This document shows, piece by piece, positions 1 to 64,000 of a stretch of DNA of 64,000 nucleotides. Positions within the stretch are counted from its first letter, which is position 1, and each line of letters begins with the position of its first letter. The stretch is from Modestobacter italicus. Its GTDB lineage: Bacteria > Actinomycetota > Actinomycetes > Mycobacteriales > Geodermatophilaceae. The stretch is from assembly GCF_000306785.1 (NCBI RefSeq), contig NC_017955.1, forward strand, positions 124,001-188,000, read 5' to 3'. The notes under the pieces are model-generated. The model was not told the origin of the DNA. It worked only from the letters and a program-made list of their open reading frames with translations, and did no database searches. The position numbers and the translations under genes are program-made.

Positions 1-531
1 GTGAGCGACCGCGCCGACGGGGACGCGATGGACGAGATCCTCCTGCAGTGGGCCCGGGAGCGGCCGGACCTGGACTGCTCGCCGATGGGCGTCATCGGCC
101 GGATCAGCCAGCTGCAGCGCGAGGTCTTCCTGGCCCAGCGGGCCACCTTCGCCCGGCACGGGCTGGACGCGCCGTCCTTCGACGTCCTCGCCGCGCTGCG
201 CCGGGCGGGGGAGCCCTACCAGCTCACCCCGACCGCGCTGATGCGCACCGCGCTGGTCACCTCCGGCGCCATCACCCAGCGGCTGGACCGGCTGGAGGAG
301 AAGGGGCTGATCACCCGGGGCCGCAGCGACGCCGACGGGCGGGCCGTCGTCGTCACGCTGACCGACGCGGGCCGGACGGCGCTGGACGCCGCCCTGCCCG
401 ACCACCTCGAGACCGAGCGCGGGATGCTCGCCGGCCTGACCGACGACGAGCGCGACCAGCTGGGCGCGCTGCTGCGCCGCTGGCTGGTCGCGCTGGGCCG
501 CGTCCCCGGCGGCATCCCCGACCCCTCCTAG
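1..531 (+). CDS. MarR-family transcriptional regulator
   Basis: A 176-aa winged-helix DNA-binding protein. The MarR core is clear: an N-terminal dimerisation helix, a recognition region (TPTALMRTALVTSGAITQRL, about residues 77-96) and the wing region with D-x-R (GRSDADGRAVVVTLT). MarR proteins usually repress nearby genes and release DNA on binding a small ligand. The GTG at base 1 is the first visible codon, so the true start may lie upstream of the window, and an internal ATG at base 28 is an alternative. It converges with the STAS gene and overlaps it by 4 bp. Its targets cannot be seen here. The family call is secure. Confidence 0.85.
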   Translation: MSDRADGDAMDEILLQWARERPDLDCSPMGVIGRISQLQREVFLAQRATFARHGLDAPSFDVLAALRRAGEPYQLTPTALMRTALVTSGAITQRLDRLEEKGLITRGRSDADGRAVVVTLTDAGRTALDAALPDHLETERGMLAGLTDDERDQLGALLRRWLVALGRVPGGIPDPS

Positions 532-923
532 GAGTGCTCGCTGGGCCGGTGGGTGGCCTCGTGGACCTCCTCGGGGGCGTCCGGACGGCGGTCGATGACG
601 GTGAACCGGTGCCACAGGCCGCTCAGCTGCAGCGGCCGGGTGACCGAGTCGTCCCCGACGACCAGCGCGAGCTCGATGCCGCGGGGCTGGCACATCTTCT
701 GCACCTGCACCAGCGTGGACAGCCCCGCGGAGTTCAGGAAGGTCACCGGGCGGGTGTCCAGCTGGACCCGGCGCAGCTGCGGCGCACCGAGCAGCAGGTC
801 GGTCATCGCCCGGACCAGCGGGCGGCGCGCTCCCTCGGTCAGCTCGCCGCGCAGCGTGATCTCCGCTCCGTGTGCATCCTGCTCGGTGACCTCGACGTCG
901 ACGCTGGCATCAGGCTGGTCCAT
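528..923 (-). CDS. STAS-domain anti-sigma factor antagonist-like protein
   Basis: A 131-aa single STAS domain of the SpoIIAA/RsbV type. The segment FLNSAGLSTLVQVQ holds the conserved serine (N-S-A-G-L) that an anti-sigma kinase phosphorylates in this family. By family knowledge it would bind an anti-sigma factor when unphosphorylated and so release a sigma factor for stress or development. No kinase or sigma gene is adjacent. Two SpoIIE-type phosphatases are encoded at 49.4-52.4 kb, and enzymes of that family dephosphorylate such antagonists, but a link is only speculation. The ATG start at 923 has a purine-rich stretch upstream. Confidence 0.8.
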   Translation of the reverse strand: MDQPDASVDVEVTEQDAHGAEITLRGELTEGARRPLVRAMTDLLLGAPQLRRVQLDTRPVTFLNSAGLSTLVQVQKMCQPRGIELALVVGDDSVTRPLQLSGLWHRFTVIDRRPDAPEEVHEATHRPSEHS

Positions 924-1009
924 GCCCCCGATCCTTCCCGGTGCCGGGAGGGTTCATGCTGCCGTCTATGGTGCTTGAGTCCTCAACGACTCGTTCCAGG
1001 AGCAGCCCC

Positions 1010-1585
1010 GTGTCCCAGCCCGTCCTGCAGGTCGTCGTCGGCAGCACCCGCCCCGGCCGCAAGGGCCTCGCGGTGGCATGCTGGGTGCAGCAGCTCGCCG
1101 AGGCGCACGGCGGCTTCGACGTCGAGCTGGTCGACCTGGCCGAGGTTGGGCTGCCGGTCTTCGACGAGCCGGACCACCCGCGGCTGCAGCGCTACACCCA
1201 CCAGCACACGAGGGACTGGAGCGCGGTCGTCAGCCGCGCGGACGCCTTCGTCTTCGTGACCCCGGAGTACAACCACTCGTTCCCGGCGGCGCTGAAGAAC
1301 GCGCTGGACTACCTGCACGTCGAGTGGGCCGACAAGGCGGCGGCGCTGGTCTCCTACGGCGGCGTCTCGGCCGGCCTGCGGGCCGCCACCGCGCTGAAGC
1401 CGGTGCTCACCTCGCTGCGGATGGTGCCGGTGGTCGAGGCGGCGACGATCCCGTTCTTCCAGCAGTTCCTCACCGAGGACGGCGAGTTCGTGCCCAACGA
1501 CCAGCTGGCCGCCGGCGGCAAGGCGATGCTCGACGAGCTGCTGCGGCTCACCACCGCCCTGCGCACCCTCCGCGCCGCCGCCTAG
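1010..1585 (+). CDS. NADPH-dependent FMN reductase family protein
   Basis: A 191-aa flavodoxin-like protein. The start VLQVVVGSTRPGRKG is the FMN phosphate-binding loop typical of NADPH-dependent FMN reductases and chromate/azo reductases, and TPEYNHSFPAALKNALDYL is the conserved second flavin loop. It probably reduces flavin, quinones or azo compounds with NAD(P)H in the cytoplasm. The frame stays open to 941, but the GTG at 1010 has AGGAG about 8 nt upstream and places the Rossmann strand right at the N-terminus, so it is preferred. The gene is monocistronic and faces the NUDIX gene. Confidence 0.85.
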   Translation: MSQPVLQVVVGSTRPGRKGLAVACWVQQLAEAHGGFDVELVDLAEVGLPVFDEPDHPRLQRYTHQHTRDWSAVVSRADAFVFVTPEYNHSFPAALKNALDYLHVEWADKAAALVSYGGVSAGLRAATALKPVLTSLRMVPVVEAATIPFFQQFLTEDGEFVPNDQLAAGGKAMLDELLRLTTALRTLRAAA

Positions 1586-1598
1586 GGCCCGACCCGGC

Positions 1599-2126
1599 TC
1601 AGGGGCGGGTGAGCAGCAGCAGGCTGTAGGCGGCGAGCGAGGGGCCGTCGGTGAAGCGGCCGTCGCGGACCATGGCCCGGAACTCGGTCTCCGGGACGAA
1701 CGCCGTCCGCATGTCCTGCTCGGTGGCCTCCCGCGCGGTGGGCCCCGGAGTCAGCCCGGTGGCCAGCCAGACGTCGAACTCCTGGGTGGACAGCCCCGGG
1801 GCCAGGTCCAGGTGCCCGAGGTGCCGGAAGCCGTCGGCCCGCAGCCCGGTCTCCTCGGCCAGCTCGGCCCGGCCCAGCTGCTCGGCCGTCCCGTCGTCCC
1901 CGTCGGTCCAGGTGCCCTGCGGGAACTCCCACGCCCGGCGGCCGAGCGGGTGCCGGAACTGCTCGACGAGCCAGAACCCGTCGCCCTCCACCGGGATCAC
2001 CAGGCCGAAGTGCGGCTTCTCCACCACCCCGTAGACGCCGGTCGACCCGTCGTCGCGGACGACGTCGTCCTCCCGCACCCGGATCCACGGGTTCCGGTAC
2101 ACCTCCCGGCTGCTCGTCGTCCGCAT
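1599..2126 (-). CDS. NUDIX hydrolase, ADP-ribose pyrophosphatase-like
   Basis: A 175-aa NUDIX-fold protein. The region FPQGTWTDGDDGTAEQLGRA, followed by ELAEETGL, contains the catalytic helix with the E-x-x-E-E metal-binding glutamates; the usual Arg before the first Glu is replaced by Ala. The N-terminal part (VYRNPWIRVREDDVV) and the strand FGLVIPV match the ADP-ribose or nucleoside-diphosphate-sugar pyrophosphatase branch. It probably cleaves a nucleoside diphosphate linked to another moiety, using Mg2+. ATG at 2126 is the start that gives a compact NUDIX protein; the frame remains open further upstream. It is divergent from the DUF1992 gene. Confidence 0.82.
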   Translation of the reverse strand: MRTTSSREVYRNPWIRVREDDVVRDDGSTGVYGVVEKPHFGLVIPVEGDGFWLVEQFRHPLGRRAWEFPQGTWTDGDDGTAEQLGRAELAEETGLRADGFRHLGHLDLAPGLSTQEFDVWLATGLTPGPTAREATEQDMRTAFVPETEFRAMVRDGRFTDGPSLAAYSLLLLTRP

Positions 2127-2159
2127 GCGACCTAGCCTCGCAGACGAGGAGGAGCACGC

Positions 2160-2645
2160 ATGACGGAGCGCAAGCCGCAGGGCATGACGTTCGAGACGTG
2201 GGTCGAGCAGCAGATCCGGCGCGCCGCCGACGAGGGCGCCTTCGAGGGGTTGTCCCTGGCCGGCAAGCCGCTGCCCCGCCGCGACCGGGAGAAGTCCAGC
2301 TACGAGTGGGCGCTGGAGTGGGCCCGGCGCGAGGAGGGCGAGGTCGGCGCGATGCTGCCGACCGGGCTGGCCCTGCGCAAGGAGCGGGAGGAGCTGCCCG
2401 CGCTCATCGCCCGGCAGACCTCCGAGGACGCCGTCCGGGCGCTGGTCGTGGCGCACGTCGAGCGGGTCGACCGGTACTACCGGCAGCCGGTGGACGGCGT
2501 GTGGATCCCGGTCGGGATGCCCGACGTCGAGGAGGTCGTCGCGGAGTGGCGGCGCACCAGGCCGGCCGTGACCGCCCAGCCCGACCCGGAACCGGCGGCT
2601 CCGCCGTCCCGGCGTCGGGGCTGGTGGCGCCGCCGCGCGGGCTGA
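2160..2645 (+). CDS. DUF1992 (DnaJ-homologue subfamily C member 28-type) protein
   Basis: A 161-aa protein. The N-terminal 70 residues (FETWVEQQIRRAADEGAFEG, then LAGKPLP) are the DUF1992 signature found in small bacterial proteins and eukaryotic DNAJC28. The C-terminus is a Pro/Arg-rich tail ending RRRGWWRRRAG, probably disordered and basic. The molecular function of this family is not established. The ATG at 2160 has GAGGAGGA about 6 nt upstream. The NUDIX gene is divergent and starts only 33 bp away, so the two share a promoter region. Confidence 0.75.
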   Translation: MTERKPQGMTFETWVEQQIRRAADEGAFEGLSLAGKPLPRRDREKSSYEWALEWARREEGEVGAMLPTGLALRKEREELPALIARQTSEDAVRALVVAHVERVDRYYRQPVDGVWIPVGMPDVEEVVAEWRRTRPAVTAQPDPEPAAPPSRRRGWWRRRAG

Positions 2646-2648
2646 TGC

Positions 2649-2792
2649 TCAGTCCTGCTCGTCGTCCTCGCCCGACGACTCCTCCGCGTGCGCGGCGGCG
2701 AGCTCGCGGGTGGCCATGCCCCCCGAGCCGCCCTCGTCGTGCTGCCCGGGGTGCAGGTTTGGGTCCTCGGCCTGGTGCGCTGGCTCGGTCAC
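2649..2792 (-). CDS. Small acidic hypothetical protein (47 aa)
   Basis: A short reading frame on the minus strand from GTG 2792 to TGA 2649, reading MTEPAHQAEDPNLHPGQHDE and ending ESSGEDDEQD. It is strongly acidic and looks disordered. A further in-frame GTG lies 21 nt upstream. An AGGG lies about 10 nt before the chosen start. It has no domain I recognise. It sits between the convergent DUF1992 gene and the terminator after hyuB. Coding potential rests on composition and the tight fit only, so this is tentative. Confidence 0.4.
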   Translation of the reverse strand: MTEPAHQAEDPNLHPGQHDEGGSGGMATRELAAAHAEESSGEDDEQD

Positions 2793-2834
2793 GTCGTCCG
2801 ACCCTGCCCGCACCCCGGCCGACCTGCCACCCGG

Positions 2835-2876
2835 GCAGTCGAGCTCTGCCCCCGATGGGGGGCAGAGCTCGACTGC
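2835..2876 (-). terminator. Strong hairpin terminator after hyuB
   Basis: A perfect 19-bp inverted repeat (arms 2835-2853 and 2858-2876, 4-nt loop) begins 14 nt after the hyuB stop codon. It has no long U-tract, as is common for actinobacterial terminators. It probably ends the hyuA-hyuB transcript and may act in both directions. Confidence 0.75.
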
Positions 2877-2889
2877 ACCAGGGACCCGG

Positions 2890-4737
2890 TCAGAGAAGGT
2901 CGAACTCGTTGTGGGTCGCGCCGCCGGCGAGCAGCGCGTACCCCGGGCCGCGGTCGAAGAACGGCTGGACCTCGTCCCGGCCGGCGCGCACCTCGGCCCG
3001 CAGCTTGGTGGTCGCCTCCTCGTCCGCCGTCCCGTCGTCGCGGACGACGACGCCGTAGTCGCGGCGGGCGCCCTCGACGCTCACCTTCCGCCAGGCGATG
3101 TCCTGCAGCACCTCGGCGACCGGCCGGTCCAGCGGGTCACCCCAGCCACCGCCGCCGGTGGTCCGCACCCGGACGACGGTGCCCGCGCGCAGCGGCTCGG
3201 CGTCGGCCAGCGCGTCGACCTCGTGCTCGTCGTGCCCGCCCGGGTCGACGGTGATGGAGAACGGCCGCCCGGCCCTGCCGCCGTTGACCCCCCAGCAGGA
3301 CAGGATCGAGCGGTCCGCGATGGACATGAAGTGCGCGTCGCGGAGCACCCGGATGTCCTTCTCGTAGCCGCAGCCGCCGCGGTACCGCCCGGGGCCGCCG
3401 GAGTCCACCGCGAGGCCGAGCCGCTCGATCCGCAGCGGGAAGCGGGACTCGGTGAACTCGGTCGGCAGGTTCCGCGAGTCCGGGACGACGTGGATGGTGT
3501 CCTCGCCGTCGGCGTAGTAGCGCCCGCCGGAGCCGCCGCCGAGCACCTCGCGCATCAGGTACGGCTCGCCGTTCGCGTCGGTGCCGTAGACGCCGGTGTA
3601 GCGGATCGTCTCCTGGTCGGCGGGCATCCGGCCACCGGTGGCCTTGGCCAGCACGCCGGCCAGCACGCCGAGCAGCCGCAGGATCACGAACGTCCGGGCG
3701 TTGGTCGGCGCCGGGAAGATCGGCGTGAGCAGCGTGCCCTTCTCCGGGAACCGCATCTCGATCAGCGGGACGACGCCCTCGTTGACGTCGAGCTGCGCCA
3801 TCCGCTCCGGGGTCGCGGCCAGGTTCCGCAGGACCGGGGCCAGCCACTTCTTCAGGAAGTTGCCGTCGGCGTAGTCGCCGCAGTGGTTGATCGGGCCCTT
3901 GGCCTGCGGCCCGGTGCCGGTGAAGTCGATGACCAGCGGGACGTCGGCCGAGCTGTCCATGGTGAGCGTGATCCGCTGCCGGTGCAGCTGCGGCTCCTCC
4001 ACGCCGTCGTGCTCGGCGTAGTCCTCCCAGACGTAGGACCCGTCCGGGATCTGGGACAGGATCTCCCGCCGGTACACCTCGGTGGAGCTGCTCAGGATCG
4101 ACTCGAAGCAGGCCTCGACCGCCTCGACGCCGTACCGGTCGAACAGCTCGCCGAGCCGGCGGGCACCGGCCAGGCAGGCCGAGCACTCCGCGTCGAGGTC
4201 CGCAGCCAGGGAGTCCGGCATCCGCGAGTTGCGGGTCATGATCGTCAGCGCGGCCTCGTTGCGGACGCCGCGGTCCCACAGCTTGATCGGGGGGACCATC
4301 AGGCCCTCCTCGAACACGCTGGTGGCGGCCGAGGGCATGGAGCCCGGCACCGCGCCGCCGATGTCGTCGTGGTGGCCGAACGCCTGGATGAACGCGACCA
4401 CCTCACCGGAGGCGAACACCGGCACGGTCACGCAGAGGTCGGGCAGGTGGCCGATGCCGCCCTCGGACAGGTAGACGTCGTTGTGGAAGAAGACGTCGCC
4501 GGGGTTCATCGTGCCGATCGGGTGGTCCCGGACGACCGGGTGCACCAGCGCCGAGTAGGACCGCCCGGTGAGCTTGCGCAGCTGCCGGTCGTGGATGCCG
4601 GCCCGGAAGTCGTGGGCGTCGCGGATCATCGGCGAGCGCGAGGTGCGCCCGATCGACGTCTCGACCTCCTTCTCGATCGCCGCCAGGGTGCCGGCGACGA
4701 TCTCGACCAGGACCGGGTCGGCGGCGGGCTTCGTCAC
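2890..4737 (-). CDS. hyuB: Hydantoinase/oxoprolinase-type amidohydrolase, B subunit
   Basis: A 615-aa protein of the HyuB/hydantoinase-B family, normal in length. Recognisable stretches include the N-terminal IVAGTLAAIEKEVETSIGRT, NPGDVFFHNDVYLSEGGIGH, VIDFTGTGPQAKGPINHCG and the C-terminal GGGGWGDPLDRP motif. With HyuA it forms an ATP-dependent enzyme that opens cyclic amides (N-methylhydantoin, oxoproline or related rings); the substrate cannot be read from sequence. GTG 4737 overlaps the hyuA stop by 4 bp (GTGA), so the two are translationally coupled. The operon is preceded by the palindrome at 6808-6831 that recurs at two other catabolic loci in this window. Confidence 0.88.
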   Translation of the reverse strand: MTKPAADPVLVEIVAGTLAAIEKEVETSIGRTSRSPMIRDAHDFRAGIHDRQLRKLTGRSYSALVHPVVRDHPIGTMNPGDVFFHNDVYLSEGGIGHLPDLCVTVPVFASGEVVAFIQAFGHHDDIGGAVPGSMPSAATSVFEEGLMVPPIKLWDRGVRNEAALTIMTRNSRMPDSLAADLDAECSACLAGARRLGELFDRYGVEAVEACFESILSSSTEVYRREILSQIPDGSYVWEDYAEHDGVEEPQLHRQRITLTMDSSADVPLVIDFTGTGPQAKGPINHCGDYADGNFLKKWLAPVLRNLAATPERMAQLDVNEGVVPLIEMRFPEKGTLLTPIFPAPTNARTFVILRLLGVLAGVLAKATGGRMPADQETIRYTGVYGTDANGEPYLMREVLGGGSGGRYYADGEDTIHVVPDSRNLPTEFTESRFPLRIERLGLAVDSGGPGRYRGGCGYEKDIRVLRDAHFMSIADRSILSCWGVNGGRAGRPFSITVDPGGHDEHEVDALADAEPLRAGTVVRVRTTGGGGWGDPLDRPVAEVLQDIAWRKVSVEGARRDYGVVVRDDGTADEEATTKLRAEVRAGRDEVQPFFDRGPGYALLAGGATHNEFDLL

Positions 4738-6803
4738 GCGGACTCCTTGGTGAGCAGCAGGTTCCCGAACCGGTCGACGGTCGCGGTGAAGCCGGGGTGG
4801 ACCGGCACGGTCGAGCCGAACTCCTCGACGATCGCCGGACCGGTGATCACGTCGCCGGGCGCCAGGTCGGGCCGCCAGTGCAGCGGGGCCTCCACCCAGT
4901 CGTCGAAGAACACCTGCCGGGTGCCGGTGACGGACCGGTCCAGCCCGCCCTCGCGGCCCTTCGGCTCGACGATGTCCGGACGGCGGATCGGCCCGATGCC
5001 GCTCACCCGCAGGTTCACCCACTCCACCGCCTGGCGCGGGTCGGTGGCGAAGTCGTAGCCGTAGAGCTGGGAGTGCGCGGCGTGGAACGCGGTGGCGACG
5101 GCGTCCAGCGCGGCGGCGTCGAGCGCGCCGTCGGCGACCGGCACCCGCACCTCGAAGGCCTGGCCCACGTAGCGCAGGTCGGCGGTGCGCTGCATCCGCT
5201 GCTGGTCGCGGGCGAAGCCCTCCTCGTCCAGCGCCGCGGCGGCCTGGGTCTCCAGCGCGGCGAAGGCGTCGGCCACGGCGTCGGGGGAGAGCTCCGCGTG
5301 CCGGGACACCATGGTCTGCACGTAGTCGTTGCGGACGTCGACGGTGAGCAGCCCGAACGCGCTCACGTTGCCCGGGTTCGGCGGCACCAGGGTGCGGGGG
5401 AGGCCGAGCACGTCCATCAGCCGGCAGGCGAGCAGCGACCCCGACCCGCCGAAGGTGGTCAGGGTGAAGTCGCGGACGTCCAGGCCGCGGGCGACGGTGA
5501 CCTGGCGCAGCGCGTTGGCCTGGTTCCAGGCGGAGATCTCCAGGATGCCGGTGGCCAGCTGCTCGACCCCCATGCCCAGCTCGCCGCCCAGCCGCTCAAG
5601 GCCGGCCCGGGCCGCGTCGACCGACAGCGGGATCTCCCCGCCCAGCAGGTGCGGGGGGATCCGGCCGAGGACGACGTGCGCGTCGGTGACCGTCGGCTCG
5701 GTGCCGCCGTTGTCGTAGCAGATCGGGCCCGGGTCGGCGCCGGCCGAGCGCGGGCCGACCTTGAGCGTGCCCTCCGGCGACAGCCAGGCGATCGAGCCGC
5801 CGCCCGCGCCGACGGTGACCACGTCGATCATCGGGATCTTCGACGGGTAGTCGCCGACCGAGCCCTCGGTGGTCAGCGTCGGCTCGCCGTCGATCACCAC
5901 GGTGACGTCGGTCGAGGTCCCGCCGCCGTCGCAGGTGAGCACCCGGTCGAAGCCGGCGGTGCCGGCGATCAGCGCCGCACCCAGGGCGCCGGCGGCCGGG
6001 CCGGAGAGCATCGTGGTGATCGGCTGGTGCACCACCTCGGCGGCGCTGAGCACGCCGCCGTTGCTCTTCATCACGTAGAAGGGCACGTCGGGGGCGATCT
6101 CGTCGAGCCGCCGGCGGATGTTGGTGACGTAGGCGCCGACCTTGGGCTTGACCGCCGCGTCGACCAGCGTGGTCACCGAGCGCTCGTACTCGCGGTACTC
6201 GCGCAGCACCTGCGAGCTGATCGACACGACCGCGCCGGGGTGCTCGGCCCGCAGGACGTCGAGCATCGCCCGCTCGTGGGCGTCGTTCGCGTAGGCGTGC
6301 AGGAAGCAGACGCCGACGGTGGTGATGCCGGCGTCGGCGAAGAACCGGGCGGCGGCGACGGCGTCCTCGGTCGAGAACGGGCGGACCTCGGCCCCGGAGA
6401 CGTCCAGCCGGCCGCGCACGGTGCGCACCAGGTCGGCCGGCACGATCCGCGGCGGCTTGACCCAGAAGTAGCTGTTGCCGTAGCCGTCGGGCACCGACTG
6501 GCGGGCGATCTCCAGCACCGACTCGTAGCCCTCGGTGGTGATGAAGCCGATCCGGTCCAGCTTGCCCTCGAGCAGCTGGTTGGTCGCGACCGTCGTCCCG
6601 TGGCTCACCGCCGTGACGGCGCTGCCGTCCAGGCCGAGCTGGTCGAGGACCTTCCGGACGCCGGTGAGGAAGCCGTCGGCCGGGTCGGCCGGGGTGGACG
6701 GCGTCTTCGTCGTGGCCACCTCGCCGGTGTCCTCGTCGACGGCGACGACGTCGGTGAACGTGCCCCCGGTGTCGATCCCGATGCGGACGCGGCGAGCGCT
6801 CAT
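4734..6803 (-). CDS. hyuA: Hydantoinase/oxoprolinase-type amidohydrolase, A (ATP-binding) subunit
   Basis: A 689-aa HyuA-family protein. The N-terminus RIGIDTGGTFTDVVAVDEDT is the first phosphate loop of the ASKHA/actin-like ATPase fold, and VLTCDGGGTSTDVTVV (about residue 285) is the second. The N-terminal hydantoinase/oxoprolinase domain and central hydantoinase-A domain are both complete. The subunit should bind ATP and phosphorylate the cyclic amide before ring opening with HyuB. ATG 6803 lies only 4 bp from the operator-like palindrome, so the promoter must overlap or lie just beyond it. It is the first gene of the two-gene operon. Confidence 0.88.
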   Translation of the reverse strand: MSARRVRIGIDTGGTFTDVVAVDEDTGEVATTKTPSTPADPADGFLTGVRKVLDQLGLDGSAVTAVSHGTTVATNQLLEGKLDRIGFITTEGYESVLEIARQSVPDGYGNSYFWVKPPRIVPADLVRTVRGRLDVSGAEVRPFSTEDAVAAARFFADAGITTVGVCFLHAYANDAHERAMLDVLRAEHPGAVVSISSQVLREYREYERSVTTLVDAAVKPKVGAYVTNIRRRLDEIAPDVPFYVMKSNGGVLSAAEVVHQPITTMLSGPAAGALGAALIAGTAGFDRVLTCDGGGTSTDVTVVIDGEPTLTTEGSVGDYPSKIPMIDVVTVGAGGGSIAWLSPEGTLKVGPRSAGADPGPICYDNGGTEPTVTDAHVVLGRIPPHLLGGEIPLSVDAARAGLERLGGELGMGVEQLATGILEISAWNQANALRQVTVARGLDVRDFTLTTFGGSGSLLACRLMDVLGLPRTLVPPNPGNVSAFGLLTVDVRNDYVQTMVSRHAELSPDAVADAFAALETQAAAALDEEGFARDQQRMQRTADLRYVGQAFEVRVPVADGALDAAALDAVATAFHAAHSQLYGYDFATDPRQAVEWVNLRVSGIGPIRRPDIVEPKGREGGLDRSVTGTRQVFFDDWVEAPLHWRPDLAPGDVITGPAIVEEFGSTVPVHPGFTATVDRFGNLLLTKESA

Positions 6804-6807
6804 GAAC

Positions 6808-6831
6808 AGGTACCTTAGCGCTGAGATACCT
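6808..6831. promoter_or_regulatory. Operator-like palindrome (copy A) before hyuA
   Basis: A 24-bp imperfect palindrome with half sites AGGTACCTTAGC and GCTGAGATACCT (10 of 12 paired positions). It lies directly upstream of hyuA and also upstream of the divergent HhH gene. The right part, TTAGCGCTGAGATACCT (6815-6831), matches sites at 44.9 kb and 57.05 kb. This spacing suits a repressor site. The binding protein is not identifiable in the window. Confidence 0.65.
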
Positions 6832-6850
6832 GCACCGGAAGCCCGCGCCG

Positions 6851-7075
6851 ATGAACTCCGTGTCCCCGGGCAGTCTGCCCGGCATGACCTCCGACGACCT
6901 GCCCGCCCTCGGCGCCCCGGCCACCCGCGCGCTCGCCGCTGCCGGCATCACCCGCCTGCCCCAGGTGGCCGAGCGCTCCGAGGCGGAGCTGGCCGCGTTG
7001 CACGGTGTCGGCCCGCGGGCGATCGGGCTGTTGCGGCGCGCGCTGGCCGAGCAGGGGCTGTCCTTCCGTCGGTAG
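6851..7075 (+). CDS. Small helix-hairpin-helix protein
   Basis: A 74-aa protein dominated by a helix-hairpin-helix segment (ALAAAGITRLPQVAERSEAE, then LHGVGPRAIGLLRRAL) like that in the RNA polymerase alpha C-terminal domain and DNA-repair proteins. It probably binds DNA non-specifically or bridges proteins. ATG 6851 has GGAAG 9 nt upstream; a second ATG at 6884 would give 63 aa and still contain the whole domain. A small hairpin (CCGGGCA-GTC-TGCCCGG) lies between the two possible starts. Its real role is unknown. Confidence 0.65.
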   Translation: MNSVSPGSLPGMTSDDLPALGAPATRALAAAGITRLPQVAERSEAELAALHGVGPRAIGLLRRALAEQGLSFRR

Positions 7076-7094
7076 GGCTGGCTAGCGTCCGCGC

Positions 7095-7469
7095 ATGCCC
7101 GAACGCCCGCGGATGACGCTCACCGCCACCGTGCTCGACACCCCGGACCCGCCGGGGCTGGCCCGGTTCTACGCCGCGCTGCTCGACTGGCCGATCGGCG
7201 AGGACCACCCGGAGTGGGCGACGCTGCGCCCGGGCGGCCCGGGCCTGTCCTTCCAGCTCGAGCGCGAGCACGTGCCGCCGGTGTGGCCGGCCGCGGCGGG
7301 CGACCAGCGGATGCAGCTGCACCTGGACGTGCAGGTGGAGGACCTGGTCGCGGCCACCGCGTTCGCGCAGTCGCTCGGGGCCCAGGTCGCCGAGTTCCAG
7401 CCGCAGGACGACGTCCGGGTGCTGCTCGACCCGGCCGGCCACCCGTTCTGCCTCTTCCTGGCCGGCTGA
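7095..7469 (+). CDS. VOC (glyoxalase/bleomycin-resistance) family protein
   Basis: A 124-aa vicinal-oxygen-chelate fold protein with two beta-alpha-beta-beta-beta repeats: TATVLDTPDPPGLARFYAAL starts the first and LHLDVQVEDLVAATAFAQSL the second, ending in LLDPAGHPFCLFLAG. Family members are metal-dependent lyases, dioxygenases or drug-binding proteins. The short actinobacterial form here is usually uncharacterised. It follows the HhH gene by 19 bp and may be co-transcribed with it. Confidence 0.8.
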   Translation: MPERPRMTLTATVLDTPDPPGLARFYAALLDWPIGEDHPEWATLRPGGPGLSFQLEREHVPPVWPAAAGDQRMQLHLDVQVEDLVAATAFAQSLGAQVAEFQPQDDVRVLLDPAGHPFCLFLAG

Positions 7470-7534
7470 CTCCCCGACCAGGCGCCGTGTGGCGCAGTTG
7501 ACCTGACCTCGGTTCAGGGTTCAGACTCAGCACC

Positions 7535-7960
7535 GTGGACAACGGTGTGGCGCAGGTGCTCGCCCTGGTGGGGGAGCGGTGGGCGCTGCTCGTCGTCCGG
7601 GAGGTGTCGCTCGGGCTGCGGCGGTTCAACGAGCTCGAGGCCGCCACCGGCGCGCCGCGCGCGGTGCTGTCGGACCGGCTGCGCCGGCTGACCGACGCCG
7701 GGGTCCTCCGCACCCGCCCCTACGTCGTCCCGGGCAGCCGGGCGCGCTCCGAGTACGTGCTCACCGACGCCGGCTACGACCTGCTGCCGCTGCTGGCGGC
7801 GGTGTCCGACTGGGGCGAGCGGCACCTGGGTGCCGGCTCGCCGCAGGACGTCGTCTACCGGCACGGCGGCTGCGGCGGCCGGGTGACCGCCCGGCTGGTG
7901 TGCGAGTGCGGCGAGGAGGCCGGCCCGCAGGACCGGCTCGTCGCCCAGGTCAACCGATGA
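7535..7960 (+). CDS. HxlR-family winged-helix regulator with C-terminal Cys motif
   Basis: A 141-aa MarR/HxlR-like winged-helix protein: ALVGERWALLVVREVSLGLR, RFNELE and SDRLRRLTDAGVL are the family landmarks. The N-terminal sensing Cys of many HxlR proteins is absent. Instead the C-terminus carries GGCGG and VCECGEE, three cysteines that could bind a metal or sense redox state. GTG 7535 begins close to the expected transcription start of a TTGACC (7498-7503) promoter, so the mRNA may be leaderless. A short inverted repeat, CCTGA/TCAGG, lies in this promoter. A thioredoxin gene follows 20 bp downstream, which favours a redox link (inference). Confidence 0.8.
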   Translation: MDNGVAQVLALVGERWALLVVREVSLGLRRFNELEAATGAPRAVLSDRLRRLTDAGVLRTRPYVVPGSRARSEYVLTDAGYDLLPLLAAVSDWGERHLGAGSPQDVVYRHGGCGGRVTARLVCECGEEAGPQDRLVAQVNR

Positions 7961-7980
7961 GGAACCACCGAGGAGCTGCC

Positions 7981-8313
7981 ATGTCCCTGACCCCGACCAC
8001 CGACCGGACCTTCGTCGACGACGTCCTGATGACCACCACCCCGGTGCTCGTCGAGTTCACCGCCGACTGGTGCCCGCCGTGCACGATGATCGCCCCGGTC
8101 CTGGAGCGGATCGCCCGCGAGCAGGCCGGGCGGCTCCGGGTGGTGTCGCTCGACGTCGACACCAACCCGGAGACCACCCGGGCCTACGGCGTGCTCGGCA
8201 TGCCGACCATGTCGCTGTTCGTCCGCGGTCGGGTGGTCGCGCAGGTGACCGGCGCGCGCCCGCAGGCGCAGCTGATGAAGGAGTTCGAGCCGCACCTCGG
8301 CGCGCGGGTCTAG
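7981..8313 (+). CDS. Thioredoxin
   Basis: A 110-aa thioredoxin with the canonical WCPPC-type active site (FTADWCPPCTM; the standard form is WCGPC, so the first x residue is Pro) and the cis-Pro loop GVLGMPTMSLFVRG. It reduces protein disulfides in the cytoplasm. ATG 7981 has GAGGAG 7 nt upstream. It follows the HxlR regulator in the same direction, probably as an operon. Its stop overlaps the convergent dienelactone hydrolase gene by 4 bp. Confidence 0.88.
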   Translation: MSLTPTTDRTFVDDVLMTTTPVLVEFTADWCPPCTMIAPVLERIAREQAGRLRVVSLDVDTNPETTRAYGVLGMPTMSLFVRGRVVAQVTGARPQAQLMKEFEPHLGARV

Positions 8314-9131
8314 CCCTCCGCGGCCGCCTTCACCCCGAGGCGTTCCCGCAGGAACGCCGTCACCTGGGCCCGGGCCTCGTTCGTGGGGTGGCCCGGGGTG
8401 TCGGCGTCCTTGCTGGTGAGCACCATGTGCTCGTTCGAGCCGATGCCGGCGGCGTTGCCGGGCCGGGAGTTCAGCGCGACCGGCAGCCAGCCGTCGCCGA
8501 AGGCCGCGCGCAGCGAGCGGAACCGGTCGGTGGGCGAGGCGCTGTCCTCGCTGAAGCGCAGGCCCATCAGGCACAGCCCGTCGTTCTGCACCCGGGTGGA
8601 GACGGCGTCCCGCTCCCGGTCGGACATGCCCAGGTCGCGGCGCCGTCCGGCGGTGACCGGGATCGGCAGCGTCGGCTGGCTGGCCACCGGCGCCAGGACG
8701 ACGGGCTCGACCGCCGACGCCAACGCGAAGCCGCCGCTGAAGCACATGCCGATCACGCCGACGCCCGGGCCGCCCACCCGGTCGTGCACCCGGCGGGCCA
8801 CGGCCCGGACGTACTCGGCGACCGGCCGGTCGGCCCGCTTGGCGAAGGCGCGGAACTCCCGGCTGATGCAGGCCGAGGCGAAGCTGCGGGCCGCGTAGCC
8901 GGGGGACATCGGCCGGCCGGGGTCACCGAACAGCGAGATCACGGTGACGGTGAACCCGGCCTCGACCAGGTGGTCGGCCAGTCCCATCACCTCGGGGGTC
9001 ATGCCCGGGATCTCGGGCAGCAGCACGACGCCGGGCCCGGACCCGCGGGTGTAGAGGTCGTGGGTGATGCCGGCGTTGGTGAAGGACTCGGTGGCCCACC
9101 CGGCGACTGCAGACGATGACGGCTCTGTCAT
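8310..9131 (-). CDS. Dienelactone hydrolase family protein
   Basis: A 273-aa alpha/beta hydrolase of the dienelactone hydrolase group. The nucleophile elbow is GMCFSGG, with Cys in place of Ser as is typical of true dienelactone hydrolases. The acid lies in a later loop, and the C-terminal His is probably in DTPGHPTNEAR. It may hydrolyse lactones or esters from aromatic degradation. The start is uncertain: ATG 9131 (MTEPSSS) is chosen, but an in-frame ATG at 9149 adds 6 residues and neither has a clear ribosome-binding site. Confidence 0.8.
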   Translation of the reverse strand: MTEPSSSAVAGWATESFTNAGITHDLYTRGSGPGVVLLPEIPGMTPEVMGLADHLVEAGFTVTVISLFGDPGRPMSPGYAARSFASACISREFRAFAKRADRPVAEYVRAVARRVHDRVGGPGVGVIGMCFSGGFALASAVEPVVLAPVASQPTLPIPVTAGRRRDLGMSDRERDAVSTRVQNDGLCLMGLRFSEDSASPTDRFRSLRAAFGDGWLPVALNSRPGNAAGIGSNEHMVLTSKDADTPGHPTNEARAQVTAFLRERLGVKAAAEG

Positions 9132-9282
9132 CGGCTGATCGTGGAGCATCCGGGCCGATCGGTCGAGTCCTCCGTGCGGATGTCCCCCGCTGGCGCGGCC
9201 GGACGCGGGTCCAGCCGGGCGGGGGAGGGTGGAGCCGCGTGCGCCCGCGGCTGGACCCGTCCCGGCCCGGGTGGAGCCGGGG

Positions 9283-9699
9283 TCAGTCGGTCAGCGCGCG
9301 CAGGATCCGGGCCAGCTCGGCGCGGTCGGTTGCGGAGAGCCGGCCGAACAGCTCCTGCGCGTCGGCCGCGCGGGCGTCGTCCACCTCGCGCTGCACCTGC
9401 CGGCCGGCCTCGGTGACGGTGAGCACCACGGCCCGCCGGTCCGTCGGGTCCGGCGCGCGCGCCACCAGCCCGCGTTCCTGCAGCCCGTCGGCCACCTCGG
9501 TCGCCGACCGCGGGGCGATCCGCAGCGCCTCGGCGAGCTCGGAGAGCCGGACGCCGTCGCCGGAGCCGACCACCCGCAGCGCCCGTGCCTGGTGCGGTGA
9601 CAGGTCCCAGGGGGCGAGCACCGCGCCGAAGCGCCGGCGCAGCGTCCGGGCGGCCCGCATCAGCAGGTCGCCGAGGGCCGCCGTCCCGTCGTCCGTCAT
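9283..9699 (-). CDS. MarR-family regulator of the adjacent ABC exporter
   Basis: A 138-aa MarR protein with a complete winged helix (RLSELAEALRIAPRSATEVA, then D-P-T-D-R-R in the wing). It is divergent from the ABC exporter gene, and the 75-bp gap between them holds two perfect palindromes. It probably represses both itself and the exporter and is released by the exported drug or toxin, as in many MarR-transporter pairs. The ligand is unknown. Confidence 0.87.
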   Translation of the reverse strand: MTDDGTAALGDLLMRAARTLRRRFGAVLAPWDLSPHQARALRVVGSGDGVRLSELAEALRIAPRSATEVADGLQERGLVARAPDPTDRRAVVLTVTEAGRQVQREVDDARAADAQELFGRLSATDRAELARILRALTD

Positions 9700-9721
9700 G
9701 CGGGAATCGTACCGCCGGTGC

Positions 9722-9751
9722 TGTGGTTACCACACCGTGAGGTAACCTCAC
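9722..9751. promoter_or_regulatory. Twin MarR operator palindromes
   Basis: Two perfect odd-length palindromes in the divergent promoter: TGTGGTTACCACA (9722-9734) and GTGAGGTAACCTCAC (9737-9751). Their shared core GGT-A/T-ACC is the typical MarR half-site arrangement. Centres are 16 bp apart, about one and a half helical turns. They lie between the MarR start (9699) and the exporter start (9775). Confidence 0.8.
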
Positions 9752-9774
9752 CATTGACTTGAAGGGGTGGTCGC

Positions 9775-11598
9775 TTGGACGACAACACCACCGGTGGCGG
9801 CCGCAGGAGCGGCCGACCGGACCCGGCCGACAAGGCCCAACTCGAACGCTCGCCCGTCCGCTGGAGCCGCGTGGCCGGGCTCTTCCGACCGTTCCGCGGA
9901 CAGCTCGCCGTCGTGGTCGCGCTGATCGTGACCTCCTCGGCCATCGCGCTCGCCACGCCGTTCCTCGTCCGGCTCGTCATCGACGAGGCCCTCCCGCAGC
10001 AGGACGTCCGGCTGCTCGCCTGGGCCGTCGCCGGCATGGTCGCGGTCACCGCCGTGACCGCCGTGCTCGGCGTGCTGCAGACCTGGCTGTCCACGACCGT
10101 CGGCCAGCACGTCATGCACGGCCTGCGGACGTCGGTCTTCGCCCACCTGCAGCGCCAGTCGCTCGGCTTCTTCACCCGCACCAAGGGCGGCGAGGTGCAG
10201 TCGCGGCTGACCAACGACATCGGCGGCATGCAGTCGGTGGTCACCTCGACCGCCACCTCGTTCGCCTCCAACGCCACCACGGTGGTGGGCACGGCGGTGG
10301 CCATGGCCGCGCTGAGCTGGCGGCTGTCCCTGCTGTCGCTCGTCGTGCTGCCCCCGGCCATCTGGCTGACCCGCCGGGTGGCCCGGATGCGGCGCACCAT
10401 CACCGCGCAGCGCCAGCGGTACCTCGCCGACCTGAACACCCAGGTCGAGGAGGGGCTCAGCGTCAGCGGCGTGCTGCTGGGCAAGACCCTCGGCGCTGGC
10501 CCCGCCCAGTCGGCGCGCTTCGCCGGGACGTCGGACGACCTGGTCGGGCTCGAGGTCCGCTCCCAGCTCGCCGGCCGCTGGCGGATGGCCACCATGAGCA
10601 TCGTCTTCGCCGGCATCCCGGCGCTGATCTACCTGGCCGCCGGCCTGCCCGCGACATCGGGCGGCATGACCATCGGCACGCTGGTCGCCTTCACCGCGCT
10701 GCAGGGCAACCTGTTCCGCCCGCTGATGGGCCTGCTGGACATCGGCGTCGCGCTGACCGCCTCGATGGCGCTGTTCAGCCGGGTCTTCGAGTACCTCGAC
10801 CTGCCCGTCGACATCGACGACCCCGCGCACCCGCGCCCGCTGGGCGACGTCCGCGGCGAGGTGCGGTTCGAGCACGTCGGGTTCCGCTACGCCGACGGCT
10901 CCCGCGCCGCGCTGACCGACGTCGACCTCGCCGTCCCCGCCGGGGCCACGCTGGCGCTGGTGGGCGAGACCGGCTCGGGCAAGAGCACGCTCGCCTCGCT
11001 CGTCGCCCGGCTCAACGACCCGACGACCGGCCGGGTGACCATCGACGGCGTCGACGTCCGGGACGTGGCGCTCGCCGACCTGGCCCGGGTGGTCGGCGTC
11101 GTCTCCCAGGAGACCTACCTGCTGCACGGCACCATCCGGGAGAACCTGCGGCACGCGAAGCCCGACGCCACCCAGGCGGAGATGGTCGAGGCGGCCCGCC
11201 GGGCCCAGGTGCACGACGTGATCGCCGCCCTGCCCGACGGCTACGACACCGTGGTCGGCGCCCGCGGGCACCGGTTCTCCGGCGGGGAGAAGCAGCGGCT
11301 GGCGATCGCCCGCACGCTGCTCCGCGACCCGCGGGTGCTGGTGCTCGACGAGGCGACCAGCGCGCTGGACAACACCACCGAGCGCGCGGTGCAGGCCGCG
11401 CTGGACGAGGCCAGCCGCGGCCGGACGACGATCACCATCGCCCACCGGCTCTCCACCGTCCGGGACGCCGACCTGATCGCCGTCCTCTCGCACGGCCGGG
11501 TCGTCGAGCAGGGGACCCACGACGAGCTGACGGCCCTCGGCGGCCGCTACGCCGAGCTGGCCGGCGCCGCCGAGCGAGAGGCCGTGCTCGCCGGCTGA
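9775..11598 (+). CDS. ABC multidrug exporter, fused permease-ATPase
   Basis: A 607-aa half-transporter of the MsbA/LmrA type that works as a dimer. An N-terminal six-helix membrane domain (about residues 40-330) precedes the ATPase with Walker A GETGSGKST (about 397-405), signature FSGGEKQR (about 501), Walker B VLVLDEAT (about 521) and the switch His in TIAHRLS. The TTG start at 9775 is supported by AAGGGG 7 nt upstream. Expression is probably controlled by the divergent MarR gene through the twin palindromes. The substrate is unknown; drug or lipid export is likely. Confidence 0.9.
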   Translation: MDDNTTGGGRRSGRPDPADKAQLERSPVRWSRVAGLFRPFRGQLAVVVALIVTSSAIALATPFLVRLVIDEALPQQDVRLLAWAVAGMVAVTAVTAVLGVLQTWLSTTVGQHVMHGLRTSVFAHLQRQSLGFFTRTKGGEVQSRLTNDIGGMQSVVTSTATSFASNATTVVGTAVAMAALSWRLSLLSLVVLPPAIWLTRRVARMRRTITAQRQRYLADLNTQVEEGLSVSGVLLGKTLGAGPAQSARFAGTSDDLVGLEVRSQLAGRWRMATMSIVFAGIPALIYLAAGLPATSGGMTIGTLVAFTALQGNLFRPLMGLLDIGVALTASMALFSRVFEYLDLPVDIDDPAHPRPLGDVRGEVRFEHVGFRYADGSRAALTDVDLAVPAGATLALVGETGSGKSTLASLVARLNDPTTGRVTIDGVDVRDVALADLARVVGVVSQETYLLHGTIRENLRHAKPDATQAEMVEAARRAQVHDVIAALPDGYDTVVGARGHRFSGGEKQRLAIARTLLRDPRVLVLDEATSALDNTTERAVQAALDEASRGRTTITIAHRLSTVRDADLIAVLSHGRVVEQGTHDELTALGGRYAELAGAAEREAVLAG

Positions 11599-11600
11599 GA

Positions 11601-11638
11601 CGACGACGGCCGCCGTCCCGGGATCGGGACGACGGCCG
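11601..11638. terminator. Bidirectional hairpin terminator
   Basis: Arms CGACGGCCGCCGTCCCG (11601-11617) and CGGGACGACGGCCGTCG (11622-11638) pair with one mismatch around a 4-nt loop. It sits between the convergent exporter and SDR genes and probably serves both. Confidence 0.75.
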
Positions 11639-11647
11639 TCGCGGTGC

Positions 11648-12469
11648 TCAGCCCTGGGCGAGCTTGGAGACGTGCTCCCACTCGCGCCACTCGGCGAGCC
11701 GGGACTCGTAGTCGCGGGTGGCGATGCCCAGCGGGCCGTCGCCGAAGAAGACCCGCAGCGGCGGGTTCTCCGCGTCCACGACCTGCAGCACGGCGGCGCG
11801 GCTGGCCGTCGGGTCGCCCGGCGCGGCCACCCGGGCCTTGCGCTGCTCGGCGGCCTTCTCCCGGTAGGTGTCGTAGGCCGGGTTGGGCTGCGCGTGCTTG
11901 GCCGAGGCGCCGCCCCAGTCGGTGGAGAAGCCGCCGGGCTCGATCAGCGTGACCTTGATGCCGAAGTCGGCGACCTCCGCGGCCAGCGACTGGCTGAACG
12001 CCTCGAGCGCCCACTTGGAGGCGTTGTAGATGCCGATGTTCGGGAACGCGGAGATCCCGCCGATGCTCGACACCTGCAGGAAGTGCCCCGACCCCTGCTC
12101 GCGCAGGAAGGGCAGCGCCGCCTGGGTGACGAACAGGGCGCCGAACACGTTGGTGTCGAACTGCGCGCGGGCCTCGGCCTCGGAGATCTCCTCGATCATC
12201 CCGAACTGGCCGTAGCCGGCGTTGTTGACCACGACGTCCAGCCGGCCGAAGCGCTCGTGGGCCTGCGCGACGGCGGCGAACACGGCGTCCCGGTCGTCCA
12301 CGTCGAGCTGCAGCGGCAGGATCCGGTCGCCGAACTGCTGCACCAGGTCGTCCAGGGACGACGTGTCGCGGGCGGTGGCGGCGACGTTGTCCCCGCGCTC
12401 GAGGGCCGCGATCGACCACTCCTTGCCGAAGCCGCGGGATGCGCCGGTGATGAACCAGGTCTTGGCCAT
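11648..12469 (-). CDS. Short-chain dehydrogenase/reductase
   Basis: A 273-aa classical SDR. The nucleotide-binding motif is TGASRGFG near the N-terminus, followed by NNAG (VVVNNAGYGQ), the catalytic Ser in VSSIGG and the Y-x-x-x-K pair in IYNASKWALE. It uses NAD(P)H to reduce or oxidise an unidentified alcohol/ketone. ATG 12469 has AGAGGA about 9 nt upstream. It is divergent from the Old Yellow Enzyme gene, and the region between them holds the tandem hairpin repeats. Confidence 0.85.
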   Translation of the reverse strand: MAKTWFITGASRGFGKEWSIAALERGDNVAATARDTSSLDDLVQQFGDRILPLQLDVDDRDAVFAAVAQAHERFGRLDVVVNNAGYGQFGMIEEISEAEARAQFDTNVFGALFVTQAALPFLREQGSGHFLQVSSIGGISAFPNIGIYNASKWALEAFSQSLAAEVADFGIKVTLIEPGGFSTDWGGASAKHAQPNPAYDTYREKAAEQRKARVAAPGDPTASRAAVLQVVDAENPPLRVFFGDGPLGIATRDYESRLAEWREWEHVSKLAQG

Positions 12470-12540
12470 GGGTGCTGTTCCTCTCGTAGGGCGTCCGGGG
12501 TCTCCCAGCGCACAGCCCCCCGCCCGTGTTCCGCCCTGTT

Positions 12541-12618
12541 CCACCAAAAGCACGCTTTTGGCGGGATCGAGGGGACGTCCCGCCACAAGCACGCTCTTGG
12601 CGGGATCGAGGGGGACGT
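12541..12618. repeat. Two tandem REP-like hairpin repeats
   Basis: Two similar 38-nt units, 12541-12578 and 12581-12618. Each carries a palindrome (CCAAAAGC-AC-GCTTTTGG in the first, a diverged version in the second) followed by the same tail GGCGGGATCGAGGGG. They lie in the SDR/Old Yellow Enzyme intergenic region. The form suggests a dispersed palindromic (REP-like) element. Other genome copies cannot be seen in this window. Confidence 0.6.
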
Positions 12619-12670
12619 GATGAGGGCCGCAGTCGGGGCGCAGGCGGAATGTTGAGCGAGGGCAACGACC

Positions 12671-13765
12671 TTGGCTACGGGCATGGACCTGTTCTCCCCT
12701 GTCACCCTCGGCGACCTCGAGCTCGCCAACCGCGTCGTCATGGCCCCGTTGACCCGCATGCGGTCCGGATCGGCCGGCGTCCCCGGTGACCTGGTCGTCG
12801 AGCACTACCGCCAGCGCGCCGGCGTCGGCCTGGTCATCACCGAGGGCACCTACCCGAACACCGAGTCGCGGGCCTACCCCGGCCAGCCCGGCATCGTCAC
12901 CGACGAGCAGGCGGCCGGCTGGCGCCGGGTCGCCGACGCGGTGCACGCCGAGGGCGGCCGGATCGTCATGCAGGTCATGCACGGCGGCCGGGTCTCGCAC
13001 ACCGACATCACCGGCACCGAGCGGATCGTCGCGCCCTCCGCCCTCGCCATCCAGGGCGAGGCGCACACCCCGAACGGCAAGGCGCCCTACCCGGTGCCGC
13101 ACGCGCTGACCACCGAGGAGGTCCGCGCGACGCTGGCCGACATCGTCGCCGCGTCGAAGCGCGCCGTCGAGGCCGGCCTGGACGGCGTGGAGATCCACAG
13201 CGCCAACGGCTACCTGCTGCACGAGTTCCTGGCGCCGAACACCAACCAGCGCACCGACGAGTACGGCGGGACGCCGGAGAACCGGGCACGCGCCGTCGTC
13301 GAGGTGGCCACCGCGATCGCCGCCGAGATCGGTGCCGGCCGGGTCGGCATCCGGATCTCGCCGATGCACCACGTCCAGGGCATGCACGAGACCGACGAGG
13401 CCGACGTGCGCGCCACCTACGGGTACCTGATGGACCAGCTGCGTCCGCTCGGCCTGGCCTACGTCTCGGTGCTGCACTCCGAGCCGGCCGGCGAGCTGGT
13501 GCAGGAGCTGCGCCGCCGGTTCGACGGCCCGTGGATCGCCAACAGCGGCTTCGGCACCGTCACCACCCGGGACGAGGCCGTGGCGCTGATCGACGCCGCG
13601 CACGCCGACGCGGTCGCGGTCGGCCGCCCGGTCATCGCCAACCCCGACCTGGTCGAGCGGTGGGCCGGCCAGCACCCGGAGAACGAGCCCAACGCGGCGA
13701 CGTTCTACGGCCCCGGCGCCGAGGGCTACACCGACTACCCGGTCCTGGCGGCCACCGCCGGCTGA
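12671..13765 (+). CDS. Old Yellow Enzyme family alkene reductase
   Basis: A 364-aa TIM-barrel flavoprotein. RVVMAPLTRMRS is the FMN-binding N-terminus, and EIHSANGYLLHEFLAP holds the substrate-binding His-x-x-Asn pair. The later strand VAVGRPVIANPDLVER binds the flavin phosphate. These enzymes reduce activated C=C bonds (enals, enones, nitro compounds) using NAD(P)H. TTG 12671 has GAGGG about 8 nt upstream; ATG 12683 (MDLFSPV) is the alternative, four codons later. A hairpin terminator follows. Confidence 0.88.
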   Translation: MATGMDLFSPVTLGDLELANRVVMAPLTRMRSGSAGVPGDLVVEHYRQRAGVGLVITEGTYPNTESRAYPGQPGIVTDEQAAGWRRVADAVHAEGGRIVMQVMHGGRVSHTDITGTERIVAPSALAIQGEAHTPNGKAPYPVPHALTTEEVRATLADIVAASKRAVEAGLDGVEIHSANGYLLHEFLAPNTNQRTDEYGGTPENRARAVVEVATAIAAEIGAGRVGIRISPMHHVQGMHETDEADVRATYGYLMDQLRPLGLAYVSVLHSEPAGELVQELRRRFDGPWIANSGFGTVTTRDEAVALIDAAHADAVAVGRPVIANPDLVERWAGQHPENEPNAATFYGPGAEGYTDYPVLAATAG

Positions 13766-13777
13766 CCGCCGGTACGA

Positions 13778-13815
13778 CAGCGGGGCCCGGCAGCACGCGC
13801 TGCCGGGCCCCGCTG
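13778..13815. terminator. Perfect hairpin terminator
   Basis: A perfect 17-bp stem, CAGCGGGGCCCGGCAGC (13778-13794) with its complement at 13799-13815, and a 4-nt loop. It lies between the Old Yellow Enzyme gene and the end of the leftward polyketide operon, so it can stop transcripts from both sides. Confidence 0.8.
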
Positions 13816-13823
13816 CCGTCTGC

Positions 13824-16661
13824 TCAGCCGGCGAAGACGCCCGCCAGGTGCTCCCGCAGCACGGCGTCGGTCACCGGCCGGGTGCGGAGGCCGACGTGCC
13901 CGTCGGGCCGCACCAGGTACGCCGCCGTCCCGGTGTCCGGGACGCCGTAGGCGGCGGCGAAGCCGCCCTGCGCGTCGCGGACGACCGGCAGGTCGACCAG
14001 CGGCGGCACGGTCGCGCCGGGAGCCGCGACCAGGTACGGGTGCACCTGGCCCTGGGTCGCCTGCCGGACCGACGCGGCCAGCTTCTCCAGCCCCGCCAGG
14101 TCCTCCTCCCCGACCCCGGCGCCGGCGTAGAGCAGCAGGGTGGCGTGCGTCCCGCGGGTCAGGTCGAACAGCCGGACGTCGTGGGCGACGCCGAAGCGGC
14201 GCAGCCCCTGCACGTCCGGCGCCCGGTACCCGGGCTCCGGCCCGCCGGCGAAGCCCTCGGCATCGGTCACCTCACCGACCAGCGGGCTCCCGGCGTAGTT
14301 CATCGTCATCTGCATCTCCAGCAGGAACTGCGCCTTCTCGTCCTCCATGTCCATCTCGTCGGTGAACGCGATGGCGACGGCGCGGTCGACGATGGCCTTG
14401 CCCGCCGGACGGCGCTCGGCGTCGTAGCTGTCGAGCAGGCCCGGTGCGGCCAGCCCCCGGACGGCGAGCGCCAGCTTCCAGCCGAGGTTCCAGGCGTCCT
14501 GGATGCCGGTGTTCATGCCCTGCCCGCCGGCCGGCGGGTGCAGGTGCGCGGCGTCCCCGGCGACGAACACCCGGCCCTCCCGGTACCGGTCGACGATCCC
14601 GTGCTTGACCCGGAAGATCGACGACCAGCGCAGGTTGCTCGCCGTCGTGCCCGCCGGCCCCACGTCGTCGATCGCCGCCTGGATGTCGGCCAGCGTCGGT
14701 GGCGTGTACTCCTGCCAGAAGCCGGGCGGCACCACGCCGGAGCCGATCGTCTTCTGCAGCGGCTCGGGGGCCAGCGTCGCGATCCGGTAGCGGTTGCGGC
14801 CCTTGAGCGGGACGCAGACCAGCATGCCGGTGAACGCGCCGTCGTCCTCGATCCGCACCCAGCGCAGCAGGTGACCGGGCGGCATGTCCCAGTCGACGTC
14901 GACGTCGCCCAGCATGAACAGCTGCGGGAACATCGACACCCCGCCCACGAAGTCCAGCCCCAGCCCGGCCCGGACGACGCTGTGCGCGCCGTCGCAGCCG
15001 ACCAGGTACTGCGCCCGGGTGGTCTCGGTCTCCCCGGAGGGGAGCCGCAGCTGCGCGGTGACCCCGTCGTCGTCCTGGGTGAACCCGACCAGCTCCACCC
15101 CGCGCTCGACGGCGACGCCGTGCGAGAGCAGCTTGGCGGTGAGCAGCCGCTCGGTGTCGTACTGGGGGAGCCCGAGGTGGGCGTAGGGGAGCTCGTCGAG
15201 GCCGGCCCAGTCGACCTGGTGGGTCTGCTTGCCGTTGACGAACACCGTCTGCCCGTGCAGCCAGATCCCGGCGTCCATCGCCTCGGCGACGATGCCCTGG
15301 TCCTCCCAGATCTCCATCGTCCGGCAGTGGATGCCGATCGCCTTGTCCGCCTGGGAGGCCGCCTGCGCCCGCTTGTCGACGACCCGGACGGCGATGCCGC
15401 GGCGGGCCAGCTCCAGGGCGTGGGTGAGCCCGGCCGGGCCGGCGCCGGCCACCAGCACCTCGACGTCCCCGCCGACGGCTCGCGACGCGGCCGCCACCGG
15501 GACCGGGGCGGCGGCGTGCTGGGCACCCGGCGCCTCGACGAACTCCTGCACCGGCGCGCTGGGCACCGGCGCCGGCTCGACCGGGGCGGACACCCGCGGC
15601 GGCGGCGCCGGCGCGGCGGCCGCCACCGGCTGCGGGGCGGGGGCCCCGGCCGCCGGCGCGGGGAGCGGCCAGCGGCCGCCGTCGGCGTCCACGGGCCGGT
15701 AGCGGATCTCGAAGTGCTGGCGGGAGAACTCGACCGACAGCCAGCGGATCAGCGCCGAGCTCTGGTCGGCGTGCGAGGGGTCGTCGACCCAGCGGACGAA
15801 GTCCTGCTCGGACTCCCACTCGGCGAAGATGTGGTACCTGGGCTCGCCGATCTCCTTGAGCAGCTCCTCCCGGATCAGCCCCGGGGTGCCCTTCAGGGCG
15901 GCGGTCGTCTTCGCGTAGGCCGCCTCGAAGGCCTCCTCCTCGCCCGCCTCGACCCGGGTGCTGATGTCGATCCGGACGTGCGGTCGCGTCGTCGGCTCCA
16001 CCGACCCGCCGCCGGCGTCCTCCGGGCGGTACCGGATCTCGAAGTGCTGGCGGGAGAACTCCACCGACAGCCAGCGGATCAGCGCCGCGCTCTGGTCGGC
16101 GTGGGAGGGGTCGTCGACCCAGCGGACGAAGTCCTGCTCGGACTCCCACTCGGCGAAGATGTGGTACCTGGGCTCGCCGATCTCCTTGAGCAGCTCCTCG
16201 CGGATCAGCCCCGGGGTGCCCTTGAGGGCGGCGGTGGTCTTCGCGTAGGCGGCCTCGAAGGCCTCCTCCTGCCCCTCCTCGACCCGGGTGCTGATGTCGA
16301 TCCGCACGTGCGGCGGCCGGCCGTCGTCGGCGGGCTGCCCGCCGGCCACGGTGTGCAGCAGCTCGTAGGTGCTGCGCGAGGCGTCCTCCCGGAGCTCCCG
16401 CAGCGCCTCGGTGAGCGTCTCCCGGGCGCTGCTGCGGCCGAACGCGTCGACCGCCGCCCGGTCGACCCAGTCGCTGGTGATCACGAAGGTGCGCGGGTCG
16501 TCGGCGTCGCGGACGAGCTCCTGCCGCAGGTTGCCGGGGACCTTGCTGATCTCCACCGCCGCCCGCCGCCAGCTCTGCTCGAACTCCGCCTCGCACCCCT
16601 CCCGGGTGCGCATCCGCAGCAGGGTGCGCACCACCGGGGTCTTCTCCTCCGCTGCGGTCAT
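13824..16661 (-). CDS. Triple ABM-domain / FAD aromatic hydroxylase fusion
   Basis: A 945-aa protein with an unusual architecture. Residues about 9-105, 117-215 and 227-325 are three antibiotic-biosynthesis-monooxygenase (ABM) ferredoxin-like domains; the last two are almost identical. A Pro/Ala-rich linker (about 326-397) leads to an FAD-dependent hydroxylase with GAGPAG (406-411), the NAD(P)H/FAD motif LVGCDGAHS and GRVFVAGDAAHLHP (about 700), ending in a thioredoxin-like C-terminal domain as in phenol-type hydroxylases. ABM proteins oxidise polyketide quinones without cofactor, while the FAD part hydroxylates aromatic rings, so this is probably a tailoring enzyme of the pigment. ATG 16661 overlaps the preceding gene by 4 bp. 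It is the last gene of the operon. Confidence 0.88.
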   Translation of the reverse strand: MTAAEEKTPVVRTLLRMRTREGCEAEFEQSWRRAAVEISKVPGNLRQELVRDADDPRTFVITSDWVDRAAVDAFGRSSARETLTEALRELREDASRSTYELLHTVAGGQPADDGRPPHVRIDISTRVEEGQEEAFEAAYAKTTAALKGTPGLIREELLKEIGEPRYHIFAEWESEQDFVRWVDDPSHADQSAALIRWLSVEFSRQHFEIRYRPEDAGGGSVEPTTRPHVRIDISTRVEAGEEEAFEAAYAKTTAALKGTPGLIREELLKEIGEPRYHIFAEWESEQDFVRWVDDPSHADQSSALIRWLSVEFSRQHFEIRYRPVDADGGRWPLPAPAAGAPAPQPVAAAAPAPPPRVSAPVEPAPVPSAPVQEFVEAPGAQHAAAPVPVAAASRAVGGDVEVLVAGAGPAGLTHALELARRGIAVRVVDKRAQAASQADKAIGIHCRTMEIWEDQGIVAEAMDAGIWLHGQTVFVNGKQTHQVDWAGLDELPYAHLGLPQYDTERLLTAKLLSHGVAVERGVELVGFTQDDDGVTAQLRLPSGETETTRAQYLVGCDGAHSVVRAGLGLDFVGGVSMFPQLFMLGDVDVDWDMPPGHLLRWVRIEDDGAFTGMLVCVPLKGRNRYRIATLAPEPLQKTIGSGVVPPGFWQEYTPPTLADIQAAIDDVGPAGTTASNLRWSSIFRVKHGIVDRYREGRVFVAGDAAHLHPPAGGQGMNTGIQDAWNLGWKLALAVRGLAAPGLLDSYDAERRPAGKAIVDRAVAIAFTDEMDMEDEKAQFLLEMQMTMNYAGSPLVGEVTDAEGFAGGPEPGYRAPDVQGLRRFGVAHDVRLFDLTRGTHATLLLYAGAGVGEEDLAGLEKLAASVRQATQGQVHPYLVAAPGATVPPLVDLPVVRDAQGGFAAAYGVPDTGTAAYLVRPDGHVGLRTRPVTDAVLREHLAGVFAG
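15687..16313 (-). repeat. Tandem duplication encoding two near-identical ABM domains
   Basis: Segments 16017-16313 and 15687-15983 encode ABM domains 2 and 3 with a 330-bp period. The encoded proteins differ at only a few residues (for example EEGQEE versus EAGEEE, SAAL versus SSAL), and long DNA stretches are identical. This points to recent duplication or gene conversion, while ABM domain 1 is clearly diverged. Confidence 0.9.
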
Positions 16662-17896
16662 GCCGCCCGCTCCTCGTGTCGGCGCAGCACCAGGCTGCTG
16701 TTGAAGCCCCCGAAGCCGCGGGCGAGGACGACGACGGTCCCGACGTCCTGCACCCGGCTCTGCTGCACGAGGTCCACGCCCGGCGCGTCGACCGGGTCGT
16801 CGAGGTTCGCGGTGCCGGGCACGATGCCGTCCCGGATCGCCAGCAGCGCGGTCGCCACGTTCAGCGCCGAGCCCCCGGCCATCAGCCGCCCGGACCAGGA
16901 CGACGGCGCCGTCACCGGCACCGGTGTGGCCCGCTGACCGAACACCCGCTGCAGCGCCTCGAGCTCCAGCGCGTCCAGCTCCGGCAGCCCGGCCCCGTCG
17001 GCCAGGACCAGGTCGACGTCGTCCGGGGTGAGCCCGGCGTCGGCCAGGGAGAGCCGGATCGCGCGGGCGTACTGGGTGGCGTCGGGGGCGGGGTCCTCGT
17101 GGTGGTGGGCGTCGTGCGTGGCGCCGTAGCCGACGACCTCGCCCCACACGTGCCGGGCGCCGCGGGCCCGGGCGGCGCCGGGCTCCTCCAGCAGCAGGAT
17201 CGCGCCGCCCTCGCCGATCACGTGCCCGTTCGCCCGGCGGTCGAAGGGCTTGTAGGCGTCCTCGGGCCGGGTCGCCGTCGACAGCCGGCCGCTGGTCGCC
17301 TGGCACAGCAGGGCGTACGGCGTCACGCCGGCCTCGGTGCCCCCGACCAGGACGGCGGGCGTGCCGCGGCGGGCGACCCGGCGGGCCCAGCCGATGCTGT
17401 CCAGGCCACCGGCGCCCTCGCTGACCACCACGCCGGAGGGGCCCTTGTAGCCGTCCCGGATGGAGAGCTGGCCGGTGCTGGCCGCGTAGAACCAGGCGAT
17501 CGACTGGTAGGCGCCGACCGACTTCGGCCCCTTCGCCCACAGCCCCTGGATCTCGTGCTGGCTGAACTCGTTGCCACCGGAACCGGCGGCCAGGAAGACC
17601 GAGGTCGCGTAGGCGTCCTCGGGGGCCTCGTAGCCGGCGTCCTGCGCGGCCAGCGTGGCGGCCGCCAGCGACGTCCAGGTCCAGCGGTCGGTCTGCACCA
17701 TCAGCTGCGGCGCGACGAACGCCTTCGGGTCGAAGTCGCGGATCTGGCCGGCCAGCGTCACCCCGTACTGGTCGGTGTCGAAGCCCTCGATCGGCCGGAT
17801 GGCCGGCTCCCCGCGGACGAGGGAGGACCAGTGCGCCTCCACCCCCACGCCGGTGGGCGCGACGACGCCGATCCCGGTCACCAGCAGGCCGGTCAT
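16658..17896 (-). CDS. Type II PKS chain-length factor (KS beta)
   Basis: A 412-aa ketosynthase-fold protein lacking the active-site Cys, which defines it as the chain-length factor that pairs with KS alpha. At the Cys position the sequence reads [11 protein letters not shown], so residue 161 is Gly. Most chain-length factors have Gln there (A-E-Q-A-G-G). The rest of the thiolase fold ([27 protein letters not shown]) is intact. It should set polyketide length with KS alpha. The start overlaps the KS alpha stop by 4 bp (ATGA), consistent with equal translation of the heterodimer. Confidence 0.92.
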
Positions 17897-19188
17897 GCGG
17901 TCCTCCTCGTCGGGGACGCCAGCACGATCGCCGACTGGAAGCCGCCGAAGCCGCTGCCCACCGACAGTGCGACGTCCACCTTCTGCTCGCGGGCGGTGTT
18001 GGGCACGTAGTCCAGGTCGCACTCCGGGTCGGGCACCCCGTAGTTGGCCGTCGGCGGCACCACGCCGCGCTTGACCGCCAGCGCGGTGGCGGCGATCTCG
18101 ATCGACCCGATCGCGCCGAGGGAGTGGCCGACCATCGACTTGATCGAGCTCATCGACACCCGCTGGGCGGTCGGGCCCAGGCTGCGCTTCACCGCGGCGG
18201 TCTCGTGGCGGTCGTTCTGCTTCGTGCCCGAGCCGTGCGCGTTGACGTAGCCCACCTCGTCCGGGTCGATCCGGCCCTGGTCCAGCGCCAGCCCGATGGC
18301 CTCGGCCATCTCGATGCCGTCGGGCCGCAGACCGGTCATGTGGAAGGCGTTGCAGCGGTTGGCGTAGCCGCTGACCTCGCAGTACACCTCCGCGCCCCGC
18401 TGCCGGGCGTGCTCGAGCTCCTCGAGCACCAGCACCGCGGCGCCCTCGCCCATGACGAAGCCGTCCCGGCGGGCGTCGAAGGGCTTGGAGGCGTGCTCGG
18501 GGTCGGCGTTGTTGGCCGTCGTGGCCCGGATGGTGTCGAAGCAGGCCATCGAGATCGGGGAGATCGGCGCGTCGCTGGCCCCGGCGATCACCACGTCGGC
18601 GTCGCCGTCCTCGATCAGCTGGGCGCCGTAGCCGACCGCGTCGATGCCCGAGGTGCAGCCGGTGGAGACCACCGTGGCCGGCCCGTGGGCGCCGAAGCGC
18701 ACCGCCAGCTCGGTGGCCCCGCAGCTGGGCACCAGCGCCTGGTGCAGGAACCGCGTGGCGTACCGCGGGTCGACCAGCCAGTGCTTGCCCGCGTCGCTGA
18801 CCGCGACGTACTCGTTCTCCAGCCGCATGGTCGCCCCGACCGCGCTGCCGAGGGTCACCCCGACCCGGTCCGGGTCCGGTGCGTCGTCCGCGCCGCCGGC
18901 CCCGAACGTCAGCCCGCTGTCGGCGACGGCCTCGTCGGCGGCGACCATCGCCATCTGCACGAACCGGTCGTTGCGGTGCACCTCGTGGGCGGTCAGGCCC
19001 AGCTTGCGCCCGTCGAAGTCGACCTCGGCCGCCACCTGCGACCGGAAGCGGCTCGGGTCGAAGAAGGTGATCCGCCGGGTCGCCGTCCGGCCGGCGGTGA
19101 TCATGTCCCAGAAGCCCTCGCGGCCCATCGAGCCGGGGGCGACCACGCCGATGCCGGTGATGACCACCCGGCGCCCGCCGGCGGTCAC
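17893..19188 (-). CDS. Type II PKS ketosynthase (KS alpha)
   Basis: A 431-aa beta-ketoacyl synthase with a full catalytic set: Cys178 in [14 protein letters not shown], His in [14 protein letters not shown] and His in [15 protein letters not shown]. It condenses malonyl units on the ACP, paired with the chain-length factor encoded next. Sequence and gene order (cupin, KS alpha, KS beta) resemble whiE spore-pigment clusters of actinomycetes. GTG 19188 overlaps the cupin stop by 4 bp. Confidence 0.93.
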
Positions 19189-19616
19189 CGGACGCCCATC
19201 GAGCCCGGCGAGGGCTCGGTGTCGACGTGGCCCAGCTCCGGCCGGGGGGCCAGCGGGCCGGCGAGGAAGACGAAGAACGCCTGCTCCGCGGTGTCGTTGA
19301 CGATCCGGTGCCGCACCCCGATCGGGATGTGCACCGCCTGCTCACCGCCCAGCCGGCGCTCCTCGCCGTCCAGGGTCACCAGCACCTCGCCGGAGACGCA
19401 GTAGAGGAACTCCTCCGAGTACGGGTGCCAGTGCTCGGTGACGACCTCCCCCGGCTCGAGGGTGAGCGTGCCCATGAACCCGGCGGTGGCACCCACGCTG
19501 GTCGGCGAGAGCAGCACCCGGATGTCACCGCCGCGGCGGCGGTTGGGGGCCGCGTCGGCCCGCGACACGGTGGGCCCGCAGCGCACCTTCGCCGTGGGGT
19601 GCTGGATCGTCGTCAT
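19185..19616 (-). CDS. Cupin protein of the polyketide pigment cluster
   Basis: A 143-aa single-domain cupin. The two cupin motifs are visible: [20 protein letters not shown] (metal-ligand His, His, Glu) and [15 protein letters not shown]. WhiE ORFII and CurC-type cupins hold this place in spore-pigment clusters, and their chemical role is not settled. ATG 19616 overlaps the acyltransferase stop by 4 bp. It is probably a metal-binding protein acting on the polyketide or stabilising the synthase. Confidence 0.87.
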
Positions 19617-20581
19617 CTCTCTCCTCCGGTGGGGGCCGGACCCGTCAGCTCGGGTTCCGGGAGTGCGATGGGGGTCAGCGCACCGGGCGCGGTGGCCAGG
19701 TGCAGCGGGAGGTCCGGGTGGACCTGGCGGATCAGCGGGCCGAGGGTGGGCACCGGGCCCACCTCGACGACCCAGGTGGCACCGGCCCCGACCAGCGCCC
19801 GCGAGGTGGTCTCCCACTGCACCGGCGAGGTCAGGTGCGCCCGCAGGCACCGGGCCAGGTGGTCCGGGTCGCGGGTCGGCCGGCCGTCGGCGTTGGGCAC
19901 CACCGGGACGTCCGGGACGGACCAGTCCAGGTCGGCCAGCGGTGCGGCGAGGTGGTCGGCGACCGACTGCATCAGCGGGCCGTGGCAGGCGGCCCGCCCG
20001 CGGAGCCGGACCATGTCCAGCCCGGCCGCGGTGACCGCCGTCCGGGCCTGCTCGAGCTCCTCCCGGCTGCCCGACAGCACCACCTGCGCCGGGCCGTCGA
20101 GGGAGGCGATGCTCAGCCCGCCGGCCGGCAGCCCGGTGACCACCGAGCGGGCGACCTCGGCGGCACCCGGCCCGACGACGGCCGCCATGCCCGCGCACGA
20201 GGGCCGCGGCGCGTGCGCCAGCGCCTCCGCGCGCCAGTCGACGAACGCCACCACCTGCTCCAGCGGCAGCGCGCCCGCGGCCACCAGCGCCGCGTACTCG
20301 CCGACGCCGTGCCCGGCGACGACCACCGGCTGCAGGCCTGCCGCGGTGAGGCTGCGGTAGCCCGCGACCCCGGTGACCACCGTCGTCAGGTGCGCGGCCA
20401 CCGGGTCGCAGAGGTTGAGCGGGTCGCCCCACCACGGGACGACGTCGCGGCCGAGCACGTCGGAGGCCTCGGCGACGACGTCGCGGGCGGCCGCGTCGCC
20501 GAGCCAGGCGTCCAGGGCGTGCGGGCGGGCGCTGTCCTCACCCGGGAGGACGACGGCGGCCCCCGGGGCGAGGGCGGTCAC
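19613..20581 (-). CDS. Malonyl-CoA acyltransferase-like protein lacking the catalytic Ser
   Basis: A 322-aa FabD/AT-fold protein. The nucleophile elbow, normally G-H-S-x-G-E, reads GHGVGEY, so Gly92 replaces the catalytic Ser (codon GGC). The conserved His200 is retained in ACHGPLM, and WRAEA keeps an Arg in the region that binds the malonyl carboxylate. A classical acyl-enzyme cannot form. It may be a non-catalytic partner, or a decayed MAT replaced by the fatty-acid synthase enzyme. GTG 20581 overlaps the cyclase stop by 4 bp. Confidence 0.85.
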   Translation of the reverse strand: MTALAPGAAVVLPGEDSARPHALDAWLGDAAARDVVAEASDVLGRDVVPWWGDPLNLCDPVAAHLTTVVTGVAGYRSLTAAGLQPVVVAGHGVGEYAALVAAGALPLEQVVAFVDWRAEALAHAPRPSCAGMAAVVGPGAAEVARSVVTGLPAGGLSIASLDGPAQVVLSGSREELEQARTAVTAAGLDMVRLRGRAACHGPLMQSVADHLAAPLADLDWSVPDVPVVPNADGRPTRDPDHLARCLRAHLTSPVQWETTSRALVGAGATWVVEVGPVPTLGPLIRQVHPDLPLHLATAPGALTPIALPEPELTGPAPTGGER

Positions 20582-21072
20582 GTCGTCGGCTCCGCGCGCC
20601 CGGCGGCGGCCTCCACCTTGTCCCGGATGACGGCCATCTGGACCTTGCTGTTGGCGTCGATGCGCTCGGTCATGCCGGCGGTGTCGATCGGTGCCTCCGG
20701 CCGCATCCGGAAGTCCTGCTGCCAGCGCATCCGGGTGCCGGTGCCCTCCGGCGTGTAGTTCCACCGGATGTCCATGAACTCGAACGGGCCGGGCTCGACC
20801 CGCTTGGCCACGACCTCGTGCGCGGCCTCGTCGAGGGTGCGCTCGGAGATCCAGCTCCACACCCGGCCGGACTCGTCCGGGTGCATCTTGAGCCGGAAGC
20901 GGAACGTCGAGCCGTGCTGGGCCAGCACCTCCACCTCGGCGTACTCGGTGAAGAGGTCCGGCCAGGACGGCAGGTCGTTGGTCATCCGCCAGACGTGGTC
21001 GATGTCCGCGTCGATGAAGATCGAGTTGTCGGTGTGGCCGACGGTGCGGCTGTCGTTCTCGAGGGTGCTCAC
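20578..21072 (-). CDS. Polyketide cyclase/aromatase, SRPBCC (WhiE-VI-like)
   Basis: A 164-aa single START/SRPBCC domain (DNSIFIDADIDHVWRMTNDL, PSWPDLFTEYAEVEVL) of the TcmN/WhiE-VI aromatase-cyclase group. It shapes the first ring closure of the poly-beta-ketone in the hydrophobic pocket. GTG 21072 has GGAGGA 7 nt upstream. It lies between the carboxylase-ACP gene and the acyltransferase in the operon. Confidence 0.88.
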   Translation of the reverse strand: MSTLENDSRTVGHTDNSIFIDADIDHVWRMTNDLPSWPDLFTEYAEVEVLAQHGSTFRFRLKMHPDESGRVWSWISERTLDEAAHEVVAKRVEPGPFEFMDIRWNYTPEGTGTRMRWQQDFRMRPEAPIDTAGMTERIDANSKVQMAVIRDKVEAAAGRAEPTT

Positions 21073-21131
21073 TGGGTCCTCCGGCTGTCTGCCTGGGTCA
21101 CGGGGGTCTGGTGGGGACGGGCGATGGCCGC

Positions 21132-22871
21132 TCAGGCCATCTGCGACTGCGCCGAGGAGACGGTCGCGACGATCTCGCCGAGCGTGTAGCGGTCCGGGTC
21201 GTCGTCGGGCATCTCGGTGCCGAAGCGGTCGTGCAGCTCGGTCTGCATGGACAGGAAGGCCAGCGAGTCCAGGCCGATGTCGGCGAAGTGGGCGTCGGGG
21301 TCGGTGGTGCGCGACTCCGGCGGGAGCCCGGCCTTCTCGGAGAGCAGGTCCATCAGGTCGTCGAGGGTGAACGGGGTGTCGGGCATGGCGGTGTTCCCTT
21401 CATCGGTGGGTGGACGGGACGACCCCGACCGGTCGCTGCCGGGTGCGGGGACGAGCTGGAGCGGCCCGTGGGCGGCGGGCATGGGCGCCGCCGGGGACGC
21501 GGTCAGGGCAGCTGCGGAGGCCAGGAGCTCGGGCAGGCTGCGGTCGAGGAACTCGATGTCGTGCCGGTCGGCGCGCACGTCGGGGTGCCGGAGCATCGCG
21601 CGCTGCAGCGCGATGGTGGTGTGCAGCGCCGGCCCCTCGACCCGCAGCTCGGCCAGCGCCCGGTCCATCCGCCGGACGGCCTGGTCGCGGTCGGGGGCCC
21701 AGACGACGAGCTTGCCCAGCAGCGAGTCGTAGTGCGGGCTCACGTCGTCGCCCTGGCGGTAGCCGGTGTCGAACCGGGTCCACGGCCCGCCGGGGACCTG
21801 CAGGACGTCGAGGTGGCCGGGTGCCGGGGCGAAGCCGCGGGCCGGGTCCTCGGCGTTGATCCGGCACTCGATCGCCGCGCCGCGGGTCACCACGTCCTCC
21901 TGCTGCAGGTGCAGCCGCCGGCCGCCGGCGACCAGCAGCTGCTCCCGGACGAGGTCGACCCCGGTGAGCAGCTCGGTGACCGGGTGCTCGACCTGGATGC
22001 GGGCGTTCATCTCCATGAAGTACGCGCCGGCGTCGTCGACCAGGAACTCCATGGTCCCGGCGCCGGTGAACCCCACCGACAGCGCGCCGCGCACGGCCAG
22101 GGCACCGAGGTCGGCGCGCTGCTCGGGGGTCAGGTGGGCGGCCGGCCCCTCCTCCAGCAGCTTCTGGTGGCGGCGCTGCAGCGAGCAGTCGCGCTCGCCG
22201 AGGTGGATCCCGGCGCCGTGCCCGTCGCAGAGCACCTGCACCTCCACGTGCCGGGCGCGGGTCAGGTAGCGCTCCACGTAGACGGCCGGGTCGCGGAACA
22301 CCGCGCGGGCGACCGCACGGGTGGCGGTGAAGGCCTCGGCGAACTCCTCCGGCGCGTGGACGACGGTCATCCCGCGCCCACCACCCCCGGCGGCCGCCTT
22401 GATGATCACCGGGTAGCCGATCTCGTCGGCGATGGCCCGGCCCTCCTCCGCCGTCCGGACCGGCTCGACCACCCCGGGCAGCAGCGGCAGGCCGGCCTCG
22501 GCCATCAGCCGGCGGGCGGTGGCCTTGTTGCCCATCTGCTGCATGACCTCCGGCGGCGGGCCGACGAAGGTGAGCCCCTCGATGTCGCAGATCTCGGCGA
22601 AGTCGGGGTCCTCGGAGAGGAACCCGTAGCCGGGGTGGACGGCGTCGGCGCCGGTGCGCAGCGCGGCCTCGATCAGGTTCGGCACGTGCAGGTAGCTGCG
22701 CCGCGGGGCGGGCGGGCCGATGTGCACCGCCTCGTCGGCCATCGCCACGACGGCGGAGTCCCGGTCCGAGGTGGAGTACGTGGCGACGACCTCGATGCCC
22801 AGCTCCCGGCAGGCGCGCGCGATCCGGACGGCGATCTCGCCGCGGTTGGCGATGAGCAGCCGGCTGATCAC
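21132..22871 (-). CDS. Biotin carboxylase in one frame with an acyl carrier protein
   Basis: A single open frame of 579 codons. Residues 1 to about 445 form an AccC-type biotin carboxylase (LLIANRGEIAVRIARAC, ATP-grasp AAAGGGGRGM at 159-168, EMNARIQVEHPVTE), which carboxylates biotin using ATP and bicarbonate. After a Pro/Ser-rich stretch, residues 496-579 form an ACP with the phosphopantetheine site IGLDSLAF (Ser536). No stop codon separates them. ATG 21386 with AAGGGA about 9 nt upstream could also start a free 84-aa ACP, so the product may be a fusion, separate proteins, or both. GTG 22871 overlaps the BCCP stop by 4 bp. Confidence 0.88.
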   Translation of the reverse strand: MISRLLIANRGEIAVRIARACRELGIEVVATYSTSDRDSAVVAMADEAVHIGPPAPRRSYLHVPNLIEAALRTGADAVHPGYGFLSEDPDFAEICDIEGLTFVGPPPEVMQQMGNKATARRLMAEAGLPLLPGVVEPVRTAEEGRAIADEIGYPVIIKAAAGGGGRGMTVVHAPEEFAEAFTATRAVARAVFRDPAVYVERYLTRARHVEVQVLCDGHGAGIHLGERDCSLQRRHQKLLEEGPAAHLTPEQRADLGALAVRGALSVGFTGAGTMEFLVDDAGAYFMEMNARIQVEHPVTELLTGVDLVREQLLVAGGRRLHLQQEDVVTRGAAIECRINAEDPARGFAPAPGHLDVLQVPGGPWTRFDTGYRQGDDVSPHYDSLLGKLVVWAPDRDQAVRRMDRALAELRVEGPALHTTIALQRAMLRHPDVRADRHDIEFLDRSLPELLASAAALTASPAAPMPAAHGPLQLVPAPGSDRSGSSRPPTDEGNTAMPDTPFTLDDLMDLLSEKAGLPPESRTTDPDAHFADIGLDSLAFLSMQTELHDRFGTEMPDDDPDRYTLGEIVATVSSAQSQMA

Positions 22872-23395
22872 TGCCCGGCCCCCGTCGGGCGCAGGTACAT
22901 CAGCACCTGCCCGTACTCCACCGACTCGGCGTCGCCGACCAGGACCTCGGTGACGACGCCCGGCTCGTCGGCCACGATCGGGTTCATCAGCTTCATCGCC
23001 TCGACGATGCCGAGCGTCTGGCCGGCCTCGACGGCGTCGCCGACCCGGACGAACGGGTCCGCGTCCGGTGACGGGGCGATGTAGAAGGTCCCGACCAGCG
23101 GCGCGGGGACGGCGACCACGTCGTCCGGGACGGCGGGTCCGTCGGCCTCGGGCCCGGTGTCCCGGCCGACCGGTGCGCGGTGCAGCGCACCGGAGCCCTC
23201 GCCGGCGGGCTGGTCCTCGGTGGCCCACTCGACCTCGATCGCGCTGTCCCCGCTGCGCACGGTCAGCCGGCGCAGCCCGCCGGGCAGGCTGCGGGCCAGC
23301 TCGACCACCTCGTCGCTCAGCGACCGGGTGGCGTCGTCCGAGGGCACCGGGGCTCCGCTCAGCGTGGGTCGGGGGGCGAACTCGCTCGGGTGCAC
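22868..23395 (-). CDS. accB: Biotin carboxyl carrier protein (AccB-like)
   Basis: A 175-aa BCCP. A variable N-terminus is followed by PAPLVGTFYIAPSPDADPFV, and the biotinyl domain contains the EAMKLMN motif whose Lys carries biotin. It transfers carboxyl groups between the biotin carboxylase and the carboxyltransferase of acetyl-CoA carboxylase. GTG 23395 is preferred because GGCGGGG lies about 8 nt upstream; GTG 23404 would overlap the AccDA stop by 7 bp. It is part of the set that supplies malonyl-CoA for the polyketide. Confidence 0.88.
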   Translation of the reverse strand: MHPSEFAPRPTLSGAPVPSDDATRSLSDEVVELARSLPGGLRRLTVRSGDSAIEVEWATEDQPAGEGSGALHRAPVGRDTGPEADGPAVPDDVVAVPAPLVGTFYIAPSPDADPFVRVGDAVEAGQTLGIVEAMKLMNPIVADEPGVVTEVLVGDAESVEYGQVLMYLRPTGAGQ

Positions 23396-23397
23396 GG

Positions 23398-25146
23398 TCA
23401 GCACCCCGCCGGGACGACGGGCTGCAGCGCACGCACCCGGCGACCGCCGTTGCCGTCCATGCCGGACAACCGGCGGGACCGCTCGGCCAGCAGGGTGGTC
23501 ACGTCGACCCGGGACAGCTCGTCCAGCTCGCGGAGGAGCGCGGCGCGGAGCAGGTCGGCCGCCGCCAGCGGGTCGGTGTGCGCACCGCCCGGTGGCTCGG
23601 GGACGACGGAGGTGGCGATGCCCGACCGGTACAGGTGCGGCGCGCCCAGCTGCATGGCCCGCGCCGCGGCGGGGGCCGCCGTCGCGGTCCGCCACAGGAT
23701 CGCCGCGCACCCCTCGGGGCTGATCACCGACAGGTAGGCGTTCTCCAGCACCAGCAGCCGGTCGGAGGTGCACAGCGCCAGCGCGCCGCCGGAGCCGCCC
23801 TCGCCGGTGACCACCGCGACGACCGGGACCCGCAGCCGGCTGCTGCGCATGATGATCTCGGCGATCGCGTGGGACTGCCCGCGCTCCTCCGCCTCCGGCC
23901 CCGGGTGCGCCCCGGGGGTGTCGACGAGGGTGACGACCGGCAGCCGGTGGTCCTCGGCGTGCCCGAGCAGGCGCAGCGCCTTGCGGTAGCCCTCCGGGTG
24001 CGGCATGCCGAAGTTGTGCGCCACCCGCTCGCGGACCGAGTGCCCCTTCTCGTGGCCGATCACCACCACCGGCCGGCCCCCGATCGAGGCCACCCCGCCC
24101 ACCACGGCGGGGTCGTCGCCGAAGGCCCGGTCGCCGTGCAGCTCGACGAAGTCGTCGAAGGCGGTGTGCAGGTAGTCCAGCGTCGTCGGCCGGTCCACGA
24201 CCCGCGCCCGCTGGACGACCTCCCACGGGTCGCGGTCCGCCGGCTGCGGCCCGGGCGCCGCGCCCCAGGTGTCCGCCCGCTCGTCCGCCGGCTCGTCCTC
24301 GGCCGGGACGCCGGCGGCCTGCCCTGCGTGCATCGCGAGCAGCCGGACGAGCACCGGCCGCAGGTCCGCCCGGCTCTCGACCCGGTCCACCAGGCCGTGG
24401 GCGAGGAGGAACTCCGAGGTCTGGAAGTCGTGGGGGAGCTCGGCGCGGATCGTCTCCTGCACCACCCGCGGACCGGCGAAGCCCACGTGCGCGCCGCGCT
24501 CGCCGATGAGCACCGAGGCCAGGGTCGCGAAGGAGGCGGACACCCCGCCGTAGGTGGGGTCGGTGAGCACGCAGACCGAGAGCAGGCCGGCCTCCCTCAG
24601 CCGTCCGAAGGCCTCGCTGGCGCGGGCCATCTGGAACAGCGAGAAGACGCCCTCCTGCATCCGGGCGCCGCCGCTGGCGCAGACGACCACCAGCGGCCGG
24701 CCCTGCTCCAGGGCCAGCGCGGCCGCCTCGCTCACCCGCCGGCCGACCTCGACGCCCATGCTGCCGCCCAGGAAGCCGAAGTCCATGACGGCGAGGACCA
24801 GCGGGATCCCGCCGATCCGCGCCTCGCCCACCAGCACCGCCTCGGACTCACCGGAGCGGTGCGCGGCGTCGCGGAGCCGGTCGGGGTAGGGGCGCAGGTC
24901 GGTGAAGGACAGCGGGTCGGAGTCCCCGCGGGTCACGTTGGTCTCGGTGAAGCTGCCGGGGTCGACCAGCATGTCGATCCGGGCGCGGGCGCCCAGCCGC
25001 AGGTGGTGCTCGCACTCCGGGCAGACGTGCAGGTTGCGCTCCAGCCGCTTGTGGTAGAGCAGCCAGCCGCAGGCCGGGCAGGAGGTCCAGCCCGTGTGCA
25101 CCGGCGGGGCGGGGACCCCGGGTGTGGTCAACGAGGAACGGGTCAT
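23398..25146 (-). CDS. Fused acetyl-CoA carboxylase carboxyltransferase beta-alpha (AccD-AccA)
   Basis: A 582-aa fusion. The N-terminal half is AccD-like, with a four-Cys zinc finger (C-P-A-C at about 23 and C-P-E-C at about 42) and GGARMQEGVFSLFQMAR. The C-terminal half is AccA-like, with LDYLHTAFDDFVELHGDRAF, DTPGAHPGPEAEERGQ and GEGGSGGALAL. It transfers the carboxyl group from biotin to acetyl-CoA. With the BCCP and biotin carboxylase that follow, it makes a complete acetyl-CoA carboxylase dedicated to this operon. ATG 25146 is a clear start. Confidence 0.9.
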   Translation of the reverse strand: MTRSSLTTPGVPAPPVHTGWTSCPACGWLLYHKRLERNLHVCPECEHHLRLGARARIDMLVDPGSFTETNVTRGDSDPLSFTDLRPYPDRLRDAAHRSGESEAVLVGEARIGGIPLVLAVMDFGFLGGSMGVEVGRRVSEAAALALEQGRPLVVVCASGGARMQEGVFSLFQMARASEAFGRLREAGLLSVCVLTDPTYGGVSASFATLASVLIGERGAHVGFAGPRVVQETIRAELPHDFQTSEFLLAHGLVDRVESRADLRPVLVRLLAMHAGQAAGVPAEDEPADERADTWGAAPGPQPADRDPWEVVQRARVVDRPTTLDYLHTAFDDFVELHGDRAFGDDPAVVGGVASIGGRPVVVIGHEKGHSVRERVAHNFGMPHPEGYRKALRLLGHAEDHRLPVVTLVDTPGAHPGPEAEERGQSHAIAEIIMRSSRLRVPVVAVVTGEGGSGGALALCTSDRLLVLENAYLSVISPEGCAAILWRTATAAPAAARAMQLGAPHLYRSGIATSVVPEPPGGAHTDPLAAADLLRAALLRELDELSRVDVTTLLAERSRRLSGMDGNGGRRVRALQPVVPAGC

Positions 25147-25175
25147 GACTGCCTCTCAACCGCGCGCCGTCGCCC

Positions 25176-25502
25176 TCACTCGGGCGACGAGGTCCAGTGG
25201 TAGAAGCGGCGGGCCATCGCGTCCTGCGGTGAGCGCCAGTTGGGGTCGTAGGCCTCGATGTAGGGCTTGAGCTCCTCGCTCACCGACCGGAAGGCCGGCA
25301 GCGACTGCGCCACCTGCATCGACTCCGCCGGCGGGCGGTCGAAGCCGATCAGGTGCACGTAGAGGCCGTGGAACTGGAAGAGGGACCGGTGTCGCACCCC
25401 GATGTCGTGGGGCATGGACGTCGCGTCCGAGCGGCCGAAGACGGCGGCCACCTCGTCGGCGTCGCGGGGGTCCATCTTCGCGATGATCATGGTCTCGTGC
25501 AC
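25176..25502 (-). CDS. TcmI/WhiE-VII-type polyketide cyclase
   Basis: A 108-aa ferredoxin-like protein of the TcmI family (MIIAKMDPRDADEVAAVFGR, LFQFHGLYVHLIGFDRPPAE), which closes later rings of aromatic polyketides. GTG 25502 has AGGAG 6 nt upstream; the frame stays open to 25607 but that extension looks non-coding. It is the first gene of the leftward operon, so the operon promoter must lie upstream in 25503-25888. Confidence 0.88.
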   Translation of the reverse strand: MHETMIIAKMDPRDADEVAAVFGRSDATSMPHDIGVRHRSLFQFHGLYVHLIGFDRPPAESMQVAQSLPAFRSVSEELKPYIEAYDPNWRSPQDAMARRFYHWTSSPE

Positions 25503-25888
25503 GGGTGCTCCTGCGGCGTCGGCGGGAAGGACCTGGCTGGCACGGCAGACGCTAGGGCGGCGCCGGGGCCGTCGGCATCGGCCGCAAGGGCCGTTCCGGA
25601 GGGCCACCGGAGGTGGTGGGGCGGGGGCGGGTCCTGCGCCTCAGGGCGTGCCACCGCACCCGGACCGACCGGGTCCGGCCCCGCCCTCTGGCCGTCGGCC
25701 CTGCCACCCGGGACGGGTTCGCCCGACTCTCCGTAGGGCAGCACCCCCTACCCGGGTATGAACCGTCGGGCCGTTCCGGCCTGACGCGCCCCCGACTGTG
25801 GCGTCGACCAGGGGATGTCCCCTAGCTTCCGGGGCACCGACGTGGGCGGGCCCGGCAACGGACGCCGCCCGGAGCGGAGTGGACACGG
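25503..25888. promoter_or_regulatory. Divergent promoter region of pigment operon and response regulator
   Basis: A 386-bp stretch without a gene, between the leftward pigment operon and the rightward response-regulator gene. It contains the perfect palindrome AGGGGATGTCCCCT (25810-25823) and C-rich runs around 25741-25760. No standard -10/-35 pair is obvious. It is the natural place for sporulation control of the pigment operon. Confidence 0.5.
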
Positions 25889-26665
25889 ATGATCGGCGAC
25901 CTGCTGCTCGGCACGGCCGAGGACGCCACGGGAGGAGATCCTGTGCTCTCTGGGAGCGGGGACGGTGTGCTGACCCAGCCCGCCGCGGCACCTGTCCGGG
26001 TGCTCATCTGCGACGACCACGAGGTGCTCCGGCACGGTCTGCGGACGGTGCTGCTCCGCGCGCCGGACCTGACCGTGGTCGGTGAGGCGGCCGGCGCCGC
26101 CGAGGCCCTGGCGCTCGCCACGAGCACGCGGCCCGACGTGACCGTCATCGGTCTCGGTGCGCACGGGCCGGTCGTCCAGGAGCTGGTCCGGGCGCTGACC
26201 ACGATGGGCGTCCGGGTCGTGCTGCTCGGCGAGCCCGGCGCCGGCAGCGACCTCATCGACGCCCTGCAGGCCGGGGCGAGCGGGTACGTGCACACGACGG
26301 TGACCCCGCAGCGCCTCATCGACGGGGTGCGCGCCGTGGCGCAGGGGGAGACCGTGCTCGACGCGGCCGCGACCGGGGAGCTGCTGCACCGCCTCGACGA
26401 CGGCCCCCGGTCGGCGGACGGCGGGCCGGCCACGCACAGCGGGCCGCTGACCGCGCGGCAGCAGACCGTCTCCCGGCTGGTCGCCGAGGGCCTGACCAAC
26501 GCCGAGATCGCCGACCGGCTGAACGTCAGCCGGGCGACGGTCAAGGGCCACATCACCGTCGCCCTGCGGCGCCTGGGGCTGCGCGACCGCACCCAGCTGG
26601 CGATCCACCTGCACCGTTCCACCCGACCGGGCGACGGGCGCGGGCCCGGCCCCACGCGGGGGTGA
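25889..26665 (+). CDS. NarL/LuxR-type response regulator lacking the phospho-acceptor Asp
   Basis: A 258-aa protein with an N-terminal receiver domain (VRVLICDDHEVLRHGL, acidic pair D42-D43) and a C-terminal LuxR-type helix-turn-helix (LTARQQTVSRLVAEGLTNAE, IADRLNVSRATVKGHI). At the phosphorylation site the sequence reads RPDVTVIGLGAHG, with Gly88 where Asp is expected, and the later conserved Lys is replaced by Thr in GYVHTTVTP. It therefore is probably not switched by a histidine kinase. It is divergent from the pigment operon and is a candidate regulator of it. Confidence 0.85.
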   Translation: MIGDLLLGTAEDATGGDPVLSGSGDGVLTQPAAAPVRVLICDDHEVLRHGLRTVLLRAPDLTVVGEAAGAAEALALATSTRPDVTVIGLGAHGPVVQELVRALTTMGVRVVLLGEPGAGSDLIDALQAGASGYVHTTVTPQRLIDGVRAVAQGETVLDAAATGELLHRLDDGPRSADGGPATHSGPLTARQQTVSRLVAEGLTNAEIADRLNVSRATVKGHITVALRRLGLRDRTQLAIHLHRSTRPGDGRGPGPTRG

Positions 26666-26857
26666 TCCGCTGCGGAGCGGAACGACACGCCGTGGCGCGT
26701 CCGCTCTGTGCATCCGCTGTGTCTCCGATGGGCGAAGGGGGACACGACGGACCACTTGTTCGCTACCGTTCCCGAACCGTTGAGACGGATGAGTACCGCA
26801 TCCGCCCTCCCCGGCGGGGAGGACGGTGACGACGCTCGCGGGACAGGGGGAGTCCTC

Positions 26858-27676
26858 ATGACCACGGACCACGGCGGGTCCCGGGCAGGCCACGGCAGGC
26901 TGGCGCTGCACCCTCCCGCGGACGACGGGAAGAGCCGCGCCCCGCTGCGGGACGTGGCCCGCGCCCCCGAGCTGCGGAGCACCGAGCTGCCCCTCCGGCC
27001 GCGCGCGACCCGGCCACCGCGGACGCTGGTCCAGGTGCGGCTCTGCGACGACCAGGAGGTCTTCCGGCTGGGCCTGCGGGTGGTCCTCGAGGCGCAGCCG
27101 GACATCGCGGTCGTCGCGGAGACCAGCCAGCTGCAGGAGACCGTGGCCGGCACCGACGGCCCGGGCAACCAGGTGGTCGTCGTCCGGCAGGGGCTGCTGA
27201 GCGGCGCCAGCCTCCCGCTGCTGCGCGACCTGTGCCAGCGCGGGGCGGGGGTGCTGGTGCTCGCGGAGACCGCCGAGCGACCCGACTCCGGGATGATGGA
27301 CGTGCTCCAGGCCGGGGTCCGCGGCTTCCTGCCGCGCCGCACGGCGGCGTGCCGGCTCGTGGAGGCCGTCCGGGCGCTCGCCCGCAAGGAGACCGCGCTG
27401 GACTCCGCGGTGGCCAGCCAGCTGGTGCGCTACCTGACCGGGGACGCCGCGCAGGCCGGGTGCGAGGAGCGGGCGCTGGACCGGCTCACCGAGCGGCAGC
27501 GGGACGTGGCCGCCCTGGTGGCCGAGGGGCTCAGCAACGAGGAGATCGCCAGCCGGCTGTTCCTCAGCCCGGCGACGGTCAAGAGCCACCTCACCGCGGT
27601 GATGCGCCGCCTCGACGTCCGCACCCGCACCCAGCTGGCCATCCTGCTCAACCGCGACCACTCGCCGGCGGCGTAG
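26858..27676 (+). CDS. Second atypical NarL/LuxR response regulator
   Basis: A 272-aa protein with the same layout as its neighbour: a disordered N-terminus (about 1-55), a receiver-like domain (VQVRLCDDQEVFRLGLRVVL) and a LuxR helix-turn-helix (LTERQRDVAALVAEGLSNEE, IASRLFLSPATVKSHL). At the Asp position it reads NQVVVVRQGLLSG, so Arg110 lies where Asp is expected. ATG 26858 has GGGGGAG about 6 nt upstream; the frame is open further upstream but without a good start. It may have arisen by duplication with the preceding gene. Confidence 0.85.
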   Translation: MTTDHGGSRAGHGRLALHPPADDGKSRAPLRDVARAPELRSTELPLRPRATRPPRTLVQVRLCDDQEVFRLGLRVVLEAQPDIAVVAETSQLQETVAGTDGPGNQVVVVRQGLLSGASLPLLRDLCQRGAGVLVLAETAERPDSGMMDVLQAGVRGFLPRRTAACRLVEAVRALARKETALDSAVASQLVRYLTGDAAQAGCEERALDRLTERQRDVAALVAEGLSNEEIASRLFLSPATVKSHLTAVMRRLDVRTRTQLAILLNRDHSPAA

Positions 27677-27697
27677 CGGGAGCAGCCCTCCCGCTAC
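27673..27697. terminator. Short perfect hairpin terminator
   Basis: Arms GTAGCGGGAG (27673-27682) and CTCCCGCTAC (27688-27697) around a 5-nt loop. It overlaps the stop codons of the convergent response-regulator and permease genes, so it may stop both. Confidence 0.7.
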
Positions 27698-28602
27698 GTG
27701 ACGTCGCGGCGGGTGAGGAGCAGGCCGGTCAGGGCGGTGAAGACGACGAGGAAGCCGGCCAGCACCCACGCCGCCTGACCGCCGTCGACGATCGCCGCGA
27801 CACCCGGGGTGCGGAGCTCCGCGTGGTCCCCGGCCAGCGCGGCCACCAGCGACCCGGCGTTGACCCCGGGCAGCGCGGCCTGCGCCGCGTCGAAGGCGCC
27901 GAGCAGCGGAGCGGCGACGTTGACGACCAGGTTCTCGATCGCCAGCACCCAGACCAGCCCCAGCCCGATCGGCAGCGCGGTGCTGCGCAGCGCCGTCCCC
28001 AGCAGCACCCCCAGCGCGCCCCAGGTGGCCGCGATGAGCAGCCCGCCGCCGAACCCGCGGAGCAGCTGCCCGGCACCGGGCCAGTCGACGGTCGCCGAGG
28101 CGCCGGCCGCGATCGCCCAGCTCACCAGGGCGGTGAGCAGGAAGCTCAGCAGCACGGTCGCGGCCAGCACCACCAGCAGCGCCAGCAGCTGACCGGCGAG
28201 GACCGTCAGCCGCTTTTAGAGGGGGGCGAGCAGCGTCTTGAGCGTGCCCCAGCCGTACTCGCTGCCGGCCAGCAGCGCGCCGAGGGTGAGCAGCAGGGCC
28301 CCGCCGAACAGCGGCAGCCCGGAGAGCGTGTTCTCCACCAGCCGGTCGGGCAGCGTGCTCGCCAGCAGCGCCTCGGGTGGGCTGCCCTCGTAGGAGGAGC
28401 CGCGCCGGTAGCTGACGTAGGGGATGAGGCTGCTGAACACCAGCTGCAGGGCCGGCCACAGGCCGAGCAGCACCCAGGTGGCCGGGCGGCGCAGCAGCTT
28501 GAGCAGCTCGGCCGAGACGATCGCGCCGAGCGAGCCCGCCGTGCGGGTCCGGGCCGACGGGGCGCCGCGCTCCGGCGTCCTGGTCTCCGTCGCCGCGCTC
28601 AC
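27694..28602 (-). pseudogene. ABC-2 type permease interrupted by an in-frame stop
   Basis: A permease of the ABC-2 family broken by one TAA at 28216-28218. Upstream, 128 residues run to GWGTLKTLLAPL and include a first membrane region. Downstream in the same frame the protein continues through KRLTVLAGQLLALLVVLAAT with several more membrane helices to 27694. TAA is very rare in this GC-rich genome, and the local DNA CCCCCCTCTAAAAGCG is anomalous, which suggests a recent mutation. Downstream restart at 28173 is unlikely. GTG 28602 overlaps the ATPase stop by 4 bp. A sequencing error is possible. Confidence 0.8.
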
Positions 28603-29531
28603 CGGACGGCGCTCTCGAGCTCGGACCCGGTCATCTGCAGGAAGACCTCCTCGAGGGTCTGCGCCTCCTGGCGCAGCCCGGTCACGTCGACGTCGGCCAG
28701 GACCAGCGCCCGGTTGATCCGCGCGGTGTCCTCCGGCCCGGCCTGGACGACGAGGGCGCCGTCCTCCACCGCCACCCGGTCGGCGCCCAGCAGCCCGGCC
28801 GTGATGGCGGCGGCCTCCTCGATCGGGTCGGCCTCCACCACCAGGCGGCGCAGCCCGAGCAGCTCGCCGACGCTGCTCTCGACGACCAGCCGTCCGACGG
28901 AGACCACCGCGACCCGGTCGCAGACCTGCTCGACCTCGCCGAGGAGGTGGCTGGACAGCACGACGGTGCAGCCCTCGCCGGACAGCCGGCGCAGCAGCGC
29001 GCGCATGTCGGTGATCCCGGCGGGGTCCAGCCCGTTGGTGGGCTCGTCGAGGATGACCAGCTCGGGGTCCTTGAGCAGCGCCGCGGCCACCCCGAGCCGC
29101 TGCTTCATGCCCAGCGAGTAGGTGCTGTAGCGGTCGCCGGCCCGGTCGGTGAGGGCGACGGTGCCCAGCACCAGGTCGACCCGGCCGGGCGGGGCCCCGG
29201 CGTAGCGGGCGAGGACGCGGAGGTTGTCCCGGCCGGAGAGGTAGGGGTAGAAGCCCGGACCCTCGATGAGCGCGCCGACCCGGACCGCCGAGGAGCCCGC
29301 GGGCCGGCCGAGCACCGTCGCCGTGCCGCTGGTCGGCCGGATCAGCCCGAGCAGGGCCCGCAGGGTCGTCGTCTTGCCGGCGCCGTTGGGGCCGAGGAAG
29401 CCGTACACCTCCCCGCGACGGACGGTGAGGGACAGGTCGTCGACGACGGTGCGGCTCCCGTAGCGCTTGGTGAGCCCGTCCAGCACCACGACCTCGTCAC
29501 CGGGCCCACCGGTCTCCTGTACTGGCTGCAT
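28599..29531 (-). CDS. ABC transporter ATPase (ABC-2 exporter type)
   Basis: A 310-aa ATPase with Walker A GPNGAGKTTT (after VYGFL), signature YSLGMKQRLG and Walker B LVILDEPTNGLDP; LSSHLL contains the switch His. The C-terminal 80 residues are the regulatory extension typical of drug or antimicrobial-peptide exporters of this class. It pairs with the adjacent permease gene, which is interrupted, so the transporter is probably non-functional unless another permease is used. ATG 29531 is the start. Confidence 0.88.
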   Translation of the reverse strand: MQPVQETGGPGDEVVVLDGLTKRYGSRTVVDDLSLTVRRGEVYGFLGPNGAGKTTTLRALLGLIRPTSGTATVLGRPAGSSAVRVGALIEGPGFYPYLSGRDNLRVLARYAGAPPGRVDLVLGTVALTDRAGDRYSTYSLGMKQRLGVAAALLKDPELVILDEPTNGLDPAGITDMRALLRRLSGEGCTVVLSSHLLGEVEQVCDRVAVVSVGRLVVESSVGELLGLRRLVVEADPIEEAAAITAGLLGADRVAVEDGALVVQAGPEDTARINRALVLADVDVTGLRQEAQTLEEVFLQMTGSELESAVR

Positions 29532-29852
29532 GGCGGGACTGTGCCCCCGCCCGCGGAGCGCTGTCGACCGCTGCACCGGGCGTGGCGCGGCGATTCCCCC
29601 CGGAGGACGGGACCGTCCGGCCCGCGGTGCGCACGCGGTTGCGACCTGGGGCACGAGCGGGACACGACCGGAGTCGTAGCCGCACCCACCCGGAGGTCGG
29701 AGTTCCCACCTCAGATGGGCTCAGGAGTCGACTCCTGTCGTCTTGGGCTGGCCCGGACGCCTCGACAGGGTTGTCCTCGCCAAGCGACCAGGTGCCGGAG
29801 TCCGCTCCCGCACCGGCTCGTCGACCAGCGCGGCTCGATCGGGAGGGCTGTC
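29532..29852. promoter_or_regulatory. Intergenic region with a 16-bp palindrome
   Basis: A 321-bp divergent gap between the ABC ATPase and the beta-helix gene. It contains the perfect palindrome CAGGAGTCGACTCCTG (29722-29737), a possible operator. Otherwise it holds no recognisable gene or standard promoter. Confidence 0.45.
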
Positions 29853-31136
29853 ATGCGCAACACCAGCAAGGCCAGGAAGGTCAGAGGTCCATGGGGGGCC
29901 CGCAGTCGGGCGGTCGTGGTGGCCGCGGGGTTGATGCTCGCCGCCCTGCCCGCGAGTGCTGCGGTCGCCGGAGGGCACCCGGGGAACACCCTGACGGTGC
30001 AGAGGGGTGAGTCGATCCAGGCGGCGGTCGACAAGGCCCGGTCCGGGGACACCATCAAGATCGAGGCGGGCGACTACCGCGAGGCGGTCTGCGTCGACCG
30101 CAAGGGCCTGACCATCGTCGGTGCCGGCGCCGGCGCGACCACCATCAGCTGGCCGAGGTGGAACACCGTCCGGGAGCTGCCGGCGGTCAAGCCCACCCCC
30201 TGCTGGACGGCGCAGGAGGCCGCGGACAACGAGGGCGACCCGACCACGCTGGCCGACGACGTCTCCGGCCTGTTCTTCCTCAACCCGAACAAGCCGGTCA
30301 GCGTCAGCGGGTTGACCACGAAGAACCACCCGGCGAGCGGGATCGCCGCCTGGGGCGCCAACGGGTACGCCGTCCACGACACCGCCGGGATCGGGCACGA
30401 GCGCTACGGCGTGCTCGCCGCGGCCTCGAAGAACATCTCGATCACCGGCAACTACGAGAAGGGCGTCGTGCGCGCCGCCCCGGTCCTCGGCGGCACGGCC
30501 GGCATCGGCCTCGGTGACTCGGACAAGGCAGCGGCCGACATCATCGGCAACTACGTCGAGGGCTACAACCTGGGTGTGTTCGTCCGCGAGTCACGCGGCG
30601 GCGAGATCACCGGCAACACGGTGACCGGCAACTGCGTGGGCATCCTGTTCTTCGACGACTCGGCCACCGAGATCCCGAACACCAACGGCTTCGTCCTCGG
30701 CGGCGACTTCGCGATCAAGCAGAACACCTCGGTCGCCAACAACCGCTACTGCATCGCCGGGCGTGACGGCAGCCAGCTGGTCTCCGGCGTCGGCATGTCC
30801 ATCACCAACGCCGACCACGTCCAGGTGCTCAACAACGTGATCAAGGACAACCGCCCGGTCATCCCGGCCGGCGCCGCGCCGATCAACTACCCGGCCGGCG
30901 GTCTGAGCCTGGTCAGCTTCGCCCCCCCGCCGGGCACCAGCCCGCCGGGAGCCCAGGCCCCGGGTCTGGTCGAGTACGTCGACGTGATCGGCAACAAGTT
31001 CGTCAACAACAAGCCGGTCGACATCTGGCTGACCCGCCCGATCCCGGGCACCCTGCTGCAGCCCGCCGGCCCGGGGATCGTCTTCCGGGACAACCGGTGC
31101 TCGCTCAGCGACCCGGCGTGGATCTGCGGGCGCTGA
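29853..31136 (+). CDS. Secreted right-handed beta-helix protein
   Basis: A 427-aa protein with a signal peptide (positive N-terminus, hydrophobic AVVVAAGLMLAALPASA, cleavage near residue 38-40). The mature part starts NTLTVQRGESIQAAVDKARS, then GDTIKIEAGDYREAV, and shows repeated turns such as ITGNTVTGNCVGILFFDD and VQVLNNVIKDN, which is the parallel beta-helix pattern of pectate-lyase/NosD-like proteins. It is exported and may bind or cleave a polysaccharide, but the catalytic residues are not recognisable. ATG 29853 has GGGAGGG 5 nt upstream. Confidence 0.85.
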   Translation: MRNTSKARKVRGPWGARSRAVVVAAGLMLAALPASAAVAGGHPGNTLTVQRGESIQAAVDKARSGDTIKIEAGDYREAVCVDRKGLTIVGAGAGATTISWPRWNTVRELPAVKPTPCWTAQEAADNEGDPTTLADDVSGLFFLNPNKPVSVSGLTTKNHPASGIAAWGANGYAVHDTAGIGHERYGVLAAASKNISITGNYEKGVVRAAPVLGGTAGIGLGDSDKAAADIIGNYVEGYNLGVFVRESRGGEITGNTVTGNCVGILFFDDSATEIPNTNGFVLGGDFAIKQNTSVANNRYCIAGRDGSQLVSGVGMSITNADHVQVLNNVIKDNRPVIPAGAAPINYPAGGLSLVSFAPPPGTSPPGAQAPGLVEYVDVIGNKFVNNKPVDIWLTRPIPGTLLQPAGPGIVFRDNRCSLSDPAWICGR

Positions 31137-31151
31137 CCGCCCCGTAGCGCT

Positions 31152-31198
31152 GGACGCCGAGGCCCTGTCCCCCTGCGGGAGGGGGCCTCGGTGCGTCC
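31152..31198 (+). terminator. Hairpin terminator after the beta-helix gene
   Basis: Arms GGACGCCGAGGCCC (31152-31165) and GGGCCTCGGTGCGTCC (ending 31198) pair almost fully, with further pairing of C and G runs inside. It lies 15 bp after the stop codon. Confidence 0.7.
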
Positions 31199-31294
31199 GC
31201 CGGCTGTGACGGGGGCTGCAGTCGGGAAGAGAACGGCGGTCGGGCACGCTGGGCGACGTTGACCCAGGCAACGAGCAGGACGGATCCGCACCGC

Positions 31295-32770
31295 ATGAGC
31301 ACCACCGGACGCCGCGCGCACCACCAGGTCACCTTCGCCGTGCTGGCCACGGGGGTGATCGCCTTCGCGCTCCTGCAGTCGCTGGTGACCCCGGTCCTGC
31401 CGACGCTCGAGGCCGCGCTGGGCACCAACCAGTCCGACGTCACCTGGGTGCTGACCGCCTACCTGCTGTCGGCCTCGATCTCCACGCCCGTCCTGGGCCG
31501 GCTGGGGGACATGCGCGGCAAGAAGCGGATGTTCGTCCTCGCGCTGTCCGCGCTGGCGCTCGGCTGCCTGATCGCCGCGCTGGCCACCGACCTGACCGTG
31601 ATGATCATCGCCCGGGTGGTCCAGGGCATCGGTGGCGGTGTGCTGCCGCTGGCGTTCGGGATCATCCGCGACGAGTTCCCCCGGGAGAAGGTCGCCGGTG
31701 CGGTCGGCGCCATCTCCGCGCTCATCGCCGTCGGCGCCGGGGTCGGCCTGGTGGTGGCCGGCCCGATCGTCGACGCGCTGAGCTACCACTGGCTGTTCTG
31801 GCTGCCGCTCATCGTGCTGGTCCTCGCCGCGCTCGCCGCGCAGTTCCTCGTCCCGGAGTCCCCGGTGCGCACCGCGGGCTCGATCAACTGGCCCGCCGCC
31901 CTGCTGCTGTCGGCCTGGCTGGTCGCGCTGCTGCTCGCGCTGAGCCAGGCGCCCTCCTGGGGCTGGGGGTCGGCCTCGGTGCTCGGTCTGCTCGCCGCGG
32001 CCGTCGTCCTCGCCGTCCTGTGGGTCGTGGTGGAGTCCCGCTCCGCCCAGCCGCTGATCGACATGCGGATGATGCGGGTCCGTGCCGTCTGGGCGACCAA
32101 CCTGGTCGCGCTGCTGTTCGGTGTCGCGATGTACGCCGCGTTCGCCTTCCTGCCGCAGTTCCTGCAGACGCCGTCCGCGGCCGGCTACGGCTTCGGCTCG
32201 ACGGTCACCGCGTCCGGGCTGCTGATGCTCCCGCAGACGATCGCCTCCTTCCTGCTCGGCCTGGTGTCGGGCACGCTGGCGCAGCGGATCGGGTCCAAGC
32301 TCGTGCTGGTGATCGGCACGCTGGTGTCCGCGGCGGGCTACCTGGTCTTCGCGCTGGCCCACGACTCGCAGACCGAGGTGCTGATCGGCTCCACCGTGAT
32401 GGGCGCGGGCTTCGGGCTGGCCTTCGCCGCCATGTCGAACCTGATCGTCGCCGCGGTGGAGCCCTCGCAGACCGGCGTGGCCAGCGGGATGAACGCCAAC
32501 ATCCGCACCATCGGCGGGTCCATCGGCGCCGCCGTCATGGCGTCGGTGGTCACCGCGGGCGCCGGCCCCACCGGGGTGCCCCCGGAGTCCGGGTACACCC
32601 ACGGCTTCCTGATGCTCACCGGCGCGCTGGTGCTGGCGGCGCTCGCGGCGCTGCTCATCCCGGCCGTTCGGCGCGACCCGCAGACGCACGCCGAGCCCGA
32701 CGTCGAGCTGCGCCACCCCGAGGCCGCGCTGGTCGCGGGCGGGACCCTGGTCGGCGACGAGCCGGAGTGA
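31295..32770 (+). CDS. MFS drug exporter (DHA2, 14-helix type)
   Basis: A 491-aa major-facilitator protein with about 14 hydrophobic helices. The motif GRLGDMRGKKRMF between helices 2 and 3 is the MFS motif A, and VVQGIGGGVLPLAFGIIRD is in helix 4. It probably exports drugs or metabolites using the proton gradient. ATG 31295 is chosen; TTG 31259 would add 12 residues. No clear ribosome-binding site precedes either, though AGGA lies 13 nt before the ATG. Confidence 0.88.
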   Translation: MSTTGRRAHHQVTFAVLATGVIAFALLQSLVTPVLPTLEAALGTNQSDVTWVLTAYLLSASISTPVLGRLGDMRGKKRMFVLALSALALGCLIAALATDLTVMIIARVVQGIGGGVLPLAFGIIRDEFPREKVAGAVGAISALIAVGAGVGLVVAGPIVDALSYHWLFWLPLIVLVLAALAAQFLVPESPVRTAGSINWPAALLLSAWLVALLLALSQAPSWGWGSASVLGLLAAAVVLAVLWVVVESRSAQPLIDMRMMRVRAVWATNLVALLFGVAMYAAFAFLPQFLQTPSAAGYGFGSTVTASGLLMLPQTIASFLLGLVSGTLAQRIGSKLVLVIGTLVSAAGYLVFALAHDSQTEVLIGSTVMGAGFGLAFAAMSNLIVAAVEPSQTGVASGMNANIRTIGGSIGAAVMASVVTAGAGPTGVPPESGYTHGFLMLTGALVLAALAALLIPAVRRDPQTHAEPDVELRHPEAALVAGGTLVGDEPE

Positions 32771-32783
32771 CACGCTCGGGGGC

Positions 32784-33071
32784 ATGAGCTCCCGGTCCTG
32801 GATGTCGCTGTGGTCGCACGGCTCGGCGTTGTCGATCGCGTCGGAGGGCTCGTTCCTCTCGATCGGCAGCGTCGGGTCCTTCCTGTCCGTGGGCAGCGTC
32901 GGCTCGTCGACGTCGCTGTTCTCCGCGCTCAGCTGGATGTCGGTGGGCTCGGCCCTGTCCGCCCAGTCGATCGGGTCGGTGCTGTCCTGGCGGTCGGTCG
33001 GCGGCGCGCGGTCGGTGGGCTGCGTCGCGGCGGCCGCCGCGCTCGGGCTGGCCCTGGCCGGACGGCGCTGA
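32784..33071 (+). CDS. Serine-rich repeat mini-protein
   Basis: A 95-aa protein whose first 65 residues are built of short units of the form S-(I/V)-G-S-V-G-S-x-x-S (SIASEGSFLSIGSVGSFLSV and onward), rich in Ser, Gly and small aliphatic residues. The C-terminus is an Ala/Leu-rich segment ending in GRR. The regular 6-8-residue period suggests a beta-solenoid or a fibrous repeat. No known domain is recognised. It begins 14 bp after the MFS gene and ends one base before the DUF1801 gene, so it may be co-transcribed with both. Confidence 0.65.
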   Translation: MSSRSWMSLWSHGSALSIASEGSFLSIGSVGSFLSVGSVGSSTSLFSALSWMSVGSALSAQSIGSVLSWRSVGGARSVGCVAAAAALGLALAGRR

Positions 33072-33072
33072 C

Positions 33073-33423
33073 GTGGCCGCGACCGTCGCGGAGTACCTGA
33101 CCGGGCTGCCGGACGACGTCCGGGGCCGGCTGGAGGAGGTCCGCCGCGTGGTGCACGAGGTGGTGCCGGACGCCGGGGAGACGATCAGCTACGCGATGCC
33201 GACGTTCACCCTCGACAGGCAGCCGCTGCTGCACGTCGCGGCGTGGAAGCGGCACCTGGGTCTGTACCCGCTCCCCGCCCTGGACCCGGAGCTGGCGGCG
33301 CTCGTCGCCCCCTGGCGCGGCGCCAAGGACGCGATGCAGCTGCCGTACGCCCTCCCGCTGCCCCGCGACCTGGTGGCCCGGGTGGTCGGGGTGCTGGTGG
33401 AGCAGCGGCGCGCCGGCTCCTGA
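33073..33423 (+). CDS. DUF1801 (YdhG/Fra-like) domain protein
   Basis: A 116-aa protein with the DUF1801 fold (VAEYLTGLPDDVRGRLEEVR, ISYAMPTFTLD, HLGLYPLPAL). This family includes frataxin-like iron-binding proteins and small uncharacterised stress proteins. GTG 33073 starts one base after the preceding stop. It converges with the GAF-EAL gene, whose stop lies 5 bp downstream. Confidence 0.8.
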   Translation: MAATVAEYLTGLPDDVRGRLEEVRRVVHEVVPDAGETISYAMPTFTLDRQPLLHVAAWKRHLGLYPLPALDPELAALVAPWRGAKDAMQLPYALPLPRDLVARVVGVLVEQRRAGS

Positions 33424-33427
33424 GGGG

Positions 33428-34642
33428 TCAGGCGCTGAGCGTCCGGTCGCCCGGACGGCGCCGTGGCAGGGCCGCGGGCGCCAGCTCCGCCACCGCGCCC
33501 GGCCGGCCGAAGTGCCAGCCCTGCCCGTCGTCCACCCCGGCGGCGAGCAGGGCGGCGTGCTCGGCGGCGGTCTCCACCCCCTCGGCCACCACCCGCGCGC
33601 CGCAGCTGTGGGCGAAGGCGGCCAGGGCGGTGACCAGCCGCGCGAGCACCGGGTCGGTGTCGACGCCGCTGACGATGCTGCGGTCCAGCTTGAGCACGTC
33701 CGGCGCGGTGGAGACCACGTGCCGCAACGAGGAGAAGCCGGCGCCGACGTCGTCCACGGCCAGCTGCATGCCGCGGGCGCGCAGCGGTGCCAGCGCCGCG
33801 GCGAGCGCGGCGTAGTCCTCGACCTGCTCGTGCTCGGAGAGCTCGAGCACGACCCGGTGCAGCGGCAGGGTCGCCAGGAAGGCGCGGCACTCCCGGGTGA
33901 GCAGGGTGCCGGGGGAGACGTTCAGCGAGAGGTGCCCGCTGACCCGGTCCAGCACCTCGGCGGCGCGCCGGAGCGCGAGCAGCTCGAGCCGGTGGCCGTG
34001 CCCGACGCTGTGCGCCTCGGCGAAGACGGTGTCCGGCGCCCGGTCCCACTCCGCCGGGAACCGGCTCAGCGCCTCGGCCCCGGTGCGGGCACCGGTGGCG
34101 AGCTCGACGATCGGCTGCAGGACGACGGCCGGGCCGCCGTCGCTGAGCACCGGGCGCAGGCGGTCCTCGATCTCGTGCCGCCGGCGGCGCTGGTGCAGCC
34201 CCGGCTCGAGGACGGCGGAGACCGCGGCGGCGAGCACCTCCATGAGGACGGCGTCGCGCCGGCCGAGCGTGGGATCGGGGGTGAACCCGAAGGCGCAGAC
34301 GGTGCCGTACAGCGTGCCGTCCCGGAGCCGCACCGGGGCGGAGACCCAGCTGCGGATGCGCGGGATCCGGGCGGCCGGCAGCCGCATGGCCTCCGGGTAC
34401 CGGCGCACGTCCGGGATGACCGCCGGTAGCCGGCCGTCCAGGATCGCCTGGCAGAAGGTGGTCTCCTGGGGCTGGGTGTGGCCGTCGGCGACCTGCCGGG
34501 GCAGGGGTGACTCGACGACCTCCAGCGTCTGCGTCGTGCCGTCGAGCCGGCTGAGGAAGGCGACGGTCATGCCGAGCGACGTCCGCGCCGTCTGGAGCAG
34601 GCCGGCGATCTGCCGGTCCGTCTCGGAGCGCTGTCTGCGCAC
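33428..34642 (-). CDS. GAF-EAL cyclic-di-GMP phosphodiesterase-like protein
   Basis: A 404-aa protein. Residues about 10-160 are a GAF sensor (FLSRLDGTTQTLEVV, TFCQAILDGRLPAVI, SWVSAPVRLRDGTLYGTVCA). Residues about 185-400 are an EAL domain: GAEALSRF is the EAL signature, and LNVSPG, LELSEHEQ, VDDVGAGFSSL, LKLDRS and VAEGVET supply the expected metal and catalytic positions, with the loop DDFGTG changed to DDVGAG. It probably hydrolyses c-di-GMP under control of a bound small molecule. GTG 34642 has GGGGGGAC 4 nt upstream. Confidence 0.87.
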   Translation of the reverse strand: MRRQRSETDRQIAGLLQTARTSLGMTVAFLSRLDGTTQTLEVVESPLPRQVADGHTQPQETTFCQAILDGRLPAVIPDVRRYPEAMRLPAARIPRIRSWVSAPVRLRDGTLYGTVCAFGFTPDPTLGRRDAVLMEVLAAAVSAVLEPGLHQRRRRHEIEDRLRPVLSDGGPAVVLQPIVELATGARTGAEALSRFPAEWDRAPDTVFAEAHSVGHGHRLELLALRRAAEVLDRVSGHLSLNVSPGTLLTRECRAFLATLPLHRVVLELSEHEQVEDYAALAAALAPLRARGMQLAVDDVGAGFSSLRHVVSTAPDVLKLDRSIVSGVDTDPVLARLVTALAAFAHSCGARVVAEGVETAAEHAALLAAGVDDGQGWHFGRPGAVAELAPAALPRRRPGDRTLSA

Positions 34643-34719
34643 GGTGTCCCCCCTCGTCTCCAGGGCCCACCATCGGCAGCTCGCGGGGCGCGCTGGAGCT
34701 CGGCTCCCCCGCAGGGGTG

Positions 34720-35622
34720 TCAGCGGACGCGGGCGGTGAACCCGAGCACCAGCCCGGCGGCGACCACGGCGATGCCCAGCCACACCAGCGGCCCGGGCAC
34801 CGCGCCGCCCATGGCCACGCCGACCCCGGCGGCGGCGACCGGTGCGACGCCGGTGAGCAGGCCGGCCCGGGCGGTGCCCAGCCGGCCGACCGCGGAGTAC
34901 CAGAGCACGAAGGCGACAGCGGTCATCCCGACCGCCAGGTACCCGACGGCGGCGAGCGCGCGGCCGTCGAGCCGGCCCAGCGCCCCGGGCCCCTCGACGG
35001 CCAGACCGAGGACGCCGAGGACCACGGCGGCCAGCCAGGTGGTGTGCACCGACACGCCCCACGCCCCGTGCCGGGTGAGCACCGGGACGGCCAGCAGGGT
35101 GAACCCCGCCTCGCAGCCGAGCACGACGACCGCCCAGCCCAGGCCCACGGCGTCGCTGCGGCCGAGCCCCTGCACCAGTCCGGCGCCCGCGGTGACGACC
35201 GCCGCCGCCAGCAGCACCCGCGGCTCGGGTCGCCGTCCGGTCATCAGCGGTCCGACGACGGCCAGCGCGACCGGCACGCTCGCCACCGCGACCCCGAGCA
35301 CCGCCGGCTCGGCGTGCTCGGACCCGCGCACCAACGCGACGTTGAACAGCACCATCCCGGTGCCGACGATGCCGAGGAGCCAGGCCCACTCGGTGCCGCG
35401 CGGCCGCGTCACCGACCGCCCGGTGAGCCGGGCGAGTCCGAGCAGGAGCAGGCAGGCGACGGCGTACCGGAGCGACTGCGCGGTGAGCAGCGGCGCGCCG
35501 GCGAGGACGGCGGAGATCGCCACGCTGCCACCGACGAAGCCCATCGCGGTCGCACCGGTGACGGCGGCGGATGCGGCGGACCGCTGCTGGGGCGGGTCGA
35601 GCAGGGTCGTCATGGCTGTCAT
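34720..35622 (-). CDS. EamA/DMT-family transporter
   Basis: A 300-aa membrane protein with about ten helices in two repeats, typical of the drug/metabolite transporter family (rhtA/ydcZ-like). It probably exports amino acids or other metabolites. ATG 35622 has AGGGGG about 7 nt upstream; a second ATG is 9 bp later. It is divergent from the MocR gene, and the gap carries an inverted repeat, so MocR probably regulates it. Confidence 0.85.
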   Translation of the reverse strand: MTAMTTLLDPPQQRSAASAAVTGATAMGFVGGSVAISAVLAGAPLLTAQSLRYAVACLLLLGLARLTGRSVTRPRGTEWAWLLGIVGTGMVLFNVALVRGSEHAEPAVLGVAVASVPVALAVVGPLMTGRRPEPRVLLAAAVVTAGAGLVQGLGRSDAVGLGWAVVVLGCEAGFTLLAVPVLTRHGAWGVSVHTTWLAAVVLGVLGLAVEGPGALGRLDGRALAAVGYLAVGMTAVAFVLWYSAVGRLGTARAGLLTGVAPVAAAGVGVAMGGAVPGPLVWLGIAVVAAGLVLGFTARVR

Positions 35623-35635
35623 GCTGCTGGCCCCC

Positions 35636-35679
35636 TGGTCCACTGTTGAGGGCCAATCGCCGACGTCGGGAGTGGACCA
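35636..35679. promoter_or_regulatory. Inverted repeat between EamA and MocR genes
   Basis: Perfect 9-bp arms TGGTCCACT (35636-35644) and AGTGGACCA (35671-35679) separated by 26 bp, the second touching the MocR start codon. Its position fits an operator bound by the MocR protein to control itself and the transporter. Confidence 0.7.
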
Positions 35680-37095
35680 ATGCCGGGCACCGACTTCCTC
35701 CAGCTCGACCCGGCGGCAGCGCCGGCGCGCGGGCTGACCGACTGGCTGACCGCGGCGGTGCGGGCGGCGGTCCTGGACGGCCGGCTGACGGCGGGGGACC
35801 GGCTCCCGGCGACCCGGACGTTGGCCGCCGACCTGGGCACCGCCCGCGGGGTGGTGGTCGAGGCGTACCAGCGGCTGGTGGACGAGGGCCTGGTCGCGGC
35901 CCGACCCGGGGCGGGCACGGTCGTGCTGCCCCGGTCGGTCGCCGTGCCCCCTCGCCCGGCGGTCGCCACACCGGCCGGCCCGGTGCGGCTGCCGGTGCCG
36001 ACCGACCGGCCGCTGCTCGACGGGGTGATCGACCTGTCGCCCGGCGTCCCCGACCTGGCGGCCTTCCCGCGGGCGGCGTGGCTGCGGGCCGAGCGTGCGG
36101 TGCTGCGGGACGCCTCCGCGGCGGACCTGGGCTACGGCGACCCGCGGGGGAGCGCCCGGCTGCGGGGTGAGCTGGCCGGGTGGCTCGGGCGGACGCGCGG
36201 GCTGCAGGTGGCTCCGGAGCAGGTGCTCGTGGTGGCCGGGGTGGCGCAGGCGCTCGCGCTGCTGGCCCAGACGCTGCGGTCCCGCGCGGCGGTGGCGATC
36301 GCCGTGGAGGACCCGGGGTCCCGCGGCGCGCGGGAGGAGTTCGTGCACTGGGGGCTGCGACCGGTGGGGGTGCCGGTGGACGCTGAGGGCCTGGTCGTGC
36401 CGGCGCTCCCCGCGGTGCCGGCGGTGGTGGTGACGCCGGCCCACCAGTTCCCGACCGGGGTGGTGCTGTCGCCGGCGCGGCGGCGCGAGCTGCTGGCCTG
36501 GGCGCGGGACGGCGGCGGGCTGGTCGTCGAGGACGACTACGACGCCGAGCACCGGTACGACCGGGCGCCGGTGCCGGCGTTGCAGCCCTCGGCGCCGGAG
36601 CACGTGGCGCACACCGGGAGCACGTCGAAGACGCTGGCCCCGGGGATGCGGCTGGGCTGGCTGGTCGCGCCGGCCGGCTGGGACGCCGACCTGGTGGCGG
36701 CCAAGCACGCGAGCGACCTGGGCAGCCCGGCCCTGCCCCAGCTGGTGCTGGCGGAGCTGCTCCGGTCAGGGGAGTACGACCGGCACCTGCGGCGGGTGCG
36801 GGGCCGGCAGCGGGCGCGGCGGGACGCGCTGCTGGCGGCCCTGACCCGCTTCCTCCCGGAGGCGCAGGTCAGCGGGGTGGCCGCAGGCCTGCACCTGCTG
36901 GTCACCTTCCCGGGCTCGGACGCCGACGACGTGGCCCAGGCGGCGTCGGCGCGGGAGGCCGGGGTCGTCGTCCACCCGTTGTCCTGGCACCGGACGACCC
37001 CCGGCGACCCGGGGCTCGTCATCGGCTACGCCGCCTCCCCGCCCGACCGCCTGCACGCCGCCGTCGAGCGCCTGGCCCGCGCGCTGCACCGCTGA
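35680..37095 (+). CDS. MocR/PdxR-type GntR-aminotransferase regulator
   Basis: A 471-aa protein with an N-terminal GntR winged helix (RLTAGDRLPATRTLAADLGT, GVVVEAYQRL) and a class I aminotransferase domain. The PLP Lys is in STSKTLAPGMRLGW, and VEDDYDAEH carries the Asp that contacts the pyridine nitrogen. MocR proteins sense PLP or a PLP-amino acid adduct. It is divergent from the EamA transporter and likely controls it. Confidence 0.9.
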   Translation: MPGTDFLQLDPAAAPARGLTDWLTAAVRAAVLDGRLTAGDRLPATRTLAADLGTARGVVVEAYQRLVDEGLVAARPGAGTVVLPRSVAVPPRPAVATPAGPVRLPVPTDRPLLDGVIDLSPGVPDLAAFPRAAWLRAERAVLRDASAADLGYGDPRGSARLRGELAGWLGRTRGLQVAPEQVLVVAGVAQALALLAQTLRSRAAVAIAVEDPGSRGAREEFVHWGLRPVGVPVDAEGLVVPALPAVPAVVVTPAHQFPTGVVLSPARRRELLAWARDGGGLVVEDDYDAEHRYDRAPVPALQPSAPEHVAHTGSTSKTLAPGMRLGWLVAPAGWDADLVAAKHASDLGSPALPQLVLAELLRSGEYDRHLRRVRGRQRARRDALLAALTRFLPEAQVSGVAAGLHLLVTFPGSDADDVAQAASAREAGVVVHPLSWHRTTPGDPGLVIGYAASPPDRLHAAVERLARALHR

Positions 37096-37120
37096 CGTCC
37101 GGACGGCCCGCCGCTCAGTA

Positions 37121-37139
37121 GACCCGGCTCGGCCGGGTC
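37121..37139 (+). terminator. Short hairpin after MocR gene
   Basis: GACCCGGC (37121-37128) pairs perfectly with GCCGGGTC (37132-37139) around a 3-nt loop, 25 bp after the stop codon. Confidence 0.6.
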
Positions 37140-37747
37140 ACTCGGTAGGCACCGCAGCATCGGCCAGAAAAGGGCGGTCATCATCGAGCGGGCCCGGTCG
37201 TCCAGGCCGTCGACGAGCGCGTCCATTCGCAACAGAAGCGGGCGACGTGCCTAGCCGCCTGGTCTCCTTTCGCCGGCCGCACCGTGACGACGACCTTGCG
37301 GGCGGGAGGGGCGTGCGGGTGCTGGCGTCCCCGCCGCCGCGCCGCGTGGGTGACCGGCTCGGCACCCGCCCGGCCGACGCGGTTGAGCTGGCCGGCTACG
37401 CGCACCTTTTGCGACGCTGACGGGCGACGGCGACGGGCGACAACGACGGCCCCGCTTCTCAGCCTGACTCCCCGACTAGACAGTCGCCACAGGGCTGTGG
37501 GCGGCCATTAAGGTTGAAGATTGTCGAGCGCTTACCTGCGTCACATCGGCCTTGGTTGTGAGAGGCAGCCAGTCTCAAGTTCGTGCATCAACTGGGCGTG
37601 TCGGCCGTTGGACCTGCGGCGGCGCAGACAAGTAGCGGGCAGCAAGCTGCGGTGTTTGACTCGGCTGCCCGTGCATGGTCCGCTGTCCTGGCAGTCTATG
37701 ACTGGCCCAATTCGAGTGTTGTCGTGCGAGATGAAACTGGGGGAAAC
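37140..37747. other. Gene-poor transition into the AT-richer island
   Basis: About 600 bp without a convincing gene. To about 37430 the DNA is GC-rich like the host and holds only short open frames that look like eroded coding remains. From about 37500 the base composition falls toward AT and stays so through the island. The island's promoter probably lies in 37500-37747. A frame open from 37583 runs into the first island gene, but the stretch before 37748 looks non-coding. Confidence 0.5.
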
Positions 37748-38593
37748 ATGGCTAAACCGACAGGTGCGGTCAATGACCCCTTCAATCTTTCGCTTGCCTG
37801 GACGGCTATAGCGGCGCTTGGGCTAATCGCTCTCGGACTGGTGTTCAATTGGGTAGGTGACGACGGTACACTCCTCGACAGCACCGGCGGGGCGCTATTT
37901 TCCCTCGGCCTAGTGACCTTTATTTCCGACTTCTACCTTCGGCGCGCCTACACGTACGACCTGATACGGCTAGTTGAGCTGTCCGGACACGTGAAGGATG
38001 TTGGCTTTCGCCGAGCTGAGACTGACCGACACATTGGGTGGGCGCAGATATTCGCTGGCGGGACGGCGTATCGTTTCTATTTGCCTGTACCGACAGCCTG
38101 GCTATCACGTGAGTGGCCGTCTGTACTTGATGCTGCTCAGAAGCGCGACGTGGCGGTTTCCGTCTACTTGCCGGATCCTGCAGGACCCTTGCTGGCTTCA
38201 CAAGCTGGCCTTGTAGGTCAGGATGCGGAAAGATTTGCAGCAAGCCTTGAGGGTGTTGCTGAGACCATAGAGGCTGACTGGAAGAACGCAGCAGCTGCCA
38301 ACTTGCTGAGGCCGGGGTCCCACGTGACCATCTACCTGGTGACGGACCTTATGCCTTGCGGGCTCGTGAGCGTAGACGCTAAACATGCGCTGTTAGCGCA
38401 TGAGGTAGCGGTCCGCACGACTCAAGGTCCCATCGTCTTCCAGTTCGAGAAGGAGGATGAATCCGTCCCGCTACCGTGGTTCAGTCGACAGTGGGAGAAC
38501 ATCTCCAAGAAGACGTACGACAAGAAGTACGAGTCCTCGACGCCGACTCTGGACCTAGCACGATCCCGAACCCCAATCGAGGAGCCCACTTGA
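37748..38593 (+). CDS. Island protein with two membrane helices and a cytoplasmic domain
   Basis: A 281-aa protein. Two N-terminal membrane helices (about 16-36 and 44-64) are followed by a soluble region of about 210 residues with WAQIFAGGTAYRFYLPVPTA and later DAAQKRDVAVSVYLPDPAG. I cannot assign the soluble domain to a family. ATG 37748 has GGGGGAAAC directly upstream. Its stop overlaps the DUF262 gene by 4 bp (TTGA), so the two are coupled, which fits a sensor or membrane effector of a two-gene defence system (inference). Confidence 0.75.
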   Translation: MAKPTGAVNDPFNLSLAWTAIAALGLIALGLVFNWVGDDGTLLDSTGGALFSLGLVTFISDFYLRRAYTYDLIRLVELSGHVKDVGFRRAETDRHIGWAQIFAGGTAYRFYLPVPTAWLSREWPSVLDAAQKRDVAVSVYLPDPAGPLLASQAGLVGQDAERFAASLEGVAETIEADWKNAAAANLLRPGSHVTIYLVTDLMPCGLVSVDAKHALLAHEVAVRTTQGPIVFQFEKEDESVPLPWFSRQWENISKKTYDKKYESSTPTLDLARSRTPIEEPT

Positions 38594-40233
38594 CTCTAGC
38601 GCGCACCAAGGCTGAAGCCATTGACCTCGCGGCGTTATTGCAGGGAATCGATGACGGACTTGTAGTGTTGCCGGACTTTCAACGTGACTTCAAGTGGACC
38701 GACAAGGATGTTGTAGCCCTTCTGGCCACCGTGCTAAGTGGCTGGCCCATAGGTAGCTTAATGCTGGTCGAGGGGCCGCCCAGCTTTTTTCAGGTTCGCT
38801 CCTTTGAGGCGGCCCCTGCAGCCGAGGATGCAAGGTCTGTCGTTTTTACCGTGCTCGACGGACAGCAGCGGCTCACAGCGCTCTATCACTCGCTCTACGG
38901 TAAGGGTGACTTCAGGTACGCCTTGCACCTCGACAAGCTCGGAGAGGCGACGGTTGACGATCTTGAGGATGCTCTTCAGGCGCATTCGATAGCAGACTGG
39001 GTGAGAAGCTTCATGCGTCCCGTCGAGCAAGGAGAGCAACGCATTGTCCCTATGACGGCTCTGCGCAGTCCTGCCGACTTCTTCGCGTGGCGAGACTCCG
39101 TAGTCGCCACCCTTCCGTCAAGTCACCGCACAGAGTGGGTCGGCAGCATTGACCGGCTTTACAGGAGGCTCCTGTCTGGAGTCGACCGGTACACCATTCC
39201 ATCGATCATCGTCGGAAGTTCGATAGCGGCGGAGGCGATTGCGCGCATATTCGAACGCGTCAACCAGACCGGGTGGAAACTTAGCACCTTCGATTTGATG
39301 GTCGCGAAGTCGTTTACCACGGACTTCAACTTGCGCCGCGTCTGGGATGCGAGCCAGGTGCAATACCCCCGGCTCGCCGCCTTTTTGGAGGGTGATGGAC
39401 TTCCAGTCCTGCACACCATCGCTCTACGGGAAGCTAAGGATCTCCGTCAATCTGCTGTTCTGAGGTTATCTGGTGGTGACATCCGCGACCGTTGGTCACA
39501 AGCCTGCCACGCCATGGACGCTGCTATAGCATTCTTAGCTAATCGCTGCGGTGTCGCCAGACCTGAGTGGTTGCCGTACCAAAATCTCATGACTGTTCTT
39601 GGTGCTCTGGCTCAGGATGTCGACCTTGACTCGATCGCAGACGAGCTGACTAGCTGGTTTTGGTTTGTCGCGGCATCAGGAGCATATGACGTCGGCTCGA
39701 ATACAACGGCGGTTCGCGACTATGTGCAGCTCCGAGGTGACCAGCCGCAGGAACCTCGTCGCGATGTAACGATTCTTGTAGCTGACGCGATCACCTCGAC
39801 TCCCCGTCGGAAGCAGTCCTTCTACAAGACGTTTCGATGTGCCCTTGTGGCCAACGGCGCCAGGGACCTGATAACTGACCAATTGATTGTCAGTGATCGA
39901 CTCGGTGAAGGAGTGCTGTCCAGGGTATGGGCGCTCAGCATGTTCCTGCGGGATCATCCTGGTGTGTCCGATGGCCCTCGGCCCTCCGCTCGCACCCTCA
40001 GCACAGTTTTGTCCTTGAGTTCCCCGTCGTTCTTTGCTCGGCAGGTGCCGCAAGAGTCGGGAATCGTTTCCCTGCGCCATGCTCATGATGGCGCTGGGCA
40101 GATGCTGGAAACGAGAACGTTTAATGCGGACGATTCGAATGTTGACCAGTTAATGCGTGGTCGCCTTCGCGAGTATGTTGATTTCTTAGAACGCCAAGGG
40201 CTTCGCGTAGTCACTCTTGAAGAGCAGGAGTAG
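38590..40233 (+). CDS. DUF262 (GmrS-like) protein
   Basis: A 547-aa protein with the DUF262/GmrS N-terminal domain: PDFQRDFKW (residues 28-36) and the nucleotide-binding motif LDGQQRLTAL (D90-G-Q-Q-R). GmrS-type domains belong to modification-dependent restriction systems and bind or hydrolyse nucleotides. The usual C-terminal DUF1524/HNH nuclease partner is not recognisable here, and the C-terminal half is unassigned. TTG 38590 overlaps the upstream gene's stop, and GAGGAG lies 6 nt before it. Confidence 0.85.
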   Translation: MTLARTKAEAIDLAALLQGIDDGLVVLPDFQRDFKWTDKDVVALLATVLSGWPIGSLMLVEGPPSFFQVRSFEAAPAAEDARSVVFTVLDGQQRLTALYHSLYGKGDFRYALHLDKLGEATVDDLEDALQAHSIADWVRSFMRPVEQGEQRIVPMTALRSPADFFAWRDSVVATLPSSHRTEWVGSIDRLYRRLLSGVDRYTIPSIIVGSSIAAEAIARIFERVNQTGWKLSTFDLMVAKSFTTDFNLRRVWDASQVQYPRLAAFLEGDGLPVLHTIALREAKDLRQSAVLRLSGGDIRDRWSQACHAMDAAIAFLANRCGVARPEWLPYQNLMTVLGALAQDVDLDSIADELTSWFWFVAASGAYDVGSNTTAVRDYVQLRGDQPQEPRRDVTILVADAITSTPRRKQSFYKTFRCALVANGARDLITDQLIVSDRLGEGVLSRVWALSMFLRDHPGVSDGPRPSARTLSTVLSLSSPSFFARQVPQESGIVSLRHAHDGAGQMLETRTFNADDSNVDQLMRGRLREYVDFLERQGLRVVTLEEQE

Positions 40234-40240
40234 TTGCCTC

Positions 40241-40333
40241 GTGACTTGGAATGGATTCGACCCATCAGTAACCGCGCTATTGGCAGAATGCCTTGTCGAC
40301 GCCCTTCGAGCTGACGGTCGTTCGACTGCCTAG
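40241..40333 (+). pseudogene. Truncated third island gene
   Basis: A 30-codon frame from GTG 40241 (AGGAG about 10 nt upstream) reading MTWNGFDPSVTALLAECLVD and ending at TAG 40333. It follows the DUF262 gene by 7 bp and has the same AT-rich codon use. It stops exactly where host DNA resumes, overlapping the stop of the convergent CoxG-like gene. It looks like the start of a longer third gene cut off at the island edge. The family cannot be told from 30 residues. Confidence 0.6.
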
Positions 40334-41010
40334 CCGCGGCGACCCAGGAGGTAGCCGACCCAGACGCCGAGCAGGGTGAGCAGACCGCCGCCGGCGGCGC
40401 CCACCAGCAGCGGCTTCGCCTCGGCGGGCACCCAGCTCCCTGCGGCCGCCGGGGCCTTCCCGTAGGTCACCGGCGCCGTCGGGGCCGACGGTCCCGCGGG
40501 ACCGCCGGCGGCGGCCTGGACCCGGGTGTCGCTGACCGCCGGCGCCGACGGGGTCACGTCGGCCACCACGTTCGGCTCGGACAGCTCCTTGTCCACCGCG
40601 GCGAAGAACTGGCCGGCCATCCGCTTGGCCACCCCGGTGATCATCCGCTGACCCACCCCGGCCACCGCGCCGCCGACCACGGCGTCCGCCGAGTAGGTCA
40701 GCTCGGTGCCCTCACCGGACGGCGCCAGGTCGATCTTCACCGTGGCGCGCACCGAGCCCGGCCCACCCGAGCCCGAGGCGTGCATGACGTAGGACTTTGG
40801 GAAGGAGAGGTCGCTGAGCCGTACCTCGCCGGAGTACTTCCCGCGGACCGCACCGACGCCGGCCGAGACGACCATCGTGTAGCTGTCCTCGCCGACCTGC
40901 TGCAGGGTCTCGCAGCCGGGGATCGTCCGCGCCAGCACCGCCGGGTCGGTGATGACCGCCCAGACCTGCTCGGGCGCCGCCGAGAGCACCGCACTGCCGT
41001 CCAGGTTCAC
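40330..41010 (-). CDS. coxG: CoxG-like SRPBCC protein with C-terminal membrane anchor
   Basis: A 226-aa protein. Residues 1-145 are a CoxG/SRPBCC domain (LDGSAVLSAAPEQVWAVITD, PAVLARTIPGCE). A Pro/Ala-rich linker leads to a single C-terminal membrane helix (about 199-220) with the end LLGRRG. CoxG proteins anchor or help assemble molybdenum hydroxylases at the membrane. GTG 41010 overlaps the large-subunit stop by 4 bp. It is last in the operon, and the island starts right at its stop codon. Confidence 0.85.
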   Translation of the reverse strand: MNLDGSAVLSAAPEQVWAVITDPAVLARTIPGCETLQQVGEDSYTMVVSAGVGAVRGKYSGEVRLSDLSFPKSYVMHASGSGGPGSVRATVKIDLAPSGEGTELTYSADAVVGGAVAGVGQRMITGVAKRMAGQFFAAVDKELSEPNVVADVTPSAPAVSDTRVQAAAGGPAGPSAPTAPVTYGKAPAAAGSWVPAEAKPLLVGAAGGGLLTLLGVWVGYLLGRRG

Positions 41011-43415
41011 GCGAGCACTCCAGTCGTCGTGTTGGCCACCTGGTCCGCGTCCGAGCGCACCAGGTCGTACAGCTCCGTGGGCGAGATCGGCATCGCCGCG
41101 ATCCGCCGTCCCACCGCGTCCTCGATCGCCGAGGCGATCGCCGCCGACCCGGGGATCACACCGGCCTCGCCGGCGCCCTTGAGGCCCAGCGGGTTCAGCG
41201 GCGACGCCGTCTCCTGGTGGTCGATCACCACGTCGGGCACCTCGGAGGCGTAGGGCATGAGGAAGTCCATGAACGAGGCGTTCTGCAGTTGCCCGTCGCG
41301 GTCGTAGGCCATCCGCTCGTACAGCGCCCCGCCGACACCCTGCGCGACGCCGCCGTGCACCTGCCCCTCGACGATCATCGGGTTCACCACGTTGCCGCAG
41401 TCGTGCACCACGGCATAGTCGACGACCTCGATCTCCCAGGTCAGCGGGTCGATCTCCACCACCGCGGCGTGCGCGCCGGAGGCGAAGGTCGACCGCACGG
41501 GGGAGTAGTAGTCGGTGTGCTCCAGGCCCGGCGCGTCCCCGACGGCGACCGGCGGCTTGGAGTCGTCGCCCGGCCCGGCGAACTGGGTGGCCTGCTTGGC
41601 CGCCTCGTCGAAGGCGTACCGCAGCGGGTTGGACAGCACCGCGACCGTGCGCAGCGGGATCGAGGCGCCCGGCGTCCCCTTGACCTGGACCAGGCCCTCG
41701 TCGATCTCCAGGTCGCCGGGGTCGACCTCGAGCACGTCGGCGGCGATCCGCAGCGCCTTCTCCTTGACCCCGCGCGCGGCCAGCGCGACGGCGTTGCCGC
41801 TCATCACCGCGGCCCGGGAGGCGAAGGTCCCGACGGCGTAGCCGAAGCGGCGGGTGTCGCCGGTGGTGACCTCGACGTCCTCCATCGGCACGCCGAGCTC
41901 GGAGGCGACCAGCTGGGCGAACACGGTCTCGTGCCCCTGCCCCTGCGAGGTCAGCCCGGTGGAGACCAGCACCTTGCCGCTGCCGAGGACCTGCACGTGC
42001 CCGCCCTCGTAGGGGCCGGGGCCGGTGCCCTCGACGTACATCGCCATCCCGATGCCCAGGTGCCTGCCGCGGGCGCGGGCCTCGGCGCGGCGCTCCTCGA
42101 CGGAGTCCCAGTGCACCAGGGCCTTGAGCTTGTCCATCAGCCCGACGTAGTCGCCGGAGTCGTAGATGACCGGCCGGCCGTCCTGGAACGTGAGGTGGTG
42201 GTCGTAGGGGAACTGGTCGGCCTGGATCAGGTTGCTCAGCCGTACCTCGGCCCGGTCCAGCCCGCGCTCCTGGGCGATCCGGTCCATCGCCCGCTCCATC
42301 GCGAAGCAGCCCTGCGGCCGGCCGGCCCCGCGGTACGGGGTCACGATCACCGTGTTGGTGTAGACGCTCTCCACCTGCACCCGGTAGACCGGGATCACGT
42401 ACGGGCCGACCAGCTGGGTCGCGGTCACGATCGGGACGATGATCCCGTAGGGCGTGTAGGCGCCGTTGTCGTGCCAGATGTGCACGTCGAGGGCCGTGAT
42501 CCGCCCGTCGTCGTCGTAGCCGACCGTCACCTCCTGGCGCTGCTGGCGCTCGTGGGCCGCGGAGATGAAGTGCTCGCGGCGGTCCTCGCTCCACTTCACC
42601 TCGTGGCCGAGCAGCCGGGCCGCCATCGGCACCAGCAGCTCCTCCGGCCACGGGTGCACGATCTTGACCCCGAAGCCGCCGCCGACGTCCGGGGCGATGA
42701 CCTCGACCTTCTCCAGCGACAGCTCCAGCTTCGCCGCGATCGCCGCGCGCACCGAGGTGGAGGCCTGGGTGCTGGTGTAGACCCGCAGCGAGGAGTCGTC
42801 GTCGTCCCAGCGGGCGTGCACGCCCTTGCCCTCCATGGGCATGGCGGCGCTGCGCTCGAAGTACTGGGTGAACGACAGCGTGTGCGGCGAGGCGGCCAGG
42901 GCCGGCTCGACGTCGCCGGTCTCCTGGTGGTGCCGGGCCGCGACGTTGTCCGGCACGTCGTCGTGGACGGCGTGCACCGCCGCGCGCGCCGCGTCGACCC
43001 CGACGACGACCGGCAGCTCCTCGTAGGTCACCGCGATCTTGTCCAGGGCGTCCTCGGCGACGTACCGGTCGGTGGCGACGACCATGACCACGGCCTCGCC
43101 GACGTGCTGGACCACGTCCTTGGCCAGCGGGTACCCGGTGCGCGGCGAGGTGAGCTGGGGGTGCGGGATGAGCACGGGCAGCGGTTCGGCCATCGGGCCG
43201 ACCAGGTCCTCGTAGGTGTAGACCGCCAGCAGGCCCTCGACGTCGACGGCCGCGGTGACGTCGATGTCGACGATCCGGGCGTGCGCGTAGGGGCTGCGGA
43301 GGAACGCCGCCGCGTACGCCGACGAGCCGATGTCGTCGAGGTAGCGGCCCTGGCCGGTGATCAGCCGGGCGTCCTCGCGCCGGCGGACCGGCTCCCCGAA
43401 CAGCTTGGTGGTCAC
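41007..43415 (-). CDS. Molybdenum hydroxylase large subunit (CoxL/XdhA-like, not CO dehydrogenase)
   Basis: An 802-aa molybdopterin-binding subunit of the xanthine dehydrogenase family. The catalytic Glu is in LKGAGEAGVIPGSAAIASAI near the C-terminus, and VIAPDVGGGFGVKI binds the cofactor. In place of the CO-dehydrogenase motif A-Y-x-C-S-F-R it reads TPYRGAGRPQGCF, so it belongs to the generic (form II) group and should hydroxylate an N-heterocycle or aldehyde. From the gene context a pyrimidine is a good candidate (inference). GTG 43415 overlaps the small-subunit stop by 4 bp. Confidence 0.88.
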   Translation of the reverse strand: MTTKLFGEPVRRREDARLITGQGRYLDDIGSSAYAAAFLRSPYAHARIVDIDVTAAVDVEGLLAVYTYEDLVGPMAEPLPVLIPHPQLTSPRTGYPLAKDVVQHVGEAVVMVVATDRYVAEDALDKIAVTYEELPVVVGVDAARAAVHAVHDDVPDNVAARHHQETGDVEPALAASPHTLSFTQYFERSAAMPMEGKGVHARWDDDDSSLRVYTSTQASTSVRAAIAAKLELSLEKVEVIAPDVGGGFGVKIVHPWPEELLVPMAARLLGHEVKWSEDRREHFISAAHERQQRQEVTVGYDDDGRITALDVHIWHDNGAYTPYGIIVPIVTATQLVGPYVIPVYRVQVESVYTNTVIVTPYRGAGRPQGCFAMERAMDRIAQERGLDRAEVRLSNLIQADQFPYDHHLTFQDGRPVIYDSGDYVGLMDKLKALVHWDSVEERRAEARARGRHLGIGMAMYVEGTGPGPYEGGHVQVLGSGKVLVSTGLTSQGQGHETVFAQLVASELGVPMEDVEVTTGDTRRFGYAVGTFASRAAVMSGNAVALAARGVKEKALRIAADVLEVDPGDLEIDEGLVQVKGTPGASIPLRTVAVLSNPLRYAFDEAAKQATQFAGPGDDSKPPVAVGDAPGLEHTDYYSPVRSTFASGAHAAVVEIDPLTWEIEVVDYAVVHDCGNVVNPMIVEGQVHGGVAQGVGGALYERMAYDRDGQLQNASFMDFLMPYASEVPDVVIDHQETASPLNPLGLKGAGEAGVIPGSAAIASAIEDAVGRRIAAMPISPTELYDLVRSDADQVANTTTGVLA

Positions 43416-43951
43416 CGGGCGCCGTCCTCTGCCGTCCTGGCGGACTCGCGCATGGCGTCCGCGGCGTACCGGCAGGCCTTCTTGATGTTGGCGTAGCCGG
43501 TGCACCGGCAGAGGTTGCCGCCGACCATCTCCTCGACCTCCTCGTCGGTGATCTCCACCGAGGCGTCCCGGGCGTCCAGGCCGGCGGCGATGGTGGTCAG
43601 GAAGCCCGGCGTGCAGAACCCGCACTGCAGGGCGTGGCACTCCCGGAAGGCCTCCTGGATCGGGTGCAGCACCTGGCCGCCCTGGTGGTCGGGCCGGGAG
43701 AGCCCCTCCACCGTGGTGACCCGGCGGCCGTCGACCTGGACGGCCAGCACCAGGCAGGAGCGGGTCGGCTCGCCGTCGACGAGCACCGTGCACGAGCCGC
43801 AGACCCCGTGCTCGCAGCCGACGTGCGTGCCGGTCAGCCCGAACTGGTGCCGCAGCGCGTCGGACAGCAGCCAGCGGACCGGGACGGTGGCTTCACGTGG
43901 AACACCGTTGACGACGACGGTGATGGTGCGCTCGGTCTGGGTGGTGGTCAC
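43412..43951 (-). CDS. Molybdenum hydroxylase small subunit, two [2Fe-2S]
   Basis: A 179-aa iron-sulfur subunit. The plant-type cluster ligands are GCEHGVCGSCTVLVDG plus a later Cys, and the C-terminal four-helix cluster uses CGFCTPGF and GNLCRCTGY. It passes electrons from the molybdenum site to the FAD subunit. GTG 43951 overlaps the FAD-subunit stop by 4 bp. Confidence 0.92.
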   Translation of the reverse strand: MTTTQTERTITVVVNGVPREATVPVRWLLSDALRHQFGLTGTHVGCEHGVCGSCTVLVDGEPTRSCLVLAVQVDGRRVTTVEGLSRPDHQGGQVLHPIQEAFRECHALQCGFCTPGFLTTIAAGLDARDASVEITDEEVEEMVGGNLCRCTGYANIKKACRYAADAMRESARTAEDGAR

Positions 43952-44877
43952 TGCCCGGCTCCTGCTCGAGAGGCTGCTTCGGCCGCCGCGGTGGCCAGCG
44001 TCCGTTCGGTGAGCGTGCCGACCAGCAGGCGCCGGTAGTCCGCGCTGGCGTGCAGGTCGCCGTCGGGGTCGACCAGGCCGCGGGCCAGCTCGCCGGCGGC
44101 CGCCCAGTCCGCGCTGTCCACCGGCTTGCCGACGACCGCGTCGGTCAGGTCGTGCACCTCGGGCACCAGCCCGACGGAGAGGTACGCCGCCCGGGCGCCG
44201 GACACCCGCCGGTCGGCGTCCAGGGTGACGACGACGCCCGCCCCGCAGACCGCGTAGTCGCCCTTGCGCCGGGAGATCTCCGCGAACGCGGTGCCCGAGC
44301 GCTCCGGCAGGGCGGGGAAGAAGGCCTCCAGGACGACGGCCGGCCCGTGCACGGAGGTCTCCAGCGGGCCGACGAAGAAGTCGCGCCAGCCGATGGTCTC
44401 CCGCCCGCCCGGGGTGGCCACGGTGACCGAGCCGTCGGTCAGCGCGAGCACGGAGGTCATCTCACCGGAGGGGTCGGCGTGCGCGATCGAGCCCACCGTC
44501 GTCCCCCGGTTGCGGATCGCGGGGTGCGCGACGTTCGCCGTCGCCCGGGCCAGCAGCGGCTGCACGGCGGCCGCCTCGGTCGAGTGCAGCAGCCCGACGT
44601 GCCGCACCAGGGCGCCCACCCGGACGCCGTCCCGGGTGACCTCGATGCGGTCCAGGCCGGGCACCCGGTTGATGTCGACCAGCGTGGTCGGCGCCGCGAG
44701 GCGCATGGAGAGCAGCGGCAGCAGCGACTGGCCGCCGGCCAGCACCTTGGCGCCCTCGTCCGCGGCGAGGACGTCGAGGGCGTCCTCGACCGTCGTCGGG
44801 TCGGCGTAGCCGAACGGGGCGGGCTTCACCGGGTGCGGGTCACCTCCAGGAGTCGCGGGAAGGGATGACTCTGACAC
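43948..44877 (-). CDS. Molybdenum hydroxylase FAD-binding medium subunit
   Basis: A 309-aa FAD subunit of the CoxM/XdhB type, with AGGQSLLPLLSMR (FAD pyrophosphate) and RGTTVGSIAHADPSGE, and a C-terminal CO-dehydrogenase flavoprotein domain ending in a helix. It completes the heterotrimeric hydroxylase and is the first gene of the leftward operon. GTG 44877 has GGAGG about 11 nt upstream. Two copies of the shared operator motif lie 17-76 bp upstream. Confidence 0.9.
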   Translation of the reverse strand: MSESSLPATPGGDPHPVKPAPFGYADPTTVEDALDVLAADEGAKVLAGGQSLLPLLSMRLAAPTTLVDINRVPGLDRIEVTRDGVRVGALVRHVGLLHSTEAAAVQPLLARATANVAHPAIRNRGTTVGSIAHADPSGEMTSVLALTDGSVTVATPGGRETIGWRDFFVGPLETSVHGPAVVLEAFFPALPERSGTAFAEISRRKGDYAVCGAGVVVTLDADRRVSGARAAYLSVGLVPEVHDLTDAVVGKPVDSADWAAAGELARGLVDPDGDLHASADYRRLLVGTLTERTLATAAAEAASRAGAGQ

Positions 44878-44894
44878 CGCAGTCTGCCCTCCGG

Positions 44895-44953
44895 AAGTAC
44901 CTCACCGCTAAATCTTCGTAACGCTGTGGCCAGCCGAAGTCCCTCACCGCTAA
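44895..44953. promoter_or_regulatory. Two operator-like sites (copies B1 and B2) in the divergent promoter
   Basis: On the minus strand, TTAGCGGTGAGGTACTT (44895-44911) and TTAGCGGTGAGGGACTT (44937-44953) differ at one base and have 42 bp (four helical turns) between equivalent bases. They lie between the Mo-hydroxylase operon and the fdrA gene, where one protein could control both. The same motif occurs at 6815-6831 and 57048-57064. Confidence 0.75.
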
Positions 44954-44981
44954 GACGCTTTGTCCGGTAGCGTCCCGCCAG

Positions 44982-46454
44982 GTGAACGACAGCCAGGGCG
45001 TCCGGCACGTCTCCCTGCGGAGCGGCGTCTACGCCGACTCGGTCCGCCTGATGCAGGTCAGCCGGGACATCGGCGCCCGGGACGGCGTCCGCGCCGTGCT
45101 GGTCGCGATGGCCACCCCGCTGAACCTCGAGCTGGCCGCCGGCATGGGCCTGGCGCCGGACGGCGAGGCGAAGCCCGACCAGCTGCTCATCGCGCTCACC
45201 GCCACCGACGACGCCGAGCTGACCGCCGCGGTCGCCGCCGTCGAGGCCGCGCTGGCGCACCGGGAGCGGTCCGGGGACGTGCAGACCATCCCGGCCCGGA
45301 CCATCGGCGCAGGGCTGGCCGACGCGACCGACCCCGCGCTGGCGATCATCAGCGTGCCGGGCCCGTACGCCGCCGCCGAGGCCGCCGACGCCATCGCCGC
45401 GGGCCGCAGCGTGCTGGTGTTCAGTGACGGCGTGCCGGTCGAGCAGGAGGTCGCGCTCAAGCAGGCGGCCCACGAGGCCGGGGTGCTGGTGATGGGCCCG
45501 GACTGCGGCACCGCGATCGTCTCCGGTGTCGCGCTCGGCTTCGCCAACGTCGTCCGCCCCGGCCCGGTCGGCCTGGTCGCGGCCAGCGGGACCGGCGCCC
45601 AGCAGGTCAGCTGCCTGCTCGACGCCGCCGGGGTGGGCGTCTCGCACGTCCTCGGAGTCGGCGGCCGGGACCTGTCCGAGGCCGTCGGCGGGCTGGCCAC
45701 GCTCGACGCCCTCGCCGCGCTGGACGCCGACCCGGCCACCGAGCGGGTGCTGCTGGTCTCCAAGCCCCCGGCCGCGTCGGTCGCGGCGCGGGTGCGCGAG
45801 GCGGCCGACCAGCTGTCGGTGCCGGTCCGCTCGGCGGTGCTGTCGGCGGAGCAGCCCGACCTCACCGCCGCCGTCGAGGCGCTCCTCGGCGACCTGGGCG
45901 TCGCCGTCCCGGAGTGGCCGAGCCGCCCCGGCACCGCCGACGCGGTGGCCCCCGGCGCGGTGCTCAAGGGCTTCTACTCCGGCGGCACGCTGGCCGACGA
46001 GACGATGCTGATCGCCGCCCCGGTGCTCGGCGACATCCGCTCCAACACCCCGCTGCGGCCTGAGCTGGACCTCGGCACCGACCTGCGGGCGCGCGGGCAC
46101 GTGGTCGTCGACTTCGGCGACGACGCGCTCACCGTGGGCCGCGCCCACCCGATGATCGACCCGACGCTGCGGCTGGAGGCGATCGCCGCGCTCGCGGCCG
46201 GCGGGGAGCCCGCCGTCCTGCTGCTCGACGTCGTCCTCGGCCACGGCGCCGACCCCGACCCGGCGGCGAGCCTCGGCCCGGCGCTGCAGGCGGCGGCCCT
46301 GCCGACCGTGGTCGCGCTGGTCGGCACCGAGGGCGACCCGCAGGGCTGGTCCCGGCAGGCCGACGCCCTCGCCGAGGCCGGCGCCGCGGTCTTCGCCAGC
46401 AACGCCGCCGCCACCCGCTACGCCCTCAGCCTGATCGGAGACGGCCATGAGTGA
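44982..46454 (+). CDS. fdrA: FdrA-family protein (acyl-CoA synthetase/carbamoyltransferase type)
   Basis: A 490-aa protein of the FdrA family, with a CoA-ligase-like fold: VLVMGPDCGTAIVSGVALGF and LVAASGTGAQQVSCLLDAAG are the nucleotide/phosphate-binding loops. E. coli FdrA works with YlbE and YlbF in transfer of carbamoyl groups from ureido acids (oxamate carbamoyltransferase). By analogy this protein could phosphorolyse a ureido acid to carbamoyl phosphate. GTG 44982 has no clear ribosome-binding site. It is divergent from the Mo-hydroxylase operon and overlaps the next gene by 8 bp. Confidence 0.8.
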   Translation: MNDSQGVRHVSLRSGVYADSVRLMQVSRDIGARDGVRAVLVAMATPLNLELAAGMGLAPDGEAKPDQLLIALTATDDAELTAAVAAVEAALAHRERSGDVQTIPARTIGAGLADATDPALAIISVPGPYAAAEAADAIAAGRSVLVFSDGVPVEQEVALKQAAHEAGVLVMGPDCGTAIVSGVALGFANVVRPGPVGLVAASGTGAQQVSCLLDAAGVGVSHVLGVGGRDLSEAVGGLATLDALAALDADPATERVLLVSKPPAASVAARVREAADQLSVPVRSAVLSAEQPDLTAAVEALLGDLGVAVPEWPSRPGTADAVAPGAVLKGFYSGGTLADETMLIAAPVLGDIRSNTPLRPELDLGTDLRARGHVVVDFGDDALTVGRAHPMIDPTLRLEAIAALAAGGEPAVLLLDVVLGHGADPDPAASLGPALQAAALPTVVALVGTEGDPQGWSRQADALAEAGAAVFASNAAATRYALSLIGDGHE

Positions 46455-47862
46455 CCCCCTCGGCGGCCTGCTGGCCGCCCCGCCGTCGATCGTCGCCGCC
46501 GGCGTGGAGGTGTTCTCCACCGCGCTCCGGCAGCAGGGCGTGTCCGTCACCGACGTCGACTGGCGGCCGCCGGGCTTCGGCAGCCCCGAGGACCTCGCCC
46601 AGCTGGCGCTGGACCCGCGCCGCGCCGCCGCCAACCGGGCCGCCGTCGAGCGGGTGCTCGCGGCCGGCTCGGTGCTGGTCGACGTCCGGCCGGCCCGCGA
46701 GGTGCTCGACCTGCCCGACCGCACGCTGCTGCACTCCGGCCCGCCGCTGACCTGGGAGAAGGCGTCCGGCCCGATGCGCGGGGCCCTCATGGGCGCCGCC
46801 ATCTTCGAGGGCTGGGCCACCGACCCGGACGACGCCGAGCGGGTGCTCGCCGCCGGCGAGATCACCCTCGACCCCTGCCACCACCACCGCACCGTCGGCC
46901 CGATGGCCGGGGTGACCAGCCCCTCGATGTGGATGTGGTGCCTGGAGGACCCGGCGAGCGGCGGCCAGGCCTGGTGCAACCTGAACGAGGGCCTGGGCAA
47001 GGTGCTGCGGATGGGCGCCTTCAACGAGGAGGTGCAGACCCGGCTGGCCTGGATGCGCGACGTCCTCGGCCCGGTGCTGCAGCAGGCCGTCCGCAGCCGG
47101 CCGGAGCCGCTGGACGTCAAGGCGATCCTGGCGCAGATGCTGCAGATGGGCGACGAGGGGCACAACCGCAACCGCGCCGGCTCGCTGATGGCGCTGCGCG
47201 AGCTGTCGCCGTCCGTCGTCGCCGTCGACGCACCCTCGAGCGACATCGCCGAGGTGCTGCGGTTCATCGGCGGCAACGAGCACTTCTACCTCAACCTCGG
47301 CATGCCGACGGCGAAGCTGGCGATGGACGCCGCCCGCGGTGTGCCCGGCTCGACGCTGGTCACCGTGATGGCCCGCAACGGCACCGAGTTCGGCATCCAG
47401 ACCGCCGGCACCGGCGACCGCTGGTTCACCGGCCCGGCCAACACCCCGGTCGGCCTCTTCCTCGGCGACTACGGCCCCGAGGACGCCAACCCCGACATCG
47501 GTGACTCCGCGATCATGGAGACCTACGGCGTCGGCGGGTTCTCGATGGCCGCGGCGCCCGCGATCGTCCGGTTCGTCGGCGGCTCGGTGCCCGATGCGCT
47601 GGCGACGACCGAGCGGATGTACCAGCTCACGCTGACCGAGAACCCGGCCATGCAGATCCCGATCATGGGCTTCCGCGGCTCGCCGACCGGGATCGACGTC
47701 CTCAAGGTGGCCCGCACCGGCTGGCTGCCGCAGATCAACACCGGGATGGCCGGCCGGGTCGCGGGCACCGGGCAGGTCGGCGCCGGCCTGGTCCAGCCGC
47801 CGCAGCAGTGCTTCGAGCAGGCCCTGGCCGCGCTCGCCGAGGAGTCCCGCGCCGCCGGCTGA
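46447..47862 (+). CDS. DUF1116 (YlbE/AllG-like) protein
   Basis: A 471-aa DUF1116 protein (PSMWMWCLEDPASGGQAWCN, MGDEGHNRNRAGSLMALREL, GGNEHFYLNLGMPTAKLAMD). In E. coli this family member acts with FdrA in carbamoyl transfer. It overlaps fdrA by 8 bp, so they are coupled. The third E. coli component (YlbF/DUF2877) is not recognised here. Confidence 0.85.
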   Translation: MSDPLGGLLAAPPSIVAAGVEVFSTALRQQGVSVTDVDWRPPGFGSPEDLAQLALDPRRAAANRAAVERVLAAGSVLVDVRPAREVLDLPDRTLLHSGPPLTWEKASGPMRGALMGAAIFEGWATDPDDAERVLAAGEITLDPCHHHRTVGPMAGVTSPSMWMWCLEDPASGGQAWCNLNEGLGKVLRMGAFNEEVQTRLAWMRDVLGPVLQQAVRSRPEPLDVKAILAQMLQMGDEGHNRNRAGSLMALRELSPSVVAVDAPSSDIAEVLRFIGGNEHFYLNLGMPTAKLAMDAARGVPGSTLVTVMARNGTEFGIQTAGTGDRWFTGPANTPVGLFLGDYGPEDANPDIGDSAIMETYGVGGFSMAAAPAIVRFVGGSVPDALATTERMYQLTLTENPAMQIPIMGFRGSPTGIDVLKVARTGWLPQINTGMAGRVAGTGQVGAGLVQPPQQCFEQALAALAEESRAAG

Positions 47863-47904
47863 ACTCCCTTGCCCGCCGCAACCCGGCAGGCCAGGCTGCC
47901 GGTC

Positions 47905-48531
47905 GTGAACGGTTACTGGCCCCACGCGGACGCCCAGGAGGCCCGCCGGTTCGGCGCGCCGGAGAACGAGGTGCCGGCGACCGTGCCGGTCAGCGCCCTG
48001 CTCGCCCGGACCGATGACGCCGCGGTGACCCTGACCGGGGTGCAGGTGTTCACGACCGGGATCGGCTTCACCCTGGCGGTGCGCTGCCGGCCCGAGGCGC
48101 TGCCCGACGACACGACCGATCTGCACGAGCTGCTGTGGCAGGGGCACCACGGGAGGGGCACCGCGCTGATGGTCGGCGTCGAGCTCGCCGACGGCCGCCG
48201 CGCCAGCAACCTGCCCGGCCACGACCCGTTCGCCGCCGCCGGCGACCCCGAGGCCCTCGTGTTCACCCAGGGGAGCGGCTCCGGTCACCAGCTGACCGTC
48301 GAGCAGGAGTGGTGGCTGAGCCCGCTCCCGCCGGCCGGCCCGCTGCGCGTGGTGGTCCGCTGCGACGTGCTCGGCCTGCCCGAGACCGTGACCGAGCTCG
48401 ACGGCGCCGCGATCCGGGCGGCTGCCGAGGACGTCGTCGTCCTGTGGCCGTGGGTCCCGCGGCACGGCCTCGAGCCGCCGGAGCCGCCCGCGCCGGACCT
48501 CCCCGCGGACAGCTGGTTCGCCCGCGGCTGA
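47905..48531 (+). CDS. Hypothetical protein following the fdrA operon
   Basis: A 208-aa soluble protein starting MNGYWPHADAQEARRFGAPE, Gly/Ala/Asp-rich, with a beta-rich look (VTLTGVQVFTTGIGFTLAVR). No family is recognised, and it does not look like DUF2877. GTG 47905 is chosen; TTG 47869 would add 12 residues. It follows the DUF1116 gene by about 40 bp and could still be in the transcript. Confidence 0.6.
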   Translation: MNGYWPHADAQEARRFGAPENEVPATVPVSALLARTDDAAVTLTGVQVFTTGIGFTLAVRCRPEALPDDTTDLHELLWQGHHGRGTALMVGVELADGRRASNLPGHDPFAAAGDPEALVFTQGSGSGHQLTVEQEWWLSPLPPAGPLRVVVRCDVLGLPETVTELDGAAIRAAAEDVVVLWPWVPRHGLEPPEPPAPDLPADSWFARG

Positions 48532-48596
48532 TCTCGCATGCGACGGGGACGTCGGGGTAGGCGGCGGTGGACGCCCCGCGACGGAGAGGAACCCCC

Positions 48597-48863
48597 ATGG
48601 CCAGCTGCGAGGTCTGCGGCAACGACTACCGGCTCAGCTTCGAGGTGCACGCCGCCGGCGCGGTGCACACCTTCGACAGCTTCGAGTGCGCCATCCACGC
48701 GCTGGCGCCGGTCTGCGAGCACTGCGGGGTGAAGGTGGTCGGGCACGGCGTCGAGGCCGACGGGGTGTTCTTCTGCTGCGCCTCCTGCGCCCGCATGCAC
48801 GGCGAGCAGGCGAGCGCGGCCGAGCTGGTCGACCACGCGGGACGTGCCCCCGACGAGCGGTGA
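48597..48863 (+). CDS. Small Cys-rich, metal-binding protein
   Basis: An 88-aa protein with Cys pairs C-E-V-C-G (residue 4), F-E-C (about 27), C-E-H-C-G (about 40) and C-C-A-S-C (about 60) in a zinc-ribbon or TRASH-like arrangement, and MASCEVCGNDYRLSFEVHAA at the start. It probably binds zinc or copper; the role is unknown. ATG 48597 has GAGAGGAA 5 nt upstream. Its stop overlaps the kptA start by 4 bp (GTGA). Confidence 0.75.
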   Translation: MASCEVCGNDYRLSFEVHAAGAVHTFDSFECAIHALAPVCEHCGVKVVGHGVEADGVFFCCASCARMHGEQASAAELVDHAGRAPDER

Positions 48864-49399
48864 GCCCGGCGGACGTCGTCCGGCTCAGCAAGCGGTTGTC
48901 CTACGTGCTGCGGCACCGGCCCGACAGCGCGGGGCTGACCCTCGACGCCGCCGGCTGGGTCGACGTCGACGACGTGCTCGTGGCCCTCGGGCTGACCCGG
49001 GCGCAGCTGGACGAGGTGGTGGCCGGCAACGACAAGCGACGGTTCGCCCTCGACGACGCTGGCACCCGGATCCGCGCCAGCCAGGGGCACAGCGTGCCCG
49101 TCGACCTCGGCTACGCCCCGGCGCGGCCGCCCGCTGAGCTCTTCCACGGCACCGTGGAGCGCTTCCTCCCGCAGATCCTGGTCGAGGGCCTGCGACCGGG
49201 CGCGCGGCACGCCGTGCACCTCAGCCCGGACGTGCGGACGGCGCGGGCCGTCGGTGCACGGCGCGGCCCGCCCGTCGTGCTCCGGGTCGACGCCGCAGCC
49301 ATGGCGGCCGACGGCGTGGCGTTCTCCCGGTCGGCGAACGGGGTCTGGCTGGTCGACGCCGTACCGGCCGAGCACCTGACCGTGCTGGCCGGGCGCTGA
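48860..49399 (+). CDS. kptA: RNA 2'-phosphotransferase KptA/Tpt1 family
   Basis: A 179-aa protein with the family landmarks LSKRLSYVLRHRPDSAGLTL, IRASQGHSVPVDLG, ELFHGT and HLSPDV, and the conserved Arg/His set of the NAD+-dependent 2'-phosphate transfer. In bacteria the natural substrate is uncertain. GTG 48860 overlaps the Cys-rich gene by 4 bp. Confidence 0.9.
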   Translation: MSPADVVRLSKRLSYVLRHRPDSAGLTLDAAGWVDVDDVLVALGLTRAQLDEVVAGNDKRRFALDDAGTRIRASQGHSVPVDLGYAPARPPAELFHGTVERFLPQILVEGLRPGARHAVHLSPDVRTARAVGARRGPPVVLRVDAAAMAADGVAFSRSANGVWLVDAVPAEHLTVLAGR

Positions 49400-49441
49400 C
49401 CGGTGGCGGTTCCCAGGGTCCGGTCAGCGGGGGATGAGAGC

Positions 49442-51250
49442 ATGGTGGACCACGGGACGAGCGGGCCGGCCGGCCCGCCGGCGTGCAGGAGCGGGGGTGC
49501 CGGGCTGGACGGGCGGTTGGCGGAGCTGGTCCCGGGGAGTCCCCGGACGGACCTGCAGCGGTCGGTGCTCGCGCACGACTGGGCCACCACCCCGCTGGGC
49601 GCCGAGGAGCTCTGGTCGCCCACCCTGCGCACCGCGGCGAGCACCGTGCTGAACACCCGCTTCGCCATGCTGCTCATGTGGGGTCGCGACCTCGTCATGG
49701 TCTACAACGACGCCTACGCGCCCATGCTGGGGCTGCGGCACCCCAAGGCGCTCGGGCAGTGCGTGCCCGACGTCTGGGTCGACGTGTGGGCCGACATCGA
49801 GCCGATGATCGCCGAGGTGTTCGCCGGCGGGGTGACCGCATTCGAGGACCTCCCGCTCGTGATGACCCGCAACGGCTACCCCGAGGAGTGCTACTTCACG
49901 TTCTCCTACTCGCCGGTCGTCGAGCCGGGCGGCACCGTGGCCGGGTTGCTCAACACCGTCGTGGAGACGACGCCCCGGGTGCTCGCCGCTCGCCGGATGG
50001 CCGTGCTGCAGCAGCTGGGCAGCCTGCCGCGGTCGGTGCACGGCAGCGCCACCGAGGCCTGCGCGGCCGCGCTGGCGGTCCTCGCCGAGGCCCGCACCGA
50101 CTGCCCGTTCGGGCTGGTCTACCTGCTCGGGGCCGACGCACACACCGCCGACCCGGTCGCCGGCTACGGCATCGGTGACGCGGCCGACCTCGCCGGCACG
50201 GTCTTCCCCGCGCAGGTCCGGGAGGCCATCGCCACCCGGTCCGTGGTCACCACGAGCGGTCTGGCGACGGCGGCACCGGGGCTGTCGGCCACCGGTGCCA
50301 GCCCGGCCGGGGACGCCGACGTCGACTCGGCGTTCGTGCTGCCCCTGACCGTGGCCGGGCAGAGCACGCCGGTGGGCGCGCTGGTCCTGGGCACCAGCCC
50401 GCACCTGCAGCTGGACGAGGACTACCGGGGCTTCCTCAGCCTGGCCGCCGGGCAGGTGGCCGCCGCTGTCACCGACGCCCAGGCCGTCCTGGCCGAGCGC
50501 CGCCGGGCCGCCGAGCGGGCCGAGTACGACAACGCCCGGGCCCAGTTCTTCACCGAGGTCGCGGTCACCCTGCAGCGCGCCGTCCTCGGGCCGACGGTGC
50601 TGCCGGAGGGCTTCGCCGTCCACTACGAGCCGGCGAGCGGCACGCTGGAGGTCGGCGGCGACTGGTACGACGTCGTCGACCTGCCCGACGGCCAGTACGG
50701 CGTGGTGGTCGGGGACGTGGTCGGCCGCGGTCTGCCCGCCGCGGCGGTGATGGGCCAGCTGCGCAGCGCCGGCCGGGCGCTGCTGCTGGAGAGCCACTCC
50801 CCGGCGCACGTGCTGGCCGCGCTGGACCGCTTCGCCGACCTGGTCCCGGGCGCGTCCTGCAGCACGGTCTTCTGCGCCGTCGTCGACCCGGCCGCGGGCA
50901 CGCTGCGCTACAGCAGCGCCGGGCACGTGCCCGCCATCGTGGTCGACTCCGACGGCAGCTCACGCTTCCTGACCGCGGCCGGCTCGCTGCCGTTGGCGGT
51001 CTTGGCCGACCTGGTCCGGCCGGAGCGGGACGTCGCGCTCGGCCCCGGGTCGACGCTGCTGCTCTACACCGACGGGCTCGTGGAGCGCCGTGACCAGGAC
51101 CTGGACCAGGGCATGGACCGGGCGGTCGCCGCGGTCACCGAAGGCCGGCACCTGGCCCCCGCCGCGCTGGCCGACCTGCTCACCGACCAGCTGCTGTCGG
51201 ACGCGCCCGACGACGACGTCGCGTTCCTGCTCTACCGCACCCCGGGCTGA
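49442..51250 (+). CDS. PAS-GAF-SpoIIE (PP2C) phosphatase
   Basis: A 602-aa signalling protein. A PAS-like N-terminal region (FAMLLMWGRDLVMVYNDAYA) and a GAF domain (about 180-330) precede a SpoIIE/RsbU-type PP2C domain (about 370-600) with GGDWYDVVDLPDG and VVVGDVVGRGLPAAAVMGQ and a final D-D-D-V-A-F, the metal-binding Asp set. It probably dephosphorylates an anti-sigma-factor antagonist such as a STAS protein. ATG 49442 is preferred; GTG 49403 would add 13 residues. The end overlaps the convergent phosphatase gene by 19 bp. Confidence 0.85.
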   Translation: MVDHGTSGPAGPPACRSGGAGLDGRLAELVPGSPRTDLQRSVLAHDWATTPLGAEELWSPTLRTAASTVLNTRFAMLLMWGRDLVMVYNDAYAPMLGLRHPKALGQCVPDVWVDVWADIEPMIAEVFAGGVTAFEDLPLVMTRNGYPEECYFTFSYSPVVEPGGTVAGLLNTVVETTPRVLAARRMAVLQQLGSLPRSVHGSATEACAAALAVLAEARTDCPFGLVYLLGADAHTADPVAGYGIGDAADLAGTVFPAQVREAIATRSVVTTSGLATAAPGLSATGASPAGDADVDSAFVLPLTVAGQSTPVGALVLGTSPHLQLDEDYRGFLSLAAGQVAAAVTDAQAVLAERRRAAERAEYDNARAQFFTEVAVTLQRAVLGPTVLPEGFAVHYEPASGTLEVGGDWYDVVDLPDGQYGVVVGDVVGRGLPAAAVMGQLRSAGRALLLESHSPAHVLAALDRFADLVPGASCSTVFCAVVDPAAGTLRYSSAGHVPAIVVDSDGSSRFLTAAGSLPLAVLADLVRPERDVALGPGSTLLLYTDGLVERRDQDLDQGMDRAVAAVTEGRHLAPAALADLLTDQLLSDAPDDDVAFLLYRTPG

Positions 51251-52383
51251 CCACCGGGGTGCCGTACGGCGAGCAGCGCCACGTCGTCGTCCCCCCGGCC
51301 GCCGAGCTCGGCCAGCAGCTCGTCGCACAGCTCGTCCAGCGGCCCCTGCCCGTGCGCCTGGACCGCCTGCAGCAGCCAGGCGAAGCCGGCGTCGAGCGTG
51401 GCGTCGCGCCGTTCGACCAGCCCGTCGGTGTAGAGCAGCAGGGTGTCGCCGGGGTGCAGCGCCAGCTCGTGGTCGGACCGGGCGACGTCGGGGGCGACCC
51501 CCAGCAGGCGCTCCGGCGGGCGGGCCAGCAGCTGCACGCGTCCGTCCGCGCAGCGCAGAACCGGGGGCGGGTGGCCGGCGTTGGACCAGGACACCGTGGC
51601 GGTGCCGTCGCGGTCCCGGGCGACGCTGACGACCGCGACCGTGACGAGGGTGTGCAGGCGCAGGTCGGCGAGCACCTGGTCCACGGTGCTCAGCACGGTG
51701 GCCGGCGAGTCCGCGGCCGTCGACGCGATCGCCCGCAGCATCCCGCGGACCTGGGCCATGGTCGCCGCCGCCGGTGCGTCGTGACCGGCGACGTCGCCGA
51801 TGACCAGCATCGTGGCGCCGTCGGGCAGCACGAAGGCGTCGTACCAGTCGCCGCCCACCTGGGCGTGCCGCCCGGCCGGCAGGTAGCGCACCGCGGTGGT
51901 CAGCCAGTCGACCTGCGGTGGCGGGCCGAGCAGGCTCAGCTGCAGCGTCTCGGCGGTGCGCAGGGCGGCACGGGTGGCGGCGGCCTCGCTGCGCAGCTGG
52001 GCCAGGTGCGCGTCCCGGCGCAACCGCAGCGTGCAGGCGCCCACGGCCAGCACGGTCGCCACGGTGATGCCGACCAGCCGGATGCTCTGCGCCAGCAGCC
52101 GCTGGTCGGCGAACTGCCCGTCGTAGACGCCGATCAGCACCCCGGCCAGCAGCGCCAGCAGCCCGTAGCCCACCGTGTCCCGGCGGCCGAGGGCCGTCGC
52201 CGCGAGCAGCGGCGGCATCGTCAGCAGGCCGATCAGCGACTGGCCGCGACCGCTGAGCAGGTCGGCCAGCACGATCGCGAGCAGGACGGCGGCGGGCATG
52301 ACCCTCTGCAACCGCCTGGACCCGCCCACCGTGGTGCCCCCGTCCGCCTCGGTCCGTCGGCCCAAGGTAGAGGAGCCGGTCAC
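51232..52383 (-). CDS. Membrane-anchored SpoIIE-type PP2C phosphatase
   Basis: A 383-aa protein. An N-terminal membrane region (about 25-120) contains VMPAAVLLAIVLADLLSG and further helices (four by eye). A PP2C domain follows with GGDWYDAFVLPDG, VIGDVAGHDAPAAATMAQV and a C-terminal D-D-D-V-A-L. It likely turns a membrane signal into dephosphorylation of an antagonist protein. The start is uncertain: GTG 52383 is chosen, GTG 52443 adds 20 residues. It faces the PAS-GAF phosphatase. Confidence 0.82.
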   Translation of the reverse strand: MTGSSTLGRRTEADGGTTVGGSRRLQRVMPAAVLLAIVLADLLSGRGQSLIGLLTMPPLLAATALGRRDTVGYGLLALLAGVLIGVYDGQFADQRLLAQSIRLVGITVATVLAVGACTLRLRRDAHLAQLRSEAAATRAALRTAETLQLSLLGPPPQVDWLTTAVRYLPAGRHAQVGGDWYDAFVLPDGATMLVIGDVAGHDAPAAATMAQVRGMLRAIASTAADSPATVLSTVDQVLADLRLHTLVTVAVVSVARDRDGTATVSWSNAGHPPPVLRCADGRVQLLARPPERLLGVAPDVARSDHELALHPGDTLLLYTDGLVERRDATLDAGFAWLLQAVQAHGQGPLDELCDELLAELGGRGDDDVALLAVRHPGGQPGVR

Positions 52384-52448
52384 CGCCGCCGCCGGACGCG
52401 CCCTGGCAGCGGCGGAACAGCGCCCCACCGGCCCGCCTTGCACCCGGC

Positions 52449-53243
52449 ATGCGCATCGACCTCACCGGCAAGCGGGCCCTCGTCACCGGTTCCTCCCAGG
52501 GCATCGGCCTGGCGATCGCCACCGGGCTGGTCGGGGCCGGCGCCTCCGTCGTCCTCACCGGTCGCCACCCCGGCCGGCTGGACGCAGCCGCGGAGCAGCT
52601 GCGGACCGCCGTCGAGGGGGTCGAGGTGACCACCGTGGCCGGCGACGTCGTCACCGACGAGGGGACGGCGCAGCTGCTCGCCGCGGTGCCGGACGTCGAC
52701 GTGCTGGTCAACAACCTGGGCGTCTTCGGGGCGCAGCCGGCGCTGGAGATCACCGACGACGAGTGGCGCCGCTACTTCGAGACCAACGTGCTGACCGCCG
52801 TCCGGCTGACCCGGTCCTACCTGCCGGGCATGCGCGACCGGGGCTGGGGGCGCGTGCAGTACATCGCCAGCGACTCGGCGGTCGTGGTCCCGGATGAGAT
52901 GATCCACTACGGCATGACCAAGACGGCGCTGCTCGCCGTCTCCCGCGGCTTCGCCAAGGAGGCCGCCGGCTCCGGTGTGACGGTGAACTCGGTGATCGCC
53001 GGGCCGACGCACACCGGCGGCGTCGAGGAGTTCGTCCGCTCGCTGGTCGGCAACCAGCTGCCCTGGGACGAGGCGCAGCGGGAGTTCATGCGCGCGCACC
53101 GGCCGCAGTCGCTGCTGCAGCGGCTGATCGAGCCCGAGGAGATCGCTCACATGTGCGTCTACCTGGCCTCGCCGCTGGCCTCGGCGACGACCGGCGGCGC
53201 GCTCCGGGTGGACGGCGGCTACGTGGACGCGATCCTGCCCTGA
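52449..53243 (+). CDS. Short-chain dehydrogenase/reductase
   Basis: A 264-aa classical SDR: TGSSQGIG near the N-terminus, NNLG (VLVNNLGVFG), the Ser in IASDSAVVV and Y-x-x-x-K in HYGMTKTALL. The C-terminal VDGGYVDAI is the typical substrate-loop ending. The substrate is unknown. Confidence 0.87.
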   Translation: MRIDLTGKRALVTGSSQGIGLAIATGLVGAGASVVLTGRHPGRLDAAAEQLRTAVEGVEVTTVAGDVVTDEGTAQLLAAVPDVDVLVNNLGVFGAQPALEITDDEWRRYFETNVLTAVRLTRSYLPGMRDRGWGRVQYIASDSAVVVPDEMIHYGMTKTALLAVSRGFAKEAAGSGVTVNSVIAGPTHTGGVEEFVRSLVGNQLPWDEAQREFMRAHRPQSLLQRLIEPEEIAHMCVYLASPLASATTGGALRVDGGYVDAILP

Positions 53244-53357
53244 GGCACCCCGCTGCCGGCGCGACCGCGCGCGCCGCCGGACCGCCGCACAGGTTGCCGT
53301 GGCAGGCTCCCCGGTCGATGGCACGAGGAGCTGGTCCGGTGCACGCGGAGGTCACCG

Positions 53358-54845
53358 ATGGCGTTCGATGACGGGGCCCGGCCGCTGCCGCCGCACCTGG
53401 ACCCGCGCGCCGGGCGCTCGGCGCACCCGGCCGCACCCGGCCGAGGGGGCTCCCGGCTGGCCGTGGTGGCCCGGGTCGTCGCGGCGCTGCTGAGCCTGGC
53501 CCTGCTCCTGGGCAGCGGCTGGGGCTGGTACCTGGCCCGGGTGGCCGAGGCCAGCATCGGGCGCACCGACGCGATCCCGACCGAGGGGAACACCGACGCC
53601 CAGGGCAGCGACCACGCCGGCAAGGCGATGAACCTGCTGCTGGTCGGGCGGGACTCGCGGGCCGGCCTGACGGCCGAGCAGGCCGCGGAGTTCAGCACCG
53701 GTGACCCCGAGGGCCTGCTCAACACCGACACGATGATCCTGGTGCACATCCCGGCGGACGGGTCGGCCGCGGCGTTCGTCTCCATCCCGCGCGACCTCTA
53801 CGTGTCGATCCCGGGCTACGGGGAGTCCAAGCTGAACTCGGCGTTCGGCCGCGGCTACAACGACGAGGAGGGGTCGGAGGCCGACAAGGAGGCCGCCGGG
53901 GCCCGGTTGCTGATCCAGACGATCAGCGGCGTCACCGGCGTCCAGATCGACCACTTCGCCGAGATCAACCTGCTGGGCTTCATCAACATCAGCAGCATCG
54001 TCGGCGGCGTCGAGGTGAACCTGTGCAACGCCACCGACGACCCCCTGTCGGGTGCGCACTTCGAGGCGGGTGAGCAGACCATCAGCGGGGCCGAGGCGCT
54101 CGCCTTCGTCCGGCAGCGGCACGGTCTGCCCAGCGAGCTCGACCGGCAGGTGCGCCAGCAGGTCTTCCTCGCCGGGCTGATCCGCAACGTCCTGTCGCAG
54201 GACCTGCTGCTCAACCCCGTCAAGCAGCGCCAGGTCATCCAGCAGGTGGGCACCAGCGTGACGGTCGACCAGGGGCTCAACCTCTTCGACCTGGCCGCGC
54301 AGATGCAGTCGGTGAAGCCCGACGAGATCTCGTTCCAGACGATCCCGGGGCTGGTCGACGCCCGGACGGACGCGGGCGACGTCCTCGAGCCGGCGGACCC
54401 GGACGCCCTCAAGGAGTTCTTCGCCTCGCTGAGCGCCGGCGCGGACCCCGACGCGGCCGCGCCGTCGGTCGAGGCGGCCGACCCCGCCGACGTCACGGTC
54501 AGCGTGCTCAACGGGTCCGGCGTCTCCGGCGCGGCGGCGACCGCCGCCGACGCGCTCGCCGCGGCCGGCTTCGACGCCAGCAGCGGGGGCAACGCCGCCG
54601 CCACCGACGTCACGACGGTCAGCGCCGCGACCGGGGACGAGGCACTGGCCGCCGCGGTGGCCGCCGAGGTCCCCGGGGCGGCGGTCACCGTCGACGACTC
54701 ACTCGCCTCGGGCACCGTCCAGCTGGTGCTCGGCGCGGACTCGAACGGCATCGGTCAGCCGGTCAGCGCGAAGGCCCCGGAGACCGCGCCCGGCACCTAC
54801 GCCAGCAGCGAGCGCACCGCCGAGGACACCAGCTGCATCGCCTAG
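53358..54845 (+). CDS. LytR-CpsA-Psr (LCP) cell-wall polymer ligase with LytR_C domain
   Basis: A 495-aa protein. A Pro-rich cytoplasmic start is followed by one membrane helix (about 37-58) and the extracellular LCP catalytic domain (NLLLVGRDSRAG, MILVHIPADGS, FVSIPRDLYVSIPGYGESKL, with the phosphate-binding Arg set). The C-terminal region (VTVSVLNGSGVSGAAATAAD) is the LytR_C domain. LCP enzymes transfer arabinogalactan or teichoic-type polymers from lipid carriers to peptidoglycan. Confidence 0.9.
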   Translation: MAFDDGARPLPPHLDPRAGRSAHPAAPGRGGSRLAVVARVVAALLSLALLLGSGWGWYLARVAEASIGRTDAIPTEGNTDAQGSDHAGKAMNLLLVGRDSRAGLTAEQAAEFSTGDPEGLLNTDTMILVHIPADGSAAAFVSIPRDLYVSIPGYGESKLNSAFGRGYNDEEGSEADKEAAGARLLIQTISGVTGVQIDHFAEINLLGFINISSIVGGVEVNLCNATDDPLSGAHFEAGEQTISGAEALAFVRQRHGLPSELDRQVRQQVFLAGLIRNVLSQDLLLNPVKQRQVIQQVGTSVTVDQGLNLFDLAAQMQSVKPDEISFQTIPGLVDARTDAGDVLEPADPDALKEFFASLSAGADPDAAAPSVEAADPADVTVSVLNGSGVSGAAATAADALAAAGFDASSGGNAAATDVTTVSAATGDEALAAAVAAEVPGAAVTVDDSLASGTVQLVLGADSNGIGQPVSAKAPETAPGTYASSERTAEDTSCIA

Positions 54846-54851
54846 ACACGC

Positions 54852-54885
54852 GACTGCCCCCCACCGTCAGCGGTGGAGGGCAGTC
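54852..54885. terminator. Hairpin terminator between convergent genes
   Basis: Arms GACTGCCCCCCACC and GGTGGAGGGCAGTC pair with one mismatch around GTCAGC. It separates the LCP gene and the barbiturase-family gene, which converge. Confidence 0.75.
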
Positions 54886-54896
54886 GGGTGGGTGGT

Positions 54897-56000
54897 TCAG
54901 GCCTTGACGATGGCGGCGACCGGACCGCCGCCGGACGGGCCCTGGTGCACCGCGGCCACCGACACGAACACCGCCGGGTCGCCGGTCACCGAGGCGGCGA
55001 CCCCACCGACGGTGGCCTTGATCTGCCGGTGCCAGAAGACGTCGGAGTCGTCGAGCATCGCGTTGCGCCGGCCGCGCACGTAGCCGGTCGGGTCGGCCTC
55101 GCACTTGAGGAAGACGTTGACCAGCCGGTCGCCGAGGTCGGAGGTGTGCGGCCGCTCGGGGAGGTCGAGGCCGGCGTCCCGGATGGCGTTCCAGATGCCG
55201 TCCTGGTCCAGGGCGTCGTTCATCACCGAGTGGCCGATCCGGTAGGTGCCGCCGTGCCCGCGGGCGTTGCCGACGACGACGATCTGCGCCCGGTCCAGCT
55301 CCACGCCCGAGGAGCACGAGGCGACCGCGCTGAACAGCGAGAAGTCGCGCATGACCTGCTTCTGCTCCGGCATCTCGATCTCGCCCAGGGCGAGCGCGAT
55401 GCCCAGGGCCGTCGTCCCGTTGGAGAGGTCCATCGAGCCGTGCGGCTCGTCGTAGTAGGTCTCCTGGCCGCGCGACTTCGCCTCGCGGATCGTCTCGATG
55501 GTCAGCAGCGGCGTCTTGGTCTGCACGTAGTGGACGTCGGCGGGGTCGGTGATCCCGGCCTCGGCCATCGCCCGGCGCACGCCCTCGGCGACCTTCTCGA
55601 CCATGGTGAGCCGGCCGATGTCCTCGGGCAGCAGGGTCTCGCTCATCGCGAACCCGACGGTCAGCCGCGGCTCGTCGGTCTTCTCGACCGCGTCCTCCGG
55701 CAGCGTGGCGAAGATGGTCGCGTGCGGGCTGATCACGCCGTCGGTGCCGCCGGACCAGACGATCGGGATCTCCCCGACCTCCTCCTTGCTGCGGCTGCCC
55801 TTCTCCAGCAGCACCTCGCGGAACGCGCGGTCGGCGATGATCCGGGTGTAGTCGTTCACCCCGCCGTTGCCCTCGGTCTTGCCGATGACGGCGACGACGC
55901 GGTCGGCGTCCATGACGCCGTCGTCGATCAGCTTGGCGAGCTCGGAGGCGTCGCTGACGTTGTGCAGCGGGACCTTGCGGACCTCGATCGGTGCGGGCAC
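54897..56000 (-). CDS. Ring-opening amidohydrolase, barbiturase/cyanuric acid hydrolase family
   Basis: A 367-aa protein of the AtzD/barbiturase family, full length. Landmarks are [58 protein letters not shown] and [17 protein letters not shown], containing the three Ser/Lys elements of the three-fold repeat. These enzymes open barbiturate (to ureidomalonate) or cyanurate. The context (Mo hydroxylase and FdrA sharing an operator) favours barbiturase, but key residues separating the two activities cannot be assigned here. GTG 56000 follows carbamate kinase by 66 bp. Confidence 0.85.
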
Positions 56001-56066
56001 TGGCTGGCTCTCTCTCTTCGAGTGGGTACGGCCTCCCTCCCGGGCGGGGCAGGGAGGTCCTTCTTC

Positions 56067-57023
56067 TCAGGTGGCGACGAGCAGGGTGCCGACGTCGTCA
56101 CCGCTGACGGCGTCGGAGATGGACTCGAGCGTGGTGATCACGGCCCGGGTGCCGCCCCGCTCCACGAAGCGCAGCGCGGCCTCGACCTTCGGGCCCATGC
56201 TGCCGCGGGCGAACTGGCCGGCGGCGGCGAGCTCCCGCAGCTCCGCGGCGGTGACCCGGTGCAGGGCGCGGGCGTGCGGCGTCCCGAAGTCGACCATCAC
56301 GTGCGGGACGTCGGTGGCGATGACCAGGGTGTCGGCGCCGAGCTCGCGGGCCAGCAGCGCAGCGGTCAGGTCCTTGTCGATCACGGCCTCCACGCCGCGC
56401 AGGGCGGCGCCGTCCGGGCCGTCGTCCACCACCGGGACGCCGCCACCGCCGGCGCACACGACCACGAAGCCGGCGGCGCCCAGCGCGGCGATCGCCGGGA
56501 CGTCGACGACCGACAGCGGCTCGGGGGAGGCGACGACTCGGCGCCAGCCGCGCTCGCCCCGGTCCTCCCAGCGCTGACCCAGGTCGACGAACCGCTGGGC
56601 CTGGTCGGCGGGCAGGAACCGGCCGACGGGCTTGGTGGGGGAGGTGAAGCCGGGGTCGCGGGGGTCGACCAGCGTGCGGGTGACCAGCGCCGCGGTGCGC
56701 TGGGGGAGCCCTCGGCCGGCGAGGGCCGCGTCGAGCTCGTCGGTGAGGGTGAAGCCGATGGTCGCCTGGGTCTGGGCGACGTTCCAGTCCAGCGGGACCG
56801 GGGGGACCTCGTGGGCGGCCAGCTCGTTCTTCACCAGCAGGTTGCCCACCTGCGGCCCGTTGCCGTGGGTGAGCACCACCTGGGCGCCGGTCGCGACGAC
56901 CTCAGCGATGTGCCGGGCGGCCACGGCGATCGCGTCGCGCTGCGCACCGGGCGTCGCCGACCCGTCGGGGCCGGTCATGGCGTTGCCCCCGAGCGCGATC
57001 ACGACGCGACGAGGGAGGGTCAT
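56067..57023 (-). CDS. arcC: Carbamate kinase
   Basis: A 318-aa amino-acid kinase-fold protein: VVIALGGNAM at the start, THGNGPQVGNLLVKNEL, VCAGGGGVPVV, IDKDLTAALLARELGADTLV and RGSMGPKVEAALRFVE. It makes ATP from carbamoyl phosphate and ADP, releasing ammonia and CO2. ATG 57023 is 25 bp from operator copy C. A short hairpin (CCTCCCT 56032-56038, AGGGAGG 56051-56057) separates it from the barbiturase-family gene. With FdrA/DUF1116 it would recover energy from carbamoyl phosphate (inference). Confidence 0.92.
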   Translation of the reverse strand: MTLPRRVVIALGGNAMTGPDGSATPGAQRDAIAVAARHIAEVVATGAQVVLTHGNGPQVGNLLVKNELAAHEVPPVPLDWNVAQTQATIGFTLTDELDAALAGRGLPQRTAALVTRTLVDPRDPGFTSPTKPVGRFLPADQAQRFVDLGQRWEDRGERGWRRVVASPEPLSVVDVPAIAALGAAGFVVVCAGGGGVPVVDDGPDGAALRGVEAVIDKDLTAALLARELGADTLVIATDVPHVMVDFGTPHARALHRVTAAELRELAAAGQFARGSMGPKVEAALRFVERGGTRAVITTLESISDAVSGDDVGTLLVAT

Positions 57024-57047
57024 TGGCCGACCCTAGCCCGAACTCCC

Positions 57048-57064
57048 TTAGCGGTGAAGTACCC
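57048..57064. promoter_or_regulatory. Operator-like site (copy C) before carbamate kinase
   Basis: TTAGCGGTGAAGTACCC, 25 bp upstream of the carbamate kinase start, matches the sites at 6815-6831, 44895-44911 and 44937-44953. A partly palindromic left half (AACTCCC) precedes it. This fits repression of the carbamate kinase-barbiturase pair by the same protein. Confidence 0.7.
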
Positions 57065-57076
57065 ACCGCCCCGGGG

Positions 57077-57295
57077 TCACGCGGCAGCGGCCTCGGTGCG
57101 CTGGCCGACGCTCGGGCGCTCGGCGAGGCGGACGACCCGCAGGGGCTCGGCGGGGGCGTCCCCGGTCTCGGCCAGCTGGGCGATGGTGGCCATCGCGTCG
57201 TCGTGCAGGCGGGCGACGGCCTGCAGGGCCTCGGCGAGGGCGAGGCCCGCCGCGGTGTCCTCGGCGTCGGTGGCGGTGGTTCCCGGAGTGGTCAC
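57077..57295 (-). CDS. Small hypothetical protein with a V-A-R-L-H-D motif
   Basis: A 72-aa protein, Ala/Glu/Asp-rich, with VARLHDDAMATIAQLAET as its core helix. The same motif occurs in the next gene. GTG 57295 is chosen (GAGG 5 nt upstream); GTG 57331 would add 12 residues. Function unknown. It reads toward the carbamate kinase gene but is separated from it by operator copy C. Confidence 0.6.
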   Translation of the reverse strand: MTTPGTTATDAEDTAAGLALAEALQAVARLHDDAMATIAQLAETGDAPAEPLRVVRLAERPSVGQRTEAAAA

Positions 57296-57343
57296 GTCCT
57301 CCTCATCGGCAGTGCACGACCGATGTGGCACCGCCCGCCGGCG

Positions 57344-57757
57344 TCAGATCGCGACGAACTGCCGGCGCCCGCCGCTGGGGGCGGCGGCGAACTCGTCGGT
57401 CGCCGCGTCGGCGGCGGCGCGCTCCCCGGCGCCGAGCCGGGCGGTGACGTTCGTGCCGGCCGGGCGGGGACGCAGCAGCAGCGGGGGCAGCTCGAGGACC
57501 GGGAGCACGTCGTCCTCGTCGTCCTCGGCGGCCGGTTCGTCCTCCTCGTCGGCCACCGACCAGGTGGCCGGCTCCCGGTAGGTCACCGGCTCGTCGGCCT
57601 CGACCGCGGGGGCCTCCTCGACCGGCTGGTCCCAGGTCTCCGCGAGGGCGGCGATGGTGGCCATCGCCTCGTCGTGGAGCCGTGCCACGACCGCGTGCGC
57701 CGTGGACGCCACGGCGTCGATGGAGAAGGTGCCGTCGAAGAGGGGCTGCGCTGTCAC
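57344..57757 (-). CDS. Small acidic hypothetical protein, paralogue of the preceding one
   Basis: A 137-aa protein with VVARLHDEAMATIAALAET near residue 25, the same motif as its neighbour, followed by a long acidic stretch (ADEEDEPAAEDDEDD) and a basic tail ending GGRRQFVAI. It looks largely disordered apart from the helix. GTG 57757 (AGGG 5 nt upstream) is preferred; GTG 57763 is possible. Function unknown. Confidence 0.6.
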   Translation of the reverse strand: MTAQPLFDGTFSIDAVASTAHAVVARLHDEAMATIAALAETWDQPVEEAPAVEADEPVTYREPATWSVADEEDEPAAEDDEDDVLPVLELPPLLLRPRPAGTNVTARLGAGERAAADAATDEFAAAPSGGRRQFVAI

Positions 57758-57816
57758 GTCCACCCTGATCGGCAGTCCGGACGCCGATCGTGACGGACCG
57801 GTCCAGGGGCAGCCGG

Positions 57817-58644
57817 TCAGCGCCGCCAGAAGTCGAAGCGGTCCCGCCCCGGTCGGAAGCCGGCCTGCTCGACGACGTCGACGGCGAGCTCGAACCGCTG
57901 GCCGACCAGGTGCGGCTGGTGCCCGTCGCTGCCGAAGCTCACCGCGTCGCCACCCTCCTCGCGGTACCAGCGCAGCAGCTCCACCGACCAGAGCGGGCTG
58001 GTGGTGTTGACCTCCAGCGCCCGGCCTGACCCGGCGAGGGCCCGGAACACCGCCCGGTACTCCTCCTCGAACACCGCCTCGGGGTACTCGTCGCGGCCCC
58101 CGGGCCAGTAGCGCCGGGGGAAGTCGCAGTGCGCCAGCACCTGGAAGACGTCGCTGTGCTCGATCATGGCGACCATCTCGGTCAGGTAGCGGCGCATCGT
58201 CGCGACCACGTCGATGCCCGGCGCGTGCAGCAGCCGGTTGACGCCCATCAGCCGGCCGTCGACCGGCAGCGAGTGCAGCGACCCGAGCACGCGGTCGACC
58301 GGTGCGGCCTGCAGGTGGGCGGCCACGCTGGCCCCGAACAGGTGCGGCTCGCCCGCCTCGACCCCGGACCAGACGCGCAGCTGGGGGTAGCGCTCGCGGG
58401 CCTCCCAGATGGTCTCGGCGTAGAGGTCCACGTCGATCGGCAGCTGGTTGGCCGGGTGCCGGTCCTTGAGCCCCTGCGCGGTCGCCCGGTCGGCGGCGTC
58501 CCAGACGGTGAAGTCCAGGTGCTCGGTGAAGGCCACGGCGGGCAGCCCGATGTCGACGGCGTGCGCGCAGGCGCGCAGCAGGGAGGCCCGTGGGCCGGTG
58601 TCCCACGAGAACTCGGAGTGCACGTGGTTGTCCGGCGGCAGCAT
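57817..58644 (-). CDS. PHP-domain phosphoesterase (histidinol-phosphatase-like)
   Basis: A 275-aa PHP protein. PDNHVHSEFSWDTG is the first metal motif (H-x-H), then FTEHLDF, a Glu in EAGEPHLFG, VLGSLHSL, LAHCDFPRRY and a final SFGSDGHQPHLVGQR, so all the expected His/Asp/Glu ligands are present. It is a metal-dependent phosphatase; the histidinol-phosphatase subgroup is the closest match. ATG 58644 is chosen. It is divergent from recQ. Confidence 0.87.
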   Translation of the reverse strand: MLPPDNHVHSEFSWDTGPRASLLRACAHAVDIGLPAVAFTEHLDFTVWDAADRATAQGLKDRHPANQLPIDVDLYAETIWEARERYPQLRVWSGVEAGEPHLFGASVAAHLQAAPVDRVLGSLHSLPVDGRLMGVNRLLHAPGIDVVATMRRYLTEMVAMIEHSDVFQVLAHCDFPRRYWPGGRDEYPEAVFEEEYRAVFRALAGSGRALEVNTTSPLWSVELLRWYREEGGDAVSFGSDGHQPHLVGQRFELAVDVVEQAGFRPGRDRFDFWRR

Positions 58645-58722
58645 CGGCCCCCATCCAACCGGTCGTCCACAGCCACCGCACGCCCGGCCCCCGATGTCGG
58701 TGCCGCCGCCTACGGTCGGGGT

Positions 58723-60963
58723 ATGAGCACCGCTGTCGAGACCGACCTGGCCGATGAGGCGCTCGGCGTCCTGCGCGAGCTCACCGGCCGCCCGGAGGCG
58801 GTGTTCCGGGAGGGGCAGGACGCCGCGGTCGCCGCGCTGGTCGAGCGCCAGGAGCGCGCCCTGGTCGTGCAGCGCACCGGCTGGGGCAAGTCCGCCGTCT
58901 ACTTCGTCTCCACCGCCCTGCTGCGCCGCCGCGGGAAGGGCCCGACGCTGCTGGTCAGCCCGCTGCTGGCGCTGATGCGCGACCAGGTCGCGGCGGCCGC
59001 GCGAGCCGGCATCAAGGCGGTGGAGATCTCCAGCTCCAACGTGACCGAGTGGGACGACATCAACGCCCGGCTGGCCGCCGACGACGTCGACGTCCTGCTG
59101 GTCTCGCCCGAGCGGCTGACCAACCCCCGGTTCCGCGACGAGCAGCTGCCCGCGCTGGTGTCCCGCTGCGGTCTGCTCGTCGTCGACGAGGCGCACTGCG
59201 TCTCCGACTGGGGGCACGACTTCCGCCCCGACTACCGCCGGATCCGCGACCTGCTCGGTCAGCTCCCCGCCGGGACCCCGGTCCTGGCGACGACGGCGAC
59301 GGCGAACGAGCGGGTCGTCGCCGACGTGGCCGAGCAGCTCGGTGCCGGCGGGGTGGGGGTCACCACCGTGCGGGGTCCCCTCGCCCGTGACTCGCTGCGG
59401 CTCGGGGTGCTGCGGCTGGACACCGACCGCGCCCGGCTCGCGTGGCTGGCCGCCCACCTGGAGGAGCTGCCGGGCAGCGGCATCGTCTACACGCTCACCG
59501 TCGCCGCGGCCGAGGAGACCGCTGCGCTGCTCCGGGACTCCGGGCACGAGGTGCGCGCCTACACCGGCCGGCTCGACGACGCCGACCGCAAGGACGCCGA
59601 GGAGGCGCTGCGCGAGAACCGGGTCAAGGCGCTGGTCGCCACCTCCGCGCTGGGCATGGGGTTCGACAAGCCCGACCTGGGGTTCGTCGTCCACCTGGGG
59701 GCGCCGTCGTCACCGGTCAGCTACTACCAGCAGGTCGGTCGCGCCGGCCGCGCGGTCGACCACGCCGACGTGCTGCTGCTGCCCGGGCCGGAGGACCTCG
59801 CCATCTGGCAGTGGTTCGCCACCTCGTCGATGCCGCGGGAGGACCACGCGGCCGCGGTGCTGACCGCCATGGCTGACGGCAAGGCCTGGTCGGTCGCCCG
59901 GCTCGAGACCGTCGCCGACGTCCGCCGGTCGCGGTTGGAGCTGCTGCTTAAGGTGCTCGCGGTCGACGGCGCGGTGGAGCGGGTGCAGGGCGGTTGGCGC
60001 TCGACCGGCGTGCCCTGGGTCTACGACGCCGACCGGTACACCCGGGTGACGGCGACCCGCGAGGCCGAGCAGCGGGCGATGATCGCCTACGCGCGCCCGG
60101 TCGGCGACGCGGAGTGCCGGATGGCGTTCCTGCAGGAGGCGCTCGACGACCCGACGGCGGCCCCCTGCGGCCGGTGCGACGTCTGCGCCGGTGCCTGGTA
60201 TCCCACCGACATCCCGGCAGGTGCGTCGCAGGCCGCCTCCGCCCGGCTCGACCGCCCCGGGGTGGAGCTGGCGCCGCGGGCGCAGTGGCCGACCGGGGCC
60301 GACCGGCTCGGGGTCCAGGTCAAGGGCAAGATCGCGGCCGCGGAGCAGGTGGAGACCGGCCGGGCCGTGGCCCGGCTCACCGACCTGGGCTGGGGCCAGC
60401 GGTTGCGCACCCTGCTCGGTGACGACGGCGTGGGCGGGGTGGCCACGCTCGCCGAGGACCTCGAGGCGCCGTCGATCGAGGAGGACCCGGACGCGGCCTA
60501 CGACGTCTCCCACCGGGTGATCCGGCCCGGGCTGCCCTCCGACGCGCCGCCGGACGAGGAGCTGCTCAAGGCCTGCGCCCGGGTGCTGGGCGCCTGGGAC
60601 TGGGCGCGTCGTCCCGGGGCGGTCGTCGCCATGCCGTCCCGCCGTCGCCCGGCCCTGGTGGCAGGCGTGGCGCAGGGGCTGGCCGGGCTCGGCCGGCTGC
60701 CCTACCTGGGCGCGCTCGACCTGGCCCACGGTGGCCCGACCGGCGGCCCGGGCGGCAACAGCGCCTTCCGGCTCGCCGGTGTCTGGCAGCGGATCGTGGT
60801 GGGGCCGGAGCTCCGCTCCCGGTTGGCCGACCTCGGTGATGCACCCGTCCTGCTGGTGGACGACCTGGCCGACTCCCGCTGGACGATGACCGTGGCCGGC
60901 CGGGAACTGCGCCTGGCCGGCGCGGGGGCTGTCCTGCCCTTCGTCCTCGCCCTGTCCGCTTGA
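58723..60963 (+). CDS. RecQ-type DNA helicase with PRTase-like C-terminus
   Basis: A 746-aa ATP-dependent helicase. Walker A is a variant, QRTGWGKSAV; DEAH box is VVDEAHCVSDWGHDFRPDY; TTATANERVV and QVGRAGRAVDHADV complete the helicase motifs, and a Cys4 zinc site is C-G-R-C-D-V-C near residue 485. The C-terminus contains VLLVDDLADSRWTMTVAG, which resembles a PRPP-binding phosphoribosyltransferase loop. It unwinds DNA in repair or recombination; the PRTase-like end is of unknown role. ATG 58723. Confidence 0.88.
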   Translation: MSTAVETDLADEALGVLRELTGRPEAVFREGQDAAVAALVERQERALVVQRTGWGKSAVYFVSTALLRRRGKGPTLLVSPLLALMRDQVAAAARAGIKAVEISSSNVTEWDDINARLAADDVDVLLVSPERLTNPRFRDEQLPALVSRCGLLVVDEAHCVSDWGHDFRPDYRRIRDLLGQLPAGTPVLATTATANERVVADVAEQLGAGGVGVTTVRGPLARDSLRLGVLRLDTDRARLAWLAAHLEELPGSGIVYTLTVAAAEETAALLRDSGHEVRAYTGRLDDADRKDAEEALRENRVKALVATSALGMGFDKPDLGFVVHLGAPSSPVSYYQQVGRAGRAVDHADVLLLPGPEDLAIWQWFATSSMPREDHAAAVLTAMADGKAWSVARLETVADVRRSRLELLLKVLAVDGAVERVQGGWRSTGVPWVYDADRYTRVTATREAEQRAMIAYARPVGDAECRMAFLQEALDDPTAAPCGRCDVCAGAWYPTDIPAGASQAASARLDRPGVELAPRAQWPTGADRLGVQVKGKIAAAEQVETGRAVARLTDLGWGQRLRTLLGDDGVGGVATLAEDLEAPSIEEDPDAAYDVSHRVIRPGLPSDAPPDEELLKACARVLGAWDWARRPGAVVAMPSRRRPALVAGVAQGLAGLGRLPYLGALDLAHGGPTGGPGGNSAFRLAGVWQRIVVGPELRSRLADLGDAPVLLVDDLADSRWTMTVAGRELRLAGAGAVLPFVLALSA

Positions 60964-61011
60964 GGTGACACCCCTCTGCAGGGGCCGGGCCTCACAGTTG
61001 TCCACAGGTTT

Positions 61012-61027
61012 TCGAACAGGTGTGCGA
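61012..61027 (+). promoter_or_regulatory. LexA (SOS) box-like site before the AlkB-like gene
   Basis: TCGAACAGGTGTGCGA matches the actinobacterial LexA consensus (CGAAC-R-N-R-Y-GTTYG) with one mismatch, 21 bp upstream of ATG 61049. This suggests DNA-damage control of the gene. Confidence 0.65.
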
Positions 61028-61048
61028 AACCTGCGCTAGCGTTCCGGC

Positions 61049-61678
61049 ATGTCTCTCGCGCACCAGCCGTCCATGTGGGACGTCGCCGAGGAGCCGGCGC
61101 TCACACCGTTGACCGGTCGGGTGACCCGGCACCAGCTGTCGCACGGTGCCTGGGTCGACCACCTCCCCGGCTGGGTGGAGGGCTCGGACCAGGTGCTCGA
61201 CGTCCTGCTCGGGGACATCGGCTGGCGGGAGGACCGGCGGCAGATGTACGACCGGGAGGTCACCGTGCCCCGGCTGCTCCGCTGGTACGGCGGCGACGAG
61301 ACGCTGCCGCACCGCACGCTCACCGACGCCCGGCGTGACCTCAACGCGTACTACCGCCCCGAGCTCGGCGAGGACTTCGTGACGGCCGGCATGTGCCTCT
61401 ACCGGGACGGCCGCGACAGCGTCGCCTGGCACGGCGACCGGATCGGCCGCAGCCGCACCGAGGACACGATGGTCGCGATCGTCTCCTTCGGGTCACCCCG
61501 ACCGCTGCTGCTCCGCCCGGTCGGTGGCGGGGAGAGCCTCCGCTTCCCCCTGGGGCACGGCGACCTCGTCGTCATGGGGGGCTCGTGCCAGCGGACGTGG
61601 GAGCACTGCATCCCCAAGACGACGAAGGCGGTCGGACCACGGGTCAGCGTGCAGTACCGCCCCCGGGGGGTGGCCTGA
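61049..61678 (+). CDS. AlkB-like 2-oxoglutarate/Fe(II) dioxygenase
   Basis: A 209-aa AlkB-family protein. The metal triad is His-x-Asp in WHGDRIG and His in WEHCIPKT; the 2-oxoglutarate-binding Arg set is in RVSVQYRPRG. NAYYRPELGEDF (tyrosine-containing) lies where the nucleotide-recognition lid is expected. Family members remove alkyl lesions from DNA or RNA. The LexA-like site upstream fits a damage response. ATG 61049. Confidence 0.88.
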   Translation: MSLAHQPSMWDVAEEPALTPLTGRVTRHQLSHGAWVDHLPGWVEGSDQVLDVLLGDIGWREDRRQMYDREVTVPRLLRWYGGDETLPHRTLTDARRDLNAYYRPELGEDFVTAGMCLYRDGRDSVAWHGDRIGRSRTEDTMVAIVSFGSPRPLLLRPVGGGESLRFPLGHGDLVVMGGSCQRTWEHCIPKTTKAVGPRVSVQYRPRGVA

Positions 61679-61837
61679 GCGCCGTTCCCCCAGCTCAGCG
61701 CCGCCGGGACCCCATCGACCGACCCCCGGGGGACCCCCCCGTGCACGGCCCTCTGAGGGCGTGTAATGTTCCTTCTGCACCGAGCGAGAACGGACCGGGC
61801 CACAAGGCCTGGGAAACCGCCGGCCGAGTCCCTGAGA

Positions 61838-61866
61838 TTCGACTGCTGCGGAACTCGGTGTACAGT
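61838..61866 (+). promoter_or_regulatory. rRNA operon promoter and leader
   Basis: A likely promoter with -35 TTCGAC (61838-61843), a 17-bp spacer and -10 TACAGT (61861-61866). A possible additional upstream -10 is TAATGT (about 61763). The leader to about 62070 contains TTGAGAACTCAACAG (61927-61941), which has a close copy in the spacer at 63922-63936, a typical leader/antitermination-processing element. No coding gene is in 61679-62070. Confidence 0.65.
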
Positions 61867-62070
61867 GGGAATCACCGCCACGAAGAAGGTCCGAGCAATC
61901 GGCCCGGGAACGTGCGCGTCCGCTCCTTGAGAACTCAACAGCGTGCCGAAAGTCAGTGCCAAGTATCAATACCCCCTGGCCTGACTGCCTTTATGGGTGG
62001 TCATGGTCTTGGGTTCCTTTGGTTGATTGAACGAGAGTGCCAACTCTCGGTCTCAGCTGCGATCAAATCA

Positions 62071-64000
<1,930 letters not shown>

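Follow-up and report, generated by a model that had tools for sequence, protein, structure and literature searches.

Organization of the locus

The window, meaning the whole stretch of 64,000 nucleotides of Modestobacter italicus DNA that was analysed, contains a reading frame in which a biotin carboxylase (BC) is joined to the acyl carrier protein (ACP) of a polyketide synthase (PKS). The features of the locus are listed in Table 1. This continuous frame had been reported in a preliminary description, whose coordinates are correct: translation from 22871 to 21132 proceeds without a stop over 579 aa. The strand, which was not stated there, is the minus strand. The internal ATG at 21386 (on the complement) and the AAGGGA upstream of it, at 21400-21395, were also confirmed. 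The protein comprises the Pfam domains Biotin_carb_N (residues 1-110), CPSase_L_D2 (116-321), Biotin_carb_C (335-443) and PP-binding (505-568). The chromosome carrying the fused frame is a single contig of 5,575,517 bases.

Table 1. Features of the BC-ACP locus, in positions of the window.
Feature	Positions	Strand	Basis and remarks
Fused ORF, BC - tail - ACP	21132..22871	minus	579 aa + TGA, no internal stop
BC part, residues 1-446	21534..22871	minus	start GTG at 22871; Pfam and NCBIfam models
Pro/Ala/Ser-rich tail, residues 447-495	21387..21533	minus	separate relatives carry a similar tail
SD-like AAGGGA of the internal ACP start	21395..21400	minus	SD-like motif in 36/36 loci
ACP, 84 aa, residues 496-579, internal ATG at 21386	21132..21386	minus	Pfam
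Ser536 codon (DSL motif), predicted phosphopantetheine site	21264..21266	minus	invariant in 15 aligned fused proteins
AccB (biotin carboxyl carrier)	22868..23404	minus	EAMKLMN by eye; BCCP model just below cut-off; start GTG 23404 predicted
AccDA, fused carboxyltransferase beta + alpha	23398..25146	minus	Pfam, NCBIfam
Polyketide cyclase (Cyclase_polyket)	25176..25490	minus	Pfam
Aromatase/cyclase (SRPBCC)	20578..21072	minus	Pfam; best solved relatives 3tvr, 3tl1, 2kf2, then TcmN
Malonyltransferase-like protein, GHG for the GHS nucleophile motif	19613..20581	minus	start GTG 20581 predicted
Cupin	19185..19616	minus	Pfam; start ATG 19616 predicted
Ketosynthase (KS) alpha	17893..19188	minus	Pfam; Cys in STGCTSG by eye
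KS beta / chain-length factor	16658..17890	minus	Pfam; SEGAGG, no Cys, by eye; start not fixed

All these genes lie on the same strand in the order polyketide cyclase, AccDA, AccB, BC-ACP, aromatase, malonyltransferase-like protein, cupin, KS alpha and KS beta. KS alpha, a Cys-less KS beta, ACP, SRPBCC aromatase, Cyclase_polyket and cupin were identified together, as in a whiE-like gene set; we take this to be the composition of whiE, and 3tvr and 3tl1 to be the whiE (spore-pigment) aromatase. Neighbouring genes overlap by GTGA at accB/BC (the TGA of AccB over the BC start) and at the junction of aromatase and malonyltransferase-like protein, and by ATGA between the latter and the cupin, so close coupling is usual in this cluster. 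The gap between ACP and aromatase is 59 bases. Beyond KS beta, no Pfam family was found in positions 14272-16596.

Comparison with known families

The BC part presents the N, ATP-grasp and C domains of AccC in order and scores above the PRK08591 cut-off of NCBIfam (605.8 vs 597 bits), and below that of the accC equivalog TIGR00514 (593 vs 626.5 bits). It has the same three domains as AccC (PRK08591) over residues 1-446, and differs in carrying about 50 more tail residues and an ACP on the same chain. The ACP part contains a PP-binding domain, above the Pfam cut-off, with a modifiable serine, as in type II PKS ACPs; all NCBIfam ACP models were below cut-off. The PP-binding domain and the DSL serine are common to it and the free ACP of actinorhodin (2k0x/1af8), and in both cases KS alpha/beta and an aromatase adjoin, whereas only the window's ACP is joined in frame to BC. 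Among solved structures 4dxe is the closest by E-value and the actinorhodin ACP comes fourth. No stop precedes the ACP, yet a conserved SD-preceded internal start does.

A structure model of BC-ACP built with 15 close relatives reached a mean pLDDT of 47 and a pTM of 0.30, with the BC part poor. The ACP alone appears usable (ten-residue means of 73-89 from residue 501), and the tail is below 50 over residues 459-497. The model being too poor, no claim is made on the geometry or reach of the fusion.

Distribution in Geodermatophilaceae

A search of 112 genomes of the family identified a BC orthologue (E <= 1e-150) in 35, including the window's own genome. The ACP adjoins BC in all 35, being fused in 16 and separate in 19. 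Named genomes, scanned in addition, contributed 35 loci, with 28 from Geodermatophilaceae (14 fused, 14 separate); only L100 was new once duplicates were removed. The family set thus comprises 36 loci, 17 fused without a stop and 19 separate, and in each of them the ACP frame measures 130 aa or less. The fused state is represented in Modestobacter, Geodermatophilus, Blastococcus and Trujillonella. Genomes in the genus group of the window have a gene identical to that of named loci from Modestobacter excelsi, M. altitudinis and M. caceresii and from a Geodermatophilaceae strain, in keeping with placement of the window in Modestobacter. In every one of the 19 separate loci the ACP occupies frame 2 with respect to BC, which ends 1 to 64 nt past the beginning of the SD-preceded ACP start codon.

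The comparison with related genomes proposed in the preliminary description therefore recovered the stop-free frame in 17/36 loci, and it also settles the sequence error considered there. That a sequencing or assembly error joined two genes is rejected as next to impossible, given 16 further fused loci in other genomes and a chromosome in a single contig. The open frame was not accepted as evidence on its own, because unused frames stay open for hundreds of bases in this DNA: the third BC frame, used by none of the 36 loci, is open for a median of 771 nt when read into the ACP gene (32 loci, the other 4 having no stop within the sequence covered). What goes beyond chance, as far as the comparison of loci tells, is that the fused frame recurs in 17 of 36 orthologous loci and that the internal start is conserved.

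Internal start of the ACP

A four-base motif was counted as SD-like when it lay 5 to 14 nt before the ACP start codon, either ATG or GTG. Motif and start codon were identified in 36/36 family loci, the 17 fused ones included, against 64/892 in-frame ATG/GTG codons within BC (4/324 for ATG alone); in this comparison the 36 loci are related and their counts not independent, and the ACP start was picked in each locus among nearby ATG/GTG for having the motif, a choice that gives the test an advantage over the control. By these counts the locus has what is expected of a dual-product gene, a conserved internal ribosome-binding site with its start codon. Synonymous recoding retained the motif in <2.5% of draws for 11 of the 17 fused loci; in the remaining 6 a Glu-Glu pair dictates the motif, which hence is no evidence there. 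Since the SD-preceded start is conserved and not forced in those 11 loci, fused loci probably continue to make free ACP, and the suggestion in the preliminary description that a free ACP could also be produced is likely to be right.

The alternative is that the fusion is the sole product, with a relic internal start and an ACP that works as a domain of BC. The absence of a stop in 17 loci and the intact ACP serine agree with it, but motif and start are present in every fused locus, in 11 of them beyond the level forced by the protein, and the 19 relatives with separate genes produce a free ACP. We regard this alternative as quite improbable. Bacterial genes are known in which an internal in-frame start yields a second, shorter protein, Cas11b being an example (PMC11899642). 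The window's gene would likewise give a C-terminal product from within the longer frame; here it is predicted from the sequence, and the short product corresponds to a separate gene in sister species.

Tail of BC

Selection on the tail was estimated as dN/dS in 31 of the 36 loci (L014, L015, L039, L044 and L046 were left out). Values were 0.65, 0.48 and 0.24 in three groups of fused loci and 0.39, 0.45 and 0.59 in three of separate loci; for the same 31 loci the BC core gave 0.12-0.14 and the ACP 0.29-0.74. No stop was found in the tail before the ACP start in these 31 loci. The Pro/Ser-rich stretch had been described as joining the two parts; in 31/36 loci it is not specific to the fusion, and a dedicated linker is rejected because a tail of this kind, comparable in dN/dS, is also carried by separate BCs. 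On this comparison it is a weakly constrained BC tail.

BC and ACP outside the family

A sample of 397 genomes drawn evenly from the order gave 103 places outside the family at E <= 1e-140. The outgroup set comprises 102 of these (without G374; L186 ends with its contig) and four named BC loci, 106 in total. ACP was identified directly downstream of BC in 61 of them and not in the other 45, with a profile built mainly from family ACPs that would miss a very different ACP. In 60 of the 61 adjacent pairs the genes are not fused, by frame or by stop. The exception is L070 (G356), with a fused protein of about 534 aa whose ACP is 30% identical to the window's and whose internal ATG is preceded by GAGGAG. 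This BC-ACP fusion, with its unlike ACP, is independent of and unrelated to that of the family. The next ORF in L070 resembles a short-chain dehydrogenase by eye, perhaps indicating another pathway.

Two further outgroup loci have long BC frames. In L084 (G155) the BC frame has no stop before the ACP, yet the ACP is in another frame, and the locus was counted as not fused; its BC frame extends over 867 codons, crossing ACP-aromatase out of frame before it comes into frame with the cupin. In L191 (G142) it is open for 801 codons, far past the domain, with no ACP found downstream.

ACP and SRPBCC aromatase share one stop-free segment, ACP first, in 55/61 outgroup loci. This open frame is a second predicted kind of ACP fusion in related clusters. 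Such frames (L077, L081 and L084; also L068, L074 and L079) resemble the window in their neighbourhood and in having an ACP in frame with a neighbour, but here the join is from the C-terminus of the ACP to the aromatase with BC in another frame, whereas in the window BC is the joined partner.

No described BC-ACP fusion was found in the literature searched, which was mostly without subscription papers and included accessible parts of PMC10132072, PMC12664062, PMC4383371 and PMC7949117. Within those bounds the arrangement is, as the preliminary description had it, one not known from described PKS clusters. Type II PKSs are described as sets of proteins without covalent links (PMC12664062), and their ACP is mobile; here the ACP is in frame with BC in one family and with the aromatase in related clusters.

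Evolutionary history

The protein tree of BC contains three changes of state within the family, and four when the outgroups and L070 are included. The DNA tree contains two within the family and three with three separate outgroups; in it Modestobacter divides into a clade of the five fused loci (100/99) and one of the seven separate loci (85/94). The backbone of the family is without resolution in both trees. The AU test rejects a single clade of all separate loci (p 6.6e-5) as well as a single clade of all fused loci (p 2.8e-6). The most economical reading, though short of proof, is a single gain before the radiation of the family, the fusion being ancestral, followed by two losses. Against it, the protein tree needs three changes, not two, and the backbone lacks resolution in both trees.

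At least 17 changes in tail length were placed on the tree, 2 of them frame-changing; among fused loci 9/9 are in frame. If the three frames were equally tolerated, the in-frame bias would have p 4.5e-6 for all loci and 5e-5 for the fused ones. A comparison of in-frame with +1 changes only is fairer, because the +2 frame gives BC a long nonsense tail (the 771-nt median above), and there the bias is mild, about 0.03 in a hand calculation with 9 in-frame changes and 2 losses. Changes by whole codons may also be favoured by mutation.

A probable gene with two products

The reading we favour, and hold to be fairly probable, is a dual-output gene, with BC-ACP as the product of the first start and free ACP as that of the internal start. 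Initiation at GTG 22871 would yield BC, flexible tail and ACP in a single 579-aa chain, there being no stop between them, a step established at the level of the sequence; initiation at the SD-preceded ATG 21386, where start and motif are conserved, would yield the free 84-aa ACP. The latter would be the mobile carrier for ketosynthase, aromatase and cyclase, and the fused copy would place one ACP on every BC subunit, that is, on the carboxylase. The fusion would have arisen at a tightly coupled BC-ACP junction and, most simply, have been in place already in the ancestor of the Geodermatophilaceae clusters, after which two losses by frame change would have restored overlapping separate genes. 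The locus would then be an example of a gene fusion gained with its old internal start kept, and lost again.

Several observations point to two products: the stop-free frame in 17/36 loci, the SD-like start in 36/36, the serine unchanged across the 15 aligned fused proteins, the internal ATG with GAGGAG in the unrelated fusion of L070, the lack of fusion in 60/61 outgroup pairs, the history read from the trees and the 9/9 in-frame tail changes among fused loci. The motif uninformative in 6 of the 17 fused loci and a tail dN/dS alike in both states count against this reading.

Possible role of the fused copy

Given two products, the fusion could be an incidental by-product of translational coupling with the free ACP as the working one, which we consider possible. 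What would matter is that ribosomes translating BC reach the ACP start, and stopping soon after it (the offset state) or running on (the fused state) would be equivalent. This agrees with the 19/36 family loci that manage without fusion, with the BC ends just past the ACP start in all of them, coupling being common to both states, with the GTGA and ATGA overlaps elsewhere in the operon and with a tail constraint alike in fused and separate loci. However, equal tolerance of in-frame and +1 changes would make the observed 9 in-frame changes to 2 losses somewhat improbable (the value of about 0.03 above), and the near +1 stop is gone in 7/17 fused loci, as expected if the fused frame is used.

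The cluster's malonyltransferase-like protein (19613-20581) bears on a functional role. It presents GHG in place of a GHSxG motif with its nucleophile Ser, and its nearest models, mdcH and fabD, are below cut-off. Homologues were identified in 27 of the 28 named family loci, with GHG in 24, GYG in 2 (L100 and L113) and GHS in 1 (L108); the nucleophile Ser is absent in 26/27 and the aligned His is kept. None was found in L104, nor at that place in 7 outgroup loci. The protein is, by prediction, a conserved Ser-less pseudo-acyltransferase. The Ser-less transferase is present in both states, and a link with the fusion was therefore rejected.

A functional fusion, with the BC-tethered ACP sitting in the acetyl-CoA carboxylase (ACC) complex and charged there, seems doubtful to us. 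Charging would proceed by hand-over of newly made malonyl-CoA or by carboxylation of acetyl-ACP. BC only carboxylates biotin, and malonyl-CoA is made by the carboxyltransferase, here AccDA (23398-25146); the tether between malonyl-CoA synthesis and the carrier that the preliminary description proposed would therefore act through the complex of BC, BCCP and carboxyltransferase. The complete acc gene set beside the PKS genes, the retention of the fusion in Modestobacter, Geodermatophilus, Blastococcus and Trujillonella with length changes that are mostly in frame, and a malonyltransferase-like protein without its nucleophile Ser would suit such a role. Half of the loci do without fusion, however, the Ser-less transferase is found in fused and separate loci alike and is lacking in the 7 outgroup loci, BC itself does not handle malonyl-CoA, and a housekeeping FabD could load the ACP. 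It is unlikely, in our judgement, that in the ancestor of the Geodermatophilaceae clusters the ACP became a built-in ACC domain, with extender synthesis and carrier loading covalently joined beside a free ACP pool made from the internal start and the cluster's own malonyltransferase present only in Ser-less form.

The unfused sister species are natural controls, so the effect of tethering the ACP on flux is directly testable. Among them, the separate Modestobacter ACPs of L016, L018, L020 and L021 contain 15-nt N-terminal insertions which bring additional in-frame ATGs, two in L021.
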